A stretch of DNA of 64,000 nt from Collinsella aerofaciens (GTDB lineage: Bacteria > Actinomycetota > Coriobacteriia > Coriobacteriales > Coriobacteriaceae), in NCBI RefSeq assembly GCF_015554145.1, contig NZ_JADNHZ010000008.1:1-64000 (forward strand), given 5' to 3'. Under the pieces are notes generated by a model. That model was not told the origin of the DNA and did not search any database. It saw nothing but the letters and a program-made list of their open reading frames with translations. Made by a program: the position numbers and the translations under genes. Of the stretch, positions 1 through 64,000 are shown in pieces (positions within the stretch are counted from its first letter, which is position 1; every line of letters starts with the position of its first letter).

Positions 1-175
1 CCCTTGACAGCGGATTGGGTCATATGAGCGAAAACCCGCCAGAGCGAGCAAGGTGCCTTGAAACGAGGCGGCATTGATCTTTTGGTCATGCCGCCGAAGT
101 TGAAAGGCAGATTGCCGCCCTGGCGGGTTTGCAGCGTCGAGCAGTTACGGCGTTTGGTAAAACGCCGTAACTCAA
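1..175 (+). ncRNA. Structured RNA, copy A (5' end cut off by window edge)
   Basis: Shares three identical blocks with copy B at 36682-36850: positions 48-63, 100-114 and 128-141. Between them the helices are conserved but the bases differ. P2 is AAACCCGCCA (32-41) with TGGCGGGTTT (121-130). P3 is TGCCTT (54-59) with AAGGCA (104-109). P4 is GGCGGCA (67-73) with TGCCGCC (89-95), extended by TGATC/GGTCA around a TTTT loop. A 12-bp hairpin follows, GTTACGGCGTTT (144-155) with 160-171. By analogy with copy B the 5' strand of a closing helix should lie just before base 1. The + orientation is inferred from purine-rich conserved single strands and a UUUU loop. It converges on the next gene, so here it is not a 5' leader of anything in the window. 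Family unknown. Confidence 0.7.
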
Positions 176-1084
176 CTAGAAGCGGTTGCCGCGGAAGCCG
201 CCACCGTTGCGGCCGCCACGGTCGCCACCGCGACCGCCGCGGTCGTTACCACGGTTGCCGCCGAAGCCACCACGGTTGCCACCGCGATCGCCATAGCCAC
301 CACGGTTGCCACCAAAGCCGCCGCGACCGCCACGGTCGCCGCCACGGTCGCCAAAGCCGCCACGGCCACCGCGATCGCCACCGCGACCGCCACGGTCGCC
401 GCCACGGCCACCGCGATCGCCAAAGCCGCCGCGACCGCCACGGTCGCCGCCACGGCCACCGCGCTCGTCACGGCCGCCGCGAGGACCGCGGTCCTCGTCC
501 AGGCCCATGGCGACGAGCGGAGCGATAACCTTATCGAGAGCGGCCATCAGCTCGGTAGCCTCCTCGTAAGAAAGCTCGGGCAGGAGCTTCTCCTTCTTGT
601 TGGCAAGCTCGACCAGGCCCTCAGCGGCATCCTCGGCAGCGAAGACAACGATCTTGCGCATATCGCCCTCGGCGTCGTCGATGCGGCCGACCAGATCGGC
701 AGCCTCGGCCTCGGCCATCAGGCCATCGAGCTCACGAAGGCGCATGCCCAGCAGGTCGGACATTTCCTTCTGCTCCATCTTGGGCTTGAGGTCAAGAAGC
801 TTGATGGCGCGCTCGATGTTCGCCATGCGCTCGGCCTTGGCCTCCTCCTCCTTGGAAATAGCAAAGCGACGGCTGCGCAGCAGGCGGGCGGCCTTCTGCA
901 TCTTGTCCATCAGCTCTTCGTCATCGTAATCAGCGGCGGCCTCGACAACCTCGGCCTCCTCGGCGGAAACCTCGTCAGCAGCCTCAACCTCGGCAGCTTC
1001 GGTCTCCACAGTCTCGACTGCCTCAACCTCGGCAGCCATGGTCTCGTTCTCGGTCTCGTTCATGATCTCTTCGTTCTCAGACAT
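176..1084 (-). CDS. Winged-helix protein with acidic N-terminus and RGG-repeat tail
   Basis: 302 residues in three parts. Residues 1-55 are very acidic (Glu/Ala-rich, low complexity). Residues about 55-195 are helical and resemble a MarR-type winged helix (segments around MEQKEMSDLLGMRLREL and RKIVVFAAEDA). Residues about 198-302 are almost entirely Arg, Gly, Asp, Phe and Asn, with about 20 RGG tripeptides, many as DRGGRGG or GGFGDRGG. RGG boxes bind RNA and promote phase separation in eukaryotic proteins; in bacteria they are uncommon, so RNA binding here is inference. The repeats show in DNA as 9- and 18-bp degenerate tandem units. The start is ATG at 1084 after an AGGAGTCTC-type SD. The stop lies next to the hairpin of structured RNA copy A, which may help end the transcript. 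Specific function unknown. Confidence 0.85.
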   Translation of the reverse strand: MSENEEIMNETENETMAAEVEAVETVETEAAEVEAADEVSAEEAEVVEAAADYDDEELMDKMQKAARLLRSRRFAISKEEEAKAERMANIERAIKLLDLKPKMEQKEMSDLLGMRLRELDGLMAEAEAADLVGRIDDAEGDMRKIVVFAAEDAAEGLVELANKKEKLLPELSYEEATELMAALDKVIAPLVAMGLDEDRGPRGGRDERGGRGGDRGGRGGFGDRGGRGGDRGGRGGDRGGRGGFGDRGGDRGGRGGFGGNRGGYGDRGGNRGGFGGNRGNDRGGRGGDRGGRNGGGFRGNRF

Positions 1085-1236
1085 GAGACTCCTTCTTGGC
1101 CCTCTCGGGCATCATCGCCCCATTCGCGGGGCCCGTCGCGCACTCTTTGCGCTTTAAACATTCATGCCTCTCGGCAAAACGTCCATTAGTTTATGGTGTC
1201 GTCACCCAATCTAACTGCAGAATCTATGTGCACACA

Positions 1237-2652
1237 TTAATGCGACATGTGCGACTCGCGGCGAGCGTACACCAGCGACACCGCGAACCCGACAACGGCA
1301 ATCACGGCCGCCACGCGCACGGCGGCTGCAAATCCTATCGCCTGGGCAACGTCCGACGCAACGCCTGCGGCGCCAGCAGCCACCGCAGAACTCGAAAGCA
1401 GGCCGATAAACAGCGACGGACCAAACGACGCGGCAATCATGTTCCACGTGTTAAGCAATGCCGTTCCGTGAGGATGCTCAGCGGCGGGGAGCGTCTCCAA
1501 ACCGGCGGTCTGCGAGGGGCTCAGTACCAAACCGACGCCGGCATACACCACAACGGTCAGCAGCACGACAACGCCGATGTTCATGCTTGCCGCGGTCATC
1601 GAGATTGCCGTCTGCCCCACAGCGATCAGGGCAAAGCCGACCGGCAGCAGCGGCCACGCACCACGGGCATCCATCACGCGTCCGCCCACAATCGAGGTCA
1701 CGGCGTTGCAGGCAATTGCCGGCAAAATGAGCAAGCCCGCAACAAAAGCGGTCATGCCGTATGCGCCCTCAAAATAGAGCGGCAGCAAAACGCTCATCGA
1801 GAACGTCGTCATCATCGACACCACCACAAGCAGGCACGCAGGCCAAAAACGAACGCTTGCCATGGGGCGCACGTTGAGCACCGGATGTTCGAGCTTGAGC
1901 TGGCGGACCGCAAACAGGCCAAGCAGCACCACAGCGGCGAAAAGCGTCACGATACCGGTCATCACATTGGTCGAGAACTCGCCTACGGAATACACAAACG
2001 CCGTAATGCCGACGGCGAGCAAAACAACCGACAGAATATCAAGCGTGGAGTTCGAGCGCTTTCCGACATTCCGAACGAGCCTTGCGCCCGCAGCGGCGAC
2101 CACGACACCGCCCACCAGTGGCACTACGAACACTGCCCTCCAGCCAAACAAGGTGCACATAAGACCACTAATCACGGGCCCAAACGCCGGCCCCAGCGTA
2201 ATGCAGGCACCGCCCAGGCTCAGATACAGACCGAGCTTCTCGCGCGGAGCGCAAGATAGCACAACATTCATCATGAGCGGAAACAGGATGCCCGATCCCG
2301 CAGCCTGCAAGATACGGCTCGGCAGCAAAACGGTAAACGACGGGGCGATCAGGCACAGGACTTCGCCGGCGACCATGCATCCGCATGCGAAAAACAGCAG
2401 TTTGCGCGTTGAGAAGCGACCGGACAGAAAGGCCATGACGGCCGTAAAGATCGACGTCACGATCATGTAGCCCGAAACAAGCCACTGCGCCGTGGTGGCA
2501 CTCACCGAAAAGGCCGCCATGATGTCGTGCAACGCCACGTTAATGATGTTCTCGTTAAAGGCTGCAACAAAGGCCGCGATATACATTACGACGAGAAACG
2601 CCGAAGCGGCCGATGGCGCTGCTTGAACTTGTTGCTGAGATTTGTTCCCCAT
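1237..2652 (-). CDS. MFS drug-exporter-like transporter (DHA2/EmrB type)
   Basis: 471 residues, almost all in hydrophobic spans. The N-terminal motif NENIINVALHDIM, followed by WLVSGYMI and a basic loop with SGRFSTRKLL, is characteristic of the DHA2 branch of the major facilitator superfamily (proton-coupled multidrug or metabolite exporters). I prefer the ATG at 2652 because AGGAAGGAA precedes it at good spacing; the reading frame stays open further upstream but with no SD. It is divergent from the deformylase gene, with about 200 bp between. The substrate cannot be read from sequence. It lies 150 bp upstream of the RGG gene on the same strand. Confidence 0.85.
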   Translation of the reverse strand: MGNKSQQQVQAAPSAASAFLVVMYIAAFVAAFNENIINVALHDIMAAFSVSATTAQWLVSGYMIVTSIFTAVMAFLSGRFSTRKLLFFACGCMVAGEVLCLIAPSFTVLLPSRILQAAGSGILFPLMMNVVLSCAPREKLGLYLSLGGACITLGPAFGPVISGLMCTLFGWRAVFVVPLVGGVVVAAAGARLVRNVGKRSNSTLDILSVVLLAVGITAFVYSVGEFSTNVMTGIVTLFAAVVLLGLFAVRQLKLEHPVLNVRPMASVRFWPACLLVVVSMMTTFSMSVLLPLYFEGAYGMTAFVAGLLILPAIACNAVTSIVGGRVMDARGAWPLLPVGFALIAVGQTAISMTAASMNIGVVVLLTVVVYAGVGLVLSPSQTAGLETLPAAEHPHGTALLNTWNMIAASFGPSLFIGLLSSSAVAAGAAGVASDVAQAIGFAAAVRVAAVIAVVGFAVSLVYARRESHMSH

Positions 2653-2856
2653 GCATTTCCTTCCTCTTGGAACGACAGTCGCATCGCCCCAGAGGAACAG
2701 TCCAGGGCGAACATGAGCCCTAGACTTACGCCAGACGCCGCACGCGGCGAATCTGGCAACATGGTCCAACGTCGAAAGATTGTAACGCGGACGTGCAGCT
2801 TTCCTTACGCGCTATTATTAAAAGTCCACGAAAGCATGAGACATGAGGAGCCCGCC

Positions 2857-3266
2857 ATGATTAAGCCCATCATGAAATCCGAGTTCTTTTTGCGCCTGCC
2901 TTCCGAAGACGCGGGCCCCGATGACACCGTGACCGGGCAGGACCTCCTGGATACGCTCCATGAGCATGAGCACGAGTGCGTGGGCCTCGCCGCCAATATG
3001 ATTGGCGTGCGCAAACGCATCATCTGCGTAAAGGACGGCAACAGGGCGCTCCTGATGTACACCCTCAAATTCTTGAGCAGGTCAATGCCTATCAGACGAG
3101 CGAAGGATGCCTTTCGCTGGTTGGAGAGCGCCCCTGTACCCGTTATCGCCGCATTAAGGTGGAGTATCTGGACGAGAACTTCGTCCACCGCATCAAAAAC
3201 TTCTCGGGCTACACCGCCGAGATCATCCAACACGAAATCGACCACTGCCAAGGAATCGTGATCTAG
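2857..3266 (+). pseudogene. def: Peptide deformylase, disrupted by a one-base frameshift
   Basis: Starts at ATG 2857 after GAGGAG and reads MIKPIMKSEFFLRL..GLAANMIGVRKRIICV, the N-terminal half of the short (about 136-residue) deformylase subtype. At 3061 the expected codon AAC is one A short (TAC ACC CTC instead of TAC AAC CCT C). The rest (PQILEQVNAYQTSEGCLSLVG ... IIQHEIDHCQG) is found in another frame. All three family motifs are present across the two frames: the G-AA box, EGCLSL with the metal Cys, and HEIDH with the catalytic Glu. Without correction the product ends at 3261 lacking motifs 2 and 3. It is either a true recent pseudogene or an assembly error at a short C/A run. A second deformylase-like gene lies at 16794. 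Confidence 0.8.
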
Positions 3267-3302
3267 GTCACTTGCCGACATGAGGGGACCGGAGGCTACC
3301 CT

Positions 3303-4226
3303 ATGGATATCAGCCGTTTTGGTGAGTTCGCTATCTTGGCGCAGTCGCGTACGTTTCTCGATGCGGCGGAGCTGCTCTTCATGTCGCAGTCGACTCTCTC
3401 CAAGCACATTATGGCAATGGAGCGCGAGCTCGGCTGTAATCTCATCGATCGGAGTCAACGCCACGTTACGCTCACCGCGCAAGGCGAAGCGCTCCTCCCC
3501 TATGCACAAAAGATAGCGACGCTCCAGCATCGCTATCTCGCTGCCATCCAGATAGCCGCAGATGAACCACTCGAACGCATCACCGTGGGCTCCATCCCCA
3601 TCATGGCTCCCTATGGAATCACGGACGCCGTCATCGATTTCCAGCAGGCGAACCCCTCGTATTCCGTTGAGCTCATCGAGGGCGAAGGCAGCGCACTCAA
3701 GCAGATGCTCTTGCGCGAGGACATCGACCTCGCCTTCATCCGCGACGGCGGCGCCATCGAGCCGGAGTTTAAAAAAATCCCCTTTACAACCGACCGGCTC
3801 GTGGCCGTTATCCCGCTCGACCATCCACTCGCCAAGCGCAACGCCATCGAGATCGACGACCTTATCGATGAGAATTTCCTTATGCTTCCCCAAGGCTCGT
3901 TCGTGAGCGAACTCACCCTCTCCCTTTGCCGCAAGGCAGGATTCAGCCCACGTGTCACGTTTACCGGCAAACGGGCAGAAAACATCATCTCGCTTGTCGC
4001 GCGCGATGCCGGCGTCTCGCTGCTCATGTGCAAGCCTGCCGAATCACTCGCCGGCGGCAAGGTGGCCCTCGTGCCGCTCGAGTCTGCAACGACCTCCGAG
4101 GTCAGGCTCTACCTCAAACGGAGCGCTGCGTACTCGCAAGCCGTCGTCTCGTTTATCGGCTTTCTCCCCTATCGCCAGCTTCTACAGGGCGGCCGCATGA
4201 CCTCCGAAGCGCCGCAGTCGTCGTAA
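3303..4226 (+). CDS. LysR-family transcriptional regulator
   Basis: 307 residues. The N-terminal winged helix has the usual LysR pattern (ISRFGEFAILAQSRTFLDAAELLFMSQSTLSKHI), followed by a periplasmic-binding-like effector domain from about residue 90 (ITVGSIPIMAPYGI..). Start ATG at 3303 after GGAGG. It faces the PTS/ceramidase/amidohydrolase operon tail-to-tail across a shared terminator and is the nearest regulator to that operon. Control of the operon is a guess from position only. Confidence 0.88.
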   Translation: MDISRFGEFAILAQSRTFLDAAELLFMSQSTLSKHIMAMERELGCNLIDRSQRHVTLTAQGEALLPYAQKIATLQHRYLAAIQIAADEPLERITVGSIPIMAPYGITDAVIDFQQANPSYSVELIEGEGSALKQMLLREDIDLAFIRDGGAIEPEFKKIPFTTDRLVAVIPLDHPLAKRNAIEIDDLIDENFLMLPQGSFVSELTLSLCRKAGFSPRVTFTGKRAENIISLVARDAGVSLLMCKPAESLAGGKVALVPLESATTSEVRLYLKRSAAYSQAVVSFIGFLPYRQLLQGGRMTSEAPQSS

Positions 4227-4288
4227 TCCCAGCACACACCGCCACTTTTGAGATGCCCCACAAACCAACCGGCAACGGTACAAAACGC

Positions 4289-4328
4289 AAAAGGCCCCGG
4301 ACAGCACAGCTGCCGTCCGAGGCCTTTT
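4289..4328. terminator. Bidirectional Rho-independent terminator
   Basis: Inverted repeat AAAAGGCCCCGGACAGC ... GCCGTCCGAGGCCTTTT between the convergent LysR and PTS genes. It has A and T tracts on the two sides, so it can stop transcripts from either direction. Confidence 0.85.
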
Positions 4329-4349
4329 AAATCAAAGCGGGTAGATGGA

Positions 4350-5792
4350 CTAGTCCACCGAGATGTTGAGGGTCTGACCGCCCTCGTCCTTCTTGGTGCC
4401 GATCACCATAGCGGCGATAAGCGCCAAAATAAAGGCGACCAGACCGGAGATGACAAGACCGATAAAGCCCGAATCGATGCCAGCGGGGTTGATAAAGCTC
4501 GGGAAGCCGAGCGAACCGGAGGCACCGAAGGCATAGAGCTTGGCACCCATAAGGCCGGCAATGGCGCCGCCGACACCTGCGGAAATGAAGGTCGCCCACA
4601 TGAGACGCTTACGCGGCAGCAGGATGGCGTAAAGCGCGGGCTCGTTGACGCCGAAGATCGACGAGACGAGAGCAGGGATGTTGATGACAGCGTTTTCCTC
4701 GGAATCCTTGGTTCGAATGATCATGCCGAGCACGGCACCGGCGATGGCGCACCCACCTGCGTATACGAGAGGGTTGATGAGGTCATAGCCGTAGGTTGCG
4801 ACATCGATGAACCACAGCGGAATGACGCCCCAGTGCAGACCGAACATGACGAGCAGGCTCCAGAACGTGCCGATGACAAAACCGGCGATGGCGGGCTGGA
4901 AGTTGATGAGCGCCAGGATGATTTGGGCAACGATGTTGGAGAGGACCGTCATGACCGGACCGACCACAAGCAGGCCCAGGATGCCACAAATGAGAAGCGT
5001 CAAAATGTTGGAGAAGAACGAGCTCACAAGCGCGGGCAGTGCGCCAGAAAGGAATTTGTGCACATTCGAGGCGATCCAGACGATGAAAATCGCAGGCAGA
5101 ATCGTCGATGAATAGTTCTGCATAATCAAAGGGATGCCAAAGATATCACCGTAGACATTGGACTCAAGGACCGTACCGGTGCCGAGCGTGTAAAGCGGGT
5201 CTCCACCCATAAGGGCAACGAGCGTCGGGTAGACGAGGATGCCGCCGAGGGCCATACCCATAACGGGCTTAAGTCCGAACTTCTTGGCAGCCGTCCAGCC
5301 GATGATAAGCGGGAAGTAATAGAAGACCGAATCTCCGATTGCCGAGAGCGTCACATAGGTATTGCTGTCCTTGGCGAGCCAACCGGCAACCGTGCAGAGG
5401 GCGAGCATCGACTTGATGAAGCCACCGGCCATAAGCACGCCAAGAACCGGTTGCAGGATCTCGGAAATGATGGCGAGTAGGCGCGAGAACGGATCGCCCT
5501 TCTTGACATTGTCGCCCTCATCGATATCAAGCGCGGGCTTGGCGTCGAACCCGCCGATCTGAACGAGTTCATTGTAGACGGACTCGACGGTGGCACCGAT
5601 TACGACCTGATACTGTCCACCGGCCTGGATGACGTCAACGACACCCTTCATGGCCTTGAGCTCATCGGTCTGGGCGAGCGATTCGTCCTTGAGGTGAAAG
5701 CGGAGACGCGTAATGCAGTGACTCACGTCCAGCACATTGTCTCGGCCACCGACCTTTGCGATGATTCCATCGCAAAGCTGCTGGTATTTCAT
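4350..5792 (-). CDS. PTS sugar transporter EIIBC (beta-glucoside/sucrose-type)
   Basis: 480 residues. The EIIB domain (1-85) carries the phosphorylatable Cys in VSHCITRLRF. EIIC follows from about residue 105 with ten or so membrane spans (LLAIISEILQPVLGVLMAGGFIKS, MGMALGGILVYP). There is no C-terminal EIIA, so phosphate must come from a separate IIA, such as a glucose-type Crr. The start is ATG 5792 with an AGGAGGAAT-type SD, and the protein starts MKYQQLCDGIIAKVGG as in family members. It is the last gene of the operon that begins at 9430; a 193-bp gap separates it from the gene before it. The sugar is unknown. With two ceramidase-like proteins and an amidohydrolase-fold protein as partners, a glycosylated or amide-linked substrate is plausible. 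Confidence 0.88.
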   Translation of the reverse strand: MKYQQLCDGIIAKVGGRDNVLDVSHCITRLRFHLKDESLAQTDELKAMKGVVDVIQAGGQYQVVIGATVESVYNELVQIGGFDAKPALDIDEGDNVKKGDPFSRLLAIISEILQPVLGVLMAGGFIKSMLALCTVAGWLAKDSNTYVTLSAIGDSVFYYFPLIIGWTAAKKFGLKPVMGMALGGILVYPTLVALMGGDPLYTLGTGTVLESNVYGDIFGIPLIMQNYSSTILPAIFIVWIASNVHKFLSGALPALVSSFFSNILTLLICGILGLLVVGPVMTVLSNIVAQIILALINFQPAIAGFVIGTFWSLLVMFGLHWGVIPLWFIDVATYGYDLINPLVYAGGCAIAGAVLGMIIRTKDSEENAVINIPALVSSIFGVNEPALYAILLPRKRLMWATFISAGVGGAIAGLMGAKLYAFGASGSLGFPSFINPAGIDSGFIGLVISGLVAFILALIAAMVIGTKKDEGGQTLNISVD

Positions 5793-5985
5793 GGTATTCC
5801 TCCTTTTTCTGAGCGGGGCATGGCATTGATTCCAGACCCCCGTAGTCGACGTGGGGAGCCACAGAACCCGCCTCCCCTTTAAAATCCGCGGGCGCATATA
5901 CGTCCGGGATGGGAGATAACAAGGGAAATAAGAACGCCGATCACACGGCCGCGACCCTCATGGGTCCCATGCCGTGGCGGCAAAA

Positions 5986-7104
5986 CTACAGGCGCGAATC
6001 TGGCGCGCCGAGAAGGCGCGCGGTTTGACAGAACTTATCGCATAGGCGCTCCGGTTCGCCTTGGGGAATCTGGGTACGCTCGGTCTCAAAGGAGAGGCCG
6101 TATTCACGCGCCGGAAGGAAGTACTCGTAATAGCCGTTGGTATAACCGCAGACAATCCCCTCAACCGGACATTCGCGCTTCATGCGAACGCCAAGGTCGC
6201 TGCCGAGCTCGCTCGGAAACACAAAGAGGTGCATACCACCCAAGCTGATAACGGCGCACTTGAGCGTGAGCGAAAAATCGTCATGGGCGACGGTGTGATA
6301 GAACGTCTGGGGCTCGATACGGTCGAGTTTAACCTCGCGATCGAGCTTGATTTGGGAAATCGCCTCGGCAAGACCGGTCGACACGCGCTCGACCTCGGGG
6401 ATGCCACGACCTTGGCGAAAATTGCGATCGCTGCAGTCGCCAGCAGCGCCCACGACCATGGCAGGATAGTACCCGAGGCTCGGGGCGAGCTTTTTACCGG
6501 TAAGGCCGGCAAGCTCACTCGTGAGCTCCGTACAATCGGGCCCGACGCAAGCGGAATGCACCGCCCAGTTCACAAAGCCCGCAAATGGCTTGCCTTCGGT
6601 ATCGAAGAACGAAACGACAATGACCTCATTGTCGGCGAGTTCGCCTGGGATGATGCGGTTGTCATAGAAACCGGTGACGACCTGCTTGCCCAGGCGGCAA
6701 ATCGCGGGCTGCGCATTGGCGCGGCACTCCTCAAAGCATTGGCAAATGGTATCGAGGAGCCAGCGATAGTAGTTCTCGTCGAATTTTCCCGTCCACCAGC
6801 TGCGGTGGTAAGCGACGATTGAAGTATGGTCGTGCGTCGCCGAGAGCAGGACGCAATCACGGTCAATGCCGTAGCGCTCGGCGAGCATTGTCTTGACTTC
6901 CTCGGCCATGCTTTCCTCGAACTCGAGGACATCGGCATTAAAGAGAAACACCTCGCGTTCGCCTTGCTGGAAGAGAATGGCGTTGGCGTAGACGTCGTCA
7001 TGGATGCCCGTCGCAGGCTCCAGGCGGTTGGGAAGATTGCGATAGCCAATTAGGTAGATGTCGCCCTGTGGGGTGATTTTGCGGCGCGCGTGTCCAATGT
7101 TCAT
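5986..7104 (-). CDS. Neutral/alkaline ceramidase-like hydrolase (paralogue 1)
   Basis: 372 residues matching the catalytic N-terminal domain of non-lysosomal neutral ceramidases. SATHDHTSI corresponds to the family's zinc-binding SATHTHSGP segment, and GFVNWAVHSACVG supplies the second His. The protein lacks the C-terminal immunoglobulin-like domain and has no signal peptide, so it is probably cytosolic. It would hydrolyse an amide bond, but the substrate need not be ceramide. Start ATG 7104 follows GGAGAACG. It sits 18 bp after a divergent paralogue and upstream of the PTS gene, which suggests it acts on the compound imported by the PTS. Confidence 0.75.
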   Translation of the reverse strand: MNIGHARRKITPQGDIYLIGYRNLPNRLEPATGIHDDVYANAILFQQGEREVFLFNADVLEFEESMAEEVKTMLAERYGIDRDCVLLSATHDHTSIVAYHRSWWTGKFDENYYRWLLDTICQCFEECRANAQPAICRLGKQVVTGFYDNRIIPGELADNEVIVVSFFDTEGKPFAGFVNWAVHSACVGPDCTELTSELAGLTGKKLAPSLGYYPAMVVGAAGDCSDRNFRQGRGIPEVERVSTGLAEAISQIKLDREVKLDRIEPQTFYHTVAHDDFSLTLKCAVISLGGMHLFVFPSELGSDLGVRMKRECPVEGIVCGYTNGYYEYFLPAREYGLSFETERTQIPQGEPERLCDKFCQTARLLGAPDSRL

Positions 7105-7122
7105 GCACGTTCTCCTTCTGTG

Positions 7123-8370
7123 TTACGCCGCATTCAAGGCGGCAATGATGATATCGACGAGGCGCTCATGGGAGCCGGCGGCAAAACCGGAGTTCATGGC
7201 CTCATAGGTGATCTTTTCGTACGCGTCGGGGGCCGGTAGGTATTTCTGTCCGCCGTTGACGAGCGTGGCAAAGAGCACAGAGCCGGACCGGGCGACGCGC
7301 ACGGTGGCGCCGAATGTACTCGAGACCTCGGGCTGCACGCCGACAAGCTCGACGTTTCCCAGCCGAAGCAGATAGACCCTCGTGTGCTGCTCACCGGCAG
7401 CATGAAACTCATACGTTCGATGCGGAGCCAAAGAGTAAAAATCGGCGCTTGTCTGAGCGGGCAGGAGGACGTCGACCGTGCGAGCATCGATGCCGGCAGC
7501 GCTATCCTCACGTGCCATGCGAGCGGCCTCAATCAAAGCATCGCCCAAGACCTGCCCCTGCTGGTGCAGCATGCGGTATCCGTCCTCATGGGCATCGACC
7601 GTCCGCTTCACGCCGGCGGCATCGAACGTGACGTTCATGGCGCGTTCCGCCGGACCTTGGTCGCCCGCGGCGCCCGGCAGCAACAGGGCAACGCCGCCCA
7701 GCTCACGCTCGAGTGACATGGCGGCAAAACCAAAGAGATCTCCGCTCGCCACGCGTCTCCCCTCGGAGTCGCGCGACCCGTCGAGCACGGAGGACTGGAC
7801 GTCCGCCGCCGCAAGTACGGCAACGTACTCGCCCCCGGCATCCCTCATGGCGAGCACGGGCATCGCGTGGTCGGCAAACCCCTCGGGATTCGAGCCCAAC
7901 CACCAGCCGGCCGGCGTCTCGATGTCGCGATTAACGTTCACGGGGCAGTCGCCCTCCGCCGTGGCGAGTGTGACGGAGCGAATGCCCGCAACAGCCCGCT
8001 CGACAGCCGTGCGGGCGGCGGCGATGAGCGCTGCGCGATAGCGCTCGTTGCGATCGCGGGCAGCAGCATCGGCAAGATGCCCGGGAGTGCGAACGTGAGG
8101 CATGGAAAACGTGTGGGTAGGAACCACCCAAGAGTAAGCGCCACTGCAGCCGGCGGCATCCTCGACGACCTCACGCAGATCGGCGAGCAGAGCCGGAGCA
8201 ATCGATGTGACCTCAAGCGAAAGAATGCAGGCGCGTCGCCCCGCCCCCTCGATGACAAGAGCACGGGCAAAGACCTCATGGCGGAGTTCGTCGAAACCGT
8301 CAAACGGCAATACGCCCCCAAGATCGATGGCCGCACGGGCGGCCCCAGCCCTCATCTCTCCTTTGTCCAT
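7123..8370 (-). CDS. Neutral ceramidase-like protein (divergent paralogue 2)
   Basis: 415 residues from ATG 8370, chosen because AGAGGGGGTG lies directly upstream and the start is 25 bp after the preceding gene; the frame is open a little further upstream. It has the fold of the ceramidase N-terminal domain: MRAGAARAAIDLGG at the start, WVVPTHTFSMPHV as the first metal segment, GAAGDQGP later. Where paralogue 1 has the second metal His (NWAVHSAC) this protein reads AAADVQSS, so one zinc ligand appears to be missing. It may be an altered enzyme or a non-catalytic partner of paralogue 1. Second gene of the operon. Confidence 0.65.
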   Translation of the reverse strand: MDKGEMRAGAARAAIDLGGVLPFDGFDELRHEVFARALVIEGAGRRACILSLEVTSIAPALLADLREVVEDAAGCSGAYSWVVPTHTFSMPHVRTPGHLADAAARDRNERYRAALIAAARTAVERAVAGIRSVTLATAEGDCPVNVNRDIETPAGWWLGSNPEGFADHAMPVLAMRDAGGEYVAVLAAADVQSSVLDGSRDSEGRRVASGDLFGFAAMSLERELGGVALLLPGAAGDQGPAERAMNVTFDAAGVKRTVDAHEDGYRMLHQQGQVLGDALIEAARMAREDSAAGIDARTVDVLLPAQTSADFYSLAPHRTYEFHAAGEQHTRVYLLRLGNVELVGVQPEVSSTFGATVRVARSGSVLFATLVNGGQKYLPAPDAYEKITYEAMNSGFAAGSHERLVDIIIAALNAA

Positions 8371-8395
8371 GGCAGACACCCCCTCTGATTGCCGC

Positions 8396-9430
8396 TCACT
8401 CGACACCGTACAGTCGCTGCGCCGTGCCGCCAAGCACAAGATCTGTGTCTGCATTGCTCAGACTCGCGGCACGAACGCAGGCGACACCCTCGGTGAGCCA
8501 CTCGCGTTTAACCGGATAGCTCGTGCCAAAAACAATATGGTCTGCACCCAACACGTTAACCGCGCAGGCGAGGAGTGTCTTGCCCCAAGGCTGGGCATGG
8601 GACATGTCGAAATAGATGTTGTTCTCGAGGCGCTTGGAAACGGTCTCGGTATCGACCTGAAAACGTCCAGAGGCATCAGGGCGCTTGGGGCCGTGAGGCA
8701 GCAGCATCTCCTTGAACGCAAAGTATGCGCCACCGAGCATGGAGTGGACCATCTTGATATTAGGATAGCGCTCGAAGAAATCACCAAAGATCTCGCGGCC
8801 GATCGCCGTAGTTTGGTCGACGCAGCGACCATAAGAGCGGCGAAGGTTGTCGTACGCGAGAAGCGACTCGTTCTCGACCGGTACGGGAACATGGTGGACG
8901 TAAACGGTGACGTTGCGCTCGTTCAGGTGCTCGAAGAAGCTCGAGAAAACCCGGTCGTCGAGATAGCGCTTGCCGTAGTGAGCGCAGAGCTGCACACCCG
9001 CAAAACCATCGTCGAGCCTGCGGTCGAGCTCCTCTAAATTTGCCTTGGTGCCAAAGGGTGGCACAGCGACAAGCGGAATCAGGCGGCCATTTGACGCCTT
9101 CGCGTCAGCGGCCATACCGTCGTTGAAGCGCCGACACATCTCGAGCGACATCCACTCGTGGCAGCCGGGGAGCTTGAGGATCGCCTTGTCGACCCCCGCC
9201 TCATCCATATCGGCCAAGCGCTTCTCGAGGGTGTAGTCGCCCTCGATGTAATTAAGGCCCGGAGAACCGGCGGGCATCTCGATCACGATCTGTCGCTTGC
9301 CGGCGGAATTCACGGTCAGATAGCCTTCGGTGTCGTAGGCGCGGGGCACCTCGGCCAAAAACTGTTCGCAGAGCGTCTCGTCATGAAAGATGCGCTCGTC
9401 GAACCAGTAGGAATTTGCATCGATAATCAT
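8396..9430 (-). CDS. Amidohydrolase-2 fold protein lacking several metal ligands
   Basis: 344 residues with the amidohydrolase-2 (ACMSD-like) TIM-barrel layout. The first strand is MIIDANSYWF, where active members have a metal-binding HxH. The usual later His residues are present in TVYVHHVPVP and KMVHSMLGG. The last strand reads FGTSYP where GTDYP or GSDWP supplies the catalytic Asp. Loss of HxH and Asp argues against a classical metal-dependent hydrolase or decarboxylase; a metal-independent lyase or hydratase, or a regulatory role, is possible. First gene of the operon (amidohydrolase, two ceramidase-like genes, PTS EIIBC). Confidence 0.75.
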   Translation of the reverse strand: MIIDANSYWFDERIFHDETLCEQFLAEVPRAYDTEGYLTVNSAGKRQIVIEMPAGSPGLNYIEGDYTLEKRLADMDEAGVDKAILKLPGCHEWMSLEMCRRFNDGMAADAKASNGRLIPLVAVPPFGTKANLEELDRRLDDGFAGVQLCAHYGKRYLDDRVFSSFFEHLNERNVTVYVHHVPVPVENESLLAYDNLRRSYGRCVDQTTAIGREIFGDFFERYPNIKMVHSMLGGAYFAFKEMLLPHGPKRPDASGRFQVDTETVSKRLENNIYFDMSHAQPWGKTLLACAVNVLGADHIVFGTSYPVKREWLTEGVACVRAASLSNADTDLVLGGTAQRLYGVE

Positions 9431-9511
9431 TGGTTGGAACCGCCTTTCATCTTGTTGAGAACATTCTAGAAAAGCGGGTACCCGGGCATCAATTCCAGCT
9501 TAAGCCTACTG

Positions 9512-9528
9512 TATTCCATTTTGGAATA
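9512..9528. promoter_or_regulatory. Dyad operator candidate upstream of the amidohydrolase-PTS operon
   Basis: Perfect inverted repeat TATTCCATTTTGGAATA about 85 bp upstream of the first operon gene, with a further half site ATTCCA at 9492. The dyad contains a T-N11-A pattern as in LysR sites. The 9431-9598 gap holds no gene that I can see, so the operon promoter should be here. Confidence 0.45.
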
Positions 9529-9598
9529 GAACTTACCGCTCACACGCGAACCTTGCTCGCTCAAAGAGACAAAGCGTTAGCAGCACGGGCTTAGACAG

Positions 9599-9637
9599 AA
9601 AACGGCCGGCCCGCATCCGTTGCGGGCCGGCCGTTTT
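9599..9637. terminator. Rho-independent terminator of the XRE-aminotransferase gene
   Basis: AAAACGGCCGGCCCGC paired with GCGGGCCGGCCGTTTT around a 7-nt loop, directly after the stop at 9658 on the minus strand. A/T flanks make it usable in both directions. Confidence 0.88.
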
Positions 9638-9657
9638 AGTACAGGCTACCTTTGCCG

Positions 9658-11178
9658 TTACGACTGGCGGTAGTGATCGAAGAAGTCGGCGAGGTCTTCG
9701 AGGGACTCTTTGAGCACTTCCATGCGCGGCAGGTACACGATACGGAAGTGGTCGGGCTCAGCCCAGTTGAAGCCGCCGCCGCGCGTGATCAGAATCTTCT
9801 TCTCGTGCAGCAGGTCAAGGGCGAACTGCTCGTCATCGGTAATGTTGAACTTCTTCACATCCATCTTGGGGAAGATGTAGAACGCCGCACGCGGCTTAAC
9901 CACCGAGATGCCGTCAATCTTGTTGAGCGCCTCATACACAAAGTTGCGCTGCTCGTAGACACGGCCGCCGGGGCGGATGTAGTCGTTGACGGACTGATGG
10001 CCACCGAGCGCCGTCTGAACGATCGACTGAGCCGGCACGTTGGAGCACAGGCGCATGTTGGAGAGCATGTTGATGCCCATGATGAAGTCGCTCATGCAGC
10101 GCTGGTTGCCCGAAAGCACCATCCAGCCAATACGATAGCCCGCGATCATGTGCGACTTGGACAGACCGCTAAAGGTGACGCAGGGCAGATCGGGAGCGAG
10201 CGAGGCAATCGAGACGTGCTCGTAGCCGTCCATGCACAGGCGGTCGTAGATCTCATCGGCAAAGATCATCAGCTGATGCCTGCGTGCAACCTCGACGATG
10301 CCCTCGAGCACCTCGCGCGGGTAGACCGAGCCCGTGGGGTTGTTGGGGTTGATGATAACGAGGGCTTTGGTCGCGCTCGTGATCTTGGACTCCATATCCT
10401 CCAGGTCGGGATACCAATCCGCCTGCTCATCGCACAGATAGTGCACAGGATGACCGCCGGCAAGGGTTGCGCACGCCGTCCAGAGCGGATAGTCGGGGCT
10501 GGGGATCAGAATCTCGTCGCCATTGTCGAGCAGCGCGTTCATCGAAAGCTGAATGAGCTCGGACACGCCGTTGCCCGTGTAGATATGCTCCATCTGAACG
10601 TTGGGCAAGCCCTTGATCTGCGAATACTGCATGATCGCCTTGCGCGCGGAGAACAGGCCACGCGAGTTGGAATAGCCTTCGCAGTCGGGCAGCTGCTGGC
10701 GCATGTCCTTGATGACCTCATCGGGCGTGCGGAAACCGAAGGGCGCCGGGTTGCCGATATTGAGCTTGAGGATGCGCTCGCCCTCGTCCTCCATACGGGC
10801 GGCCTCGTCGACGACGGGACCGCGCACGTCATACAGGACGTTATCGAGCTTGGTGGATTTAGAAAAAGTACGCATGGTGGTGCTCCTTGCAATTTGAGCT
10901 GAGGGATGGGGTTCGGGCTTGGAATCGTTGCGGGGTGATGATGCCTCGCCTTGATCGGCGTCGCCGGCAAGCAGCCAGGTAACATCGACCTCCAAAATAC
11001 GGGCGAGCAGCTCAGCCACATCGCGCCGCGGAATCGTCTTGCCGCTCACATATTGGCTCATCTGACTCTTGCCGAGTTTTTTGCCGAGCATCTCCGATGC
11101 GCGGATCACGTCCGACTGGCGAACGTCGCGATCGGACATAGCCTGTCGCAGACGATCGCTAAACGTCTCTTGGGCCAC
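9658..11178 (-). CDS. XRE-type HTH fused to class I PLP aminotransferase (AlaA-like)
   Basis: 506 residues from GTG 11178, which follows AAGGAGG at ideal spacing. Residues about 5-75 form a lambda-repressor-like HTH (FSDRLRQAMSDRDVRQSDVIRASEMLGKK.., SQMSQYVSGKTIPRRDV). A linker of about 30 residues leads to a full class I aminotransferase (about 102-506) with the PLP Lys in SGLSKSHMIAGYRIGW, the NPNNPTG motif, and FRIVYLP near the end. This differs from MocR proteins, which use a GntR-type domain. A second ATG at 10875 has its own SD and would give a free 405-residue enzyme of normal family length. The upstream region has several GTTCAATT sites, suggesting self-regulation. The enzyme probably makes alanine from pyruvate and glutamate or a branched precursor; this is inferred from similarity. 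Confidence 0.85.
   Translation of the reverse strand: MAQETFSDRLRQAMSDRDVRQSDVIRASEMLGKKLGKSQMSQYVSGKTIPRRDVAELLARILEVDVTWLLAGDADQGEASSPRNDSKPEPHPSAQIARSTTMRTFSKSTKLDNVLYDVRGPVVDEAARMEDEGERILKLNIGNPAPFGFRTPDEVIKDMRQQLPDCEGYSNSRGLFSARKAIMQYSQIKGLPNVQMEHIYTGNGVSELIQLSMNALLDNGDEILIPSPDYPLWTACATLAGGHPVHYLCDEQADWYPDLEDMESKITSATKALVIINPNNPTGSVYPREVLEGIVEVARRHQLMIFADEIYDRLCMDGYEHVSIASLAPDLPCVTFSGLSKSHMIAGYRIGWMVLSGNQRCMSDFIMGINMLSNMRLCSNVPAQSIVQTALGGHQSVNDYIRPGGRVYEQRNFVYEALNKIDGISVVKPRAAFYIFPKMDVKKFNITDDEQFALDLLHEKKILITRGGGFNWAEPDHFRIVYLPRMEVLKESLEDLADFFDHYRQS
10873..10888 (-). promoter_or_regulatory. Internal ribosome binding site and start inside the fusion gene
   Basis: On the minus strand AAGGAG (10883-10888) sits 7 nt before an in-frame ATG (10873-10875) that begins MRTFSKSTKLDN, exactly the domain boundary. 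It would allow a second product without the DNA-binding domain. Confidence 0.55.
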
Positions 11179-11199
11179 TAGAACCTCCTTGCTGGCAAA

Positions 11200-11281
11200 G
11201 TTCAATTTATACAACACGAATTGAACCTGAGTTCAATTTAGGCAGCAGTATAACGCCGTGCTATTTCGAAAAGTTCAATTT
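11200..11281. promoter_or_regulatory. Operator array GTTCAATT upstream of the XRE-aminotransferase gene
   Basis: Four copies of one site: GTTCAATTT at 11200, the inverted copy AATTGAAC at 11219-11226, GTTCAATT at 11231-11238 and GTTCAATTT at 11273. The middle two make a perfect palindrome with a 4-bp centre (CTGA). A TATAAA-like -10 on the minus strand lies within the array. This is the expected layout for an autoregulated XRE gene. Confidence 0.65.
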
Positions 11282-11341
11282 CAAAAATAAAATGAGCAAG
11301 ACCTCGAGATTTATCCCAAGGCGATAACGACGTGCACGCAT

Positions 11342-12199
11342 TTAGAGGTATTCGAGGAAACGAGCGGCGGCAAGCGAAACATCGGCCGTTCGATATATGG
11401 CGTTGATCTGCCGATGGGGATGCCCTTCGAGCGGACGCACAGCAACATCGAACTGGCAGCGACGCAAGATGAGCGCGGGAAGAATGCTCACGCCCAGGCC
11501 ATCCTCGACCATAGCCATAATCGCATAGTCATCCCAAGTCGACAGTTTTGAGCGCACCGCCAGCCCCGCCCGACGGAATAGCGGCGTAATCTCGTCATCA
11601 GTGCCGCGTTCTAGCAGAATAAACTGCTCGTTGGCTAAATCGGCAAGAGAAACGACCTCCGCCGTGGCAAGCGAGGAGTCCGCTGGCACCACGGCCATCA
11701 ACTCGTCTTGCACCAACGGTCGCGACGCCATGCCGGCGCCGCGTGGCTCGCGCGGAATAAAGCCCAGGTCGCAGCGGCCTTCCGCCACCCATTGCTCAAT
11801 CTCGGAGTAATCACCCATCAGCAGCTCGTAATCGACATCCGGATGATCGGCGCGAAAGCGCGCAATCACCGGCGGCAGTACATGGGTCGCCACACTCGAA
11901 AACGTACCGATACAGATCTTGCCGCGCATGAGCCCACGCATCTCGTCCACGTGTCGCTGCAGGCGGCCAAACTCCTCGCAGAGCGCCTCAACCGCCGGCA
12001 TGATCTGCCGCCCATCGGCAGAAAGCACCACGCCCTCGCGGCTGCGATCAAGCACCTTAAAACCCCAGTCTGCCTCAAGGTCGCCCACCATGCGGCTCAC
12101 GCCCGACTGCGAATAGCTCAGCCGCTCTGCAGCACGCGTAAAGCTGCCGGCACGCACCGTCTCGAGCAGCACTTGCATCTTTTGGATATTGGTCTCCAC
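11342..12199 (-). CDS. LysR-family regulator, divergent from an EamA transporter
   Basis: 285 residues from GTG 12199 (METNIQKMQVLLETVRAGSF); an upstream in-frame ATG has no SD. The N-terminal HTH is standard LysR (FTRAAERLSYSQSGVSRMVGDLE), followed by an effector domain with DDYAIMAMVEDGLGVSIL near the end. It closely resembles the LysR at 50645, which is also paired with a divergent EamA gene. It probably controls the neighbouring transporter through the dyad at 12273. Confidence 0.85.
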   Translation of the reverse strand: METNIQKMQVLLETVRAGSFTRAAERLSYSQSGVSRMVGDLEADWGFKVLDRSREGVVLSADGRQIMPAVEALCEEFGRLQRHVDEMRGLMRGKICIGTFSSVATHVLPPVIARFRADHPDVDYELLMGDYSEIEQWVAEGRCDLGFIPREPRGAGMASRPLVQDELMAVVPADSSLATAEVVSLADLANEQFILLERGTDDEITPLFRRAGLAVRSKLSTWDDYAIMAMVEDGLGVSILPALILRRCQFDVAVRPLEGHPHRQINAIYRTADVSLAAARFLEYL

Positions 12200-12272
12200 G
12201 GCACGTCCCCACCCTTGCATGAGTTTTTGTTATGTTTTCCATGCATTATATTCGCTTTTCTTCTAAAGCCAG

Positions 12273-12287
12273 TTCACCCATAGTGAA
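12273..12287. promoter_or_regulatory. LysR-type dyad between divergent LysR and EamA genes
   Basis: TTCAC-CCATA-GTGAA, a perfect 5-bp-arm inverted repeat of the T-N11-A type, in the 118-bp gap shared by both promoters. Confidence 0.45.
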
Positions 12288-12317
12288 TATGTTCGGATAT
12301 AGAGGGGATGTCAGCGC

Positions 12318-13229
12318 ATGAACAACGGACTGTTTACATACTTAGCAGCATTACTGTTGTTTGGCTCTAACGGCATCATCGCCGCAGCTATCGCACTGCC
12401 GAGCTCCGATATCGTACTGTTGCGCACGTTTTTGGGCGCTCTCACCCTTGCCGCCATCCTCTTCATAACCAAGCGCCATAACCTGCAGGCTCCGTCTCGC
12501 CCCCGCGAGGCCGCAGCGCTCATCGTCTCGGGCGCCGCGCTGGGCGCCAGCTGGATTTTCCTGTTCCGCGCCTATCAGACGATCGGCGTTGGTATCTCCT
12601 CGCTGTTGTATTACTGTGGCCCCATCATCGTTATGGCCCTTTCCCCGCTCATTTTTGGCGAAAAGCTGACCGGCGGCAAAATCGCCGGCTTTGTCGCCGT
12701 CGCCTGCGGTGCTTTTCTCATTGCAGCGCAAGGTCTAGGCGGCAATATGCCCATTGCGGGCATCGTCTGTGGAATCGCCTCGGCCTTCTGCTATGCATTG
12801 ATGGTCATCGCCAGCAAGGGTGCGCCGCACATCGAGGGCCTCGAGAACTCCGCACTCCAAGTGAGCGCCGCCTTTGTGACCGCACTGGCCCTCACGCTCA
12901 TCACGCAGGGCGCTCCCTCGTTCCTGTCCGCCGGCGTCGCCGCCAGCATTGATTGGCGCGCCGTCGCTATGCTCGGCGTCGTCAACACCGGCATTGGTTG
13001 CCTGCTCTACTTTAGCGCCGTCGCCAAGCTGCCCGTCCAGACCGTCGCCGTCGTCGGCTACCTCGAGCCGCTTTCGGCGGTCGTGTTCTCGGCCGCCCTT
13101 TTGGGTGAAGCCATAACACCGGTCCGCCTGATGGGCGCCGCGCTTATCATCGGCGGCGCGATTTTTTGCGAACTCGCCGGCAAACGCGCAAACGCCAAGG
13201 CTGGCATCGCCCAGACAGCACGTGCTTAA
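12318..13229 (+). CDS. EamA/DMT-family transporter (RhaT-like)
   Basis: 303 residues with ten predicted membrane helices in two EamA repeats. It begins MNNGLFTYLAALLLFGSNGIIAAAIALP, and the second repeat starts near GIVCGIASAFCYALMVIASKG. DMT exporters move amino acids or other small metabolites; the substrate is not evident. Divergently paired with a LysR gene, a common arrangement for inducible export. Confidence 0.88.
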   Translation: MNNGLFTYLAALLLFGSNGIIAAAIALPSSDIVLLRTFLGALTLAAILFITKRHNLQAPSRPREAAALIVSGAALGASWIFLFRAYQTIGVGISSLLYYCGPIIVMALSPLIFGEKLTGGKIAGFVAVACGAFLIAAQGLGGNMPIAGIVCGIASAFCYALMVIASKGAPHIEGLENSALQVSAAFVTALALTLITQGAPSFLSAGVAASIDWRAVAMLGVVNTGIGCLLYFSAVAKLPVQTVAVVGYLEPLSAVVFSAALLGEAITPVRLMGAALIIGGAIFCELAGKRANAKAGIAQTARA

Positions 13230-13263
13230 AAGCCCCTGCTTTGAAATGCTACCTGCGTAGATA

Positions 13264-13287
13264 AATAATCCCCAGCTGAGGATTATT
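13264..13287. other. Hairpin AATAATCC/GGATTATT after the EamA gene
   Basis: Perfect 8-bp arms around an 8-nt centre (CCAGCTGA), 35 bp after the EamA stop and about 100 bp before kup. It could be a weak terminator or an operator for kup; there is no clear T tract. Confidence 0.35.
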
Positions 13288-13386
13288 GTCTAAAATAACC
13301 CGATGTGCCAAACTGCTCTTGTATGTATAAAGACGGCATAAAGTTTTTTGTCCTAGACAGATAACCGGATGTCTAAGGGAGTCCTC

Positions 13387-15615
13387 GTGGCACACAACAA
13401 ACTGGAGGCAAACCTCCAAGACCAGCGCGGGCAAGGCGGGCACGGAGCCATCCCCCTCTCCGCTGGCATGCTGCTCGTAACGCTCGGCGTCGTCTATGGC
13501 GACATCGGCACGAGCCCCATGTACACCATGAAATCAATCGTCGCCAACAACGGCGGCATCGGTACCGTCAGCGAGGACATGATCCTGGGCGCGCTTTCGC
13601 TCGTCATCTGGACCATGACGCTCGTGACCACGGTCAAGTACGTGGTAATCGCCATGAAGGCCGACAACCACAACGAAGGCGGCATCTTCGCCCTGTTCAG
13701 CCTCGTACGCAAGGTGGCACCATGGCTGATTCTGCCCGCCATGATCGGCGGCGCGGCGCTGCTCGCCGACGGCATCCTCACCCCCGCCGTCACGGTCACC
13801 ACAGCCATCGAGGGTCTGCGCACCATCGAATGGGGCCATGCGCTGCTGGGCGACGGCCAGACCAACGTCATCATCATCACCATCATCATTATCTGCGGCC
13901 TATTTGCCATGCAGCGCGCCGGCACCTCGTCAATCGGCAAGCTGTTCGGCCCGCTCATGACGCTGTGGTTCCTGTTCCTGGCAGGCGCCGGTCTGTTCAA
14001 CATGCTCGGCAACCTGTCCATCTTGCGCGCGCTCAACCCCATCCGCGGCATTATGTTCCTGTTCTCGCCCATCAACCATTCGGGCATTATGGTGCTCGGC
14101 TTTGTCTTCCTGTCGACAACCGGTGCCGAGGCACTCTACTCGGACATGGGCCACGTGGGCAAGGCAAACATCTATGCATCCTGGCCATTTGTTAAGGCGG
14201 CCCTTATCCTCAACTATCTGGGTCAGGGAGCTTGGCTGCTCGCCAATAACTCCAACCCCCAGATGCTCGCGATGGATATCGTCAACCCGTTCTATATGAT
14301 GCTCCCCGAGCCCCTACGCCCCTTTGCCATCGTGCTTTCGGCCGTGGCGGCCATCATCGCCTCACAGGCGCTCATCACCGGCTCGTTCTCGCTGGTATCC
14401 GAGGCAACGCGCCTCAACCTTATGCCGCACCTGCGCATCCACTACCCCAGCGACACCAAGGGCCAGCTCTATATTCCACTCGTCAACAACATCATGTGGG
14501 TCGGCTGCATCTTCATTGTGCTGCTGTTCCAGAACTCCGAGCGCATGGAGAGCGCCTATGGCCTCGCCATTACCGTGACCATGCTTATGACCACCACGCT
14601 GCTGACGAGCTATATCGCCGGCATCCTCAAGCACAAGCTGGGCGCCTGCGTCTTCGCCCTGCTCTTCGGTGCCATTGAGCTGTGCTTCTTCGCCTCGTGC
14701 CTCACCATGTTCTTTGACGGCGGCTACGTAATGATCTTCTTGGCCTCGCTGCTGTTTGGCCTTATGTACGTGTGGCGCCGCGGCACCGCCATCGAGCGCA
14801 CGCAGACGATCCTGCTGCCCGTCTCCAAGTACATTGACCAGCTCAACCGCCTGCGCAACGACGAGACCTACCCCGTGCTCGCCGACAATCTGGTGTTCCT
14901 CACCAACAGCCCCGACCCGCTCACGCTCGACCGCGACGTGCTCTATTCCATCTTGGATAAGCATCCCAAGCGCGCCAAGGCATACTGGTTCATCAACGTG
15001 CACGTTACCGACGAGCCCTATACGCACGAGTATTCCGTCGAGACCTTTGGCACGGACTTTTTGTTCCGCGTGCGCTTGGACCTGGGCTTTAAGGTCAACC
15101 AGCGCGTTAATGCCTACCTGCGCCAAATCGTTGGCGACTTGATGGCATCGGGTGAGCTGCCGCCGCAGCATCACACCTACTCCATCTACGAGACGCGCGG
15201 CAACGTGGGCGACTTCCGTTTTTGTATGCTGCGCAAGATGCTCGCCCCCGAAACGGACATCAACCGCAATGACCACCGCGTGATGGCCATCAAGTACGCC
15301 GTCCGCCGCGCCTGCGGAAGCCCGGCACGCTGGTACGGTCTCGAGAACTCGGCCATCATCATCGAGTACGTGCCGCTGTTTGCCCGCATGCGCCCGGCCG
15401 TTAAGCTCGTGCGCACCCAAGTGCCGCTCGAGGTTCAGATCGAAGAGGCCGAAGAAATGGAAGTCGACATCTTCTCGGACGACCTGGTCAACGGCAACGA
15501 AGCCGGTAAGAATATGAACGTCGATCCCACTGAGCTGCTCGAGAGCGTCGCAGATACGCCCGAACAGCAACTCGACGGACTCGAGAGCACCCAGTTCAAC
15601 GACGCCAACTTCTAA
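13387..15615 (+). CDS. kup: Low-affinity potassium uptake protein Kup
   Basis: 742 residues from GTG 13387, which has AAGGGAG five bases upstream; an ATG at 13369 in the same frame has no SD. Family signatures: LLVTLGVVYGDIGTSPMYTMKSI, then GGIFALFSL, about twelve membrane helices, and a C-terminal cytoplasmic domain of about 220 residues after residue 480. Kup imports K+ with protons. No K+-sensing riboswitch was recognised in the 139-bp leader. Confidence 0.93.
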   Translation: MAHNKLEANLQDQRGQGGHGAIPLSAGMLLVTLGVVYGDIGTSPMYTMKSIVANNGGIGTVSEDMILGALSLVIWTMTLVTTVKYVVIAMKADNHNEGGIFALFSLVRKVAPWLILPAMIGGAALLADGILTPAVTVTTAIEGLRTIEWGHALLGDGQTNVIIITIIIICGLFAMQRAGTSSIGKLFGPLMTLWFLFLAGAGLFNMLGNLSILRALNPIRGIMFLFSPINHSGIMVLGFVFLSTTGAEALYSDMGHVGKANIYASWPFVKAALILNYLGQGAWLLANNSNPQMLAMDIVNPFYMMLPEPLRPFAIVLSAVAAIIASQALITGSFSLVSEATRLNLMPHLRIHYPSDTKGQLYIPLVNNIMWVGCIFIVLLFQNSERMESAYGLAITVTMLMTTTLLTSYIAGILKHKLGACVFALLFGAIELCFFASCLTMFFDGGYVMIFLASLLFGLMYVWRRGTAIERTQTILLPVSKYIDQLNRLRNDETYPVLADNLVFLTNSPDPLTLDRDVLYSILDKHPKRAKAYWFINVHVTDEPYTHEYSVETFGTDFLFRVRLDLGFKVNQRVNAYLRQIVGDLMASGELPPQHHTYSIYETRGNVGDFRFCMLRKMLAPETDINRNDHRVMAIKYAVRRACGSPARWYGLENSAIIIEYVPLFARMRPAVKLVRTQVPLEVQIEEAEEMEVDIFSDDLVNGNEAGKNMNVDPTELLESVADTPEQQLDGLESTQFNDANF

Positions 15616-15637
15616 CACGCCACCAGCCATTGACGAC

Positions 15638-15675
15638 AACGGCCTCGCATCTCATAAGAGGTGCGAGGCCGTTTT
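15638..15675. terminator. Bidirectional terminator between kup and bile salt hydrolase
   Basis: AACGGCCTCGCATCT pairs with AGGTGCGAGGCCGTTTT. It lies between convergent genes. Confidence 0.88.
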
Positions 15676-15696
15676 ATGTCGCAACGGACCAGTGAG

Positions 15697-16662
15697 CTAC
15701 GAACGGCGCGGCTCGGGAACCACGAGCCTATCGGGGCTCGCGCCCTCGGCATCCATCAGGCTCACGTAGCGAATCGACGGATCCCCATACATCGCGTAGT
15801 AATAATTGCCCGTGCGCGCGCTAAAGCATCCGGTGTAGATAGTCTTCTCGAACTTGCCATCGCCCATCCTGGACGCTCCCTCGATCATCACCACGCCCTC
15901 GAGCGAGCGGAACATGCGAACGACGTTTTCGGTCTCGCTCTCCTTTTGCGGGTAATTGGCATTGAGGTACGCCGCCTTTACAAAACGGCTCGGCGAATAG
16001 CAATCGCCCGGAATGCCGCGCATGCCGGCACCGGCTCCATAGGGCTTAAGCTCGGCGCCACGCCATGTCGCCGTCTGCGGAAAATCGCTTGTGGCGGTGA
16101 TATAGGTGCGCAGGTTTTCCATGTGCCACGGGAAGGTCGGCTGGTTGGCAAGGGTGTCGACCGGATCGTCGTATACATGCAGGCCGTCAGCCATCATCTC
16201 GACCACGATGCTACGCTGGCTGTCGCCGATAATCCAATGGAGCAGCGACACGCCCAGCCCCTCTCCTGCAGATTTGGCGACAATCACCGTATCGCGCAGC
16301 GCAGCCTCGACCTCGTCGACCGTCGAGAACGTCGCTGCCACCCACAGGGGAAACTCATAGGCCGCGATATTGGTCTTTCCATCAACCGGGCCCTCGGCAT
16401 ACTCGGCATAGCCGGGAAAGTTGAGCCCCGCCACAGCCAGACCCGCATCGTTACCACAGTCGAAAAACATGGGATAGTTCTTGTAATCGATGCACATGCC
16501 GATTACCGCGTGTGCCGCCGACGCATCGTCGATAAACGAATACGGAATATGAAACCCGCGCGGCATCACGCGAACCTGTTGACCGTAGTCAAAGCTCCAG
16601 TCGAGGTTGCGGCCTAGATACATGTGGCCAGAATTATCGGTAAATCGAATGCTCGTGCACAT
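15697..16662 (-). CDS. bsh: Bile salt hydrolase (choloylglycine hydrolase family)
   Basis: 321 residues starting at MCTSIRF; Met removal exposes Cys2, the N-terminal nucleophile. ATG 16662 follows AGGAGGCGCT; the frame is open 63 bases further upstream without an SD. Active-site residues are visible: Cys2, Arg18 and Asp21 (GRNLDW), Asn81 (GLNFPGYA), Asn173 (TLANQPTF) and an Arg in SRFVKAAYL. Asn81 with this context favours bile salt hydrolase over penicillin acylase, which usually has Tyr there. The enzyme removes glycine or taurine from conjugated bile acids in the cytoplasm and fits a gut resident. Single-gene unit. Confidence 0.87.
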   Translation of the reverse strand: MCTSIRFTDNSGHMYLGRNLDWSFDYGQQVRVMPRGFHIPYSFIDDASAAHAVIGMCIDYKNYPMFFDCGNDAGLAVAGLNFPGYAEYAEGPVDGKTNIAAYEFPLWVAATFSTVDEVEAALRDTVIVAKSAGEGLGVSLLHWIIGDSQRSIVVEMMADGLHVYDDPVDTLANQPTFPWHMENLRTYITATSDFPQTATWRGAELKPYGAGAGMRGIPGDCYSPSRFVKAAYLNANYPQKESETENVVRMFRSLEGVVMIEGASRMGDGKFEKTIYTGCFSARTGNYYYAMYGDPSIRYVSLMDAEGASPDRLVVPEPRRS

Positions 16663-16725
16663 AGCGCCTCCTAGCTTTACGTTCTTGCTAAGCTCATTGT
16701 CACCAAACAAAAAGGCGCTAAACAC

Positions 16726-16766
16726 AAAAGCCCGGACATGACAACAATGTCACGCCCGGGCCAAAA
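16726..16766 (-). terminator. Terminator of the deformylase-like gene
   Basis: On the minus strand TTTTTGGCCCGGGCGTGACA pairs with TGTCATGTCCGGGCTTTT. It follows the 16794 stop and sits just upstream of the bile salt hydrolase promoter. Confidence 0.7.
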
Positions 16767-16793
16767 ACGACGAAGTGCGGTGCCGTAGTCACC

Positions 16794-17213
16794 CTAGACA
16801 AGTTTACCTTGGCAGTGATCGATCATATGCTGGATCATTTGTGCCTCAAAGCCCGCGTAGTCGCGGCGGCACTCCTTCATCTTGCCGTCGACAATCTGGT
16901 CAAAGGCAACCTTGCACTTGATATAGCGCGTGGACTTGGTGACCTCCTCGTGCGTCAGGCAGCTCTCCTCCATCTTGCTGGCGCCCAGGCCAAACACCAG
17001 ACGGGGGTTGTAGAGCACGTGGGGCTCGCCGGCGTCGTCCAGGTAGACGCAGACCTTCTTGGTAACGCCAATCTGGTTAGCGGCAAGGCAGCCGGCATCG
17101 TCGAGCGACTTGATGGTATCGATCAGGTCCTGAGCAACCGACTCGTCCTCGACGGTCGCAACCTCGCAACGCTGGGACAGGATAGCCTCGTCGTGGCAAA
17201 GCTCTTTAATCAT
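16794..17213 (-). CDS. Deformylase-like protein lacking the catalytic Glu
   Basis: 139 residues from ATG 17213 after GGAGGAA; the ATG 12 bases upstream overlaps that SD. It aligns with the short deformylase subtype: DAGCLAANQIGVTKKVCVYL matches motif 1, MEESCLTHEE matches EGCLSL (metal Cys kept), and IQHMIDHCQG matches HEIDH with the catalytic Glu replaced by Met. Both metal His remain. It may bind metal but should not deformylate by the usual mechanism. It resembles the intact-motif but frameshifted gene at 2857, so whether the cell has a working deformylase elsewhere is a fair question. Confidence 0.8.
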   Translation of the reverse strand: MIKELCHDEAILSQRCEVATVEDESVAQDLIDTIKSLDDAGCLAANQIGVTKKVCVYLDDAGEPHVLYNPRLVFGLGASKMEESCLTHEEVTKSTRYIKCKVAFDQIVDGKMKECRRDYAGFEAQMIQHMIDHCQGKLV

Positions 17214-17406
17214 ACGTTCCTCCATAGGGGTCGTTGTAACCGCTTAAGTATACGGTACCCACACATTTTCATGCGATAAATACCGTCCGTCTGTTACAAA
17301 GCGCCGAACATCAACATGCGAGGAACAGCAAGGTTGTAAAGGCGATATAGTAAATGAGTTCGTGTCAATCGGCCTAAACTCGGGGCCGAACAAGGAAAGG
17401 GTATGC

Positions 17407-18720
17407 ATGGACGAACTTTTTCACGTCAGTGAGCGCAAGTCCACAATCGGGACCGAACTTCGCGCTGGACTGACAACATTCCTGGCGATGGCCTACATCA
17501 TCGCCGTCAACCCCGCAGTGCTCTCGGGCGCTGGCATTGATGCGGGAGCGCTCGCCTGCGCCACCTGCCTGGGCGCCGGCATCATGACCATCTGCATGGG
17601 CATCTTCGCCAACCGCCCGCTCGCCTGCGCGTCGGGTCTGGGCATCAACGCCATGATCGCGGGCATCGCCACCACCATGTGCGGCGGCGACTGGCACGTG
17701 GCCATGAGCGTTATCTTCCTCGAGGGTATCGTCATCTTGCTGCTCGTCCTGTGCGGCCTGCGCGAGGCCATCATGGACGCCATCCCCGTGGTCCTGCGCC
17801 ACGCCATCTCGGTGGGTCTGGGCCTATTTATCGCCATGATCGGCCTGTGCGACGCCGGCATCATCACCGCTGGCGCCGGTACGCTCGTCGGCCTGGGCGA
17901 CATCGCCTCCCCCACCTTTATCGTCGGCATCATCTCCATCGTCGTGACGGTTGCCCTGGCTTCCCGCAACGTGCCGGGCTCGCTGCTCATCGGCATCATC
18001 GTCGCCGTTATCGCCGGAATCCCGCTGGGCGTCACCCATGCGCCCGAGGGCCTCATCGCACCGCTCGACTTCTCGACCTTCGGCGCCCCGTTTGCCAGCA
18101 CTGCCGACGGCAACCTTGCCATCGTGAAGGTCCTGACCGACCCGATGCTGCTCGTCGTTGCCTTCTCGCTGCTCATGAGCGACTTCTTCGACACCATGGG
18201 CACCGCGATGGCCGTCGCCAAGCAGGGCGAGTTCTTGACCGAGGACGGCAATGTCGAGGACATCCGTCCCATCCTGGTCGTCGACTCCGTGGCCGCTGCT
18301 GCCGGTGGCTTTATGGGCGTCTCCTCCATCACTACCTTCGTCGAGTCCACCTCTGGCGCTGCCGACGGTGGTCGCACGGGCCTCACCTCCGTCACCACCG
18401 GCGTGCTGTTCATTCTCGCCGCGTTCTTCTCCCCCATCGTCACCATCGTTTCCAGTGCCGCCACCTGCGGTGCTCTGGTCTACGTCGGCTACCTCATGAT
18501 GAGCGAGGCCTCCGAGATCGACTGGTCCGACGTGTCGCAGGGCTTCCCGGCGTTCATGATTGTCGCCGGCGTGCCCTTCACCTACTCCATCTCCTCCGGC
18601 ATTGGCCTGGGCTTTATCGCCTACGTGATCGTCGCGCTCTTTAAGGGCGAGGCCTCCAAGATCAAGCCGCTCATGTGGATCGCAGCCCTTGCCTTCCTCG
18701 TCTACTTCTTCGTAGCGTAG
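17407..18720 (+). CDS. NCS2/AzgA-type purine permease
   Basis: 437 residues from ATG 17407 after AAGGAAAGGG. Matches the AzgA branch of nucleobase transporters: TELRAGLTTFLAMAYIIAVNPAVLSGAG, CASGLGINAMIAG, and DFFDTMGTAMAVAKQGEF, which carries residues used in purine binding. About 12-14 membrane spans. Likely hypoxanthine/guanine/adenine uptake. The 190-bp leader has no purine-riboswitch core. Its last 46 bp are copied at 20728 as part of the downstream tandem duplication. Confidence 0.9.
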   Translation: MDELFHVSERKSTIGTELRAGLTTFLAMAYIIAVNPAVLSGAGIDAGALACATCLGAGIMTICMGIFANRPLACASGLGINAMIAGIATTMCGGDWHVAMSVIFLEGIVILLLVLCGLREAIMDAIPVVLRHAISVGLGLFIAMIGLCDAGIITAGAGTLVGLGDIASPTFIVGIISIVVTVALASRNVPGSLLIGIIVAVIAGIPLGVTHAPEGLIAPLDFSTFGAPFASTADGNLAIVKVLTDPMLLVVAFSLLMSDFFDTMGTAMAVAKQGEFLTEDGNVEDIRPILVVDSVAAAAGGFMGVSSITTFVESTSGAADGGRTGLTSVTTGVLFILAAFFSPIVTIVSSAATCGALVYVGYLMMSEASEIDWSDVSQGFPAFMIVAGVPFTYSISSGIGLGFIAYVIVALFKGEASKIKPLMWIAALAFLVYFFVA

Positions 18721-18744
18721 GCGCAAGATTCGCAATACCAAACA

Positions 18745-18787
18745 GCAAAGCGCGGAGTCGCATCGAGCGGCTCCGCGCTTTGCTTTT
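18745..18787 (+). terminator. Terminator of the purine permease gene
   Basis: GCAAAGCGCGGAG paired with CTCCGCGCTTTGC, 13 bp perfect, then TTTT. A diverged copy occurs at 20799. Confidence 0.92.
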
Positions 18788-18927
18788 AAAGCCAGGCACC
18801 ACACGGGCGCGCGATGTATTGCTTCGCAAGTTTTGGACGTTTTGCTCTCCAAACGGCACTACCGACGGCTACATCCTGCAGATATGCTGGATATAACCGC
18901 ATAGGCCCTATGAGGATGGGAGTAACC

Positions 18928-20706
18928 ATGGCCGCCTTGTTCACGACCCCCAAGCGCAATGACAAAACCTCTGGAGCCCATTTTGTCGAGCCCGACGTGC
19001 GCCGTCGCACGCTGCTCGCACACGGCAGCTGGCGCCGCGTGACACGCCGCATCGTTGTAGGCGCCGTATGCGCGCTTACGGTAAGCTCTCTGCTCATGCC
19101 GAGCATCTCGCTCGCAGCCGAGTGGGTCAACGTCGGCGGCACTCAGTACAACACTGCAGCAGGCGACGAGGCCGGCACCTGGGCCTGGGACGGCGCCGAC
19201 GACATGAAGCTCAACGGCTATAACGGCGGTGCGATCCAGGCTGCGGGCAAGCTCAACATTGCCTACGAGGGCAAGAACACCGTGAAAACCGAGCCCGATT
19301 ACACCGGAGCCGCCATCAAGGCGCAGGATGGCACTAGCCAGAAAGCAGAGTTGAACATAACGAGCTCGAATAGCACGGATGAGCTCAATGTGACAGCTGA
19401 GGCCGATGCAATTAAATCCACAGGCGACCTCTCCATTTCTGGCCCAGGCACTGTGAACACCACAAGCACTACTTCCGACGGAATTGAGGCAAAGGGCGAT
19501 CTCTCTATCACGGGCTCGGGCACCGTGAATGCAACGGGCGGTACCGAAGGCATCCAATCCAAGGGCAAGACCACCATCGATTCCTCTGGCACAGTGATCG
19601 CTAAAGGAAGCGAAGGTTACGGCATCGCCGCGGGCAGTGACCTGATCATCAAAGGCGGTGGCAAGGTAGAAGCAAGCTCGATAGAAGAAGCGGCGATTTG
19701 GGCTAACGGCAACATCGACATCTCGGGCGGCAGCCAGGTCGAGGCAAGCTCCCAGGGAGATCTTGCCGTCGACGCTGAGGGTAGTCTCGCGGTCACGAAC
19801 GCCTCCCTTGACGCAAGCGGTGTTGAATATGGTGTCTATGCCTACAAGGGCGTTACGCTCGATCACGCGACCGTGACGGTCCGCACAAGCGCGAGCGGTG
19901 GCCAGGCCATCGCCCTCATCACTGACGGGGACGACATCGTCATCAAGAATGGTTCCATCGTGGACGCGTTCGCAGAAGGCAAATTCTCGGTTGCAATCTC
20001 TACCAGAAACCACCAGCCAAACGTCGCTGGCGGCCACATCTACATCAGCGACTCCGTTGTTAAGGCTATAGCCCGCTATGTCGAGACCGGTGGCAACGGC
20101 CCCGACCACTACAGTGAAGACCAAAACGACGAAATCATCCCTGAGTCCGAGGGCCTGAACATCGGCATCTTCGCGCAGACCGAGAAGGGCATCACGCCCG
20201 CGACCATCTCGATCGTCCGCAGCAAGGTCACGGCCGAGGGAGACACGGCGGCTATCTTCGCCCTTGCCATGAGCGCGGACGGCAAGGCGATCGGCACCAT
20301 CGAAATCAAGGACGCCACCATCCAGACGCCTGCAGGCGGCAAAGTCATTGACTATCGCAACAAGGAAGAGCTCAGCGACGGCATCGTCTACGAGGCGGGG
20401 CAGACCATCGGCACGGGCGATGCCACGATTGACTCCCCCTATGACGCCGCTGTCGCCAAGAGCACGGTCATCGTGCCTCCCGAGGAGACCAAGCCCGAGG
20501 AAAAGCACGGCAAGACCAAGCCCGAGGGTTCCAAGTCCGAGGGCACGAAGACAACCAAGACCGTTGCAGTTGCAGCCAAGGGAGCCAAGACCGTCGGCAA
20601 GCTCGCGGCAACCGGCGACACCTCGAACGCAGCCATCGTGGCAGCCGCCCTTGCGGGAACAGCCGCCATCGCCGCAGGCGCCCTGGCGAGTCGCAAACGC
20701 TCGTAA
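18928..20706 (+). CDS. Cell-wall-anchored beta-helix / carbohydrate-binding-like surface protein (copy 1)
   Basis: 592 residues from ATG 18928 after GGATGGGAG. A long N-terminal signal (basic residues, then VVGAVCALTVSSLLMPSISLAAE) is followed by 20-25-residue repeats of the type GDLSISGPGTVNTTS / GDLSITGSGTVNATG / GNIDISGGSQVEASS, typical of right-handed beta-helices and of the Cthe_2159-like carbohydrate-binding family. A Pro/Lys/Glu linker (KPEEKHGKTKPEGSK) leads to the sorting signal LAATGD, a hydrophobic helix and SRKRS. LAxTG is the motif used by class E sortases in actinobacteria. Likely surface-exposed; ligand unknown. Tandem paralogue follows. Confidence 0.82.
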   Translation: MAALFTTPKRNDKTSGAHFVEPDVRRRTLLAHGSWRRVTRRIVVGAVCALTVSSLLMPSISLAAEWVNVGGTQYNTAAGDEAGTWAWDGADDMKLNGYNGGAIQAAGKLNIAYEGKNTVKTEPDYTGAAIKAQDGTSQKAELNITSSNSTDELNVTAEADAIKSTGDLSISGPGTVNTTSTTSDGIEAKGDLSITGSGTVNATGGTEGIQSKGKTTIDSSGTVIAKGSEGYGIAAGSDLIIKGGGKVEASSIEEAAIWANGNIDISGGSQVEASSQGDLAVDAEGSLAVTNASLDASGVEYGVYAYKGVTLDHATVTVRTSASGGQAIALITDGDDIVIKNGSIVDAFAEGKFSVAISTRNHQPNVAGGHIYISDSVVKAIARYVETGGNGPDHYSEDQNDEIIPESEGLNIGIFAQTEKGITPATISIVRSKVTAEGDTAAIFALAMSADGKAIGTIEIKDATIQTPAGGKVIDYRNKEELSDGIVYEAGQTIGTGDATIDSPYDAAVAKSTVIVPPEETKPEEKHGKTKPEGSKSEGTKTTKTVAVAAKGAKTVGKLAATGDTSNAAIVAAALAGTAAIAAGALASRKRS

Positions 20707-20798
20707 ACACTTTTTCGCACAGGACGGGTGGATCGCAGCCCTTGCCTTCCCCGTCTACTTCTTCGTAGCGTAAGGGCAAGGCTGCAAAAGCTGAACAA

Positions 20799-20838
20799 TA
20801 AAGCGCGGAGTCGCCATGCGGCCCCGCGCTTTTCTTTT
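20799..20838 (+). terminator. Terminator (duplicated copy) between the two surface-protein genes
   Basis: AAAGCGCGGAG and CCCCGCGCTTT then TCTTTT. It is a diverged copy of the permease terminator carried along in the tandem duplication, now ending transcripts of copy 1. Confidence 0.75.
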
Positions 20839-20977
20839 AGCGTTGGTCCCTGCGCCGGCGTGCGGCCTATTTCTCCCCCATTTTGGCCATTTTGCCCTCC
20901 AAACGGCACTACCGCCGGCAACATCCAGCAGATACGCTGAACCTAGCCGTATAGGCCCTATGAGAACGGGAGCAACC

Positions 20978-22768
20978 ATGGCAGCCTTGTTCACGACCCC
21001 CAAACGCAATGACACTACCGCCGGAACCCATGTTGCCGAACCCGACGTTCGCCGTCGCATAGGACTCGCGCACGGCAGCTGGCGCCGCGTGACGCGCCGC
21101 ATCGTCGTAGGCGCCGTGTGCGCGCTCACGGTGAGCTCGCTGCTCATGCCGAGCGTCTCGCTCGCGGCGGAATGGGTCAAGGTCGGCGAAACCAAATACA
21201 ACGCCGGCACTGCGGCGGGCGACGAGACCGGCACCTGGTCGTGGGACGGCGCCGACGACTTGAAGCTCAACAACTATAACGGCGGCGAGATCCAGGCCGC
21301 AGGCAAGCTCAACGTGAATTACTCGGGAAACAACATCGTCACTGCCGACTGGATCGAAGGCATCAAGGCTTCTCATGGCAAGAATGAGAACGCCGAGCTC
21401 AATATCCAAGGCGACGCGGGCAGCACGCTCAGCGTGACATCTACTGAGGACGCTATCCTCTCCACGGGTAATATCAACATCGACGGAGCCGGATCCGTCA
21501 ACGCCACGAGCGCTGGGTTTGATGCCATCGACGCCGAGGGCGATCTCGCTATCAAAGGTTCGGGCAACGTCAACGCCACGGGCGTATCGGATGGCATCAG
21601 GGCAAACGGCAATATCACGATTGACGACAGCGGGGCCGTCACCGCCAGGGCTACCAAGGACAAGGGTATCGGAACCGACAAGAACCTCACCATCAAGGGT
21701 GGCGGCACAGTCGAGGCAAGCTCAGCCGATGGTGAGGCCATTTGGAGCGGCGGCAACATCAATATCTCGGACGGCAGCCAGGTCAAGGCGAGCTCCGAGA
21801 AAGACGCCGCCGTCGAGGCCAAGGGCAGCCTCGCAGCCACAAACGCCTCCCTCAACGCAAACGGTGTTGAATATGGCGTCTATGCCCACAAGGGCATCAC
21901 ACTCGATCATGCAAACGTGACAGTCCGCGCAAGTAAAGGCAGATACGGTGACGCCATTGCCCTCTTCACCTACCAAGACGATATCGTCGTCAAGAACGGC
22001 TCCACCGTGGACGCGTTTGCGGAAGGCGAGGTTTCGGCTGCATTCTCCACCAGAAACGATCGACCCAACGAGGAGGGTGGCCACATCTACATCAGCGACT
22101 CCGTTGTCAAGGCCATAGCCCGCTATGTCGAGAACGGCGACGGCCCCATCCCCTACAGCGAAAACCAAGATGGTGAGACGAGCCCCGAGCCCCAAGGCGA
22201 GAACATCGGCATCATCGCCCAGACCAGCGAGGGCGTCACACCCGCAGTCATCTCGATCATCCGCAGCAAGGTAACGGCCGAAGGAGATACAGCGGCAATC
22301 TTTGCCCGTGCCATGAGCGCTGACGGCAAGACAATCGGCACCATCAAGATTGAGAACGCCGCCATCCAGATGCCCGAAGGCGGCAAGGTCATTGACTATC
22401 GCAAGCTCCGTGACGGCATCTACGAGGCAGGCCAAGCCATCGGCACGGGCGACGCTGTGATCGACTCCCCCTATAACGAAGCTGTCGCCAAGAGCATGGT
22501 CATCGCACCTCCCGAGGTAGCCAAGCCGAAAGACCCCAAGCCCGACGAGACCAAGCCCGCAGAAAGCAAGCCCGCGGAGTCCAAGCAGAACCCCAAGCCT
22601 GAGGGCTCAAAGCCGACCAAGGCCGTTGCGGCTTCAATCACGAAAGCCAAGACTACCGGCGTGCTCGCGGCAACCGGCGACACCTCGGGTGCGGCCATCG
22701 TGGCAACCGTCCTTGCGGGAACAGCCGCTATCGCCGCAGGCACCATGGCGAGCCGCAAGCGCTCTTAG
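20978..22768 (+). CDS. Cell-wall-anchored beta-helix surface protein (copy 2)
   Basis: 596 residues from ATG 20978. Same architecture as the gene at 18928: nearly identical first 60 residues (MAALFTTPKRND.., GSWRRVTRRIVVGAVCALTV), repeated beta-helix turns (GNINIDGAGSVNATSAG, GDLAIKGSGNVNATGVS, GNITIDDSGAVTARAT), a longer Pro/Lys/Glu linker (DPKPDETKPAESKPAESKQ) and the sorting signal LAATGDTS with hydrophobic tail. The signal region and C-terminal third are the best conserved, the helix turns the least. This fits either relaxed repeats or selection for antigenic or ligand variation. Confidence 0.82.
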   Translation: MAALFTTPKRNDTTAGTHVAEPDVRRRIGLAHGSWRRVTRRIVVGAVCALTVSSLLMPSVSLAAEWVKVGETKYNAGTAAGDETGTWSWDGADDLKLNNYNGGEIQAAGKLNVNYSGNNIVTADWIEGIKASHGKNENAELNIQGDAGSTLSVTSTEDAILSTGNINIDGAGSVNATSAGFDAIDAEGDLAIKGSGNVNATGVSDGIRANGNITIDDSGAVTARATKDKGIGTDKNLTIKGGGTVEASSADGEAIWSGGNINISDGSQVKASSEKDAAVEAKGSLAATNASLNANGVEYGVYAHKGITLDHANVTVRASKGRYGDAIALFTYQDDIVVKNGSTVDAFAEGEVSAAFSTRNDRPNEEGGHIYISDSVVKAIARYVENGDGPIPYSENQDGETSPEPQGENIGIIAQTSEGVTPAVISIIRSKVTAEGDTAAIFARAMSADGKTIGTIKIENAAIQMPEGGKVIDYRKLRDGIYEAGQAIGTGDAVIDSPYNEAVAKSMVIAPPEVAKPKDPKPDETKPAESKPAESKQNPKPEGSKPTKAVAASITKAKTTGVLAATGDTSGAAIVATVLAGTAAIAAGTMASRKRS

Positions 22769-22825
22769 ACGCCTCTGCGCACATGGCAGCTCCCGCGAAG
22801 GCCCCGAGTCCCAGCACCGTTTAAC

Positions 22826-22864
22826 AACGCCACCGCCGAGCTCCCCTCCGGCGGTGGCGTTTTC
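22826..22864 (+). terminator. Terminator of surface-protein copy 2
   Basis: AACGCCACCGCC ... GGCGGTGGCGTTTT, a 12-bp stem with T tail. Confidence 0.88.
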
Positions 22865-22975
22865 CATATGCGTCCGCAGGGTATGCACGAGATTGTCTTT
22901 GGTCTAGCCCAACCTGCATGAGCCGGCGTGCGACAATGGGGGCCGTCGATATCACAACGCCGAGAGAAGCCCGTC

Positions 22976-23641
22976 ATGGAAGCGCATCAAAAGCAGATAA
23001 CCGTTCATGCACAGCATGCCGAAAGCGCACCAGTCATCTATCTTCCCGTGGTCATGGGCGACGGCACGGAGGTTTATGAACGCTGCCGAGAGCTCAACTG
23101 CCCACCGTTCACCCTTGTCGCCATTGGCGGACTCGATTGGAATCGTGAGCTGAGCCCCTGGGTATGCGACGGTACCGTGCGCGATGCCGAGCCCTTTGGT
23201 GGACAGGCCGCTGGTTTTCTTGACGAGTTGTTGAAGCAGATAATCCCAGAGGCCGAATCATCGCTCCCGCAACCGCCCGCCTGGCGCGGCGTTGCCGGCT
23301 ACTCCTTGGCGGGTCTTTTTGCACTGTGGGCACTTTGGCAAACAGATGTCTTTGAGCGCGCGGCAAGTGCATCGGGGTCGCTGTGGTTCCCCGGCTTTAT
23401 CGACTACGCGCGCGAGCGCACGATGACAGCTACGCCCGACGCCGTCTATCTGTCACTCGGTAAAAAGGAAACCAAGACGCCCAACCGCATGATGCGGCAC
23501 GTACTCGACGATACGCGCGCGATGGAAGAGCTGTTTATCGAGCGTGACATTCCAACAATGCTGGAGCTCAACCCCGGCAATCACTTTGCCCAAACTGACC
23601 TGCGCATGGCGCGCGGCATCCACTGGATACTGACGCATTAA
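22976..23641 (+). CDS. Esterase-like alpha/beta hydrolase
   Basis: 221 residues from ATG 22976 after GAGAGAAG. It has the nucleophile elbow GYSLAG, preceded by a domain with VIYLPVVMGDGTEVYERC and LVAIGGLDWNRELSPW, and ends with LNPGNHFAQ, which supplies the likely catalytic His. This resembles the IroE/Fes-type putative esterase group. No signal peptide. Substrate unknown; single-gene unit flanked by terminators. Confidence 0.8.
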   Translation: MEAHQKQITVHAQHAESAPVIYLPVVMGDGTEVYERCRELNCPPFTLVAIGGLDWNRELSPWVCDGTVRDAEPFGGQAAGFLDELLKQIIPEAESSLPQPPAWRGVAGYSLAGLFALWALWQTDVFERAASASGSLWFPGFIDYARERTMTATPDAVYLSLGKKETKTPNRMMRHVLDDTRAMEELFIERDIPTMLELNPGNHFAQTDLRMARGIHWILTH

Positions 23642-23682
23642 AAATGGCGCCCACGCGTACATACGCATGGACGCCATTTTTA
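23640..23682. terminator. Bidirectional terminator between esterase and permease remnant
   Basis: AAAAATGGCGCCCACGCG ... GCATGGACGCCATTTTT. A and T runs on both sides of an interrupted 10-bp-plus stem, between convergent genes. Confidence 0.82.
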
Positions 23683-23701
23683 ATTTGGCTGAACGCAGCT
23701 A

Positions 23702-24882
23702 CTATTCAGCAGTCTCCTCAAGCTCGGAAGTATCGAACTCAAAGTCATTACCTGGCAGGATGGCGTTGAGCACAATGCCCACCAGCGAGCCCACGGCAAG
23801 GCCCGAAAGCGAAATCGTCACGCCGCCCAGCTCCAGCACGATGGCACCGGCGATACTGTAGGCAATGCCGAGCGAAAGCACGAGCACCAGAGCCGCCACC
23901 AGCACGTTGCGGTTGTTCTGGAAATCAACCTGGTTCTCGATAAGGTTGCGAACGCCCACGGCACTGATCATGCCGTAGAGCACAAGCGACACGCCACCGA
24001 TAACGCATGCCGGCATAGCAGCGATCACAGCAGCGAACTTGGGGCAGAACGAAAGCACAATGGCACAGCAGGCGGCAATGCGAATCACGCGCGGGTCGAA
24101 CACGCGCGTCAGGGCAAGCACACCGGTGTTCTCACCATACGTCGTATTGGCAGGGGCGCCAAAGAGCGATGCCAAGATAGTCGCCAGGCCATCGCCGAGC
24201 AGGGTACGGTGCAGACCGGGATCGGCAATGTAATTGCGTTCGCAGGTAGAGCCAATGGCGGAAATATCTCCAATGTGCTCAATCATGGTCGCAAAGGCCA
24301 GTGGCATGATGGTGATAATGGCCGTCGTGGCAAGACTGCTATCGAACTGCGGTCCAAAGAGCGCGAACACGGTGTTGTCCCACACGACAGGTAGACCGAC
24401 CCACGGCGCGGCGGCAACCCCCGAAAAATCAACCTTGCCCAGCACCGCCGCAACGGCATAGCTCACCACAACGCCCAGCAGAATCGGCACGATCTTGACC
24501 ATGCCGCGGCCCCAAATGTTGCAGATGATGATCACGGCAACGGCAATAGCAGCAACAAACCAGTTGGTCTGGCAGTTGGCGATAGCAGAGCTTGCCAAGA
24601 TCAGGCCGATGGAAATGACGATGGGACCGGTCACCACCGGCGGGAAGAAGCGCATGACGCGCTTGGCGCCAAAGGCGCGGAACAGCGCTGCCAGCACCGG
24701 ATAGAGCAGGCCGGCGCAGGCAACGCCCAGACAAGCGTAGGGCAAAAGCTCGGCCTCGCCGTTGGGTGCAATGGCGGCATAACCCGCGATAAAGGCAAAC
24801 GACGAGCCCAGGAACGCGGGCGGCCGAGCGACGATGCATCGTAGATGGCATCGGTGACGGCGGGCGTCGAGGATTGGGACAT
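23702..24882 (-). pseudogene. Uracil/xanthine permease (NCS2, UraA-like) with N-terminal deletion
   Basis: A start with SD (AAAGGACTTCC then ATG 24882) encodes MSQSSTPAVTDAIYDASSLGRP, a normal NCS2 N-terminus. Immediately after, the frame that continues the family is a different one and begins PPAFLGSSFAFIAGYAAIA, which in intact homologues follows about 50 residues later, after the first membrane span. So about 150 bp, not a multiple of three, appear to be missing near 24815-24825. The rest of the permease is intact (NNTTYGENTGVLALTRV-type motif as ANTTYGENTGVLALTR, then SGLAVGSLVGIVLNAILPG). Without a compensating event the product is non-functional. Assembly error cannot be excluded. Confidence 0.75.
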
Positions 24883-25004
24883 GGAAGTCCTTTCGAATGG
24901 AAGGGCGATCAGGCATATCGGATAACCTGCCCGAACGATACGATCCGAACCATTGTACGCGATATGCAGTACCTCGCACGCGCCGCCACCTGCAAACGCT
25001 AGCG

Positions 25005-26138
25005 CTATTTCCAAACGCGCTCGGCAATACGCCTGACCAGCGCAATCTTTGCCCACTGCTCGTCCTCGGTCAGCTTATTGCCAATCTCGCAGCTGGCAAA
25101 GCCACACTGCGGAGACAGATACAGGTTCTCGAGCGGCACGTACTTTGCCGCCTCGCGGATGCGCTCGACGATAACATCCTCGTTCTCGAGCTCTGCCGCC
25201 TTGGTGGTCACCAAGCCCAGCACGACCTTCTTGCCGGGAGCAACGTACTTGAGCGGCTCAAAACCACCGGCGCGGGGCGTGTCGAACTCCAGATAGAACG
25301 CGTCAACGTCCTCATGCGCAAACAGGTACGGCGCGATGGGGTCGTAGCCGCCCTCAAAAGCGTAGGTGGAGTGGTAGTTGCCGCGGCATACATGCGTGTT
25401 GATAGCCAGATCGTCGGGCTTGCCCTCGATGGCGGCATTGTTGAGCGCCACGCCCAGCTCGCTTACCTTTTGCAGGTCGACCGGGCTCATGCCGGTTTTG
25501 GCAACAAAATCGGTATCGCAGTAGATGCCCCAGGTGCAGTCATCAAACTGGATGTTGCGGCAGCCCGCGGCATACAGGTCAGCAATCACGGTGCGGTATG
25601 CTGCGGCAATGGCATCGACGAGCTCTTCGTCGGTCTTGTAGACGGCGTGCAGACTCTCCTGCTGGCCATCGCAGCGGTCGAGTGTGACTTCGGAGAACGT
25701 CTGGATCGGCGCCGGAATGGTCTGGCGCGCGACCTGGCCCTCTCCCTCGAGCGACTTGATAAATTTGAAGTGCTCGACGAACGGATGATTCTCGCCGCTA
25801 ATGGGACCGGTTACCACGGCGGTGTCGGCGGTAGTCTCCTCATCGTGGAACATGTAGCCCGTGCGCGAGGCGCGGCGCTCAATGCCGTTGAGGCCCCACA
25901 TAAAATCGAGGTGCCAGTAGCTGCGGCGGAACTCGCCATCGGTAATCACCTGCAGGCCGGCAGCCTTCTGCTTGGCCACTAAGTCGCGGATGGCCTCGTC
26001 CTCGACGGCCTTAAGGCCGGAAGCGTCGAGTTTACCCGCGACATAGGCGGCACGGGCGTCCTTTACAGCCTGCGGACGAAGAAAGCTGCCGACGATATCG
26101 GCGCGAAACGGCGCGTTCGGTTGAATCGAAGTGCTCAT
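25005..26138 (-). CDS. MetE C-terminal-domain-like methyltransferase (YxjG/YxjH type)
   Basis: 377 residues from ATG 26138 after AAAGGGAG. Begins with FRADIVGSFLRP as in cobalamin-independent methionine synthase family proteins of one domain. Zinc ligands are visible in INTHVCRGNYHS (His, Cys) and SPQCGFAS (Cys); GEFRRSYWHLDF matches the substrate-side motif. Family members move a methyl group to homocysteine from a donor that need not be methyltetrahydrofolate. A LysR gene lies directly upstream on the same strand, a typical arrangement for methionine regulators. Confidence 0.85.
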   Translation of the reverse strand: MSTSIQPNAPFRADIVGSFLRPQAVKDARAAYVAGKLDASGLKAVEDEAIRDLVAKQKAAGLQVITDGEFRRSYWHLDFMWGLNGIERRASRTGYMFHDEETTADTAVVTGPISGENHPFVEHFKFIKSLEGEGQVARQTIPAPIQTFSEVTLDRCDGQQESLHAVYKTDEELVDAIAAAYRTVIADLYAAGCRNIQFDDCTWGIYCDTDFVAKTGMSPVDLQKVSELGVALNNAAIEGKPDDLAINTHVCRGNYHSTYAFEGGYDPIAPYLFAHEDVDAFYLEFDTPRAGGFEPLKYVAPGKKVVLGLVTTKAAELENEDVIVERIREAAKYVPLENLYLSPQCGFASCEIGNKLTEDEQWAKIALVRRIAERVWK

Positions 26139-26225
26139 AGATATCTCCCTTTGCATTGGTTGCTTTACTGGGACAGAGTATGAGCGCTCATATGACCATC
26201 GTAAAATATACGTTTATAACAGTTT

Positions 26226-26246
26226 GATATAGATGCTTCCTATATC
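26226..26246. promoter_or_regulatory. Dyad GATATAG-N7-CTATATC upstream of the MetE-like gene
   Basis: Perfect 7-bp inverted repeat in the 155-bp gap between the MetE-like gene and the LysR gene. A direct repeat CAGTTTG lies either side (26219 and 26246). A good candidate for the LysR binding site. Confidence 0.5.
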
Positions 26247-26293
26247 AGTTTGGACTGCCATAAAGAGACTTGAACCGTGCGGAGCACAGCACC

Positions 26294-27190
26294 CTAGATA
26301 TGCTGACGAATCGCGTCGATATAGGCCCGACCGTAGCGCGTAAGTGTCGTGTTCTTGCGTGTGATGATGCCAATCTCCATGTATTCGTCCACATCGAGCG
26401 GGATGGAGATAATACCGGGACCGTTGAGCTCGTGGCTAATCACGCCCGAGCAGACCGTGTAGCCGTTGAGGCCCATGGCCAGGTTGAACAGCGTCGCACG
26501 GTCGCGCACGCGGATATTCTTGCGGCGCTCAAAGGTCGAGGTCAGCTCCTCGGAATAGTAAAACGAGTTGTAGCTACCCTGCTCATAGGACAGGAACGGG
26601 TAGTCTTCCAAGTCCTCGAGCGTCACACTCGAGCGACCCGCCAGCGGATGGTCGGAGCACACAAAGACATGCGGCGTAGCGCAGAAGAGTCCTTCGAATA
26701 CGAGCTCGTTGGCCGCCAGCATGCGCTCGATGACCTCGCGATTGTGCTCCGACAGATACAGGATGCCGAGCTCGCTTTTCATATGCGCGACGTCCTCGAT
26801 AATCTCGTGGGTCTGCTCCTCGCGCAGGGTAAAGTCGTAGCGCGCGGCATCGAACTCGCGGATCACATCGACAAATGCATTAACGGCAAAGGAATAATGC
26901 TGGCAGCTCACACTAAAGTGCGGCACCTGCTCGGACGTGCCTTTGTACTTGCCCTCGAGCAGGTCGGCCTGGTCGAGCACCTGGCGCGCGTAGCCCAAGA
27001 AGGTCTCGCCTTCCTCGGACACAATGACGCCCTTGTTGGTGCGCTCAAAGATGTGTACACCCATCTCGTTTTCGAGATCGCGAATTGACGCGGTAATCGA
27101 AGGCTGCGACACAAAGAGCCGGCGCGAGGCCTCGGTGATGCTGCCGCATTCGGCAACTTTGACGACATATCTGAGCTGCTGGAGCTTCAT
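26294..27190 (-). CDS. LysR-family regulator (CysB/CbpA-like branch)
   Basis: 298 residues from ATG 27190. HTH MKLQQLRYVVKVAECGSITEASRRLFVSQPSITASIRDLE, then FSVSCQHYSFAVNAFVDVI as the start of the effector domain. The start follows GGAGAAAGCC, and the gene begins 10 bp after the HAD phosphatase gene, so the two are co-transcribed. The MetE-like gene 155 bp downstream is the likely target. Confidence 0.88.
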   Translation of the reverse strand: MKLQQLRYVVKVAECGSITEASRRLFVSQPSITASIRDLENEMGVHIFERTNKGVIVSEEGETFLGYARQVLDQADLLEGKYKGTSEQVPHFSVSCQHYSFAVNAFVDVIREFDAARYDFTLREEQTHEIIEDVAHMKSELGILYLSEHNREVIERMLAANELVFEGLFCATPHVFVCSDHPLAGRSSVTLEDLEDYPFLSYEQGSYNSFYYSEELTSTFERRKNIRVRDRATLFNLAMGLNGYTVCSGVISHELNGPGIISIPLDVDEYMEIGIITRKNTTLTRYGRAYIDAIRQHI

Positions 27191-27200
27191 GGCTTTCTCC

Positions 27201-28109
27201 CTAGACGTTCGTGACGTCGAAACCCGTCGCGTCCATCTGACGCATAAACGACGGCATCTCCCCCGTCGCGGCGCAGGCGGCAATCTGATGCAGAGCCCCG
27301 GCAACCGCATCATCTGCCGCAGCGCCGATATGCCAGCGCGCGGCAGCCGTGACGGCCTCGTTGGCATTGGCGACTGCAACGGAATTGGGAACGGCATCGA
27401 TCATGGGCAAATCGTTATCGGAATCGCCGAATACGGCCACCTCGTCGGGCGTCAGGCCCAAAGCGCGCGCCAGCTCCAGCGCAGCACAGCCCTTGTCCCA
27501 GCCGGTCGGAAGAACGTCGAACAGGCGCACGCGGTTGTTGGGAAACACGAGCGAGAGCTCCGGCACCTCGGCGGCAACACGCTCGCGCAGCTCGGCGAGC
27601 TCCTCGCGCGAACGGGTACTCCAGATATTCGCCTTGTATACCGGGGCATCGTCAACGACAGGGCGACAGGGAGCCTCTTCGCCCTTGAGCCACGCGTTGC
27701 CGCCTGACTCCATGGCGCGACGCACACGCTCGGGATCGCTTGTCACGCAATAGGCGTCGTTGTCCCAAAAGTCATCACCCAGACGGTAGACCTTCAAATA
27801 GGTATCGTCGGTCTCTTGCTCCAGGTAGTCGGCCAGGCGCATAAGGGCATCGTTATCAGTTGCGCGCGAGGCAACCGCCTCGCCATCGACAAACATCACC
27901 TGGCCGTTGCAAAACGCACCGGTCGAGAAGCACTCGGAGCGATTGCGGAACATCCAGCTCATCGCGGACGGCTGGCGACCCGAAACCGGGCCAAAATGCA
28001 GGCCCGCCGCCTGCATGGCATGAATGCCCTCGATGGCGCAGTCGCTGGCGCCATCGTGTCCAGCAGGAATCAGCGTATCGTCCATATCGGTCAGCACAAG
28101 TTTGATCAT
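27201..28109 (-). CDS. HAD-superfamily phosphatase, Cof subfamily (IIB)
   Basis: 302 residues from ATG 28109 (MIKLVLTDMDDTLIP). Motif I is DMDDT, motif II is in PVSGRQPS, and motifs III/IV are at GWDKGCAALELARALG and VAVFGDSDNDLPMID. The large IIB cap sits between motifs II and III. The family dephosphorylates sugar phosphates, FMN or PLP; the substrate here is not evident. First gene of a pair with the LysR gene. Confidence 0.88.
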   Translation of the reverse strand: MIKLVLTDMDDTLIPAGHDGASDCAIEGIHAMQAAGLHFGPVSGRQPSAMSWMFRNRSECFSTGAFCNGQVMFVDGEAVASRATDNDALMRLADYLEQETDDTYLKVYRLGDDFWDNDAYCVTSDPERVRRAMESGGNAWLKGEEAPCRPVVDDAPVYKANIWSTRSREELAELRERVAAEVPELSLVFPNNRVRLFDVLPTGWDKGCAALELARALGLTPDEVAVFGDSDNDLPMIDAVPNSVAVANANEAVTAAARWHIGAAADDAVAGALHQIAACAATGEMPSFMRQMDATGFDVTNV

Positions 28110-28150
28110 AAGGTCCCCTCGGTCATTCTTTATCCCGTCTATTGTAACGA

Positions 28151-28250
28151 CCTGCCAATAAGGGACAGGTTTATCTTGGCAGGTTTTATCTGGGAAAATG
28201 CAGCGCCCCTGTTGCCGCCTGCCAAAATAAACCTGTCCCATATTGGCAGG
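28151..28250. repeat. Facing pair of 33-bp palindromic repeats (CTGTCCC family)
   Basis: 28151-28183 and 28218-28250 are inverted copies of each other with 2 mismatches in 33. Each also begins CCTGCCAA and ends TTGGCAGG, so each is itself a hairpin with core GGGACAGG/CCTGTCCC. The same sequence, extended to 44 bp, recurs at 48181. This resembles REP/BIME-type elements. It occupies the gap between the HAD gene and the TPP riboswitch. Confidence 0.8.
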
Positions 28251-28277
28251 TGCGCTAGTATAGGGAACAACAGATTC

Positions 28278-28372
28278 GATGCGGGAGTGCCGGCGGTGCA
28301 AACCACAAGGCTGAGAGGGCATAGGGCCCAATCCTTTGAACCTGTCAGTTAATGCTGGCGTAGGGAGCATGC
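28278..28372 (+). promoter_or_regulatory. TPP (THI-box) riboswitch
   Basis: Contains the conserved pyrimidine-sensor core CTGAGAGGG (28311) and the pyrophosphate-side segment AACCTGTCAG (28339) with GGCGTAGGGA (28358), in the spacing of thiamine pyrophosphate riboswitches. It precedes thiM and is followed at once by a terminator, so TPP binding should stop transcription of the thi operon. Confidence 0.95.
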
Positions 28373-28381
28373 CGCCTTTAC

Positions 28382-28412
28382 AGGGGCGCTGTCTATGCAC
28401 AGCGCCCCTTTT
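28382..28412 (+). terminator. Attenuator terminator of the TPP riboswitch
   Basis: AGGGGCGCTGT paired with ACAGCGCCCCTTTT, directly after the aptamer and before the thiM SD. Confidence 0.88.
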
Positions 28413-28434
28413 CTATGCCAAGGAGGCATGTGCA

Positions 28435-29274
28435 GTGATTGATTCGGAACAGCTTAAGCAACATATGGTCAAGGCCGTAGAGGAGATTCGAGCCACCAAT
28501 CCGATGGCCGGCTCCATCACCAACACGGTGACGATCGACTTTGTCGCCAACGCGCAGCTCGCCGTGGGCGGTTCGGCCGCCATGGTCTATCTGCCCGACG
28601 AGGGCGAGGCGCTCGTTGCCGGCGGCGGCGCCATCTATCTCAACATGGGCACGCTCTTCCCCATCTACGAGCAGACGATTCCCCGCGCGGCCAAGGCGGC
28701 ACACGACGCCGGCAAGCCCTGGGTGCTCGATCCGGTGGGTCTGGGCATCGGTAGCCTGCGCACCCAGCTGGTAAACGAGCTCAAGCAGTACAAGCCCGCC
28801 ATCGTACGCGGCAACGCCTCCGAGATCATCGCACTCTCCGGCCTGTGGGGTCTTGAGGGCGAGTCAGCCGATCTGAGCCGCGTACGTGGTGTCGATACCA
28901 CCGACACGGTCGACGCCGCCCGCGATGCCGCCGTGGCGCTCGCTCGCTACACCGGCGGCGCCGTTGTGGTCTCGGGCGAAGTCGACCTGATTACCGACGG
29001 CACGACCGTGGCCAAATCCCACGGCGGCAGCCCGCTCATGTCCAAGATCACCGGCTGCGGTTGCTCGCAGGGCGGCGTGCTGGCCGTGTACGCCTGTGCT
29101 ACCGATCCGTTTACGGCAGCAGTCTGCGGCACCGCCGTCTACAACGTTGCCGGCACGCGTGCCGCCGCCGTCGCCGATGCCCCGGCAAGCTTTAAGGTCG
29201 CCTTTATCGACGAGCTCTACCGCGCAACCGCCCAGGATATTGCCGACAACCGACTCGAGCTCGAGGAGGCATAA
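28435..29274 (+). CDS. thiM: Hydroxyethylthiazole kinase
   Basis: 279 residues from GTG 28435 (MIDSEQLKQHMVKAVEEI) with AAGGAGG upstream; the nearby ATG at 28428 is out of frame. Family features: NPMAGSITNTVTIDFVANAQLAVGGS, the conserved GNASEI (RGNASEIIAL), and the Cys-containing TGCGCSQGGVLA loop. It phosphorylates the thiazole alcohol for thiamine salvage. First gene of a TPP-controlled operon. Confidence 0.94.
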   Translation: MIDSEQLKQHMVKAVEEIRATNPMAGSITNTVTIDFVANAQLAVGGSAAMVYLPDEGEALVAGGGAIYLNMGTLFPIYEQTIPRAAKAAHDAGKPWVLDPVGLGIGSLRTQLVNELKQYKPAIVRGNASEIIALSGLWGLEGESADLSRVRGVDTTDTVDAARDAAVALARYTGGAVVVSGEVDLITDGTTVAKSHGGSPLMSKITGCGCSQGGVLAVYACATDPFTAAVCGTAVYNVAGTRAAAVADAPASFKVAFIDELYRATAQDIADNRLELEEA

Positions 29275-29277
29275 GCC

Positions 29278-29619
29278 ATGTCCGAACCCGCAACCAATGC
29301 CGGCATGAACACGCTCGTCGCCGTGGCCATCGCCCCATGCGGCACCGGCGACGAGCTGTCCGCCGAGGTCGCCGAGGTCGTGCGTGTCATTCGCGAGAGC
29401 GGCCTTCCCAACCGCACCACCTCGATGTTCACCGAGATCGAGGGCGACTGGGACGAGGTCATGCAGGTCGTGCGCGACGCGACCTTTGTGTTGGCGAGCA
29501 AGGGCATCCGCACCGAAGTCGTGCTCAAAGCCGATATTCGACCCGGATTTACCGACACCATGACCGGCAAACTCAAGCGCATGGAAGCACAGATCAAAAA
29601 GCAGGAGGAAGCACAATGA
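29278..29619 (+). CDS. Thiamine-binding protein, MTH1187/YqgV family
   Basis: 113 residues, ferredoxin-like DUF77 fold: TLVAVAIAPCGTGDELSAEVAEVVRVI, then MFTEIEGDWDEVMQVV. Homologues bind thiamine or its pyrimidine. It lies 3 bp after thiM and overlaps thiE by ATGA, so it is translated as part of the thi operon. Confidence 0.85.
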   Translation: MSEPATNAGMNTLVAVAIAPCGTGDELSAEVAEVVRVIRESGLPNRTTSMFTEIEGDWDEVMQVVRDATFVLASKGIRTEVVLKADIRPGFTDTMTGKLKRMEAQIKKQEEAQ

Positions 29620-30311
29620 GCATCCGCGACAACCTTGATATCTCGGCCTATCTGGTGCTCGGCCCCGAAAACACCCTCGGACGCCCCGTGGGCGATGTGG
29701 TGGCCCAGGCGCTCGACGCCGGCTTTACCTGCATTCAGGTGCGCTCCAAGGTGGCAAGCGCCCGCGAGATCATTGCGCTGACCGGCGACGCCGCGCAGGC
29801 AATCGCACAGGCCGGCAAGACCGGTCAGGTCGCCTTGCTGATCGATGACCGCCTTGACTGCGTACTCGCCGCACGCGAGCAGGGCATTGCGGTCGACGGC
29901 GTGCACGTGGGCCAGAGCGATATTCCCGTCGAGGTCTGTCGCAAGCTGCTGGGCCCCGACGCCATCGTGGGCCTTTCGGCCCGTTGCGAGGAAATGCTCG
30001 AGTACGTCAAGACCGCCGACATGAGTCTGGTCGACTACCTGGGCATCGGCCCGCTCCACGAGACCGAGACCAAGCGCGACTGCGGACGCGCAGCCGATGG
30101 CTCCATCATCACCAAGAGCTTTGAGGACCTGGCCGCACTCCACGCGGCAAGCCCCGTGCCCATCGTGGTGGGCGGCGGCGTTAAGACGGCCGACTTGCCG
30201 CAGCTTAAGGCAACCGGCGTCGACGGCTTCTTTGTGGTGAGCGCCGTCTGCAGCGCCGACGATCCCTACGCCGCGGCCAAGGAGCTTGTCGACACCTGGC
30301 AGCAGGCATAG
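29616..30311 (+). CDS. thiE: Thiamine-phosphate synthase
   Basis: 231 residues with the TIM-barrel signatures CIQVRSK, LLIDDRLDCVLA, GVHVGQSDIP, YLGIGPLHETETK and VVGGGVKTADL. Joins thiazole phosphate and pyrimidine pyrophosphate. The TGA stop of the preceding gene overlaps the ATG. No thiD or thiC is in view, so the local operon looks like salvage. Confidence 0.94.
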   Translation: MSIRDNLDISAYLVLGPENTLGRPVGDVVAQALDAGFTCIQVRSKVASAREIIALTGDAAQAIAQAGKTGQVALLIDDRLDCVLAAREQGIAVDGVHVGQSDIPVEVCRKLLGPDAIVGLSARCEEMLEYVKTADMSLVDYLGIGPLHETETKRDCGRAADGSIITKSFEDLAALHAASPVPIVVGGGVKTADLPQLKATGVDGFFVVSAVCSADDPYAAAKELVDTWQQA

Positions 30312-30355
30312 GCATAGGCCGAGCAGCTGATTCGCAACCTCATATCTTCAATAGT

Positions 30356-30401
30356 GGAAAGCGCATCCCGGTTCGAACGTCCATTCCGGGATGCGCTTTC
30401 C
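30356..30401. terminator. Terminator between thiE and the patatin gene
   Basis: GGAAAGCGCATCCCGG paired perfectly over 16 bp with CCGGGATGCGCTTTCC. The stem is strong but the T tract is short; it lies between convergent genes. Confidence 0.7.
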
Positions 30402-30412
30402 GTATGCGACCC

Positions 30413-31282
30413 TTACCCCGCCAGATACGCTTCCAACGCCGGCAAAGTCGCCTCTGCATCGTGGCGGCCGACCTGGTAGATGCGCTCGAGCTCATCCGGT
30501 TCGCGGCACAGCGACGGCACCTTCACCGATTCGCTCGGCCGCACCACAAAGATTTCCCCGGCAGCCTCTCGACGTGCCAGGTCATCGAGCGTGGCATTGT
30601 AGACCTCATGCCGATGCTCAAGCGCTGCAACAAACTCCGGATAGTGACGGAACACGCGCCGCAGCATGGGCATCACGCTGTTGGGCTGCTTCACAAAGCC
30701 CGCCGGCTGCGTGAGTACCACGATATTGCGGTCATATTCCTGCGCAAACAGCCATGCGCTGGGAATAGAATCGGCCACGCCGCCATCCAGGTACTTACGG
30801 CCCTCAATGGCGACAGGACGCGTCGCCACAGGAATGGCAGACGACGCCCGGATCCACTCGATATCGCGCTCGTCGCCATACGGTAGATCGTGGTAGACGG
30901 CCTTGCCCGTCTCGATATCGGTACACACGCACGTAAATCGCATGGGGCAGGCGCGATACGCCTCCAAGTCGATGGGATCGCGCTCGATAGGCACCTCGTG
31001 ATAGGCAAAATCGGCATTGAACATATCGCCGGTTCGCAGCCAGCTGGTCACGCTCGCATAGCGCTTGTCGGCGCAATAAGCCTTGTTGTAACGAATGGCA
31101 CGGCCGATCTGGCGCGATTTAAAGTTGTAGCCAAACGCCGCGCCCGCCGAGACACCCACCATATGGTCGCAGGTCAAACCGCGCTCCATCCAAACGTCGA
31201 GCACGCCCGCCGTATACATACCGCGGTAGCCGCCTCCCTCGAGCGCAAGCCCCACCGTGCGCGTCGTATCCGGCTGTGCCAT
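30413..31282 (-). CDS. Patatin-like phospholipase (RssA/YjjU type)
   Basis: 289 residues from ATG 31282 (MAQPDTTRTVGLALEGGGYRGMYTAGVLD). Oxyanion loop GGGYRG, nucleophile GVSAGA, and catalytic Asp in YLDGGVADS. No signal peptide, so intracellular. The exact lipid substrate is unknown. Single gene. Confidence 0.9.
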   Translation of the reverse strand: MAQPDTTRTVGLALEGGGYRGMYTAGVLDVWMERGLTCDHMVGVSAGAAFGYNFKSRQIGRAIRYNKAYCADKRYASVTSWLRTGDMFNADFAYHEVPIERDPIDLEAYRACPMRFTCVCTDIETGKAVYHDLPYGDERDIEWIRASSAIPVATRPVAIEGRKYLDGGVADSIPSAWLFAQEYDRNIVVLTQPAGFVKQPNSVMPMLRRVFRHYPEFVAALEHRHEVYNATLDDLARREAAGEIFVVRPSESVKVPSLCREPDELERIYQVGRHDAEATLPALEAYLAG

Positions 31283-31601
31283 GTGACCATCTCCGTTCCT
31301 GCGTTTTAAAACGGGACAAGTATACCCGTCAACATATATCGACTCAGTCGCATTTTTCATGCGCACCCAGGCGTTGCCGTTTGGCGAATAATAGCCGCCC
31401 ACAGCATGTGCGCCCATATATAATTGTGCACTGTTGTCTATACTACTCAGCTGTTATCAACAGCGAACATTAGCCGGCAAAGTAACTCAACAACGCAGCA
31501 AGGCAGGGGCCTGGATACACGCAAGGCGCCGAGCAACGACGCGTGTACACTACGAGCTCGCCCGACGCCATCCGCCCCGACCTCAGAAAGCCGCTTACAA
31601 C
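31283..31601 (+). other. 318-bp intergenic region with promoter of the GGDEF-EAL gene
   Basis: Holds divergent promoters. TATAAT at 31419-31424 is the best -10 toward the + strand, with no convincing -35. No riboswitch or gene is recognisable in the roughly 170-nt leader, which has weak coding character in all frames. Confidence 0.3.
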
Positions 31602-34319
31602 ATGGACACCGCCAGCAATTACACCGAAACGCTCGAAAAGACCGTCCGTGACCTTCTCGAGCGTCAGGATGATCTGATTAGGACGGCCTTTACCGACCAG
31701 CTCACCGGACTTGGCAACCGCGGCGGCTTTGCCCATTCCCTAGAGGAAATCTGGGAGCAGGAACTGCCCGTGACCATGGCGTTTATCGACATCGATAACC
31801 TTAAGCACTGCAACGACGTCTTTGGGCATGACGAGGGCAACCGCTATATCTTGCAGGTAAGTCTCTATCTCAAGCTGTATATGAAAGTGGACGAGGCGGC
31901 GTTTCGCATAGGCGGCGACGAGTTTGCCATCCTGTCTACGATTGCGACCGAGGACGACCTCGCCGAGCGCCTGGAACACTGCCGAACGGTCCTACTCAAA
32001 AACAACAATTCCGAGATGCCTCACTCGTTTAGCTACGGAGTGTCGCACGCCGACCCCGCCCTGGGTGAAGTCTCCAATCGCATGACACTCGATGCCGACC
32101 ATCGCATGTACGACTACAAGCTACGCCATGCCATGCATCTTGATCGACGCAATATCGCGCAAGTCCACACCGACGACTTCGAAATAAGCGATCGCGTTTT
32201 TGACGCCTTTTCGATGCTCAACGAAGGCCGTTATTGCTTTATCGAGAACTTGGACAAACATCGCACCCTATGGTCACAAGGCGCCCTGCGCGATCTCGGT
32301 CTTCCTTCTGAGCATGTAGGCAACTGCCACGATTACTGGAAAACGCGCGTCCACCCCGATGACCTTGAGGCCTACATCAACGACATCGACCAAATCTATA
32401 ATGGCTCCAAACACCGCCGCGTCATGCAGTACCGCATGCGCAATGCCGCGGGCGACTACGTCCTCTGCCGCGCTCGCGGGTTTCGCATCGACGGCGACGG
32501 AAATACCCCCTCGCTCTATGTCGGCGAACTTGTTAACCACTCACTCGCCGAGACCGTCGACGCCGCCACGGGCCTCGGAACGCAGCGTATGCTGATCAAC
32601 GCTATCGATGCCTGCCGTCGCGACCGTTGCGAGACGGGGCTTATAGCGGTCCGCGTTTGTGGCACGGCAAAGTTCAACGAGCTCTACGGGGCCGAGGCTG
32701 TCGACAACATGCTCGCCGAATACGCAGGCCGCATGCTATCGATCACCCGCGGCAGAAGTCGCGTCTTCCGCTCGCGAAACGCCCAGTTCGTCGTGCTCAG
32801 CAACGATCTGGACCACGAGGCATTCGAGCAACTGACCCATCATCTTAAAGAGGCCGTTTTCGCTCCTGTTCGAATCGCGAACGACACCATTACCCCCGTC
32901 TGTCTTGTCGTCCCGGCCTTTTACGAGCGCTTAATCAATCAAGCGACCGCTGTTTTAGGCGAACTCGACCGTCGTCTTCGCGCCGCCGGCGGGCTTGCAC
33001 CCAACGACAGCCTCCCCATACCCGAGATTGAGCGTAAAAGCGCCGTCGCCGAACGCATCGATACGCTCACGGGCCTCTATCGACCCAGCGAGTTTATGCG
33101 GCGTGCCAACGCATTTCTTAAGACAAGGCGCGACGCCGCTTGGTGTATCGCCACCGTCGACATGGGTCATATGCGACTGTTCAACGAATGGCACGGACAG
33201 GCCGAGGGCGACCGCGTGCTCGCCGATGTGGGCACGGTCCTCAAAGACATCGAGAATGCCGAGATGGGCGTCGCAGGATACTGGGGCCAAGACGACTTTT
33301 GCATTCTCATCCCCTTTGAGCACAACACCGTCCATCAAATCTATAACCGCGTTCGTGCCGCCGTGGCCAAGCATGATGACGGCGTGGGTTTCTGGCCGTC
33401 CATGGGCGTTTGCCCCATCGACCCCAACGAGGAAATCACCATCGACGCGCAGGCCAAGGCCATGTTTACCAATCGGCGCGCCAAAAACGATTTTAAGGAT
33501 CGCATCGCCGTCTTTCGCCCCGAGGAATACAAGCGCGAGGTGGCGTTTCACCGCACCCTCACCGAGTTCCAGTATGCGCTCTCAAACGACCGCATCACCT
33601 ACTACCTGCAGCCCCAGGTTGATATGGAAACCGGCGAGATCATTGGCGCCGAAGCACTCACCCGCTGGATTGACAAGGACGGCTCTCTCATTTCGCCCGC
33701 AACGTTTATCCCCGCACTCGAGGAAAGCGGCTTTGTGGTGACGCTCGACAAGTACATTTGGCAGGGTGTCGCCTCGTGGCTGCGCGGGCGCATCGATCGA
33801 GGACTTCGCGTGGTTCCGGTCTCGCTTAATGTGTCGCGCGTGGATATCCTTGCCTGCGACGTTGCCGAACATATGGGGGCGCTCGCCGCCCAATACAACC
33901 TACCGCCCGAGCTCATGCGTATCGAGATCACCGAGACGGCTTATACGGGGGAGTCCGAGGCCGTGGACAAACTGACAGCCGACCTGCACACCCGCGGCTT
34001 CTCGACCTATATGGACGATTTTGGCACCGGCCAGTCCACGCTCGCGATGCTCAAGAACGTCAACGTCGACGTCATCAAGCTCGACCGCACCTTTGTGCCC
34101 ACCGACCGCGATCAAGGCCGCAGCGCGCAGATCGTGTCATCGATGCTCGAGATGGCGCAGTCGCTCCATCTGCCCGTCGTGGTCGAAGGCGTCGAGACAA
34201 ATGAGCAGGCAAACATACTACGCCACATGGGCGCCCGCTACGCTCAGGGCTTCCTCTACTACCGCCCCATGCCGGCGAATGATTTTGAGGCATTGCTCGA
34301 TGGTGGCAAAAACAACTGA
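31602..34319 (+). CDS. GGDEF-PAS-(GGDEF)-(GGDEF)-EAL cyclic-di-GMP protein
   Basis: 905 residues from ATG 31602; the open frame extends upstream but lacks coding character. Order: short coiled N-terminus; GGDEF 1 (about 28-190) with intact GGDEF at 104-108 (FRIGGDEFAIL) and no RxxD inhibitory site; PAS (about 205-320, HPDDLEAYI); a degenerate GGDEF-like domain (FRSRNAQFVVL); a second degenerate one (YWGQDDFCILI); and EAL (about 655-900) with EALTRW, NVSRVDI, EITETAY, DDFGTGQS, KLDRTF and VVEGVETNEQ all kept. So it could both make and break c-di-GMP. No membrane span, so a soluble sensor. Paralogue of the next gene. Confidence 0.88.
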   Translation: MDTASNYTETLEKTVRDLLERQDDLIRTAFTDQLTGLGNRGGFAHSLEEIWEQELPVTMAFIDIDNLKHCNDVFGHDEGNRYILQVSLYLKLYMKVDEAAFRIGGDEFAILSTIATEDDLAERLEHCRTVLLKNNNSEMPHSFSYGVSHADPALGEVSNRMTLDADHRMYDYKLRHAMHLDRRNIAQVHTDDFEISDRVFDAFSMLNEGRYCFIENLDKHRTLWSQGALRDLGLPSEHVGNCHDYWKTRVHPDDLEAYINDIDQIYNGSKHRRVMQYRMRNAAGDYVLCRARGFRIDGDGNTPSLYVGELVNHSLAETVDAATGLGTQRMLINAIDACRRDRCETGLIAVRVCGTAKFNELYGAEAVDNMLAEYAGRMLSITRGRSRVFRSRNAQFVVLSNDLDHEAFEQLTHHLKEAVFAPVRIANDTITPVCLVVPAFYERLINQATAVLGELDRRLRAAGGLAPNDSLPIPEIERKSAVAERIDTLTGLYRPSEFMRRANAFLKTRRDAAWCIATVDMGHMRLFNEWHGQAEGDRVLADVGTVLKDIENAEMGVAGYWGQDDFCILIPFEHNTVHQIYNRVRAAVAKHDDGVGFWPSMGVCPIDPNEEITIDAQAKAMFTNRRAKNDFKDRIAVFRPEEYKREVAFHRTLTEFQYALSNDRITYYLQPQVDMETGEIIGAEALTRWIDKDGSLISPATFIPALEESGFVVTLDKYIWQGVASWLRGRIDRGLRVVPVSLNVSRVDILACDVAEHMGALAAQYNLPPELMRIEITETAYTGESEAVDKLTADLHTRGFSTYMDDFGTGQSTLAMLKNVNVDVIKLDRTFVPTDRDQGRSAQIVSSMLEMAQSLHLPVVVEGVETNEQANILRHMGARYAQGFLYYRPMPANDFEALLDGGKNN

Positions 34320-34377
34320 TACGCTCGCGCGCAAAACACCACCGCCGGAGGGGACATTTGTCTCCATTAGCTAACTT

Positions 34378-34408
34378 ATATCCCCAATTCAAACCGAATT
34401 GGGGATAT
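34378..34408. promoter_or_regulatory. Perfect 13-bp dyad between the two c-di-GMP genes
   Basis: ATATCCCCAATTC-AAACC-GAATTGGGGATAT. No T tract follows on either strand, which argues for an operator or RNA hairpin near the second gene's promoter more than a terminator. Confidence 0.5.
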
Positions 34409-34446
34409 GATACAAACCGTTGTTCTGCCCAAGGAGGTTATTCATC

Positions 34447-35976
34447 ATGAACGAGTCGTATCGCTTGGGCGAGCAATCGATTATTGCCTATCTTCAGCGA
34501 CTTGCGAATGGTGTCTCGACCGCCGAACTCGATGTTTCCGTGCTGCCTGCTGAGCTACGCGCCGTTGGTGAGCAACTGCAAAAGACGCATGCCATCCTGC
34601 AACAAGAGCGCCAGCTGCTTGAGTGCAACGCCTATATCGATCCGCTCACCAACTTGGACAACCGTGGCGGACTCGACCGTCACGTCGAGCAGCTCTGGCG
34701 CAAAGGCGACCCCTTCACCTGCGCCTATATTGACATCGACCATCTCAAGCATTGCAATGATAGGTTTGGCCACGCCGAAGGCAATCGCTATATTCTGAGC
34801 ATCTGTCGCACGCTCTCCGAAACCATGGAGCACGATGAGATGCTGTTCCGTATCGGTGGAGACGAGTTTGTGCTTATCTCGCTCTCTGCAAACGAGACTG
34901 AACTCGAGCAGCGCTTGGAGCAGGTACGTGCCGGGCTGATCGAGGCGAGCTCAGGTGGCAAGGCGCCCATGATCGCTAGCTTTAGCTTTGGCTGCTCGCG
35001 CGTCAATCCACTTGCCGGCGACACGCGTCGCCAGATGACGATGGATGCCGATCGCAAGATGTATCGCTATAAGCTTATGCATCGTGTGCAGCAACCGAAA
35101 GACAATGACGCGCCGCCACACCCAATTGCCGAGCAGCTTCCGTGCAACGACCGCGTATTCCAAGCGATCTCTATGAGCTCCGAGACGCGCTATCCGTTTA
35201 TCCTCAATCTCGATACGGGCGAATCACAATGGTCGGTTAATGCCGTACGCGATTTTGACCTGCCCTCCCAGCATCCCTACAACTCACTCGACTTGTGGCT
35301 TGCCCGCGTTCACCCCGAGGACCGCGACAACGTACGCTCCGAGCTCGACATGGTGATAAACGGTACGTGGCACTTCCACTACATGCAGTATCGCGTGATG
35401 GATGCCACCGAAGCATACGTGCTTTGCGACTGCACGGGCTACCGCTTGGACGGCACCGATACCGAGCCCAACATGTACGTGGGCATGATTATCAACCGCA
35501 GCTTGGCAGATACGACCGATTCCGTGACCGGCCTGGGCGACATCCACGCCCTGGTCAACGCCATTGGCGAAATGCGTCGCGTCGCGCGCAAGGCGGGCTT
35601 GGTCGCCATTAAAATCGACGATATCGCTCAGGTCAATGCCCGCTTTGGCTTTGATGCAGGCGACCGCGTTTTGGCGGAGAGCGCCGCCTGCCTCATGGAT
35701 TGTTCGCGCGGCAAGGGTCGTCTGTTCCGCTCGACCGGACCGATGTTCGTGGCGCTTTTCGACGAATTCGATCCCGAAGAGACCGACGCGATCGCAAAGG
35801 AAATCGAGCGGTTCCTGGGCTCTCCCGTGCTCTTTGGCTCGTTTGAATATCAGCCGCCCCTTCGCGTGGCCACGCTTCATCTGGATACCGTCGACCGACA
35901 GCCCGTTTCCATTTTGAACGAGCTCAAAGTGTTGCTCGGGAAAGCCGTGCAGGTGCCAGGTACCAAACTGGATTAG
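34447..35976 (+). CDS. GGDEF-PAS-(GGDEF) diguanylate cyclase
   Basis: 509 residues from ATG 34447 after AAGGAGG. It has an N-terminal helical segment, GGDEF with intact signature at 137-141 (FRIGGDEFVLI), a PAS domain (about 225-350, ARVHPEDRDNVRSELD) and a degenerate GGDEF-like end (FRSTGPMFVALF). It matches the first two-thirds of the preceding protein domain by domain, including the FSFGCSR / FSYGVSH strand, so the pair arose by duplication with gain or loss of the EAL part. No membrane span. Confidence 0.88.
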   Translation: MNESYRLGEQSIIAYLQRLANGVSTAELDVSVLPAELRAVGEQLQKTHAILQQERQLLECNAYIDPLTNLDNRGGLDRHVEQLWRKGDPFTCAYIDIDHLKHCNDRFGHAEGNRYILSICRTLSETMEHDEMLFRIGGDEFVLISLSANETELEQRLEQVRAGLIEASSGGKAPMIASFSFGCSRVNPLAGDTRRQMTMDADRKMYRYKLMHRVQQPKDNDAPPHPIAEQLPCNDRVFQAISMSSETRYPFILNLDTGESQWSVNAVRDFDLPSQHPYNSLDLWLARVHPEDRDNVRSELDMVINGTWHFHYMQYRVMDATEAYVLCDCTGYRLDGTDTEPNMYVGMIINRSLADTTDSVTGLGDIHALVNAIGEMRRVARKAGLVAIKIDDIAQVNARFGFDAGDRVLAESAACLMDCSRGKGRLFRSTGPMFVALFDEFDPEETDAIAKEIERFLGSPVLFGSFEYQPPLRVATLHLDTVDRQPVSILNELKVLLGKAVQVPGTKLD

Positions 35977-36050
35977 CACCACGCCCGCACCGCCTCCCCC
36001 ATCGTGCGATAATCCTCTGCAGAAGTCACCAACAGCAGAGGGAGTTTGTG

Positions 36051-36674
36051 ATGAAGGTTCTTTTGGTCAATGGCAGCCCCAAGGCAAACGGCAACACCGC
36101 TCGCGCGCTCGCCGAAGTCGCCGAGCAACTTAAAGCCGAGGGCATCGACAGCGAGGTATTCCAACTGGGCGCCAAGCCCATCCGCGACTGCATCGGTTGC
36201 GGTCAGTGCGGCAAGCTTGGCGGTCGCTGCACCTTTGACGACGACGTGGTGAACGAGCTCATCGCTGCCGCCGAGCAGGCAGATGGCTTTGTCTTTGGCT
36301 CCCCCGTCTACTATGCGCATCCCAGCGGACGCATCCTCTCGGCTCTCGACCGCGCATTCTATGCTGGCAGCAAGGCCTTTGTGCACAAGCCGGGTGCCGC
36401 GGTCGCCGTCGCCCGTCGCGGCGGCACGTCGACCACCTTCGATGTACTCAACAAATACTTCACTATCAACCAGATGCCCGTGGTGGCCTCCACATACTGG
36501 AACAACGTCTTTGGTGCCATGCCGGGCGAGGCCGCCCAGGATGCCGAAGGCCTTGCCACCATGCGAAACATCGGCAAAAACATGGCCTGGCTCCTGCACT
36601 GTATCGAAGCTGGACAGGCAGCCGGCATCGACGCCCCCGAAGCAGATCGCGAGCGCACCAACTTCATTCGATAA
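36051..36674 (+). CDS. Flavodoxin-fold NAD(P)H-FMN reductase with Cys cluster
   Basis: 207 residues from ATG 36051 after GGGAG. MKVLLVNGSPKANGNTARAL is the FMN-phosphate loop; CIGCGQCGKLGGRC is a Cys-rich segment as in iron-sulphur flavoproteins; GSPVYYAHPSG follows. Likely a soluble oxidoreductase using FMN. The structured RNA copy B begins 8 nt after its stop, so that RNA is probably part of the same transcript. Confidence 0.88.
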   Translation: MKVLLVNGSPKANGNTARALAEVAEQLKAEGIDSEVFQLGAKPIRDCIGCGQCGKLGGRCTFDDDVVNELIAAAEQADGFVFGSPVYYAHPSGRILSALDRAFYAGSKAFVHKPGAAVAVARRGGTSTTFDVLNKYFTINQMPVVASTYWNNVFGAMPGEAAQDAEGLATMRNIGKNMAWLLHCIEAGQAAGIDAPEADRERTNFIR

Positions 36675-36681
36675 GTCCAGC

Positions 36682-36850
36682 GGTGGTCACCTCGATGTTC
36701 TATCAATGTCAGCGATAAGCCAGTTGATGAGGCAAGGTGCCTTGAAAGAGGAGGGCGCTGAGCTTTTACCCGCGCCCGACGATTGAAAGGCAGATTGACC
36801 ATCAGATGGCTTTGCAGCGTCGAGGTGACCGCCGTTCGTTAGAACGGCGG
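36682..36850 (+). ncRNA. Structured RNA, copy B: candidate riboswitch before the ArsC-like gene
   Basis: Helices: P1 GGTGGTCACCTCGA (36682-36695) with TCGAGGTGACCGCC (36820-36833), 14 bp with one G-T. P2 is AAGCCA (36717-36722)/TGGCTT (36807-36812) plus GATG/CATC. P3 is TGCCTT (36738-36743)/AAGGCA (36787-36792). P4 is GGGCGC (36753-36758)/GCGCCC (36772-36777). The conserved blocks 36732-36747, 36783-36797 and 36811-36824 are identical to copy A; P2 and P4 differ in sequence but keep pairing. A 3' hairpin CCGCCGTTC-GTTA-GAACGGCGG (36829-36850) overlaps the 3' strand of P1, so the two are mutually exclusive. GAGGTGA (36822-36828), the only good SD before the gene at 36859, is inside P1. Ligand and family unknown. 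Confidence 0.75.
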
Positions 36851-36858
36851 AACATTAT

Positions 36859-37200
36859 ATGAATATCCAGATTTTTGGCACCAAAAAGTCCTTCGATACC
36901 AAGAAGGCCCAGCGCTTCTTCAAAGAGCGTCGCATCAAGGTGCAGTTTATTGACCTAAAGGAAAAGGAGATGAGCAAGGGCGAGCTCACGAGCGTGATGC
37001 AGGCAGTCGGCGGCATCGACAAGCTACTCAACCCCAAAGCCAAGGACGAGGAGATGCTCGCGCTCATCCAGCACCTTACCCCCAGCCAGCGCTTCGATAA
37101 GTTGCTCGAGAATCAGCAGGTCCTGGCCGAGCCCATTGTGCGCAACGGCAAGAAGGCAACCGTCGGCTATTGCCCGGACGTGTGGGGAGCCTGGGAGTAG
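36859..37200 (+). CDS. ArsC/Spx-family protein lacking the catalytic Cys
   Basis: 113 residues from ATG 36859. ArsC-like thioredoxin fold: MNIQIFGTKKSFDTKKAQRFFKERRIKVQFIDL, later EPIVRNGKKATVGY. Relatives read GTKKCxDTKKA; here the Cys is Ser (codon TCC), so thiol-based arsenate reduction is unlikely. There is no SD immediately upstream; GAGGTGA lies 31 nt away and is brought to about 8 nt from the ATG only if the intervening hairpin folds. Expression is therefore probably controlled by the RNA in front. Real function unknown. Confidence 0.82.
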   Translation: MNIQIFGTKKSFDTKKAQRFFKERRIKVQFIDLKEKEMSKGELTSVMQAVGGIDKLLNPKAKDEEMLALIQHLTPSQRFDKLLENQQVLAEPIVRNGKKATVGYCPDVWGAWE

Positions 37201-37286
37201 CCTGTGTTATTTGCCGGCGCGTGGGTATAAGAGCAGGCGTTTGGCATAAGATTCAACTGTAAGCCATGTCTAACAAAGGAGGGCAC

Positions 37287-38417
37287 ATGCCCAACAAACC
37301 CGTGAAGATCATCATGCTTACCGGATACCTCGGTGCCGGCAAGACCACGCTGCTCAACCACATCCTCGCTAACGACGGCGGCATCCGCGCCGCCGTGATC
37401 GTCAACGATATCGGCGAGATCAACGTCGACGCCAGCCTCATCGCCGACGGCGGCCTTTCCGAGACCGACGACCTCATCCCGCTCACCAACGGCTGCATCT
37501 GCTGTACGCTTTCGGATGACCTGGCCAACCAGCTGCAGGGCATCGCCGATTCGGGCAAGTTCGACTACATCATCATCGAGGCATCGGGCATTTGCGAGCC
37601 CATCCCCATCGCCTACACCATCTCGAGCTTCTGCGACGAGGCCAAGGTAGGCGGCGAGCCCAAGCTCGCGCTCGATAACATCGTGGCCGTGGTCGACTGT
37701 GCCCGCATGTACGACGAGTTCAACGGCGGTCGCGACCTGCTGGCTGAGGATATCGACGAGGACGACATCGAAAGCCTGCTCATCCAGCAGATTGAATTCT
37801 GCTCCACGCTGATCCTCAACAAGACCGACACCGTGACGCCTGAGCAGATCGCCGAGCTCAAGGCCATCGTGCGCAGCCTGCAGAAGGACGCCGTGATCGT
37901 CGAGGCGCAAAACGGCGAGGTTCCCATGGAGGAGCTGCTCGACACCGACCGCTTCGACTTTATGCGCGCCTACAACTCCGCCGCTTGGATCGAGGCCATG
38001 GAGCATCCCGAGGAGCACGACGACCCCGAGGTGCTCGAGTACGACATCGAGACCTTTGTGTACTCGCGCCGCAAGCCGTTTGACCTGCAGAAGTTCACCG
38101 ATTTTGTTGAGCAGGAGTGGCCCGACGAGGTCATCCGCGTCAAGGGTCCGCTGTGGCAGACCGGCGATCCGGACATGTGCTACATGTTTGAGCAGGCCGG
38201 CCACCAGATGCGTCTGATGGAGAACGGCCTGTTTGTCGACTCGGCGCCCGAGGGCGAGAAGCAGAAGATCATCGACGAGAACCCTGAGATCATGCAGATT
38301 TGGGACGACGAGACGGGCGACCGCATGACGAGCCTGTGCATCATCGGCCGTCACATGGACAAGGATGCGCTCATCGCCTCCCTCGATGCCTGCCTGACCG
38401 ACTGGCACCGCGCCTAG
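37287..38417 (+). CDS. CobW/COG0523 metal-chaperone GTPase
   Basis: 376 residues from ATG 37287 after AAAGGAGGG. Walker A GYLGAGKTTL, metal motif GCICCTL, NKTD for guanine, and a C-terminal CobW domain with several acidic and His residues. Family members deliver Zn, Co or Fe to client enzymes; which metal is not readable from sequence. No Zur-like box was recognised upstream. Confidence 0.88.
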   Translation: MPNKPVKIIMLTGYLGAGKTTLLNHILANDGGIRAAVIVNDIGEINVDASLIADGGLSETDDLIPLTNGCICCTLSDDLANQLQGIADSGKFDYIIIEASGICEPIPIAYTISSFCDEAKVGGEPKLALDNIVAVVDCARMYDEFNGGRDLLAEDIDEDDIESLLIQQIEFCSTLILNKTDTVTPEQIAELKAIVRSLQKDAVIVEAQNGEVPMEELLDTDRFDFMRAYNSAAWIEAMEHPEEHDDPEVLEYDIETFVYSRRKPFDLQKFTDFVEQEWPDEVIRVKGPLWQTGDPDMCYMFEQAGHQMRLMENGLFVDSAPEGEKQKIIDENPEIMQIWDDETGDRMTSLCIIGRHMDKDALIASLDACLTDWHRA

Positions 38418-38456
38418 GTTTATCCAAGCGGGCATTTTTCCGCCTACGTAACCGCC

Positions 38457-38497
38457 AAACCACCACGAAGGTGCCTGTCCCCTTCGTGGTGGTTTTT
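38457..38497. repeat. Palindrome/terminator of the CTGTCCC family
   Basis: AAACCACCACGAAGG paired perfectly over 15 bp with CCTTCGTGGTGGTTT, loop TGCCTGTCC, then T's. It works as the terminator of the CobW gene, and its loop carries the CTGTCC core seen in the other dispersed palindromes. Confidence 0.8.
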
Positions 38498-38518
38498 CGT
38501 TCTGAGCCAAGGAGATTC

Positions 38519-39118
38519 ATGTTCAACATTGTGCTGTATGCGCCCGAGATTCCGGCCAATACGGGCAATATCGGCCGTACCTGCGTGGTCACCGGCGCCC
38601 GCCTACATCTGGTGGAGCCGCTGGGCTTTTCGCTCGATGACAAGACGGTACGTCGCGCCGGCCTGGGCTACTGGCAAAACTTGGACGTGGCGACCTATGC
38701 CGGCTGGGAGGATTTCCTTGCACGCAGCGGCCTCTCCCCCGCCGACGAGCGCCTGCATCTGCTGACCAAAAAGGCACGCCGCACCTATGCGCAGAGTACC
38801 TACCGCGATGGCGACTACTTGGTCTTTGGCAGCGAGAGCTCGGGCATTCCCGAGCCGCTGCTTGCCGCGGCGCCCGAGCGCTGCGAACGCATCCCCATGT
38901 TGCGCGATTGCGATTCGCTTGACAACGCCGAGGCCTGGGAAGCCCACGAGGAATCGCTCGGACATACCGAGGACAGCCACAAAGCCATCCTTCAACAGGA
39001 TATCTGCGGCAACTTCGTCGACCCGGACGACTACCGCATCAGCGCACTCAACCTCTCCAACAGCGCTGCTATCGTCCTCTACGAGGCCCTGCGCCAAACA
39101 GGCTTTCCGGGAATGTGA
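38519..39118 (+). CDS. trmL: tRNA (cytidine/uridine-34 2'-O) methyltransferase with insertion
   Basis: 199 residues from ATG 38519 after AAGGAG. SPOUT signatures: MFNIVLYAPEIPANTGNIGRTC, YLVFGSESSGIP, and LNLSNSAAIVLYEALRQ. Usual TrmL proteins have about 155 residues. The extra 40 or so lie between RIPML and the LNLSNS knot strand and are acidic (EAWEAHEESLGHTEDSHK..). They sit next to the SAM-binding knot and may contact tRNA or a partner. The stop codon is inside the repeat at 39112. Confidence 0.9.
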   Translation: MFNIVLYAPEIPANTGNIGRTCVVTGARLHLVEPLGFSLDDKTVRRAGLGYWQNLDVATYAGWEDFLARSGLSPADERLHLLTKKARRTYAQSTYRDGDYLVFGSESSGIPEPLLAAAPERCERIPMLRDCDSLDNAEAWEAHEESLGHTEDSHKAILQQDICGNFVDPDDYRISALNLSNSAAIVLYEALRQTGFPGM

Positions 39119-39144
39119 CCAAGGAACTGTCCCTTTGTCACATT
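39112..39144. repeat. CTGTCCC-family palindrome, left boundary of the UvrA2-ATPase block
   Basis: AATGTGAC-CAAGGAACTGTCCCTTT-GTCACATT. Arms pair over 8 plus 4 bp. Nearly identical, same orientation, to 42840-42871. It carries the trmL stop and ends 4 bp before the uvrA2 stop, so it is probably also the shared terminator. Confidence 0.82.
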
Positions 39145-39147
39145 CGG

Positions 39148-41628
39148 TTAGAGGTAGCGACCGGTGATGCTCTTGGAGCAGGCCGCGATGTCGCCCGGCG
39201 TGCCGGCGCAGACGACTCGCCCGCCCGCATCGCCACCGCCCGGGCCCATATCGATCACATAATCGGCATTACGGATAAGGTCGAGATCGTGTTCGATCAC
39301 GACAACTGTGGCGCCCTTGGCGACGAGGCCGTCAAACACACCCAGCAACACCTGAACATCGAGCGGATGCAGGCCGATCGTGGGCTCGTCAAATACGAAT
39401 ACGGCATCGTCCTGCACGCGGCCCATCTCGCTCGCAAGCTTAAGACGCTGCGCCTCGCCGCCCGAAAGCGCCGGCGTGGGCTCACCGAGCGTGAGATAAC
39501 CCAAGCCCAGGTCGTGCAAGGTCTGCAAGCGCGCCTGTACCTTTTTGAGTCCCAGCGTGGCGTCGAGGGCCTCGTCCACACTCATGTCCATGAGCTGCGG
39601 CAACGTCAGTAAGCTCCCGTCCTTGCCCTCGCGATGGATATGCGAAGCCGCGTCTGCATAACGTGAGCCGCGACATGCCGGACAGACGATCTCGACATCG
39701 GGCAAAAACTGCACGTCGAGCGATATCGAGCCCGTGCCATCGCACGTAGGGCAGCGCAGAGTGCCAGTGTTGTAGCTAAAGGCGCCCGCCTTGTAGCCGG
39801 CTGCCTTGGCCTCGGGCGTACGGGCGAAGGCGCGACGCAGCTCGTCATGGATGTCGGCATAAGTCGCTACCGTCGAGCGCACGTTGGCACCGATGGGCGT
39901 GGCGTCAATCAGGTTGGCGCGAGCAATGCCTTCGGCATCGACCCAACGCACGTGCCCCGGCAGGCGCTCGCCGGCTGCCTGCGCCTTGAGTGCCGGAATG
40001 AGCGTCTCGAGCACCAACGTCGTCTTGCCCGAACCCGAAACGCCCGTCACCGCGACCAAGCGACCGCGCGGGATATCGACTTCGAGCGGCTTGACGGTAT
40101 GAATGGTATCGGTCGCCATGCGGATATGGCCCTGGTCGAACATTTCGTCGTCAGCCACCTGCGGCCGCAAGCGCTTGGACTCTGCGCGCAAAAACGGCGC
40201 GATGCGGCTGCCCTGCGATTGTTCGACCTCGTCCACCGTACCTGCAGCGATAACATTACCGCCGCCTGCTCCGGCAACGGGGCCCATCTCGACCAGATAG
40301 TCAGCTTCCGCTAGAACGCGCGTATCGTGATCAACAACAACCACGGTGTTGCCGTCATCCACCAGATCGCGCATTACGCCCACCAAGCCGTCGACATTGG
40401 CAGGATGCAAGCCAATCGAGGGCTCATCGAGTACATAAAGCACGCCCGTCGATCGGTTGCGCACCACGCGGGCGAGCTGCACACGCTGGCGCTCACCCGT
40501 GGAGAGCGTAGCACCGGCGCGGTCGAGCGAGAGGTAATCGAGCCCCAGGTCGACCAGGCGACGAGCCGTGCTCAAAAACGAATCGCAGATATCCGCTGCC
40601 ATGGGCTGCATCTCGGCCGGCAAGGATGCGGGCACCCCGCGCACCCACTCAATCGCCTCACCCAACGTCATGGCCGCGGCCTGTGCCAGATTGATACCGC
40701 GCACCTGGGGCTGGCGCGCAACCTCGGAGAGACGCGTGCCGCCGCAGTCACGGCACGGGCCCTCGCGCAAAAAGCGAGCCACGCGCTTGAGGCCTTTGTC
40801 GTCCTTAACCTTGGCGAGCGCATTCTCAACGGTATAGACAGCGTTGTAATAGGTGAAGTCGAGCGGCGTGGCGCCCTCGCCGTTTTTGGGAACGTAGAGA
40901 ATGTGCTTCTTAACCGCCGGGCCATGGAACACGATATCGCGCTCGGCGGGCGTGAGCTGGTTAAACGGTACGTCGGTGCGTACGCCCATCTCGCCGGCAA
41001 CCTGCTTCATCAGATCCCACATGAGCGTACCCCAGGGAAGCACTGCGCCCTCATTGATAGTCTTTGACTCGTCGGGCACCAGACTCGCCTCGTCCACCTC
41101 GCGCATGACACCGGTGCCGCCACAGGTGGGGCATGCACCGCCGCTATTGAAAGCCAAATCCTCGGCACTCGGCGCGTAGAACTCGCGGCCGCATGTCGAA
41201 CACGTGAGCGACAGGCCTGCGGCCACGTTAAGGCTCGGCTCCACACGCGCCCCGCAATGTGGGCACACGTGATGGGCACAGCGGCTAAAGAGCAAACGCA
41301 GACTGTTGTTGAGCTCGGTCATGGTGCCAAAGGTCGAGCGTACGCCTGGCACACTAGGGCGCTGATGCAACGCGAGCGCCGCCGGCACGTGCAGCACTTC
41401 ATCCACCTGAGCGTGCTCGGCCTGCGTCAGGCGACGTCGAGTATAGGTGCTGAGCGCCTCCAGGTAACGGCGCGAGCCCTCGGCATAAAGAACTCCCAGC
41501 GCCAGCGAGCTCTTGCCCGAGCCCGACACGCCGGCAATGCCCACGAGCCTCCCCAGCGGAATATCGATATCGATGTCCTTGAGATTGTGGACACGTGCAC
41601 CGCGCACCTCGATAGCCTGCGGGCTCAT
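39148..41628 (-). CDS. UvrA2-type (class II) excinuclease ABC subunit A homologue
   Basis: 826 residues from ATG 41628 (MSPQAIEVRGARVHNLKDID). An ATG 33 bases upstream overlaps the previous stop but has no SD. Two ABC ATPase modules: GVSGSGKSSLA with ATLSTGERQRVQLARV and LDEPSIGLHP; GVSGSGKTTLV with ALSGGEAQRLKLASE and FDEPTIGLHP. Zinc modules are CPHCGARVEP..CSTCG and CPTCDGTG..CPACRGS. At about 830 residues it lacks the UvrB-interaction domain of normal UvrA (about 940), as in UvrA2/DrrC-like proteins tied to drug tolerance. It follows the AAA ATPase gene by 25 bp, in one operon. Confidence 0.87.
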   Translation of the reverse strand: MSPQAIEVRGARVHNLKDIDIDIPLGRLVGIAGVSGSGKSSLALGVLYAEGSRRYLEALSTYTRRRLTQAEHAQVDEVLHVPAALALHQRPSVPGVRSTFGTMTELNNSLRLLFSRCAHHVCPHCGARVEPSLNVAAGLSLTCSTCGREFYAPSAEDLAFNSGGACPTCGGTGVMREVDEASLVPDESKTINEGAVLPWGTLMWDLMKQVAGEMGVRTDVPFNQLTPAERDIVFHGPAVKKHILYVPKNGEGATPLDFTYYNAVYTVENALAKVKDDKGLKRVARFLREGPCRDCGGTRLSEVARQPQVRGINLAQAAAMTLGEAIEWVRGVPASLPAEMQPMAADICDSFLSTARRLVDLGLDYLSLDRAGATLSTGERQRVQLARVVRNRSTGVLYVLDEPSIGLHPANVDGLVGVMRDLVDDGNTVVVVDHDTRVLAEADYLVEMGPVAGAGGGNVIAAGTVDEVEQSQGSRIAPFLRAESKRLRPQVADDEMFDQGHIRMATDTIHTVKPLEVDIPRGRLVAVTGVSGSGKTTLVLETLIPALKAQAAGERLPGHVRWVDAEGIARANLIDATPIGANVRSTVATYADIHDELRRAFARTPEAKAAGYKAGAFSYNTGTLRCPTCDGTGSISLDVQFLPDVEIVCPACRGSRYADAASHIHREGKDGSLLTLPQLMDMSVDEALDATLGLKKVQARLQTLHDLGLGYLTLGEPTPALSGGEAQRLKLASEMGRVQDDAVFVFDEPTIGLHPLDVQVLLGVFDGLVAKGATVVVIEHDLDLIRNADYVIDMGPGGGDAGGRVVCAGTPGDIAACSKSITGRYL

Positions 41629-41653
41629 CTTCTGTTCCGTCACCTTTATCACC

Positions 41654-42772
41654 CTACTCATGCCATAAAACGCGGTCGCGGATATACTCGCCCAGCATGG
41701 GCACGGTAAACCGCACAAGGCCGTATCCGGCGGCCTCGATGACGCGCTCGCGAATCAGGCTTGCGCGATATTTACTCGCCCAGCTCTGAGTGCGATCGCA
41801 GCGCTCAATGATATCCGCCATGCGCGTCGGCTTACCCTCGTCAGTAGCCATGGCCTCGATAAAAAGGCGCTGTGGACTGCGCAGCCCGTAATACAGGGGC
41901 GCATCGACCGCTTCGTAGAACTCGGAGACGGCATCCGCATGGCCATCCTCGACATCGCGTCTTTCAATGACTCGCGAGTTGCGTCGGACAGCAGAGCGCC
42001 ACATGTAATATCCCACCAGCTGAACCATATAGGGATGCCCCATGCTCTTGTGTGCCGCAAGGTCCGCCGTCTCCGCGTCAACGCAAAGGCCAGAGTCTTT
42101 AACCGTCTGGATATATGAATCGCGCACCTTGGGCAAAGATATCGCCCCCAGCGTACGCTGCTGGGCACGCCGCAAAAACGTCACGCTCGGCTCTTCGAGC
42201 AGATCGTCAACCATACTGGGTAAGCCGGCGAACACCAGCGTAAGACCGCGCTGGTCGCTATCGGACAAGCCCGTGGCATCCTGATCTCCGAGCACCTGCT
42301 GATAGAGAACGGCAAGAGCCGCCAGCTCCTCGATAGACGCAGATTGTGCCTCGTCAATCGCAAACAGGATGCCCTTGCCTGGACCGAGCTTCTTGAGACG
42401 CTCGTCGACCAGCCCTCGCAACGTCTCGCCCTTTGCTCGCGCCGCCTCGACCGACATTCGACCAAACGACGGACCGAACTCCATTGACGTCACAACGGGT
42501 TTATTCGAGCGAAGCGCGTCGGCCAAGCGGTCGCATAAGCCAAGCGAAGCGGAATCGGAGACAACCGCCCATCCGCGTTCGCCGGCCAGACGTTGCAGCT
42601 CCCTCAGGAGAACCGTCTTGCCACAGCCGCGGTTTCCCGTAATGAGCATGAGCCTGCCCGGCGCTCCGGCGCCGTTATCGAGCCCTTCCTCGAAATCTTC
42701 AATGACCGACTCGCGACCGATGAGTATCGGGGGCCGCTTGCCTGCCGTTGGCTTAAAGGGATTTGGATTCAT
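41654..42772 (-). CDS. AAA+/STAND-like ATPase with C-terminal winged helix
   Basis: 372 residues from ATG 42772 after AGGAGG. GRESVIEDFEEGL, Walker A GNRGCGKTVL, Walker B ILFAIDEAQS, sensor-like LVFAGLP; the C-terminal 100 residues (TRMADIIERCDRTQSWASKYRASLIRE..) look like a winged helix. This is the ORC1/ATPase-plus-HTH layout of many archaeal and actinobacterial DNA-binding ATPases. Upstream are three 10-bp-spaced repeats, likely its own operator. Operon with the UvrA2 gene. Confidence 0.8.
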   Translation of the reverse strand: MNPNPFKPTAGKRPPILIGRESVIEDFEEGLDNGAGAPGRLMLITGNRGCGKTVLLRELQRLAGERGWAVVSDSASLGLCDRLADALRSNKPVVTSMEFGPSFGRMSVEAARAKGETLRGLVDERLKKLGPGKGILFAIDEAQSASIEELAALAVLYQQVLGDQDATGLSDSDQRGLTLVFAGLPSMVDDLLEEPSVTFLRRAQQRTLGAISLPKVRDSYIQTVKDSGLCVDAETADLAAHKSMGHPYMVQLVGYYMWRSAVRRNSRVIERRDVEDGHADAVSEFYEAVDAPLYYGLRSPQRLFIEAMATDEGKPTRMADIIERCDRTQSWASKYRASLIRERVIEAAGYGLVRFTVPMLGEYIRDRVLWHE

Positions 42773-42807
42773 GTCGGCCTCCTCGGATTGGCAAACCCTT
42801 GTAATAG

Positions 42808-42834
42808 TTATACCAACTTATACCGAGTTATACC
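42808..42834 (-). promoter_or_regulatory. Three direct repeats GGTATAA at exact 10-bp spacing
   Basis: On the minus strand GGTATAACTC GGTATAAGTT GGTATAACTA (sites at 42808, 42818, 42828 on +). Ten-bp phasing puts the sites on one face of the helix. They lie 36-62 bp upstream of the ATPase start and overlap possible -10 elements. Confidence 0.6.
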
Positions 42835-42839
42835 AATAG

Positions 42840-42871
42840 CATGTGACAGAGGAACTGTCCCTTTGTCACAT
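42840..42871. repeat. CTGTCCC-family palindrome, right boundary of the UvrA2-ATPase block
   Basis: CATGTGAC-AGAGGAACTGTCCCTTT-GTCACATG. The central 20 or so bases are identical to the copy at 39112 and in the same orientation. It carries the stop codon of the GTPase gene (42866-42868). Confidence 0.82.
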
Positions 42872-44869
42872 GTGGCCGAAAAACTCGGCGTCTGCCGCTC
42901 GCCAGGGGCGGAAGGTGGTGGGATCGATCTTTACGTGCGCCGCGGCGGGTACGTCGTACCATTTGACCGTGTAACCGGCGCCGTGAGAGCAAAAGACCGA
43001 ATCGGGCGTGTTGGGCAGATCGGCCTCGGGCTCATAGGCGGCCGTCTCGATGACGCGCTCGGCATCATGGCAAGCCGCATAACCGGCGAACTCCAGGTAC
43101 AGATGACCGCGCCCGCTCGTGTAGGCAGCCACCTCCAGCGCATAATCCTGCACCTCGGATGCCGGCACGCGACCCACAAGCTTCGCCCGGTCTCCCGTCA
43201 TCGTCGGCGGCTCGTACTCGGCACCCATGCGCGTGGCATCCGAGAGCGCCCGGCCCACGCACTCCCCCGGCACCTCGAGCTCAAAGTGGTACCACGGCTC
43301 CAGCAGTACCGCCGCGTCGGCCTCACGCGCCTGCATGAGTCCTTGGCGAATCGCACGGTACGTGGCCTGACGAAAATCACCGCCCTCGGTGTGTTTGGCA
43401 TGCGCACGGCCGCCCGTGAGCGTAATGCGCACATCGGTGATGGGCGAGCCGGTCAGCACGCCCAGGTGATCGCGCTCCATGGCGTTGGTGAGTGCCAAAC
43501 GCTGCCAGTTAAGATCGAGCTCGTCGGTCGAGGTCACGGTGCCAAACTGCACGCCCGAACCTGCTGGCAACGGCTCCAGGCGCAGATGTACCTCGGCATA
43601 GTGGCGCAGCGGCTCAAAGTGGCCCACGCCCTCGACCGGCTGCGAGATCGTCTCCTTATAGAGAATGCCGCCGGGCTCAAACCCAACCGTAAGATCAAAG
43701 CGATCAGCCAACACCCGCTGCACGACCTCGAGTTGCACGGCGCCCATCAGCTGCAAATGAATCTGCTCAAGATGCGTATTCCAGCTTACGCCGAGCATGG
43801 GATCTTCGTCCGCCAGCTCAGTCAGTGCTTTGAACACCGCGTGGACATCGTGTTCGCCCGGAAGCACCGTATAGGTGAGGACCGGCGCAATGACGGGCGC
43901 ATCGCCCGCGGGTTCCGCGCCCAAGGCGTCCCCCGGGCGAACGTGCGCAAGACCCGTCACGGCACAAATACCGCCAGCAGCAACTTCTTGGGCAAGCTCA
44001 TACTTCTCGCCGTTATAGATGCGTACCTGATCGACCTTCTGTTCCCATGCCTCGGCACCGGAACGTCCGTCAATCATCTGTTTGGCATGCAGCGTGCCGC
44101 CGGTCACTTTAACCCAAGCCAAGCGCTCGCCACGATCCCCGCGGCTAACACGATAGACGCGCGCGGCAAACTCCGGGAGCCACGCCTGCTCACGCATCAG
44201 CGCGCATATGCCATCCAGCAGCTCGTCAACGCCTTGGTTCTTGAGCGCCGAGCCGGCAAAGCAGGGAAAGAGCTTGCGCTCGGCAACCATGCGCGACAGC
44301 GTTGCGACGGAAAGCTCACCCGCTTCAAGAAACTCCTCGAGCGCCGCCTCGTCCAACGCAGCAGCGTCCTCCTGAACGGCGCCGCCCGCCAGCAGTTCGT
44401 TGGCATCTAGGCAGCCTTCGGAAAGACGCTGCCCGAGTTGTGCCAGCAAAACATCGCGGCCGGGATGCTCCAAATCGATTTTGTTGATATAGATGAACGT
44501 CGGGATGTCATAGCGCGCAAGAAGGCGCCACAGGGTTTCGGTATGCCCCTGCACGCCATCGTTGGCGCCCACCACCAGAATCACGTAGTCGAGCGCGCGC
44601 AACGTGCGCTCCGCCTCGGCAGAAAAATCGACATGCCCCGGTGCATCCACGAGCATGAGGTGAGTATCGCCGTGGTCGAGTACGGCCTGCGACGAGAAGA
44701 TCGTGATACCGCGCTCGCGCTCGATCGCGTCAGTGTCCAGGTGCGAATCTCCATCGTCCACGCGGCCGCGCTTGCGAATGCGACCCGCGTTGAACAGCAT
44801 GGCCTCGGCCAGCGTGGTCTTGCCGGCATCGACATGCGCCAAGATTCCAACGACCGCTTGCTTCGACAT
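42866..44869 (-). CDS. Tet(M)/Tet(W)-family ribosome-associated GTPase
   Basis: 667 residues from ATG 44869 after AGGAGAG. EF-G-like: GILAHVDAGKTTLAEAML (G1), RERGITIFSSQ (G2), VDAPGHVDF (G3), NKIDLEHPG (G4), then domains II-V ending in FFGHM. The lack of the EF-G G' insert and the N-terminal wording match ribosomal protection proteins. It is a diverged chromosomal-looking relative; tetracycline resistance is not established. Typical Tet proteins have about 639 residues. The gene ends within a CTGTCCC palindrome. Confidence 0.8.
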   Translation of the reverse strand: MSKQAVVGILAHVDAGKTTLAEAMLFNAGRIRKRGRVDDGDSHLDTDAIERERGITIFSSQAVLDHGDTHLMLVDAPGHVDFSAEAERTLRALDYVILVVGANDGVQGHTETLWRLLARYDIPTFIYINKIDLEHPGRDVLLAQLGQRLSEGCLDANELLAGGAVQEDAAALDEAALEEFLEAGELSVATLSRMVAERKLFPCFAGSALKNQGVDELLDGICALMREQAWLPEFAARVYRVSRGDRGERLAWVKVTGGTLHAKQMIDGRSGAEAWEQKVDQVRIYNGEKYELAQEVAAGGICAVTGLAHVRPGDALGAEPAGDAPVIAPVLTYTVLPGEHDVHAVFKALTELADEDPMLGVSWNTHLEQIHLQLMGAVQLEVVQRVLADRFDLTVGFEPGGILYKETISQPVEGVGHFEPLRHYAEVHLRLEPLPAGSGVQFGTVTSTDELDLNWQRLALTNAMERDHLGVLTGSPITDVRITLTGGRAHAKHTEGGDFRQATYRAIRQGLMQAREADAAVLLEPWYHFELEVPGECVGRALSDATRMGAEYEPPTMTGDRAKLVGRVPASEVQDYALEVAAYTSGRGHLYLEFAGYAACHDAERVIETAAYEPEADLPNTPDSVFCSHGAGYTVKWYDVPAAAHVKIDPTTFRPWRAADAEFFGHM

Positions 44870-45113
44870 GGCTCTCCTCTTATTGCAAGCCCATCACACG
44901 CGGCAACGGGCATCCTCGTTCCACACTGGATGATACAATTTACGGGCCGGCGGGCGAAGCGGGCCCTATCCCCCGACCGAGCTCATCGCCCCGCGTTGCC
45001 GCGCAGCGATTTTCGTAGGTTCGCGCCTTGCGAAAGCCGGCACCTCCCCTTTTGCCCGCCCGGACTCATCTGGGGCAGTAACAACGTGAGCCTCACAACA
45101 GCGAGGAGCCACC

Positions 45114-45539
45114 ATGAAGGCATTGCTCAACGAGTTCAAGGAATTCATCAACCGCGGCAACGTGATAGACATGGCCGTCGGCGTAATTATCGGCGGCGCA
45201 TTCACCGCTAACGTGACCTCGCTCACCGACAACATCATCAATCCGCTCATCTCCGTGATTGCCGGCGGCAGCGCCACCGAGATCTCGGGGCTGGTGGTGC
45301 CGGGCACCAATATCGACTTTGGCGCCTTTATCGGCGCGTGCATCAACTTTTTGATTGTGGCGGCGATTGTCTTTGCCATCGTCAAGGCTTTCAATAAGGC
45401 CCAGGAGATTGGCGATAAGCTGGCCGGCAATGCCGCCGAGGAGACGGCGCCCGCACCCACCTGCCCCTATTGCCTGGAGGAGGTCCACGAGGGCGCGACC
45501 AAGTGTTGTCACTGCGGAAGCGAGCTGCCCAAGAAGTAG
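45114..45539 (+). CDS. mscL: Large-conductance mechanosensitive channel with zinc-ribbon tail
   Basis: 141 residues from ATG 45114 after GAGGAG. MscL core: LLNEFKEFINRGNVIDMAVGVIIGGAF (TM1) and FIGACINFLIVAAIVFAIVKAFNK (TM2). After residue about 110 a short linker leads to TCPYCLEEVHEGATKCCHCG, a small zinc-ribbon not found in the Escherichia coli protein. In the cytoplasm it would sit at the base of the pentamer. TACAAT at about 44934 is a possible -10. The 244-bp gap before it holds nothing else recognisable. Confidence 0.92.
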   Translation: MKALLNEFKEFINRGNVIDMAVGVIIGGAFTANVTSLTDNIINPLISVIAGGSATEISGLVVPGTNIDFGAFIGACINFLIVAAIVFAIVKAFNKAQEIGDKLAGNAAEETAPAPTCPYCLEEVHEGATKCCHCGSELPKK

Positions 45540-45592
45540 CCGCGAAGGCGCAACGCCCCGAGCGGCGAATGCCCCAGATGACGCGTTTTACC

Positions 45593-45619
45593 AAAAATGG
45601 CCCAACCCGGGGCCATTTT
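45593..45619. terminator. Terminator between mscL and the GNAT gene
   Basis: AAAAATGGCCC ... GGGGCCATTTT, a 10-bp stem with A/T flanks between convergent genes. Confidence 0.82.
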
Positions 45620-45653
45620 CATTTAGATGGAGTGTCGGCATGCGCCTGGGCGC

Positions 45654-46142
45654 TTATGCCTCGCGCAGCCAGTCAAACGCAATGCGCGGCGTGCCGTCGG
45701 ACACATAGACGACGCCGGCACGCTCAAACCCCGCCTTAATACTCGCACCCTGCATGGGCAGGTTGTCCTGATGCGTGTCGATGCGCAGGTGATCGGCACG
45801 CTCTTTGGCAAAGGCAAACATCGCAGCCGCGATACCGTGCACGGTGCCGTCGGATGCCACACGGTGCAGCACGGCGTACGGAGTGTCGCTACGCCATTGA
45901 CCGTCCTCAATTACGTCATAGCACTCGTCCGGGCCCGGCAGAAAGGCAAACGTCGCCACCACGCGGCCGTCGATTTCGCACACGTAGCTGCCACCAGCGG
46001 CGATATCGGCAGCCAGCTGCTCGGCCGAGGGCGTGCCTACCGGCCACTGCGTGGCGTTGCCATGCGCGCGCATAAACGCGCGGGCCGCGTCATAGATAGC
46101 CATGACGGCGGGAATGTCGGTATCGAGGGTTTTTCTGATCAT
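45654..46142 (-). CDS. GNAT-family N-acetyltransferase
   Basis: 162 residues. MIRKTLDTDIPAVMAIYDAARAFM is the usual first strand and helix, VVATFAFLPGPDE the central strands, and VHGIAAAMFAFAKERADHLRIDTHQDN holds the acetyl-CoA loop (here degenerate) and the family's downstream strand. Substrate unknown. Single gene. Confidence 0.82.
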   Translation of the reverse strand: MIRKTLDTDIPAVMAIYDAARAFMRAHGNATQWPVGTPSAEQLAADIAAGGSYVCEIDGRVVATFAFLPGPDECYDVIEDGQWRSDTPYAVLHRVASDGTVHGIAAAMFAFAKERADHLRIDTHQDNLPMQGASIKAGFERAGVVYVSDGTPRIAFDWLREA

Positions 46143-46219
46143 CGCGCGGCGACCTCACGTTTATTGGTATCACTTTGATTGAGCAATGATACCAGCGTTT
46201 GAAGAGGGGCGCGAAGCAG

Positions 46220-46516
46220 ATGGGGAGCAAAAAGCGAGCCGCCTGGTCAAAGGCAAAGAGCGAGTTTTTGGGCGCTGCCACCGGCGGCGATATGAGCGAC
46301 CTGTTTGCCCGCGAGGACGAGCGCCGCGACGCCCTGGACGCCGAGCGCGATGAAGCCTGGCGCTACAAGTCGTGCGAACGCAAAAACCGTTACGACACGC
46401 GCGCCGAGGCCGAGGCCGTTATGGCCGACTGCGAAAACCGCGGGCGGCGCGGCTTAGCCTGCTACAAATGCGAATACTGCGGCGGCTGGCACCTGACGTC
46501 GCACCCTTGGAAATAG
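46220..46516 (+). CDS. Small protein with C-terminal Cys-rich zinc-binding-like motif
   Basis: 98 residues from ATG 46220 (MGSKKRAAWSKAKSEFLG); a TTG 21 bases upstream is an alternative. The N-terminus is basic, the middle charged (FAREDERRDALDAERDEAW), and the end reads CERKNRYDTRAEAEAVMADC.., then ACYKCEYCGGWHLTS. The YKCxxCxxWHLT pattern is common in small actinobacterial and phage proteins that probably bind zinc. Function unknown. Confidence 0.7.
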   Translation: MGSKKRAAWSKAKSEFLGAATGGDMSDLFAREDERRDALDAERDEAWRYKSCERKNRYDTRAEAEAVMADCENRGRRGLACYKCEYCGGWHLTSHPWK

Positions 46517-46553
46517 GCTCCCCATTGGCGCAATGCCGGCCATTGCGCACGGG

Positions 46554-47258
46554 CTATGGACGCGGCGGCACCAACACATCGTAACGAACGGCCTTGCCCG
46601 CAAGCTGATAGCTCGGCTTAACGCCGGCAAGCAGTGGCCCCTTCACCGGCCGCTTGATAACGACCTTGCGCGGGTGCACCGCAAGCGCTGCCTGGACCAG
46701 CGTCTCCTCGTCGGCGCACGGCTGTTCCAGATGATGCAAGAGTTGGAACTTCTTTTTGACCGCCGCACTCTTGGTGCGCCCGGGAAACATGGGGTCCAGA
46801 TATACCACGTCGGGAGCGGTGAGCTCGCCCTGCCCGATCAGCTCAGCTGTATGGCGAAGGCCGGCAATGCTGTCCTCGCCCGCATGTAAGCGCATGCGGG
46901 CCACGGCTGTCGCAAGCGCCGGATCATCTGCCGCGCGATCCAGGGCATCCTTGAGAAGCGCCGCGATCACGCAATCCTGCTCATACAGATCGACGGTAAA
47001 ACCCGCGGCCGCCAGCAGCAGCGAATCCTCGCCAAAGCCTGCCGTGGCGTCAATCGCCCATGGGCTCTCGATGCCTTTTGCGCGCGCAGCCTTTACCAGC
47101 AGCTCTTGCTGCAGACGGCCCTGCTTGAGCCGCGGAAGCATGCGAGTAAAATCGGCACGCAGTTCCATCGTGCCGTCGGTGAGCGTGAGGCCCTCGGACG
47201 TCCCGGTCAGCTCAAGCCCCGCGGCCCGAGCAATAGAAAAGGGATCGACGACGTCCAT
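46554..47258 (-). CDS. rsmJ: 16S rRNA (guanine-1516 N2) methyltransferase family
   Basis: 234 residues. RsmJ hallmarks: AIDATAGFGEDSLLLAAAGFTVDLYEQD (SAM site), VVYLDPMFPGRTKSAAVKKK (catalytic DPMFP), VVIKRPVKGPLLAG. The N-terminal extension is shorter than in enterobacteria. Modifies 16S rRNA. A small membrane-protein gene lies 63 bp upstream on the same strand. Confidence 0.87.
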   Translation of the reverse strand: MDVVDPFSIARAAGLELTGTSEGLTLTDGTMELRADFTRMLPRLKQGRLQQELLVKAARAKGIESPWAIDATAGFGEDSLLLAAAGFTVDLYEQDCVIAALLKDALDRAADDPALATAVARMRLHAGEDSIAGLRHTAELIGQGELTAPDVVYLDPMFPGRTKSAAVKKKFQLLHHLEQPCADEETLVQAALAVHPRKVVIKRPVKGPLLAGVKPSYQLAGKAVRYDVLVPPRP

Positions 47259-47321
47259 GGGTACTCCTTAACAAGCAAAACGAATACGTGAGCGCCGTTT
47301 ATGTCGGCACCCAACCGTCCG

Positions 47322-47465
47322 CTATTGTCCCACATGCGACATGGCCCACAGCATCCCAATGCAAAGCACCGCCATCAATCCCGTGCACACGGCAGCGATC
47401 ACGGAATCACCCATGCGCCTTCCCAACGACCGCGGCTCATGCACTTGCCCTGCTCCGTACATCAT
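47322..47465 (-). CDS. Small single-span membrane protein, 47 residues
   Basis: ATG 47465 (or the next codon, ATG 47462) follows AAGGAGGAGCC, one of the best SD sequences in the window. The peptide has a short polar N-terminus with Arg residues (HEPRSLGRRMGDS), one hydrophobic helix (VIAAVCTGLMAVLCIGMLWAM) and ends SHVGQ. Positive-inside rule suggests N-terminus in. No homologue is recognised. It is followed by rsmJ and may be co-transcribed with it. Confidence 0.65.
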   Translation of the reverse strand: MMYGAGQVHEPRSLGRRMGDSVIAAVCTGLMAVLCIGMLWAMSHVGQ

Positions 47466-47658
47466 GGCTCCTCCTTGAGACCAGCTCTTACCATGGACCC
47501 ATCATCGCAGCGCCGCGCATACGCTGCCATCGATTTGACTTACGCCCAGCTTTCCTTTTTGAAAGGTTGGGTTTGGCTGCGCGGGCTCAATGCGCTTTCA
47601 AACGCATGCATCGCCGCGTTGAACTACAATGTGCTTCACCATATGTGCAGTACATTGG

Positions 47659-47677
47659 GTACGCCAAGTTGGCGTAC
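47659..47677. promoter_or_regulatory. 19-bp perfect palindrome before the membrane-protein gene
   Basis: GTACGCCAA-G-TTGGCGTAC, 20 bp upstream of the ATG at 47698 and just before its SD. It could be an operator or, as RNA, would make a hairpin with too small a loop unless opened, so an operator is more likely. Confidence 0.5.
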
Positions 47678-47697
47678 TCGTATCGAAAGGACCAGCC

Positions 47698-48099
47698 ATG
47701 AGCTTCACTCGCAAGACTCTCAAAATCCTTGCTCTCATCTACTTTGTTTTGGGCATCGCCAGCCTCGTCACCGCCGGCGTCGGTATCGCCACGGGCGGTC
47801 TCGATTCCACGTACGGTTCGTACGCCACGCTCGCAGCGGTCGTGCTTATCGCCAAGGGTCTCGTCGACCTTGCCGCAGGCGTCGCCGGTATCAAGGGCGC
47901 CAACAAGCCTTCGCAGGTGGACGGCGCGTTTAAGCTCGGTATTGTTGCCGCGGTCGCCACGCTTGCCCAAGCGGTGCTCACGCTTCCCGCGTTTGGCGGC
48001 GACGCCATCAACTTTGGCGCCTTTGTCATCGTGGTGTACGACCTGTTCTTTGTTCAGCAGGCACACGCCGTTAAGGCCGAGAACAAGGACCGCCTATAA
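47698..48099 (+). CDS. Four-span membrane protein of unknown function
   Basis: 133 residues from ATG 47698 after AAAGGA. Hydrophobic spans at about 8-30, 42-68, 78-100 and 104-122 (KILALIYFVLGIASLVTAGVG, LAAVVLIAKGLVDLAAGVAGI), a pattern typical of small DUF-type actinobacterial membrane proteins. No functional residues stand out. Its 230-bp upstream region shows no other convincing gene on the + strand. Confidence 0.78.
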   Translation: MSFTRKTLKILALIYFVLGIASLVTAGVGIATGGLDSTYGSYATLAAVVLIAKGLVDLAAGVAGIKGANKPSQVDGAFKLGIVAAVATLAQAVLTLPAFGGDAINFGAFVIVVYDLFFVQQAHAVKAENKDRL

Positions 48100-48137
48100 G
48101 CGCTCGCTTCTCATAACCTCTGCAGCCAAGCAACTAA

Positions 48138-48173
48138 AAAGGGCCGATCGCGCATTTCCGCGGTCGGCCCTTT
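48138..48173 (+). terminator. Terminator of the four-span membrane protein gene
   Basis: AAAGGGCCGATCGCG paired with GCGGTCGGCCCTTT. Confidence 0.85.
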
Positions 48174-48180
48174 ACGTTTG

Positions 48181-48225
48181 CCCAGATAAAACCTACCAAA
48201 ATAAACCTGTCCCTATTTGGCAGGT
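48181..48225. repeat. CTGTCCC-family repeat, 44 bp
   Basis: CCCAGATAAAACCTACCAAA followed by ATAAACCTGTCCCTATTTGG and CAGG matches the reverse complement of 28151-28194 with few differences. It ends two bases before the rlmA stop. Confidence 0.8.
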
Positions 48226-48227
48226 TG

Positions 48228-49043
48228 TTAGCTGTGGCGGTACTCGGCGATGATGAAGTCGATGTCGGTTTGAAGGGTATCCAAATTTGCCAGGCGCTCT
48301 TTGTCGGCAGGGCGCGTGCGGTAGTAATAGGGCGTCATCTGAAATACGGCTTCGATGTCGGCCTGCGTCTGGAGGGTGATAGAAGCTGTCACCCGCTGCG
48401 TTCCGACCAACTCGAGTTCGGTGGTCTTCGGCAGCTTCTCGTCATTGAGATATGGCGTGTCGTAGAGCACCTCTTTGAGGCCAAACAGATGCCGAGCACC
48501 CGGCACCACGGTGTAGAGCGAACCCTCTGGCGCCAGCACGCGGGCAAACTCACGCTCGTTAAAGGGAGCGAAGAGCTCGGTCACCATATCAAAGGCGCCA
48601 TCAGCCACGGGGATATCTTTCATGTTGGCCACGAAGTACGTCGCATCGCCGCGCTTGGCGGCAAGGCGCACCATCTCCTTGCCCAGGTCGAAACCGTAAG
48701 CATCTACGCCCGGCACCGCGCCCATAGCGCTGGTGTAGTAGCCCTCGCCGCAGCAAATATCGAGCAACGTCATGGGGCAGTTCGTTGACGCGGCACGACC
48801 AGACACCCGCTCGCGCACCAGCTCGACCATCGCATCGTGCAACGGTGCATAGTATCCGCGGTTCAGAAAGTCACGACGACTGCGCGCCTGCGACTTGGGA
48901 TCACCCATGGAGTCGCCGCTCTTGGACGAGCGCAACAGGTACAGATAGCCCTCGCGCGCACGGTCAAAACGGTGTCCGCCCGTGCATGCAGCACCGCGCT
49001 CGTCGTCCACCAACGGTTCATGGCAAACGGGACACAACAACAT
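48228..49043 (-). CDS. rlmA: 23S rRNA (guanine N1) methyltransferase RlmA family
   Basis: 271 residues. N-terminal zinc site LLCPVCHEPL..CTGGHRFD, then REGYLYLL and GDSMGD as in RlmA, SAM motif LLDICCGEGYYTSAM, and later FAPFNEREFARVLAPEG. Methylates 23S rRNA helix 35 (G745 or G748); the II subtype affects macrolide binding, but which base is not readable here. Confidence 0.88.
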   Translation of the reverse strand: MLLCPVCHEPLVDDERGAACTGGHRFDRAREGYLYLLRSSKSGDSMGDPKSQARSRRDFLNRGYYAPLHDAMVELVRERVSGRAASTNCPMTLLDICCGEGYYTSAMGAVPGVDAYGFDLGKEMVRLAAKRGDATYFVANMKDIPVADGAFDMVTELFAPFNEREFARVLAPEGSLYTVVPGARHLFGLKEVLYDTPYLNDEKLPKTTELELVGTQRVTASITLQTQADIEAVFQMTPYYYRTRPADKERLANLDTLQTDIDFIIAEYRHS

Positions 49044-49234
49044 GGCAACTCCTTAGCGCGAACAACACAACGCCCACCATTGTCGCACGCCTTCCCCACC
49101 TAGTCATAGAAGAGACAAGGAGTGTCCCCAGCTGCCGACAGAAAAGGAACGTCCCTAAGCGCCGGCTGGCTGCATTAGGAGTATCATCGTCTGCGCAAAT
49201 AAGCACGAAAGAGCATATTAGAGATTGAGAGCGT

Positions 49235-50617
49235 ATGGCAGACACCGCATCTAAGCACATTGACATGACCACCGGCTCGCTGTGGCGCAATATTCCCCTG
49301 TTCGCCTTCCCCGTAGCCGCCACGAGCATCTTGGAGCAGCTGTCGAACCTCATCGCCACCGTCATCATCGGTAACTTCTCGGGCGACCAGGGAACCCTCG
49401 CCATGGCAGCGGTCGGCTCCAACGTTCCGCTTACCAGTCTTATGCTCAACCTTTTTATTGGCATGTCGCTTGGCTCCAACGTGGTCATCGCCAACGCTAT
49501 CGGCCGCAACGATCAGAACGTGGTCAACCGCGCCGTCCACACCTCGATTCTCATGGCGCTTGTGGGCTTTGTCGTCATCGCGCTGGGCGAGATCTTTGCC
49601 GAGCCCATGCTCGCCGCGCTCAACGTTCCCGCCGAAACCATGCCGCTCGCTTCGCTCTACCTGCGCGTCTTTTTGCTCAGCATGCCCTCGATCCTGCTCT
49701 ACAACTTTGAGGCCGCGATCTTCCGCTCTGTCGGCATCACCCGCATGCCGCTGCAGGCGCTCGCCGTGTCCACCGTCCTCAACATTGGCCTGGACCTCAT
49801 CTTTGTCCCCGTGCTCCACTGGGGCGTCGCGGGCGTCGCCATCGCCACCGCCATCGCCTACACCGTCAGCGCCGCCACACTCTTTGTCCACCTGCTCAAG
49901 ACCGACTCCGTCGTCCGCGTCACCCCACGCGACCTGGCTATCGACCCCGTCGCCCTCAAGCGCATCGTCAAGATTGGCCTTCCCGCCGGCATCCAAAGCG
50001 CCGTCTTCGCCGTCGCCAACATCATCATCCAGTCTGCTATCAACAGCCTGGGCACCGAGGTCATGGCGGCATCGAGCGCCGCCATGAGCCTGGAGTACGT
50101 GTGCTACAACCTGCTCAACAGCTTTAGCCAGGCCTGCACCACCTTTGTGGGACAAAACCACGGTGCCCGCCAAATCGACCGCTGCACCAAGACCCTTAAG
50201 GTCTGCCTGGTCGAAGGCGGCATCGTCGCGCTCACCACCATCGTCATCATCGTCGGTCTGGGGCGCGAGATCCTAGCGCTCTTTAACAGCGATCCCAACA
50301 TCGTCTCGATCGGCTATATCCGCGTGTGCTCGATCTTCCCGGCATACGCCTTTAGCATGTTCTACGAAAACATGTCCGGTTACCTACGCGGCTTTGGCAT
50401 CTCGCTTATGCCCGCCCTCATCACCATGATCTGCGTCTGCGGCATCCGCTTCTATTGGGTCTTCTGTGTGTTCCCGAACTTCCGCACCTTTGCGAACATC
50501 ATGATGGTCTACCCCATCAGCCTGGGCACCACGGCGTTCTTTATGGTCGTGGCGGTACTACTCTGCCACCCGGCACGCACCTATCGCGCCGCCCAAGCCA
50601 AAGCGACAGCCCGCTAA
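49235..50617 (+). CDS. MATE-family efflux transporter
   Basis: 460 residues with twelve predicted helices in two halves (LWRNIPLFAFPVAATSILEQLSN; GNFSGDQGTLAMAAVGSN; second half from VALKRIVKIGLPAGIQSAVF). The NorM/DinF-like group exports cationic drugs or metabolites with Na+ or H+. The gap 49044-49234 holds the promoters and a degenerate GTGTCCCC palindrome near 49118. Confidence 0.9.
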   Translation: MADTASKHIDMTTGSLWRNIPLFAFPVAATSILEQLSNLIATVIIGNFSGDQGTLAMAAVGSNVPLTSLMLNLFIGMSLGSNVVIANAIGRNDQNVVNRAVHTSILMALVGFVVIALGEIFAEPMLAALNVPAETMPLASLYLRVFLLSMPSILLYNFEAAIFRSVGITRMPLQALAVSTVLNIGLDLIFVPVLHWGVAGVAIATAIAYTVSAATLFVHLLKTDSVVRVTPRDLAIDPVALKRIVKIGLPAGIQSAVFAVANIIIQSAINSLGTEVMAASSAAMSLEYVCYNLLNSFSQACTTFVGQNHGARQIDRCTKTLKVCLVEGGIVALTTIVIIVGLGREILALFNSDPNIVSIGYIRVCSIFPAYAFSMFYENMSGYLRGFGISLMPALITMICVCGIRFYWVFCVFPNFRTFANIMMVYPISLGTTAFFMVVAVLLCHPARTYRAAQAKATAR

Positions 50618-50644
50618 ACACCGCACTCAATGTCACGCCAGTCA

Positions 50645-51511
50645 TTAATTGACAATATGCGAGCTCATATAGTCGATAAAACGCCGCGTGGCGATAGGCA
50701 TGGTGTCCCAGCTGCGCCAAGCTGCCACCACGTCGCGCGAGGGAGCATGCACGATGGGACGTACGCGAATATCGGCCCGCATGCCCTCGACGGTACGACG
50801 ATACAGCATGCTCACGCCTAGGCCCTCCTCCACCATCGCCATGATGGTGTAGTCGTCGGTCACCTCGCTCGTCACGTGCGGCGACAGCCCGTGCGCCGCG
50901 AATGCATCGAGCACCAGGCTCTGTTCGCCCTCGTCCAGCAGCACAAACGACTCTGACGCCAGGTCGGCAAGCGTCACCTTTTCCTTTGCCGTCAGCGGAT
51001 GCGCGGCCGGCAACAGCGCCACCAACTCGTCGTGATAGACCACGCGCTTCTCGAGCCCGGCGGTAAATCCGCGTGCCGTAAAGCAAAAGTCAACCACGCC
51101 ATCGTGCACCCACTGGGCGTTGCGCGTGTAATCGCCCTGCTTGAGGGTAAAGTGCACGCCCGGATGCAGAGCCCCAAAGTCGCGAATCACGCGCGGCAAT
51201 ACGGTGCGGCTCACGTTAGTAAACGTCGCGATTCGAATATCAGTCGAGGAGAGTCCCAGCAACTCCTGACGCTTGCCCTCAAGCTCGGCCTCGGCAGTTA
51301 CGATTTGGCGCAGATACGGCAGGTACTGCTTGCCGTCGCGCGTAAGCGAGACGCCCTGCTTACCGCGCTCGATAAGCGTGGTACCCAGCTCGCGCTCGAG
51401 CGCCTTGACGGCCTGGCTCACCGCACTTTGCGTATAGCCTAGCTCGTCGGCCGCGCCCTTCAGGCTGCCGCGATCGACCACCATACAAACAATCTGATAC
51501 CGCGATGCCAT
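50645..51511 (-). CDS. LysR-family regulator, divergent from a second EamA gene
   Basis: 288 residues from ATG 51511. HTH YQIVCMVVDRGSLKGAADELGYTQSAVSQAVKALE; the effector domain ends with DDYTIMAMVEEGLGVSML, close to the LysR at 11342. The stop lies 28 bp after the MATE stop, convergent. Paired with the divergent DMT transporter at 51670, its probable target. Confidence 0.88.
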   Translation of the reverse strand: MASRYQIVCMVVDRGSLKGAADELGYTQSAVSQAVKALERELGTTLIERGKQGVSLTRDGKQYLPYLRQIVTAEAELEGKRQELLGLSSTDIRIATFTNVSRTVLPRVIRDFGALHPGVHFTLKQGDYTRNAQWVHDGVVDFCFTARGFTAGLEKRVVYHDELVALLPAAHPLTAKEKVTLADLASESFVLLDEGEQSLVLDAFAAHGLSPHVTSEVTDDYTIMAMVEEGLGVSMLYRRTVEGMRADIRVRPIVHAPSRDVVAAWRSWDTMPIATRRFIDYMSSHIVN

Positions 51512-51570
51512 CGTGCCTCCACATCAATGCAGCCGTAAAACGTTTTGCCAGGGCTTTTTCTACTAGCATT

Positions 51571-51589
51571 AGTATTTCTTAATCATACT
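51571..51589. promoter_or_regulatory. Dyad AGTAT-N9-ATACT between LysR and EamA
   Basis: Inverted repeat in the shared 158-bp promoter region, LysR-site-like in size. Confidence 0.4.
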
Positions 51590-51669
51590 GAAGATACATT
51601 CGCTTTACTACATCCATATCTGGGAGCAGAATCCTTTTTGCGAAACCGTTCTGTAACAAAAGGAGTCCC

Positions 51670-52572
51670 ATGGATCGCAAAAAAGCAATCGCGCTCTCAT
51701 TTTCCGTTCCCGTCGCATGGGGCTTTTCGTACCCCCTCATGAAGATCGGCATGGACAGCATGAACGCCACGAGCATCGTTGCGCTGCGCTGCATCATCGC
51801 CTTTGCAGCTTGCCTTGTGCTCTTTCACAAGCACGCGCTGCGCATCAACCGTGACCTGATGGTTCGCGCCGCCATCATCGGCGCCATCATGGCAACCGAG
51901 CTCACCTGCATGTGCCTGGGCTCCAGCCTCACCTCCGCCTCCACCGCTGGCTTTTTGCAGAGCCTGACGGTCGTGATCGTGCCGTTTGCCAACGCCGCCC
52001 TGCTGCGTCGCGCCCCCGAGCGTAAGGTGCTCATCGGCACCGCTATCGTCACCTGCGGCATGTTACTGCTCTCGGGTGCCGACTTTACCAGCCTGAATCC
52101 CGGTGCGATCATCATGCTGCTCTCGGCCTTTATCTATGCCGGTCACATCATTGTGGCGAAGCGCTTCGTCGAAGAAGTCGACCCACTGGCCTTGGGTGTT
52201 TGGCAGCTGGGCTTTGGCGGCCTGTTCTCGGGCATCGCCGCGTGCACCTTTGGCGGCTTCACGCTTCCCAGCACGCCCAACGAGATCGTCGTGGTCGTCG
52301 CGCTCGCACTCATCTGCTCTGCCTACGGCTTTATCACCCAAACGCTCGTGCAGCCCCACGTGCCTGCCGAGACCACCGGCTTCGCTTTCTCGCTCGAGCC
52401 GGTCTGCTCCGCCGTCTTCTCGTTCTTCCTGGTCGGCGAGGTCCTGAGCCCCATCGCCTTATTTGGCGCCGCCCTCATCCTCACCGGTGTCTTGGTGGCA
52501 ACCGTCGAGCTTCCTCGTCTTCGCGCACATGAACACGCTCGCATGGCAGGAGCGCCCGAGCGCGTCTCGTAG
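51670..52572 (+). CDS. EamA/DMT-family transporter
   Basis: 300 residues from ATG 51670 after AAAAGGAGT. Ten helices in two EamA repeats (ALSFSVPVAWGFSYPLMKIGMDSMN; PGAIIMLLSAFIYAGHIIVAKRFVEE). The middle contains MATELTCMCLGSSLTSASTAGFLQSL, typical of the family. Substrate unknown. Confidence 0.9.
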   Translation: MDRKKAIALSFSVPVAWGFSYPLMKIGMDSMNATSIVALRCIIAFAACLVLFHKHALRINRDLMVRAAIIGAIMATELTCMCLGSSLTSASTAGFLQSLTVVIVPFANAALLRRAPERKVLIGTAIVTCGMLLLSGADFTSLNPGAIIMLLSAFIYAGHIIVAKRFVEEVDPLALGVWQLGFGGLFSGIAACTFGGFTLPSTPNEIVVVVALALICSAYGFITQTLVQPHVPAETTGFAFSLEPVCSAVFSFFLVGEVLSPIALFGAALILTGVLVATVELPRLRAHEHARMAGAPERVS

Positions 52573-52660
52573 ACCCCACTCTTCATACAGCCGTGGCATA
52601 AAGGCAACCGGTGCGCCTTTACAATAGATGCCAACAGAGCATCTGCCATAAAGGAGCCCC

Positions 52661-53386
52661 ATGGACACCGCAACCCGCGACCGCAACATAGCAACTTGGT
52701 TGGGCGATGCGCCGCAGCCGGTACGTGACACGACGAACCAGCTGCTCGAGCGCATCGCCCTTTTACGTGCCGAGCAGACTATCTACCCGGCACAAGACGA
52801 CATCCTCAATGCCCTCGCCTACACGCCGGCAGACCAAGCCAAAGTTGTCATCTTGGGTCAAGACCCCTATCACGGACCCAACCAGGCCATGGGGCTTTCG
52901 TTCTCGGTCCCCGCGACGCAAACCAAACTGCCGCCGAGCCTGCGCAACATCTATAAGGAACTCAGCGCCGATCTGGGCTGCCCCATCCCCGCCACGGGAG
53001 ACCTGACCCCATGGGCACAACAGGGCGTCCTGCTTCTCAACACTACGCTCACCGTGCGCGAGCATGCCGCCAATTCGCACGCCAAGCTGGGCTGGAGCAC
53101 GCTCACCGACTATATTATCGAACGCTGCTGCCAGTTACCCCAACCGGTAGTCTTTTTGGCATGGGGTCGCTTTGCCCAGCAGATGGTCGAAGGAAAGCTC
53201 GCCGCGACCGGCGCGGGCAAGGCAAGCGGCAAGTTCTGCCTTGCCTCTACGCATCCCTCACCGCTTTCGGCCAACCGTGCCACGGCAGAACTCCCCGCTT
53301 TTATGGGGTCGTGCCCCTTCTCCGCTGCCAATCGGCTACTCGAACAGCATGGCTCGACCCCCGTCAACTGGACTTGCCTCGGCTAA
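52661..53386 (+). CDS. ung: Uracil-DNA glycosylase, family 1
   Basis: 241 residues from ATG 52661 after AAAGGAG. Water-activating loop GQDPYHGPNQAMGLSF, the GVLLLNTTLTV strand, and the Leu-loop HPSPLSANR. Removes uracil from DNA. Single gene ended by a strong terminator. Confidence 0.95.
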   Translation: MDTATRDRNIATWLGDAPQPVRDTTNQLLERIALLRAEQTIYPAQDDILNALAYTPADQAKVVILGQDPYHGPNQAMGLSFSVPATQTKLPPSLRNIYKELSADLGCPIPATGDLTPWAQQGVLLLNTTLTVREHAANSHAKLGWSTLTDYIIERCCQLPQPVVFLAWGRFAQQMVEGKLAATGAGKASGKFCLASTHPSPLSANRATAELPAFMGSCPFSAANRLLEQHGSTPVNWTCLG

Positions 53387-53400
53387 AAATCGATACATCA

Positions 53401-53436
53401 AAAACGCGCCCGACGGCTTCCCATCGGGCGCGTTTC
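53401..53436. terminator. Terminator between ung and the SDR gene
   Basis: AAAACGCGCCCGA ... TCGGGCGCGTTT, between convergent genes. Confidence 0.88.
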
Positions 53437-54117
53437 CTATTCAGGCCAAATAAATTGTGTGCGGCCGGCCTCGCCGCCATCGATCAGCAGGCTCTGCCCG
53501 GTCATAAACCGGTTGGTCACGCCCACAAAGTAGATCCACTCGGCGATCTCTTGGGCGGTGGCCCAGCGTTTAAGCGGCGTAAGCTCCATAATCTGGTTCC
53601 ACAGGTGCTCGTCTTCCATCACGCAACGGTTGAGCGGCGTGATAACGCCGCCCGGGTCCACACTGTTGGCGATGGCCTGCGGCGCCAGGCGGTTTGCAAG
53701 GTTCTTGGTGTAGGCGATAACACCGCCCTTGCTGGCAGCATAGGCGGGAAACTCCGATCCCGTATGTCCACTCGCCGACCCCACATTGACCACGGATTTG
53801 ATAGCCGGCGCCGGCTTGGCGGCAAGCCCCTCCCCCACAAAGGCGTAACGCTCGGTCACGTTGATGGTGCCACACAGGTTGGCGACGATGTCATCGGCCG
53901 AATCCTGCGTACCGGCAACGTTCACGATCACCTGGGGCTCAAGGTCGTCCGGGAACGCGTCCGGCTTGCGGACATCAACAATCAGATGGCGGTAGCGCTC
54001 GTGCTCGATCGCCGCCGGCAGCAGGTCAAAGCCCACGACCTCGTGACCCTCGTCCAAAAAGCGCCGCACGCATGCGGCTCCGATGCCGCCCGAAGCGCCC
54101 GTGATCAAAACCCGCAT
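53437..54117 (-). CDS. Short-chain dehydrogenase/reductase
   Basis: 226 residues. NAD(P) loop GASGGIGA, NVAG strand, catalytic SASGH and YAASK, and SLLIDGG at the end. The Asp ending strand 2 (VVGFDLLP) favours NAD. It follows the VUT transporter gene by 9 bp, so the two form an operon. Substrate unknown. Confidence 0.88.
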   Translation of the reverse strand: MRVLITGASGGIGAACVRRFLDEGHEVVGFDLLPAAIEHERYRHLIVDVRKPDAFPDDLEPQVIVNVAGTQDSADDIVANLCGTINVTERYAFVGEGLAAKPAPAIKSVVNVGSASGHTGSEFPAYAASKGGVIAYTKNLANRLAPQAIANSVDPGGVITPLNRCVMEDEHLWNQIMELTPLKRWATAQEIAEWIYFVGVTNRFMTGQSLLIDGGEAGRTQFIWPE

Positions 54118-54126
54118 ACTTGCTCC

Positions 54127-54849
54127 TTAGGCGGTCGCGTGGCGCTCGAGGTACTCGGAGCCCACATTCTCGCGCTCCCAGCCACGCACGACCTTGTAGC
54201 CCACGGGGCTCAGGAAGACCTCGCACAGCAGCTCGGCAACGGCGCCGGTCAGCGAGCACATAAGGACCTGCACCCAGGTCCAACCAAAGAACGTGTGGCT
54301 CACCACAATGGCAAAGACCAGGTTGTCAATAAACTGGCCAACACCCGTAGACACATAGGAGCGGAAGGCGAAGCTCGCAAAATTATTCTTTTTGAGCATC
54401 CGGCCGAGCGACTGGTTGAGCGTGGAGTTAACCACGGCAGAAACGAGCATCGCCAGCGAAGAGCCCAGCACCACATACCAGGTGCCGCCGATGGTGGCGT
54501 TAAGGGCGCTGTTGACCTCGATCATGCCCGTGTCGTAGTAGGCGCCCCACATGCCGGGCGTGAGCGAGCACGCCCAAAAGCACAGGCTCACGGCCAGGTT
54601 GACCAGCAGCGCGAGGATAGAGATTTTGATGGATGCCTTGGCGCCAAAGCGCTTGCAGATCATGTCCTGGCACAAAAACGAAACCCAGCTCACCACAAAG
54701 CCGCAATCGAGTGCCAGATACGGCAGGCTGATGAGCTCTTTGTTGGCCAGCAGGTTCATCATGATGACGCTCACGAAAAACAGCGAAACCGTTGCCGCGG
54801 GAATGCTCCGCAACAGGACCTTATAGTCCTCCATGACCTTCCTGATCAT
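54127..54849 (-). CDS. VUT-family transporter (YhhQ-like, queuosine precursor uptake)
   Basis: 240 residues, six or seven helices. SVIMMNLLANKELISLP, LDCGFVVSWVSFLCQDMICKRFG and FIDNLVFAIVVSHTFF match the VUT family. YhhQ moves preQ0/preQ1; here the role is inferred from family only. First gene of the pair with the SDR. The leader has a hairpin just before the SD. Confidence 0.8.
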   Translation of the reverse strand: MIRKVMEDYKVLLRSIPAATVSLFFVSVIMMNLLANKELISLPYLALDCGFVVSWVSFLCQDMICKRFGAKASIKISILALLVNLAVSLCFWACSLTPGMWGAYYDTGMIEVNSALNATIGGTWYVVLGSSLAMLVSAVVNSTLNQSLGRMLKKNNFASFAFRSYVSTGVGQFIDNLVFAIVVSHTFFGWTWVQVLMCSLTGAVAELLCEVFLSPVGYKVVRGWERENVGSEYLERHATA

Positions 54850-54876
54850 TATGTACTCCTTTGGTTTTAGGTTTAA

Positions 54877-54905
54877 CGAGCAGGATATCGGACCCGAACT
54901 GCTCG
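54877..54905 (-). other. Leader hairpin before the VUT transporter gene
   Basis: CGAGCAG (minus strand 54905-54899) pairs with CTGCTCG (54883-54877), followed by an A/C-rich tail TTAAACCTAAAACC and the SD AAAGGAG. The hairpin-plus-A-rich-tail layout recalls small preQ1 switches, but the sequence does not match a known consensus. Confidence 0.3.
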
Positions 54906-55005
54906 GACGCCCCGGTCTTGAGACGACGGTGGGTATGATAGCCGCTCACACGGCATCAGGCAAGCAACCGGCGCGACAGCCCCGCAGGGCCACCGCGCCG
55001 ATGCG

Positions 55006-56619
<1,614 letters not shown>

Positions 56620-56704
56620 GCGGATCCTTTCTTGCATTGAGTGCATTACGTCGTTGTAACCGCACTATTGTAGCCGCGAAACCTCGCCATAGGGCACCTA
56701 TCAG

Positions 56705-56754
56705 GACAAATTCATCAGTTAGGGCCCGGGTAGCCGGCCCAATCCGAATTTGTC
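56705..56754. repeat. Long inverted repeat GACAAATTC/GAATTTGTC with inner GC stem
   Basis: Outer 9-bp arms (56705-56713 and 56746-56754) enclose GGGCC/GGCCC. It lies between the divergent prfC and GntR promoters. It may be another dispersed palindromic element; it does not carry the CTGTCCC core. Confidence 0.55.
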
Positions 56755-56773
56755 TCTTGCGTAACTGTGCATA

Positions 56774-56807
56774 GTGTATATATACTGTGCTTACCGGTTA
56801 TATACAC
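56774..56807. promoter_or_regulatory. Operator GTGTATATA-N16-TATATACAC of the GntR-ABC operon
   Basis: Perfect 9-bp inverted repeat 28 bp upstream of the GntR start, overlapping the likely -35/-10 zone. YtrA-type GntR repressors bind such A/T-rich dyads and repress their own operon. Confidence 0.65.
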
Positions 56808-56834
56808 GTGTAGCCCAACAGCTAAGGAGCCGCT

Positions 56835-57215
56835 GTGGACATCATCCTATCCAATTCGAGCGATAAGCCTATCTACGAACAGATATCCTCACAGGTCAAA
56901 GCTCAGATCCTTTCGGGCACGCTCGCGGCGGGAGCCAAACTCCCCAGTATCCGTGCACTCGCGAGCGATCTTGGCGTGAGTGTCATCACCACCAAGCGCG
57001 CCTACGCCGACCTGGAGCAACTCGGCTTCATCTGCACCGTGCAGGGCAAGGGCTGTTTTGTCGCCGAGGGCAACCAAGAACTCTTGCGCGAAAACCAGCT
57101 CTGCCATATCGAAGAGCTGCTCGCACAGGCAGCAACGCAAGCCGAAACCCTAGGCGTCACGCGCAACAAGCTGCACGAGATGCTCGACCTGGTAGCCCCC
57201 GAAACCATGCAGTAG
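56835..57215 (+). CDS. GntR-family regulator, YtrA type
   Basis: 126 residues from GTG 56835 after AAGGAG. DKPIYEQISSQVKAQILSGTLAAGAKLPSIRALASDLGVSVITTKRAY is the standard winged helix; the short C-terminal helical tail is the YtrA dimerisation part with no ligand domain. Probably represses the following ABC transporter genes in the absence of a cell-envelope stress signal. Confidence 0.92.
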   Translation: MDIILSNSSDKPIYEQISSQVKAQILSGTLAAGAKLPSIRALASDLGVSVITTKRAYADLEQLGFICTVQGKGCFVAEGNQELLRENQLCHIEELLAQAATQAETLGVTRNKLHEMLDLVAPETMQ

Positions 57216-57238
57216 CCATCTGCAAGAAAGGCTATACC

Positions 57239-58120
57239 ATGCAAAACCTTTTAGAACTCAAAGGCATCTCACGCCGTGTGAGCGACCGTTTTTCGCTGCG
57301 TGATGTCACGCTCGCCGTGGAGCCCGGCCAGATCGTCGGCTTTGTGGGCGCAAACGGCGCCGGCAAGACGACGACCATTCGCGCCGCGCTTGGGCTTATA
57401 AAGCTCGATGCCGGCGAGGTGCATCTGCTTGGACAGCGCTGCGACGCCAACGCGCCCGACGAGACGCAGCGCCACCTGCGCTCCCGCATCGGGCTTGTCC
57501 TGGACACGTGTCCCTTCCCCTCCACGCTCAAGGTGGGCCAGGTCGAGAGGCTCGTAGGCCCGGCATACCCCACGTGGAGCTGCGAAACGTTCGCCGGATT
57601 CATCGACCGATTTGGCCTCGATCCCAAGACGAAGGTCAAGGACCTCTCCCGCGGCATGGGCATGAAGCTGCAGCTCGCCTGTGCGCTCAGTCACAATGCT
57701 AAGCTGCTCGTTTTGGACGAAGCCACCGCGGGCCTCGATCCCATGGCGCGCGAGGAACTGCTCGACGAGTTGCTTGCCTTTGTCGCCGACGGCCAGCACA
57801 GCGTGCTGCTCTCAAGCCACATTACATCCGACCTCGATCGCACTGCCGACCGCGTCATCTGCATCGATAACGGCTCGATTGTGTTTGACCTGCCGCGCGA
57901 GGACATTACCGACCGAGCCGGCATCGCCCACTGCACCCAAGCACAGGCGTCCGAGCTCATGGCTTGCGTCGAAGGCGCCCGTGCCGCCCACCACGCCTAT
58001 AGCGTGGACGTGCTCGTGCCCAACCGTCGCGAGGCGCTCGAGGCCTTCCCCGAGATTCCCTGCGACCGGGCAACAATTGATGACTATCTTCGCCTCATGC
58101 TGAAAGGGGCTTCGAAATGA
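57239..58120 (+). CDS. ABC transporter ATP-binding protein
   Basis: 293 residues from ATG 57239 after AAGAAAGG. Walker A GANGAGKTTT, signature VKDLSRGMGMKLQLA (SRGMG in place of LSGGQ), Walker B LLVLDEATAGLDP. The C-terminal 70 residues are variable as in YtrB/EcsA-type exporters. It sits 23 bp after gntR and overlaps the permease gene by ATGA. Confidence 0.9.
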   Translation: MQNLLELKGISRRVSDRFSLRDVTLAVEPGQIVGFVGANGAGKTTTIRAALGLIKLDAGEVHLLGQRCDANAPDETQRHLRSRIGLVLDTCPFPSTLKVGQVERLVGPAYPTWSCETFAGFIDRFGLDPKTKVKDLSRGMGMKLQLACALSHNAKLLVLDEATAGLDPMAREELLDELLAFVADGQHSVLLSSHITSDLDRTADRVICIDNGSIVFDLPREDITDRAGIAHCTQAQASELMACVEGARAAHHAYSVDVLVPNRREALEAFPEIPCDRATIDDYLRLMLKGASK

Positions 58121-58815
58121 AACGCGCCTTTATGTCTGAGCTCGCCATCGTCCGCACGCTTGTCCCGAGCATCGCGGGCGTCGGCCTGTTCATCTTCGTC
58201 GTACTGACCCTCGCCAACGCATCGGATGGCGATTCCGGTATGAGCGCCGGCGCCTGTGCGGTCAGTGCCATGTCGCCCATCATGGTCATGAACTCGCTGG
58301 CCGGCTACGACAATCAAAACGGATGGGAGCGCTATCGGGCAACGCTGCCCCTCTCGCGCAAAGACATCATCTGTGCACGCTACCTGAGCATCATTGTCTT
58401 CTCGGCCGTCATGGCGTGCGCCGCCGCGCTTCTGAGCATCGTCTCCATCCCGCTCTTCAACAGCGTGGGTATCCCCTCGACGGGACAGATCGTCTTTGAG
58501 ACCACAATAGCCTCCGCCGCATCGATGCTCATCTCCCTCATGATGGTGTTTCTGGCACAGCCGCTGTTCTTTCGATTTGGACACATGGAGGCGCTGCGCC
58601 TTTCCGTCGGCCTGTTTGCCCTGCTCGGATGCCTTGCCATGGCCACGCTGAGCTCCTCCAACCCCATCAGCAACTGGCTCATGTCGATTGCCGGGGCGAA
58701 TCCCGACCCTGCTGTTCTTGGCTGTCTGTGCGCAGGAATCGCGGTATTGACCCTCGTGCTATGTGCACTTAGCTGCATCGTCAGCACCAAGGTTTATCGA
58801 GTACGCGATCTGTAG
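58117..58815 (+). CDS. ABC-2 type permease, six spans
   Basis: 232 residues. Hydrophobic spans at about 12-32, 48-68, 92-118, 130-155, 165-182 and 198-222. YRATLPLSRKDIICARYLSI is the conserved coupling segment of ABC-2 permeases of this type. With the ATPase at 57239 it would form an exporter; the substrate is unknown. Confidence 0.87.
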   Translation: MKRAFMSELAIVRTLVPSIAGVGLFIFVVLTLANASDGDSGMSAGACAVSAMSPIMVMNSLAGYDNQNGWERYRATLPLSRKDIICARYLSIIVFSAVMACAAALLSIVSIPLFNSVGIPSTGQIVFETTIASAASMLISLMMVFLAQPLFFRFGHMEALRLSVGLFALLGCLAMATLSSSNPISNWLMSIAGANPDPAVLGCLCAGIAVLTLVLCALSCIVSTKVYRVRDL

Positions 58816-58893
58816 CCACGCGAAACTTGACCCATGCTGGCCACAATCGGTCGTAATCGCCCATCCGCCAATCCGTGACAAATGGCATGTCCC

Positions 58894-58934
58894 CGGCCCG
58901 TGTGTGACGTTCTATAATAAAAACGTCACGGGCC
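58894..58934. promoter_or_regulatory. Promoter inside an inverted repeat, before the methyltransferase gene
   Basis: GGCCCGTG(TG)TGACGTT and AACGTCACGGGCC surround CTATAATAAA; TATAAT at 58912-58917 is a consensus -10. Binding of a repressor to the dyad would cover the promoter. The 160-nt leader after it contains a second hairpin, ACGGCCG/CGGCCGT (59016-59034), but no known riboswitch. Confidence 0.5.
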
Positions 58935-59094
58935 TCAGCCCAATTTCGATCATCCAAGGGGATGTCTTTTTGGTCATTGTTCTTTAGGGAACGGTCAATC
59001 GCATACAAATTGAAAACGGCCGTCTTGCGGCCGTGGTTTGTTGCGCCGTTCCGCCTCCGTCATCTGCCACATATGCACCTGATAGGAAAGAACA

Positions 59095-59832
59095 ATGAAC
59101 TCTGCGAAATCTCAATCCTTCCCAAAAGCCACCAGCTTCGACGCGGCACTTGTACGTTCTAAGATTATGGGGCCGAACCCCCTCAAGCTCTGCGAAGAGC
59201 TGCTTCGCGGCGCAAGCATCCCCCGCGGCGTCCGCGTCTGCGACCTTGGATCGGGCACCGGTATCACCAGCGCCCTGCTTGCCCACGAATACGGGTTGGA
59301 CACGTACGCTGTCGATCTGTGGAGCGACCCACAGGAAAACCGCGCGTTCTTCGATTCGCTCGGCATCCCCCGCGACACTATTCACCCTGTTAAGGCGGAC
59401 GCCTCACAAGGGCTGCCGTTTGAGCACGACTTTTTTGATGCAGTCGTGAGCATCGACTCGTACAACTACTACGGTCGCGACCCGCACTATCTGGGCGAGC
59501 GCCTGCTCCCCTACGTAAAGCAAGGCGGGATGCTCTACTTAAGCATCCCCGGCATGGTTCGCGACTGCCACGACAACCTGCCCGCCTGCCTGCTCAAATC
59601 CTGGGCACCCGAGCAGCTCGACTATATGCACGACATAGCCTGGTGGCGCGCCATGATCGAGCCGACCCCCGGCGTCGAGATTGTCTCGATGCAGCCTATG
59701 CTCTGCACGGACGAAGCGTGGGAAGACTGGCTCGCCTGCGACAACGAGTACGCAGCAGGCGACCGCGCTGCCGTTGAAGCCGGCGCGCTCGAATACCTCA
59801 ACACCATCGCCATCGTGCTGAGAAAGTTCTAA
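59095..59832 (+). CDS. SAM-dependent methyltransferase (small molecule type)
   Basis: 245 residues. VCDLGSGTGITSALLAHEYGLDTYAVDLW is motif I-II, VKADASQGLPF motif III, AVVSIDSYNYYG motif IV. SIDSYNYYGRDPHYLGERLLPYVKQGG resembles a class of coriobacterial/clostridial methyltransferases of unknown substrate. Start ATG 59095 after AGGAAAG. Single gene with its own terminator. Confidence 0.87.
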   Translation: MNSAKSQSFPKATSFDAALVRSKIMGPNPLKLCEELLRGASIPRGVRVCDLGSGTGITSALLAHEYGLDTYAVDLWSDPQENRAFFDSLGIPRDTIHPVKADASQGLPFEHDFFDAVVSIDSYNYYGRDPHYLGERLLPYVKQGGMLYLSIPGMVRDCHDNLPACLLKSWAPEQLDYMHDIAWWRAMIEPTPGVEIVSMQPMLCTDEAWEDWLACDNEYAAGDRAAVEAGALEYLNTIAIVLRKF

Positions 59833-59837
59833 ACAAT

Positions 59838-59876
59838 AGCCGCGCGAGCCGTAAACAAACGGCCTCACGCGGCTTC
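59838..59876. terminator. Terminator between the methyltransferase and ClC genes
   Basis: AGCCGCGCGAGCCGT ... ACGGCCTCACGCGGCTTCTTT. Interrupted 14-bp stem between convergent genes. Confidence 0.75.
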
Positions 59877-59914
59877 TTTAAAACAAGTTCTGAACAACCG
59901 TAAAGCGCAATACG

Positions 59915-61213
59915 CTACTTGCGCAGCGGCTTGGGCAGCGGAATGCCGGCGGCGATGACGGCCGCGATGATCATGCAAACGATACCCTTGAGTGGGAAGC
60001 ACATGAGCAGCAGGCCCACAACCATAACAGGCTGGCGCATAACGGCGCCCATCGTCGATGCCGTGCAGACGGCGACGCAAAAGACCGGATCTGCGCCGGT
60101 GAGGATGGCAAGGCCGTAGCCCAGGCTTACGCCCGAGAAGATAACCGGGAAGAAGTGGCCGCCGCGCCAGCCCATGTTGATGAGGGCGGGTGTCAGCATG
60201 GCCTTGAGAAGACCGGTCGCGATAAGCACGCCGGCGGGAATGGTCAAGTAGGTCTCCATAAGTACGTCGGCCTGGGTCTCACCGGCAAACATGGTATAAG
60301 GCAGAACTGTGCCGCAGATGGCGAGCGCCAGACCAGCCAGCATGGCCTTGACGACGGGGCGCTCCCCTATTGCATGGGACAGCGCCTCACTTGCATGCTC
60401 GGAGACAAAGTACAGCCAACCGCATACGGTGCCGACCAACGCCAGCGGAATGAGCCAGACAAGTTCCAGGTTACCCACCTGGGCGGCCTCGAACCTGGGC
60501 ATGCCCATGCCGCCGCCCATAAGCTGGCCGAGCAGCAGATAGGTGCCCAGACCGCCGGCAATCGCGATGCCGTAGACCACGGTCTTTTGCGCCTTGGGCA
60601 GCTTGATGGTGATCTCATCGGACGCGGAGTCCTCGCCAGCGCCCTGGCCGTCGGCGCTACCGGCGAGCGGCGCCACAAAGCCAAACACGGGCGCGGTAAA
60701 GAGCGCCGTCAGGGCAGCCTGGGTGCCCAGCAGCGTGAGCTCCCTAAACTCGGCGCCAAAGCGACGCATGCGGTCGCCGACCCAGCTGCACAGACCCGCG
60801 ATAACTCCGGTCAGGCCGGCCTCCGGTCCAATACTTCCGCCAAACAGCAGCGGCAGCAATGCCGCAAGCGAAAGCTTGCCGAGGTTGTCGTACGGGTAGC
60901 GACCGTCTTGTTTAACCTTGGCCATCACCTGGTTGAGGTCATCGGTCTTGGTGCCCGTAATCTTTTCGTACAGACCGATCAGCAGGCCGCCCAGCAAGCA
61001 GACAAAAAACGGGTACGGCAGAAAACCGAACGGGCCGCTCGCGAGCTCAGGCGAAGCGACGCCCAGCGCGTGCGGAATCTCGGTCCATAGATAGTCGACA
61101 CCGTGCTCCATCGCAAAAAAGAACAGCCAGACCGCGGCGCCTGCGAACGCACCGGTCACGGCAACGCTAACTAAAAACAGCGCACGGTTTTTGGGTTTTG
61201 CAAGACTATCCAT
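59915..61213 (-). CDS. ClC-family chloride channel or H+/Cl- exchanger
   Basis: 432 residues, ten or more helices. Selectivity segment GGSIGPEAGLTG (with the gating Glu), the later GWRGGHFFPVIF (GxFxP-like), and no CBS domains. A hydrophilic stretch near residue 195 (ADGQGAGEDSASDE) is longer than usual. Related bacterial proteins carry fluoride or chloride; the GSIGPEAG form suggests chloride. Confidence 0.88.
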   Translation of the reverse strand: MDSLAKPKNRALFLVSVAVTGAFAGAAVWLFFFAMEHGVDYLWTEIPHALGVASPELASGPFGFLPYPFFVCLLGGLLIGLYEKITGTKTDDLNQVMAKVKQDGRYPYDNLGKLSLAALLPLLFGGSIGPEAGLTGVIAGLCSWVGDRMRRFGAEFRELTLLGTQAALTALFTAPVFGFVAPLAGSADGQGAGEDSASDEITIKLPKAQKTVVYGIAIAGGLGTYLLLGQLMGGGMGMPRFEAAQVGNLELVWLIPLALVGTVCGWLYFVSEHASEALSHAIGERPVVKAMLAGLALAICGTVLPYTMFAGETQADVLMETYLTIPAGVLIATGLLKAMLTPALINMGWRGGHFFPVIFSGVSLGYGLAILTGADPVFCVAVCTASTMGAVMRQPVMVVGLLLMCFPLKGIVCMIIAAVIAAGIPLPKPLRK

Positions 61214-61338
61214 CGGGACCTCCCGTGGTCAAATTCGGCAAAGATACGTTTTATTGTAGAGCGAGCGTTACCCGAACGAGCCAACCGTCTGCGCCGCAAA
61301 CGGCACCATTGGGAGTCATAGTGGGGCAGGCTCAAGAC

Positions 61339-61872
61339 TTATCCGTTGATAATCGAGGCAATCTCGCGCAAATCGTCGGCAAAGTAGATGCCGTGCTGGC
61401 GCCTCGGGCTCGAAAGCCCTTTATCAATCATGTGCTCGAGCAACGCCTTAAGATCGTTGTAGTAGCCCCCAAGGTTGTACAGAATGCACGGCGCATCGAG
61501 ATGCCCCAACGACACGGCGGACATGACCTCGGCAATCTCCTCGAGCGTACCCGTCCCACCGGGAAAGGCGATGAACGCGTCACCGAGCTCAATCATCTTG
61601 GCCTTGCGTTCGGCCATGTCACTCGTCACGATGAGGTCGTCGATACCGTCATGTTGAAACTCGGCCTCGATAAAAAAGCTCGGTTCAACACCCGTCACGT
61701 GTCCACCTGCCTCGAGTACGCTATCGGCGAGCGCACCCATCAGACCCGACTTGGACCCGCCGTATACCAACGCGTGTCCGTTAGCGCCAATCCAGTCGCC
61801 CAGCTCCTGCACCGCGGGCAGAAACGCCGGGTCATTGCCGACGCTGGCACCCAGGTATACCGTGATATTCAT
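61339..61872 (-). CDS. LOG-family Rossmann protein (nucleotide phosphoribohydrolase)
   Basis: 177 residues. ITVYLGASVGNDPAFLPAV, LVYGGSKSGLMG, SDMAERKAKMIELGDAFIAFPGGTGTLEEI (the PGGxGTxxE active-site motif). Removes ribose phosphate from AMP-type nucleotides in characterised relatives. It follows the potassium channel gene by 36 bp on the same strand. Confidence 0.9.
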   Translation of the reverse strand: MNITVYLGASVGNDPAFLPAVQELGDWIGANGHALVYGGSKSGLMGALADSVLEAGGHVTGVEPSFFIEAEFQHDGIDDLIVTSDMAERKAKMIELGDAFIAFPGGTGTLEEIAEVMSAVSLGHLDAPCILYNLGGYYNDLKALLEHMIDKGLSSPRRQHGIYFADDLREIASIING

Positions 61873-61908
61873 ATTCAGTCCCCCTCGTCGTGACGCGCGG
61901 CGCCCGTT

Positions 61909-62334
61909 CTAGCGTTGGCGTCGGCGATATTCGCGCACACGGCGCGATAGGTCGGCAAGCTCGTCACGATCGAGCTCTTCCAAATGCTCCAGATCATCCA
62001 TAAAGCGCGCCATGGTGTCCTTTTGGCGCATCTTGATGAGCGTGTTGCAGTAGTTCACCGCCACGCCCGTGAGCATGGCGATGTAGAAGATGCTGATGAC
62101 GCTCAAAACGACGGTGATAGCGCGGGCAACCGGCGTCTCGGCCGGGATATCACCGAAGCCGATCGTCGATACGGTCTCAAAGCTAAACCAGAGGCCGTCG
62201 CCAAACGTAAGGGTCGTGGGCTCGGACAGCCAGACGGCCGTCGAGCACAGCAGATAGAAGACGAGAAACAGGCCCGTGATGCGCGCAAAGCCAGCCTGGC
62301 GCAACACGTCGGCAAGCGTCCTCAACTTGTTCAT
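61909..62334 (-). CDS. Two-span potassium channel (Ion_trans_2)
   Basis: 141 residues from ATG 62334 after AAAAGGGG. TM1 FARITGLFLVFYLLCSTAVWL, pore helix and filter WFSFETVSTIGFGDIP (TIGFGD), TM2 AITVVLSVISIFYIAMLTGVAV, then a charged coiled tail. Minimal KcsA-like pore. It is upstream of the LOG gene in the same unit. Confidence 0.87.
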   Translation of the reverse strand: MNKLRTLADVLRQAGFARITGLFLVFYLLCSTAVWLSEPTTLTFGDGLWFSFETVSTIGFGDIPAETPVARAITVVLSVISIFYIAMLTGVAVNYCNTLIKMRQKDTMARFMDDLEHLEELDRDELADLSRRVREYRRRQR

Positions 62335-62479
62335 CGCGACCCCTTTTCCAGACGCCCAATCACATTCGCTCGTTATTGTCCCCAACTGCCGGGAGTGACC
62401 GTTTAGCGGTGCGGCGGCTGAATGGGCAGGCTGAGCTGGTATCCTTATGCGAAACTGTCTCAACTCGATAGGATTTCAT

Positions 62480-64000
62480 GTGAAACCTTCCGCCGTCCTT
62501 CGCTTGGCTCTATATCGCACCCTGGCCGTCGCGCTTGCCGCGCTCGCCATACTGAGCGCCGTCATGCCCGCCCCCGCCTTTGCCGCCGACTCCGACCAGC
62601 AGGTCAAGACGGTCCGCGTTGGCTGGCTCGTCAACAACAAAGGCTTCCAGGAAGGCATGCCGGGCGAGCGACTCTCGGGGTGGGGCTACGAGTACCTCCA
62701 GACCCTCTCGTATTACACAAAGGGCTGGCAATACGAATACGTTAGCGGGACCTTCTCCGAGCTTATGGACATGCTCGAAGCAGGCGAAATCGACCTCATG
62801 CCCAACATCTCGTATTCGGCAGAGCGCGAGCAGAAGCTGCTCTTTTCCTCGAACCCCGAGGGCACCGAGCGCTACTACATCTACGCCAGGCCCGACCGAG
62901 ACGATCTGGCCAAGGGTGACCCCCAGGCGCTCCAAGGCCTCACCATCGGCTGCAACTCTGGCGTTATGCAAACTATCGTCGGCCAGCAGTGGCTCGCCGA
63001 CGAAGGCGTCACCTGCACCTATAAAGAAATCGACACCGGCAGTGCCCTCTTTGAGGCGCTTGCAGACGGCGAGGTCGACGCCGTCATCATGAACGATACC
63101 ATTTCGTCGCCCGATGCGTCACCCATGTTCTACGTAGGCTCGAGCGACTACTATTTTGCCGTTCCCAAAAGCCGCCCCGATCTGATGAACGACATCAACG
63201 CCGCCATGACGACCATCGCCCGCGATAACCCGCGCTATAACGAGGAAGTCAAATCGAGTTACTCGACCCAAAACAGTGGCTCGTCATCGCTCACCGGCCC
63301 CGAGACCACCTGGCTCAAAGCAAACGGCAATACCATCACGCTCGGCTATCTTAAAAACCAACTTCCCTACTGTACGCAAAATGACGACGGCGAGATGGAA
63401 GGATCGCTCGCCTCGCTTGCAACGACGTTGCACGACAAGTTTGGTATTACGGTCAAAACAATCGCACTCTCGAACAACAAGCAAATGATCAAAGCCCTTT
63501 CCAACGGAACCATCGATGTCGCCCTGCCATTGTTTCGCGACTACTGGCTCGCCGAGCAGACAGGGGTCATCCAGTCAAACTCGATGGGAACGGTTTCGCT
63601 GACCGCCATTCACAGTGGCAAAAACCTGAACAGCGACCTTAAGAACATCGCTTGTACAAAGAGCACAATCGTTAACCGTTTTGAGCTCGAAAGTCTCTTC
63701 CCGAACGCAACAGTAACCGAGTACTCGAATGACGGCGAGGTGCTCAAAGCCCTCAATGAGGGGAAGGCACGTTGCATCATTGTCCCCAGCACGCGCCTGG
63801 AAACTCTCCGCGACACCTACGACATCGAGGATTTCGAAACACAGGAACTCACCAACACGGCGCAGCTATCGTGTTTAATTTCGCGCGGCAAGCCCGAGCT
63901 GCTGGGAATCATCAATAAGGGCATCGTCAATGCAGGTGAATCGCTCTCTGCAAACAGCTATTTCCCCACATCGTACTCGGCGCAAGAATCGGACACGTTC
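62480..64000 (+). CDS. Double SBP_bac_3 sensor protein (3' end beyond window)
   Basis: Starts at GTG 62480 after TAGGA and stays open to the last base (at least 507 residues). Signal/anchor KPSAVLRLALYRTLAVALAAL..AFAADS, then a first periplasmic-binding domain (VRVGWLVNNKGFQEG, about 45-255) and a second (ITLGYLKNQLPYCTQNDDG, about 285-500). Two such domains in tandem usually precede a membrane helix and a signalling output (GGDEF, EAL or histidine kinase), as in EvgS-like sensors. The output part is not visible. Not a transporter component judging by lack of ABC genes so far. Confidence 0.82.
   Translation, partial: MKPSAVLRLALYRTLAVALAALAILSAVMPAPAFAADSDQQVKTVRVGWLVNNKGFQEGMPGERLSGWGYEYLQTLSYYTKGWQYEYVSGTFSELMDMLEAGEIDLMPNISYSAEREQKLLFSSNPEGTERYYIYARPDRDDLAKGDPQALQGLTIGCNSGVMQTIVGQQWLADEGVTCTYKEIDTGSALFEALADGEVDAVIMNDTISSPDASPMFYVGSSDYYFAVPKSRPDLMNDINAAMTTIARDNPRYNEEVKSSYSTQNSGSSSLTGPETTWLKANGNTITLGYLKNQLPYCTQNDDGEMEGSLASLATTLHDKFGITVKTIALSNNKQMIKALSNGTIDVALPLFRDYWLAEQTGVIQSNSMGTVSLTAIHSGKNLNSDLKNIACTKSTIVNRFELESLFPNATVTEYSNDGEVLKALNEGKARCIIVPSTRLETLRDTYDIEDFETQELTNTAQLSCLISRGKPELLGIINKGIVNAGESLSANSYFPTSYSAQESDTF

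What the first reader, a model, noticed from the sequence alone, without database searches (positions are those of the whole stretch)
1..175. Two intergenic copies of an apparently undescribed structured RNA with compensatory changes
Regions 1-175 and 36682-36850 share three identical blocks (48-63 with 36732-36747; 100-114 with 36783-36797; 128-141 with 36811-36824), yet the helices in between differ in sequence and stay paired. P2 is AAACCCGCCA/TGGCGGGTTT in one and AAGCCA/TGGCTT plus GATG/CATC in the other. P4 is GGCGGCA/TGCCGCC in one and GGGCGC/GCGCCC in the other. Both end with a stable 3' hairpin of unrelated sequence. Conserved loops plus covarying stems are the signature of a functional RNA. 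I cannot assign it to TPP, cobalamin, SAM, glycine, c-di-GMP, preQ1, T-box, 6S, tmRNA or RNase P. raiA-type RNAs of actinobacteria and clostridia are one family to compare.
Basis: seen in the sequence. Interest (0 to 1): 0.9.

Follow-up and report, generated by a model that had tools for sequence, protein, structure and literature searches.

The report
Folding repeat family behind gut-bacterial genes
The two sites are copies of a large, uncatalogued family of folded repeats, tens per genome, found in gut bacteria of the order Coriobacteriales; they sit right behind stop codons, mostly in one direction relative to DNA replication, and look more like a repeated palindromic DNA element than a single-purpose regulatory RNA.

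Summary
In detail: the three shared blocks are exact and the helices between them covary. It is not two copies but a family: about 30 strong copies (53 hits) in this Collinsella genome, and hits in 104 of 298 Coriobacteriia genomes (36 of 125 genera). No hit was found outside the order Coriobacteriales in a phylum-wide sample, and no Rfam family matches. Across 94 copies 97% of stem cells pair and 35 of 48 pairs covary (0 of 500 shuffles reach this). Anatomy: a long rod with conserved tandem G.A internal loops, then a short hairpin that abuts the stop codon of a gene on the other strand (84 of 94 copies; 75 within 6 nt). In Eggerthellaceae chromosomes 59-62 of 64 copies point the same way relative to replication (genes about 69%). 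The element comes and goes at orthologous sites, its stems are swapped between species, and an IS110-family element uses it as a target. This fits a REP/BIME-like structured interspersed repeat, probably acted on as a folded single strand, better than a dedicated ncRNA, which is not excluded. The mover is unknown; a Y1/RAYT transposase is not required. New variant of a known kind.

The parts
1..23 (+). right end of an IS110-family insertion sequence abutting copy 1 (contig end)
   Evidence: CTTGACAGCGGATTGGGTCAT is identical to the right end of a ~1.53 kb IS (Transposase_20 + DEDD_Tnp_IS110) inserted at the same point of other copies
27..134 (+). copy 1, rod domain (AGCGA ... GCAG), one long imperfect hairpin
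   Evidence: model R1 161 bits; fold z -11.4 together with the hairpin; covariation
52..53 (+). 5' side of conserved internal loop A[GG]U/A[GA]U (3' side 110-111)
   Evidence: conserved across copies; in other copies GT/AA and AT/AG replace it; orientation flipped in L018
60..61 (+). 5' side of near-invariant tandem G.A loop U[GA]A/U[GA]A (3' side 102-103)
   Evidence: flanking pairs nearly invariant in 92 distinct Collinsella-type copies
135..138 (+). CGTC, 3' member of the short direct repeat flanking the rod
   Evidence: in glmM orthologues the rod is cleanly missing between such GACG/CGTC repeats
144..171 (+). copy 1, 3' hairpin (H1), loop GGTA
   Evidence: all 11 H1 hairpins in 447 kb of own genome belong to elements
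176..1084 (-). gene whose stop codon (176-178, - strand) lies 4 nt from H1; 302 aa, no Pfam match
36682..36697 (+). copy 2, 5' arm of an extra outer stem (GGTGGTCACCTCGATG) that can pair with 36818-36830
   Evidence: read from the sequence; absent from congeners that lack the element
36711..36817 (+). copy 2, rod domain
   Evidence: model R1 134 bits; fold z -5.9
36829..36850 (+). copy 2, 3' hairpin (H1), loop GTTA
   Evidence: its 3' arm lies just before the ArsC-family gene start
36859..37200 (+). downstream ArsC-family gene; copy 2 is one of the minority of copies with a co-directional downstream gene
   Evidence: Pfam PF03960 2.2e-6; 7 of 94 copies have +/+ context

Best explanation
The two sites are members of an uncatalogued family of dispersed, two-domain structured repeats of Coriobacteriales: a 105-110 nt rod with tandem G.A internal loops, plus a 22-28 nt hairpin set against a stop codon. 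I think they work like REP/BIME elements: short non-coding repeats spread and refreshed by recombination or transposition, whose reader-strand fold is recognised while single-stranded, most likely as DNA (the DNA step is inferred). They are tolerated or kept directly behind genes co-oriented with replication, and an IS110-family element uses them as a landing site. Shown: structure, strand, copy number, placement, orientation bias, turnover and the IS110 insertions. Inferred: single-stranded DNA as the acting form, and mobility by an unidentified enzyme.
For: 53 hits in the own genome and up to 45-49 per genome in relatives. 97% of cells paired, 666 double-change cells, 0 of 500 shuffles. Strand: in the basal stem (12 pairs) G.U 36 vs A.C 9 in Collinsella-type copies and 25 vs 7 in distant ones; G.A or G.G 30 vs T.C 2. 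Placement behind stop codons, 84 of 94. Orientation relative to replication in three single-contig chromosomes with dnaA located: 59 of 64 with the terminus at the midpoint (p 1e-5 against 69% leading-strand genes), 62 of 64 with the G123 terminus set by GC skew; in convergent gene pairs H1 abuts the leading-strand gene in 9 of 10 and 7 of 10. Presence/absence at the copy-2 and glmM sites with remnants and a clean rod-less form. Different stems at orthologous sites. IS110-family insertion at the same base in two copies, same right junction in two more; REPs are known IS110 targets (PMC1525189). REPs typically lie within 20 bp of gene 3' ends (PMC3733652).
Against: No transposition was seen directly; empty sites can be deletions of palindromes between short direct repeats. 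Placement and orientation could partly follow expression rather than replication; in Collinsella chromosomes the bias is weaker (22 of 28). The copies are larger than known REPs and lack GTAG tags. Y1/RAYT genes co-occur overall (odds ratio 4.9) but 29 element-bearing genomes, two with over 40 copies, have none, so no mover is known.
Confidence: 0.5

Rival explanations
1. A functional RNA family: the reader's strand is transcribed (small RNA, or antisense RNA reaching the 3' end of the adjacent gene) and folds into a rod bound by a protein through its tandem G.A loops.
For: Strong covariation with G.U tolerance on that strand; conserved tandem G.A modules; rod loops are c(UUNN)g, c(UUCG)g being the second commonest (54 copies). 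B. cereus bcr10 and bcr18 are repeats thought to act as RNA (PMC3446304).
Against: The strand is antisense to the adjacent gene in 84 of 94 copies; no promoter-like consensus was apparent by eye 5' of the rod (not formally tested); tens of copies with swapped stems; hairpin loops are G-N-Y-A or G-N-A, almost never GNRA (4 of 193), a pattern that from general knowledge fits stable DNA loops rather than RNA.
Confidence: 0.27
2. A 3'-UTR element acting in the sense mRNA of the adjacent gene, as terminator, mRNA stabiliser or ribosome-release hairpin.
For: Hairpin 0-6 nt from the stop codon in 75 of 84 such copies; REPs are thought to act this way (PMC3733652).
Against: On the mRNA strand the tolerated mismatches would be A.C and C.U, the reverse of what RNA selection gives; no U-tract after the hairpin; at glmM the apparent intrinsic terminator lies further downstream with or without the element (by eye).
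Confidence: 0.12
3. A chromosome-polarity signal: the folded strand marks replication direction, for example for a replisome, gyrase or translocase partner.
For: Orientation switches at dnaA and at the opposite GC-skew switch.
Against: Counts vary from 0 to 45 between species of one genus, which does not fit an essential polarity signal; the bias is weaker in Collinsella.
Confidence: 0.08
4. A mutational artefact: palindromes kept perfect by template switching between arms, without selection.
For: Whole-stem changes at orthologous sites could arise from quasipalindrome correction.
Against: Such correction would erase the G.A internal loops, which are conserved and swap G.A for A.G; it also predicts no strand asymmetry of mismatches, unlike.
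Confidence: 0.03

Closest known systems
REP / BIME elements (GTAG- and CGTC-tagged repeats; PMC3733652)
   Same: Dispersed non-coding palindromic repeats with tens of copies, within about 20 bp of gene 3' ends, between convergent or co-directional genes, used as IS110 targets
   Different: Much longer two-domain structure with conserved tandem G.A loops; one prevailing polarity to gene and replication; no unpaired GTAG tag; no required RAYT; the main text of that survey does not mention Collinsella, Eggerthella, Coriobacteria or Actinobacteria
bcr repeats of the Bacillus cereus group (bcr1-bcr18; PMC3446304 and the work it cites)
   Same: Intergenic repeats, some with conserved structure, bcr1-3 MITE-like and often in UTRs
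   Different: Unrelated lineage; in what I read, no replication-linked polarity or gene-end antisense placement is described
REPINs and RAYT transposases (PMC3116915, PMC8266576; abstracts only)
   Same: Short palindromic repeats thought to be mobilised by Y1 transposases acting on single strands; Y1 genes also occur in many of these genomes
   Different: 29 of 104 element-bearing genomes lack any Y1_Tnp; the two Y1 genes of the own genome are not flanked by the element as far as examined
IS110 / IS621 target sites (PMC1525189, PMC11208160)
   Same: A REP-like repeat serves as the specific target of an IS110-family element
   Different: The target here is the conserved GACAGCGA at the rod's 5' base
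raiA RNA and Rfam families in general
   Same: Large structured element of bacteria with covariation
   Different: No Rfam 15 model matches any copy tested

Membership tests
REP / BIME repeats | Dispersed multi-copy palindromic non-coding repeat | tested here: met
REP / BIME repeats | Located close to 3' ends of genes, in convergent or co-directional gaps | tested here: met
   84 of 94 copies, 75 within 6 nt of the stop
REP / BIME repeats | 20-40 bp units tagged by an unpaired GTAG or CGTC | tested here: not met
   Rod 105-110 nt plus hairpin; no GTAG tag. CGTC flanks the rod, but several nt separate it from H1 and the order differs from CGTC-REPs
REP / BIME repeats | Associated RAYT transposase (GTAG type) | tested here: not met
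   29 of 104 element-bearing genomes have no Y1_Tnp match, including two with over 40 copies
Functional RNA family | Conserved structure supported by covariation | tested here: met
   35 of 48 pairs with double changes, 0 of 500 shuffles
Functional RNA family | Match to a described Rfam family | tested here: not met
Functional RNA family | Transcribed from the structured strand | not testable with these tools
   No expression data; the strand is antisense to the adjacent gene in most copies
MITE | Terminal inverted repeats and target-site duplication shown by empty sites | tested here: inconclusive
   At glmM the rod is missing cleanly between GACG repeats in three species, but deletion explains this as well as insertion

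The most novel reading that the evidence does not exclude
An order-wide nucleic-acid element that is selected as a folded single strand, polarised relative to replication and set behind leading-strand genes, whose stems are exchanged between copies while purine-mismatch modules are kept: a new type of replication-polarised structured repeat (or RNA) with its own dedicated, still unknown protein partner.
Probability: 0.25. Interest if true: 0.85.

Novelty: new variant of a known kind. Interest (0 to 1): 0.62.

Why it matters
Gut genera such as Collinsella, Gordonibacter, Eggerthella and Adlercreutzia carry this element, many genomes with tens of copies; it is absent from Rfam and I did not find it in the papers searched. 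It gives a large natural data set on why a repeat is kept as a folded strand at gene ends, and its replication-linked polarity gives a direct handle on whether such repeats act or move at forks. It is also a caution: strong covariation alone does not make a sequence a functional RNA.

Tried and rejected
Known RNA families: rejected. Cis-regulator of the downstream gene: rejected as the general rule, since 84 of 94 copies have a convergent gene on that side. RAYT/Y1 transposase as the required mover: rejected. CGTC-tagged REP proper: looked at because of the flanking CGTC, but the layout differs. Independent solo hairpins as a separate element: in 447 kb all 11 belonged to elements; a few solo or doubled hairpins exist elsewhere. 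A first alignment had one misplaced row (L013 in A2) and was replaced by A3. The covariance alignments A4 and A5 are fitted to the model, so pair counts lean towards it; in the mismatch count the arms are paired without gaps from the base of the stem, not by the model. The A.C count contains a register artefact and is not used. The gene calls come from a simple codon-usage finder and a few are visibly wrong.

Full report
Observation. No Rfam family reaches its threshold in the window except a TPP riboswitch elsewhere, and none gives a credible match to the two copies even at low stringency or to ten loci with further copies. Bases 1-23 belong to something else, see below.

It is a family. A DNA search of the own genome gave 36 matches; a covariance model from 12 own copies (A3, R1) gave 53 hits, about 30 of them strong. 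In 60 relatives 34 genomes had hits, up to 45 copies, with congeners ranging from 0 to 45. In the class, 104 of 298 genomes and 36 of 125 genera had hits at E 1e-4; in a phylum sample all 11 positive genomes were in the same order. Matching contig lengths indicate that the own genus is Collinsella and that G123 is Gordonibacter sp. Marseille-P2775.

Anatomy. In one locus the first loop is flipped end for end (L018), as expected of an independent structural module. Across 94 copies 97% of cells pair, 35 of 48 pairs have double changes, with 666 such cells against 191 in shuffles.

Which strand. In the basal stem, G.U outnumbers A.C 36 to 9 in Collinsella-type copies and 25 to 7 in distant ones; G.A or G.G mismatches outnumber their complements 30 to 2. 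With no selection on one strand these would be equal.

Where it sits. In 84 of 94 Collinsella-type copies the gene on the hairpin side lies on the other strand, with its stop codon within 6 nt of the hairpin in 75. The selected strand is therefore usually antisense to that gene. Copy 2 of the window is one of the minority with a co-directional downstream gene (FMN-reductase-like gene before it, ArsC-family gene after it).

Replication. dnaA was located in single-contig chromosomes. In G123, G138 and G119, 59 of 64 listed copies point in one direction relative to the fork with the terminus placed at the midpoint; with the G123 terminus placed by GC skew it is 62 of 64. Genes in G123 are 69% leading-strand (95 of 137), which gives p about 1e-5. 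In convergent gene pairs, where one gene of each strand is present, H1 abuts the leading-strand gene in 9 of 10; in Collinsella it is 7 of 10, and overall 22 of 28 there. The selected strand is the leading-strand template. From general knowledge this is the orientation that exposes a folding strand least, as described for integron attC sites; that comparison is recalled, not tested.

Turnover. At the copy-2 site three congeners have the element, and its closest congeners lack it, most of them keeping part of the hairpin. Behind glmM four species have it, three show only the hairpin with the rod cleanly missing between GACG repeats, four keep fragments, and four show nothing. At many orthologous gene ends the element is present in several species but with quite different stems or even different 5' flanks. 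Some pairs show compensatory changes in place. Exchange between copies, re-insertion, and deletion by slippage may all happen; the data do not apportion them.

IS110. In four copies from two genomes the 5' flank is the right end of an IS110-family element (Pfam Transposase_20 and DEDD_Tnp_IS110). In the two copies read in full it spans about 1.53 kb and is inserted within the conserved GACAGCGA at the same base. Window bases 1-23 are the same IS end. REPs are known targets of IS110-family elements (PMC1525189).

What moves it. The own genome has two Y1 transposase genes; no copy of the element was seen beside them. Y1 genes co-occur with the element overall, but 29 of 104 element-bearing genomes lack them, including G119 and G123 with 43 and 49 copies. 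The mover is unknown.

Conclusion. In how it is distributed this works like a REP/BIME repeat of Coriobacteriales, but it is not filed as a member of the tagged REP families (size, tag and RAYT tests not met). A functional RNA remains possible; transcription of the selected strand is the missing test.

Noticed in passing
window 28273-28383: TPP riboswitch, the only Rfam match in the window
   Followed up: no
L025, L032, L033, L035 and others, upstream of the element: A second dispersed repeat, TTTAAGAACGTCCCCAATGACTA and its inverse, often lies just 5' of the element; absent from the window within 3 mismatches
   Followed up: partly
L018 1501-1720: Two adjacent rod-like variants without H1, one with the first internal loop flipped end for end
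   Followed up: partly
L048 (own genome C22:85111-85233): A copy without H1 lies next to what looks like the 3' end of the RNase P RNA gene (read by eye)
   Followed up: no
L034, L149, L185, L355: In rare co-directional copies the 3' arm of the hairpin runs into a Shine-Dalgarno-like GGAAGGA before the next gene
   Followed up: no
L375: The element pattern matched one Spirochaetaceae MAG contig; chance, misbinning or transfer not resolved
   Followed up: no

Follow-up and report, generated by a model that had tools for sequence, protein, structure and literature searches.

The 64,000-nucleotide stretch of Collinsella aerofaciens DNA analyzed here (the window) encodes, on its minus strand, a MarR-like protein that ends in a dense RGG tail and whose gene is preceded by a structured 5' leader. 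Together, the hairpin leader and the tail of this protein suggest RNA binding and self-control. Judging from sequence comparisons, we see an even chance that, taken jointly, the protein descended from a DNA-binding MarR repressor and was converted to an abundant RNA-binding protein with feedback via its own leader.

The open reading frame (ORF; 176..1084, minus strand) was intact, with 302 codons for a protein of 302 amino acids, and had a good ribosome site (AAGAAGGAG; Shine-Dalgarno AAGGAG at 1089..1094, minus strand). Three regions, all on the minus strand, were distinguished: an acidic, presumably disordered N-terminus (residues 1-51; 932..1084), a MarR-type winged-helix core (residues 52-196; 497..931), and an RGG tail (residues 197-302; 179..496) recognized by composition and selection, which started at about residue 197 and left 104 amino acids beyond the aligned core. 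The tail contained 20 RGG and 23 RG motifs, with 51% Gly, 25% Arg, no Lys, and a net charge of +15, while the N-terminal 46 residues had a net charge of -18 and the core -15. The original prediction of about 20 RGG repeats following an acidic N-terminus and a MarR-like fold was thus confirmed, and the opposite charges that it had placed at the two ends of the protein are conserved in the clade, every tabulated member of which has an acidic N-terminus. The host genome comprises 2.45 Mb in 48 contigs, and the core was 99-100% identical to the nearest named records, from Collinsella sp. and C. aerofaciens.

An AlphaFold model of the core (18 sequences; pLDDT 88.9, pTM 0.67), computed as a single chain, showed the MarR order of elements, including a wing. 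All 50 listed Foldseek matches were MarR-type regulators, by title or by known identity; TM values were low because the first helix was modeled as one long rod. Profile comparisons were more distant, with no Pfam MarR match for the window protein, only a weak NCBIfam match to HpaR (E 0.0046), and weak matches of the family profile to MgrA, HosA, and MepR (best E 0.019). MarR was listed for none of 18 clade cores compared with the curated MarR models, and L096 scored 20.3 bits against a MarR cut-off of 24.6. Canonical relatives from the same order scored above the model cut-offs, and some of these also carried RGG tails (L103, L107, L112). On a 79-core tree, the window clade (45 rows) formed one side of a branch with an SH-aLRT of 99 and a long stem, and the presence of the RGG tail required seven changes on this tree.

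Using the core as query, orthologues were found in 59 of 65 family genomes; the six without a match were two incomplete genomes and the four of genus g2. The gene is therefore dispensable in genus g2, in which 4/4 genomes lacked an orthologue. Across the class, 87 of 296 genomes matched at E <= 1e-3, and 56 of these (E <= 5e-13) represent the clade of the window protein, whereas a phylum sample yielded matches in 15 of 396 genomes (E <= 1e-8), all from the same order. Among proteins taken from 67 clade genomes, 63 had at least five RGG in the tail, and the four exceptions were two contig ends (L097 and L117), a masked tail (L075), and a 1-nt frameshift (L073). Intact tails (n = 59) ranged from 55 to 160 amino acids with 5-30 RGG (median 19), an Arg content of 22-30%, and no more than 2.5% Lys. 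Within the tails of several species (L059, L060, L062, L086), we also observed a non-repetitive motif, SHGKFGAPRMGFGGSRGGHSDRG, with one-residue variation.

Selection on the tail acted at the level of the protein. The 21 near-identical genomes had 21 versions of the tail DNA and only eight versions of the tail protein, and 67 tail codon columns varied synonymously only, compared with five with amino-acid variation; if all single substitutions are considered, 264 would be synonymous and 672 nonsynonymous, and thus the amino-acid repeat of the tail has been kept. In these C. aerofaciens-type genomes, dN/dS (Nei-Gojobori, summed over non-independent pairs) was 0.187 for the N-terminus, 0.036 for the core, and 0.022 for the tail; in eight other groups the tail ranged from 0.04 to 0.20, and values for the N-terminus spanned 0.08-0.67. 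Tail dS is probably inflated by repeat shuffling. The original prediction was to fall if the tail varied randomly or was absent in close relatives, and it was upheld, with composition constrained and length variable. A functionless expansion of a low-complexity repeat would account for the 55-160-residue spread in length, the detectable DNA repeats, and the raised dS suggestive of repeat shuffling; against the strong constraint at the protein level, the retention of at least five RGG in 63/67 relatives, and the RGG tails in other branches of canonical relatives, we regard it as very improbable.

The gene was originally predicted to sit beside a structured RNA, which holds in that RNA structure is present, although as two separate elements: at about 1085-1181 a conserved 5' leader, and at 24-175 a repeat of the dispersed kind. 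The leader (1085..1181, minus strand) has a start inferred from a likely -10 box, TAAACT (1188..1193, minus strand), and this start is a prediction; of 43 leaders from relatives, 37 contained TACACT or TAAACT. It contains four hairpins, all on the minus strand: TGCC-GAGA-GGCA (1165..1176), GCGCA-AAGAG-TGCGC (1138..1152), GCCCC-GCGAAT-GGGGC (1117..1132), and GCCC-GAGA-GGGC (1099..1110), the last directly before the ribosome site. The window leader alone folded moderately better than shuffles (z -2.8), and predicted folds had the hairpins leave the Shine-Dalgarno unpaired. Searches of the leader and of the 3' repeat against Rfam returned no match at the gathering threshold (only tRNAs matched) or up to E 1, and we consider the leader a new candidate cis-regulatory RNA.

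For comparison among relatives, the 37 boxed leaders of 43 upstream regions were reduced to 31 by dropping six (near-duplicates L039, L057, L058, L072, and L087, and the distant L095). With a stem of at least 4 bp and at least two GC pairs, a criterion that was set after viewing the leaders, the 31 leaders contained 50 GNRA hairpins (at least one in each), versus 2.6 ± 1.5 (maximum 6) in 200 dinucleotide shuffles. Control ORFs had 0.04-0.09 such hairpins each, 69 other ORFs at the loci averaged 0.04, and the RGG-MarR gene was the only one of 32 window ORFs with two. A scripted count found at least one GNRA hairpin in 65 of 67 clade loci, and the two zeros (L030 and L077) resulted from a wrongly chosen start, their hairpins being visible when the leaders were compared. 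The loops were GGAA (36), GAAA (7), GAGA (5), and GGGA (2), and loop type was conserved across genera while stems changed. The stems vary by species yet remain complementary, which is in part a product of how the hairpins were selected. Usually the last hairpin ended shortly before the Shine-Dalgarno; since it often has another loop (e.g., GAG in L037-L073), "GNRA array" serves as a summary only. Nine leader versions occurred among the 21 near-identical genomes; as read by eye, the differences between them fell within spacers, within a single loop, or immediately 3' of the final stem. Column-wise covariation was rejected as a line of evidence because MAFFT alignments failed to keep the hairpins in register.

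Hairpins of this kind were tied to the gene. A genome search for a hairpin at a start (G/C stem of 4 bp, GNRA loop, within 6 nt of AGGAG) gave 23 matches versus 21 in a reversed control, seven of them with complementary stems by eye, and by this pattern no other start site in the window's genome had such a hairpin. A regulon of similar leaders was rejected, as by this pattern only the hairpin of the RGG-MarR gene lies at a start site, and control by CsrA through GGA-type loops was likewise rejected because no CsrA family was detected in the genome.

Canonical relatives differed from the clade both upstream of the gene and in the winged helix. GGTACC, a criterion also set after viewing the sequences and expected 0.03-0.06 times per 200 nt, was present upstream of 22 of 34 canonical relatives, often as ACAGGTACCTGT, versus 1 of 57 distinct clade upstreams. 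GNRA hairpins occurred in 4 of the 34 canonical relatives, with 30 lacking them. Upstream regions of canonical Coriobacteriales MarR genes (L099-L112, L124-L143) share a ACAGGTACCTGT-type palindrome, a likely operator. An RGG tail is compatible with the palindrome, since L103, L107, L111, L112, and L130 have both. At recognition-helix positions that we take to be DNA contacts in MarR proteins, a Ser/Thr present in 28/28 canonical proteins (excluding branch g34) was found in 0/45 of the window clade, which instead had Glu (34), Ala (6), Asp (2), Val (2), or Leu (1), following a Leu-Arg fixed in 45/45. The winged helix had a mean net charge of -5.3 in the clade versus +0.5 in canonical proteins. 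The wing Asp-x-Arg was intact in 45/45 clade members and two recognition-helix Arg were fixed; because the wing motif is intact, the protein may still bind DNA, with another operator.

In branch g34 (six rows: L124, L134, L135, L136, L139, L140), the tails had 10-22 RGG, the winged helix was acidic (-6.8), Ser/Thr and GGTACC were both missing, and the leader showed a GGGGC-TACG-GCCCT hairpin; this branch may have begun the same route from DNA to RNA independently. Among the canonical relatives, several f3 proteins carried His/Gly-rich tails or N-termini.

Codon usage resembled that of ribosomal-protein genes. Relative to a reference of nine such genes (themselves 0.585-0.839), the codon adaptation of the gene was 0.79 (0.76 for the N-terminus plus core, 0.84 for the tail), ranking first among 42 window ORFs, whose median was 0.42. 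A search of the genome gave no match to the cold-shock domain (CSD) of CspA, to Hfq, or to CsrA, and many Collinsella genomes, the host included, are without a detected CSD protein. The domain was present in 246 of 296 class genomes; assuming the same 296 genomes in both listings and with no correction for descent, it was missing from 32 of the 56 genomes that have the clade versus 18 of the 240 that do not (present in 24/56 versus 222/240). By eye, absences fell at about five places on the core tree, which is not a species tree (C. aerofaciens; L038/L063/L073/L080; L085/L087; L077; L097/L098), and a link between CSD loss and the RGG-MarR clade is only a hint. Strict replacement of CspA was rejected, given that 24/56 clade genomes keep a CSD.

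Of the original prediction, the architecture, the opposite charges, and the link to a structured RNA held, and RNA binding has circumstantial support from the leader, the loss of the DNA palindrome, the altered recognition helix, and the ribosomal-protein-like codon usage. We propose that a protein of MarR repressor origin would now act as an abundant RNA-binding protein whose winged-helix core probably still dimerises as in MarR proteins. Each dimer would then present two RGG arms, cationic and available to RNA, along with a pair of acidic arms from the N-termini, and the acidic arms could compete for the RGG tails. Instead of a DNA palindrome at the promoter, the protein would bind its own 5' leader at the tandem GNRA-type hairpins adjoining the ribosome site, and this binding may limit translation or stability of its mRNA, such that feedback would set the protein level. 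RNA binding, dimerisation, autoregulation, and a general RNA-chaperone-like role are all inferred. A broader scenario, in which a Coriobacteriales MarR lineage switched from DNA to RNA by gaining an RGG tail, rewriting the recognition helix, losing the palindrome, and acquiring a leader as RNA operator, and became a major RNA chaperone with which some lineages could do without CspA, is one that we hold tentatively and with more doubt than belief.

Two other readings of the same observations were weighed. The protein, as a MarR regulator or something nucleoid-like, could still bind DNA at a new operator; its tail would then promote oligomerisation or add affinity for DNA of a non-specific kind, and the leader would serve another role. 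The MarR fold, the fixed Asp-x-Arg and recognition-helix Arg residues, and the retention of GGTACC by RGG-tailed canonical relatives fit with this, and yet GGTACC is absent from 56/57 clade upstreams, the winged helix is acidic and has lost Ser/Thr in 45/45, and codon usage is far above that of ordinary regulators, so that this account appears rather unlikely. Alternatively, hairpins at the 5' end can lend stability to the mRNA of an abundant protein with no feedback involved, and the protein may be an abundant RGG RNA-binding protein whose leader does no more than make the mRNA stable or raise its translation. The ribosomal-protein-like codon usage and the unpaired Shine-Dalgarno agree with such a leader; the conservation of loop type across genera despite changing stems, and the association of the hairpins with the clade and their restriction, by the pattern used, to a single start site of the genome, speak against it, and we judge it unlikely.

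The proposed conversion of a MarR repressor to a self-regulating RNA-binding protein can be set beside several known systems. The window protein shares its winged-helix fold and order of elements with MarR regulators (PF01047/PF12802; MepR, MgrA, HosA), and homologous canonical relatives from the same order score above the cut-offs of the MarR models; unlike these regulators, the window clade falls below the cut-offs, has an acidic winged helix that has lost Ser/Thr, lacks GGTACC, and combines an RGG tail with an RNA-hairpin leader. TcaR binds single-stranded DNA (PMC3448645) and a paper cited by PMC8510525 describes SarA as RNA-binding in its title, which offers a precedent for single-stranded nucleic acid binding by a MarR fold, although the binding site there is the winged helix itself and these proteins are not known to have an RGG tail or such a leader. 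Human RGG proteins that bind their own mRNA are discussed in PMC11789052, and FUS and FMRP resemble the window protein in their dense RGG with Asp and Phe/Tyr spacers and in own-mRNA self-regulation as treated there. They differ in that the window protein is bacterial, has a MarR core with no RRM or zinc finger, and is proposed to recognize hairpins rather than G-quadruplexes. Condensates of bacterial Rho are driven by a disordered region, as described in PMC13269538. Among the matches listed from the open-access literature, there was no RGG-tailed MarR protein, nor such a protein in Collinsella. Cyanobacterial Rbp proteins are abundant and RNA-binding, with a Gly-rich tail, in hosts without CspA; they have an RRM domain rather than a winged helix, and no homology is claimed. 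The same genome also encodes a DEAD-box helicase (L114:1122-3344, G000:C9) that is its second protein rich in RG and has a similarly Arg/Gly-rich C-terminus; it is a helicase, its tail is less regular, and the leader sequence examined has no GNRA hairpin next to the start.

If the conversion took place, a classical bacterial transcription-factor family would be seen becoming an RNA-binding, self-regulating protein, with possible intermediates, combining an RGG tail and a DNA palindrome, surviving in related genera. It would also give bacteria a further RGG system, in common members of the human gut flora in which Hfq, CsrA, and in many cases CspA were not detected, and would make testable how such bacteria manage RNA.

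At the other end of the gene, the repeat at 24-175 abuts the stop codon and is strongly structured (fold z -10.4), with related copies at many sites of the genome. It follows the gene directly, whole or in part, in 21/21 C. aerofaciens-type genomes and in no other species examined. A conserved operon partner was rejected, the only shared synteny being an upstream aminotransferase-like gene in 21 of 36 loci. This neighbor, judged from its sequence to be an aminotransferase fused to an XRE-type HTH, has an N-terminal HTH, lies about 2.3 kb upstream in L039, and is often divided from the RGG-MarR gene by a hairpin and a T run.
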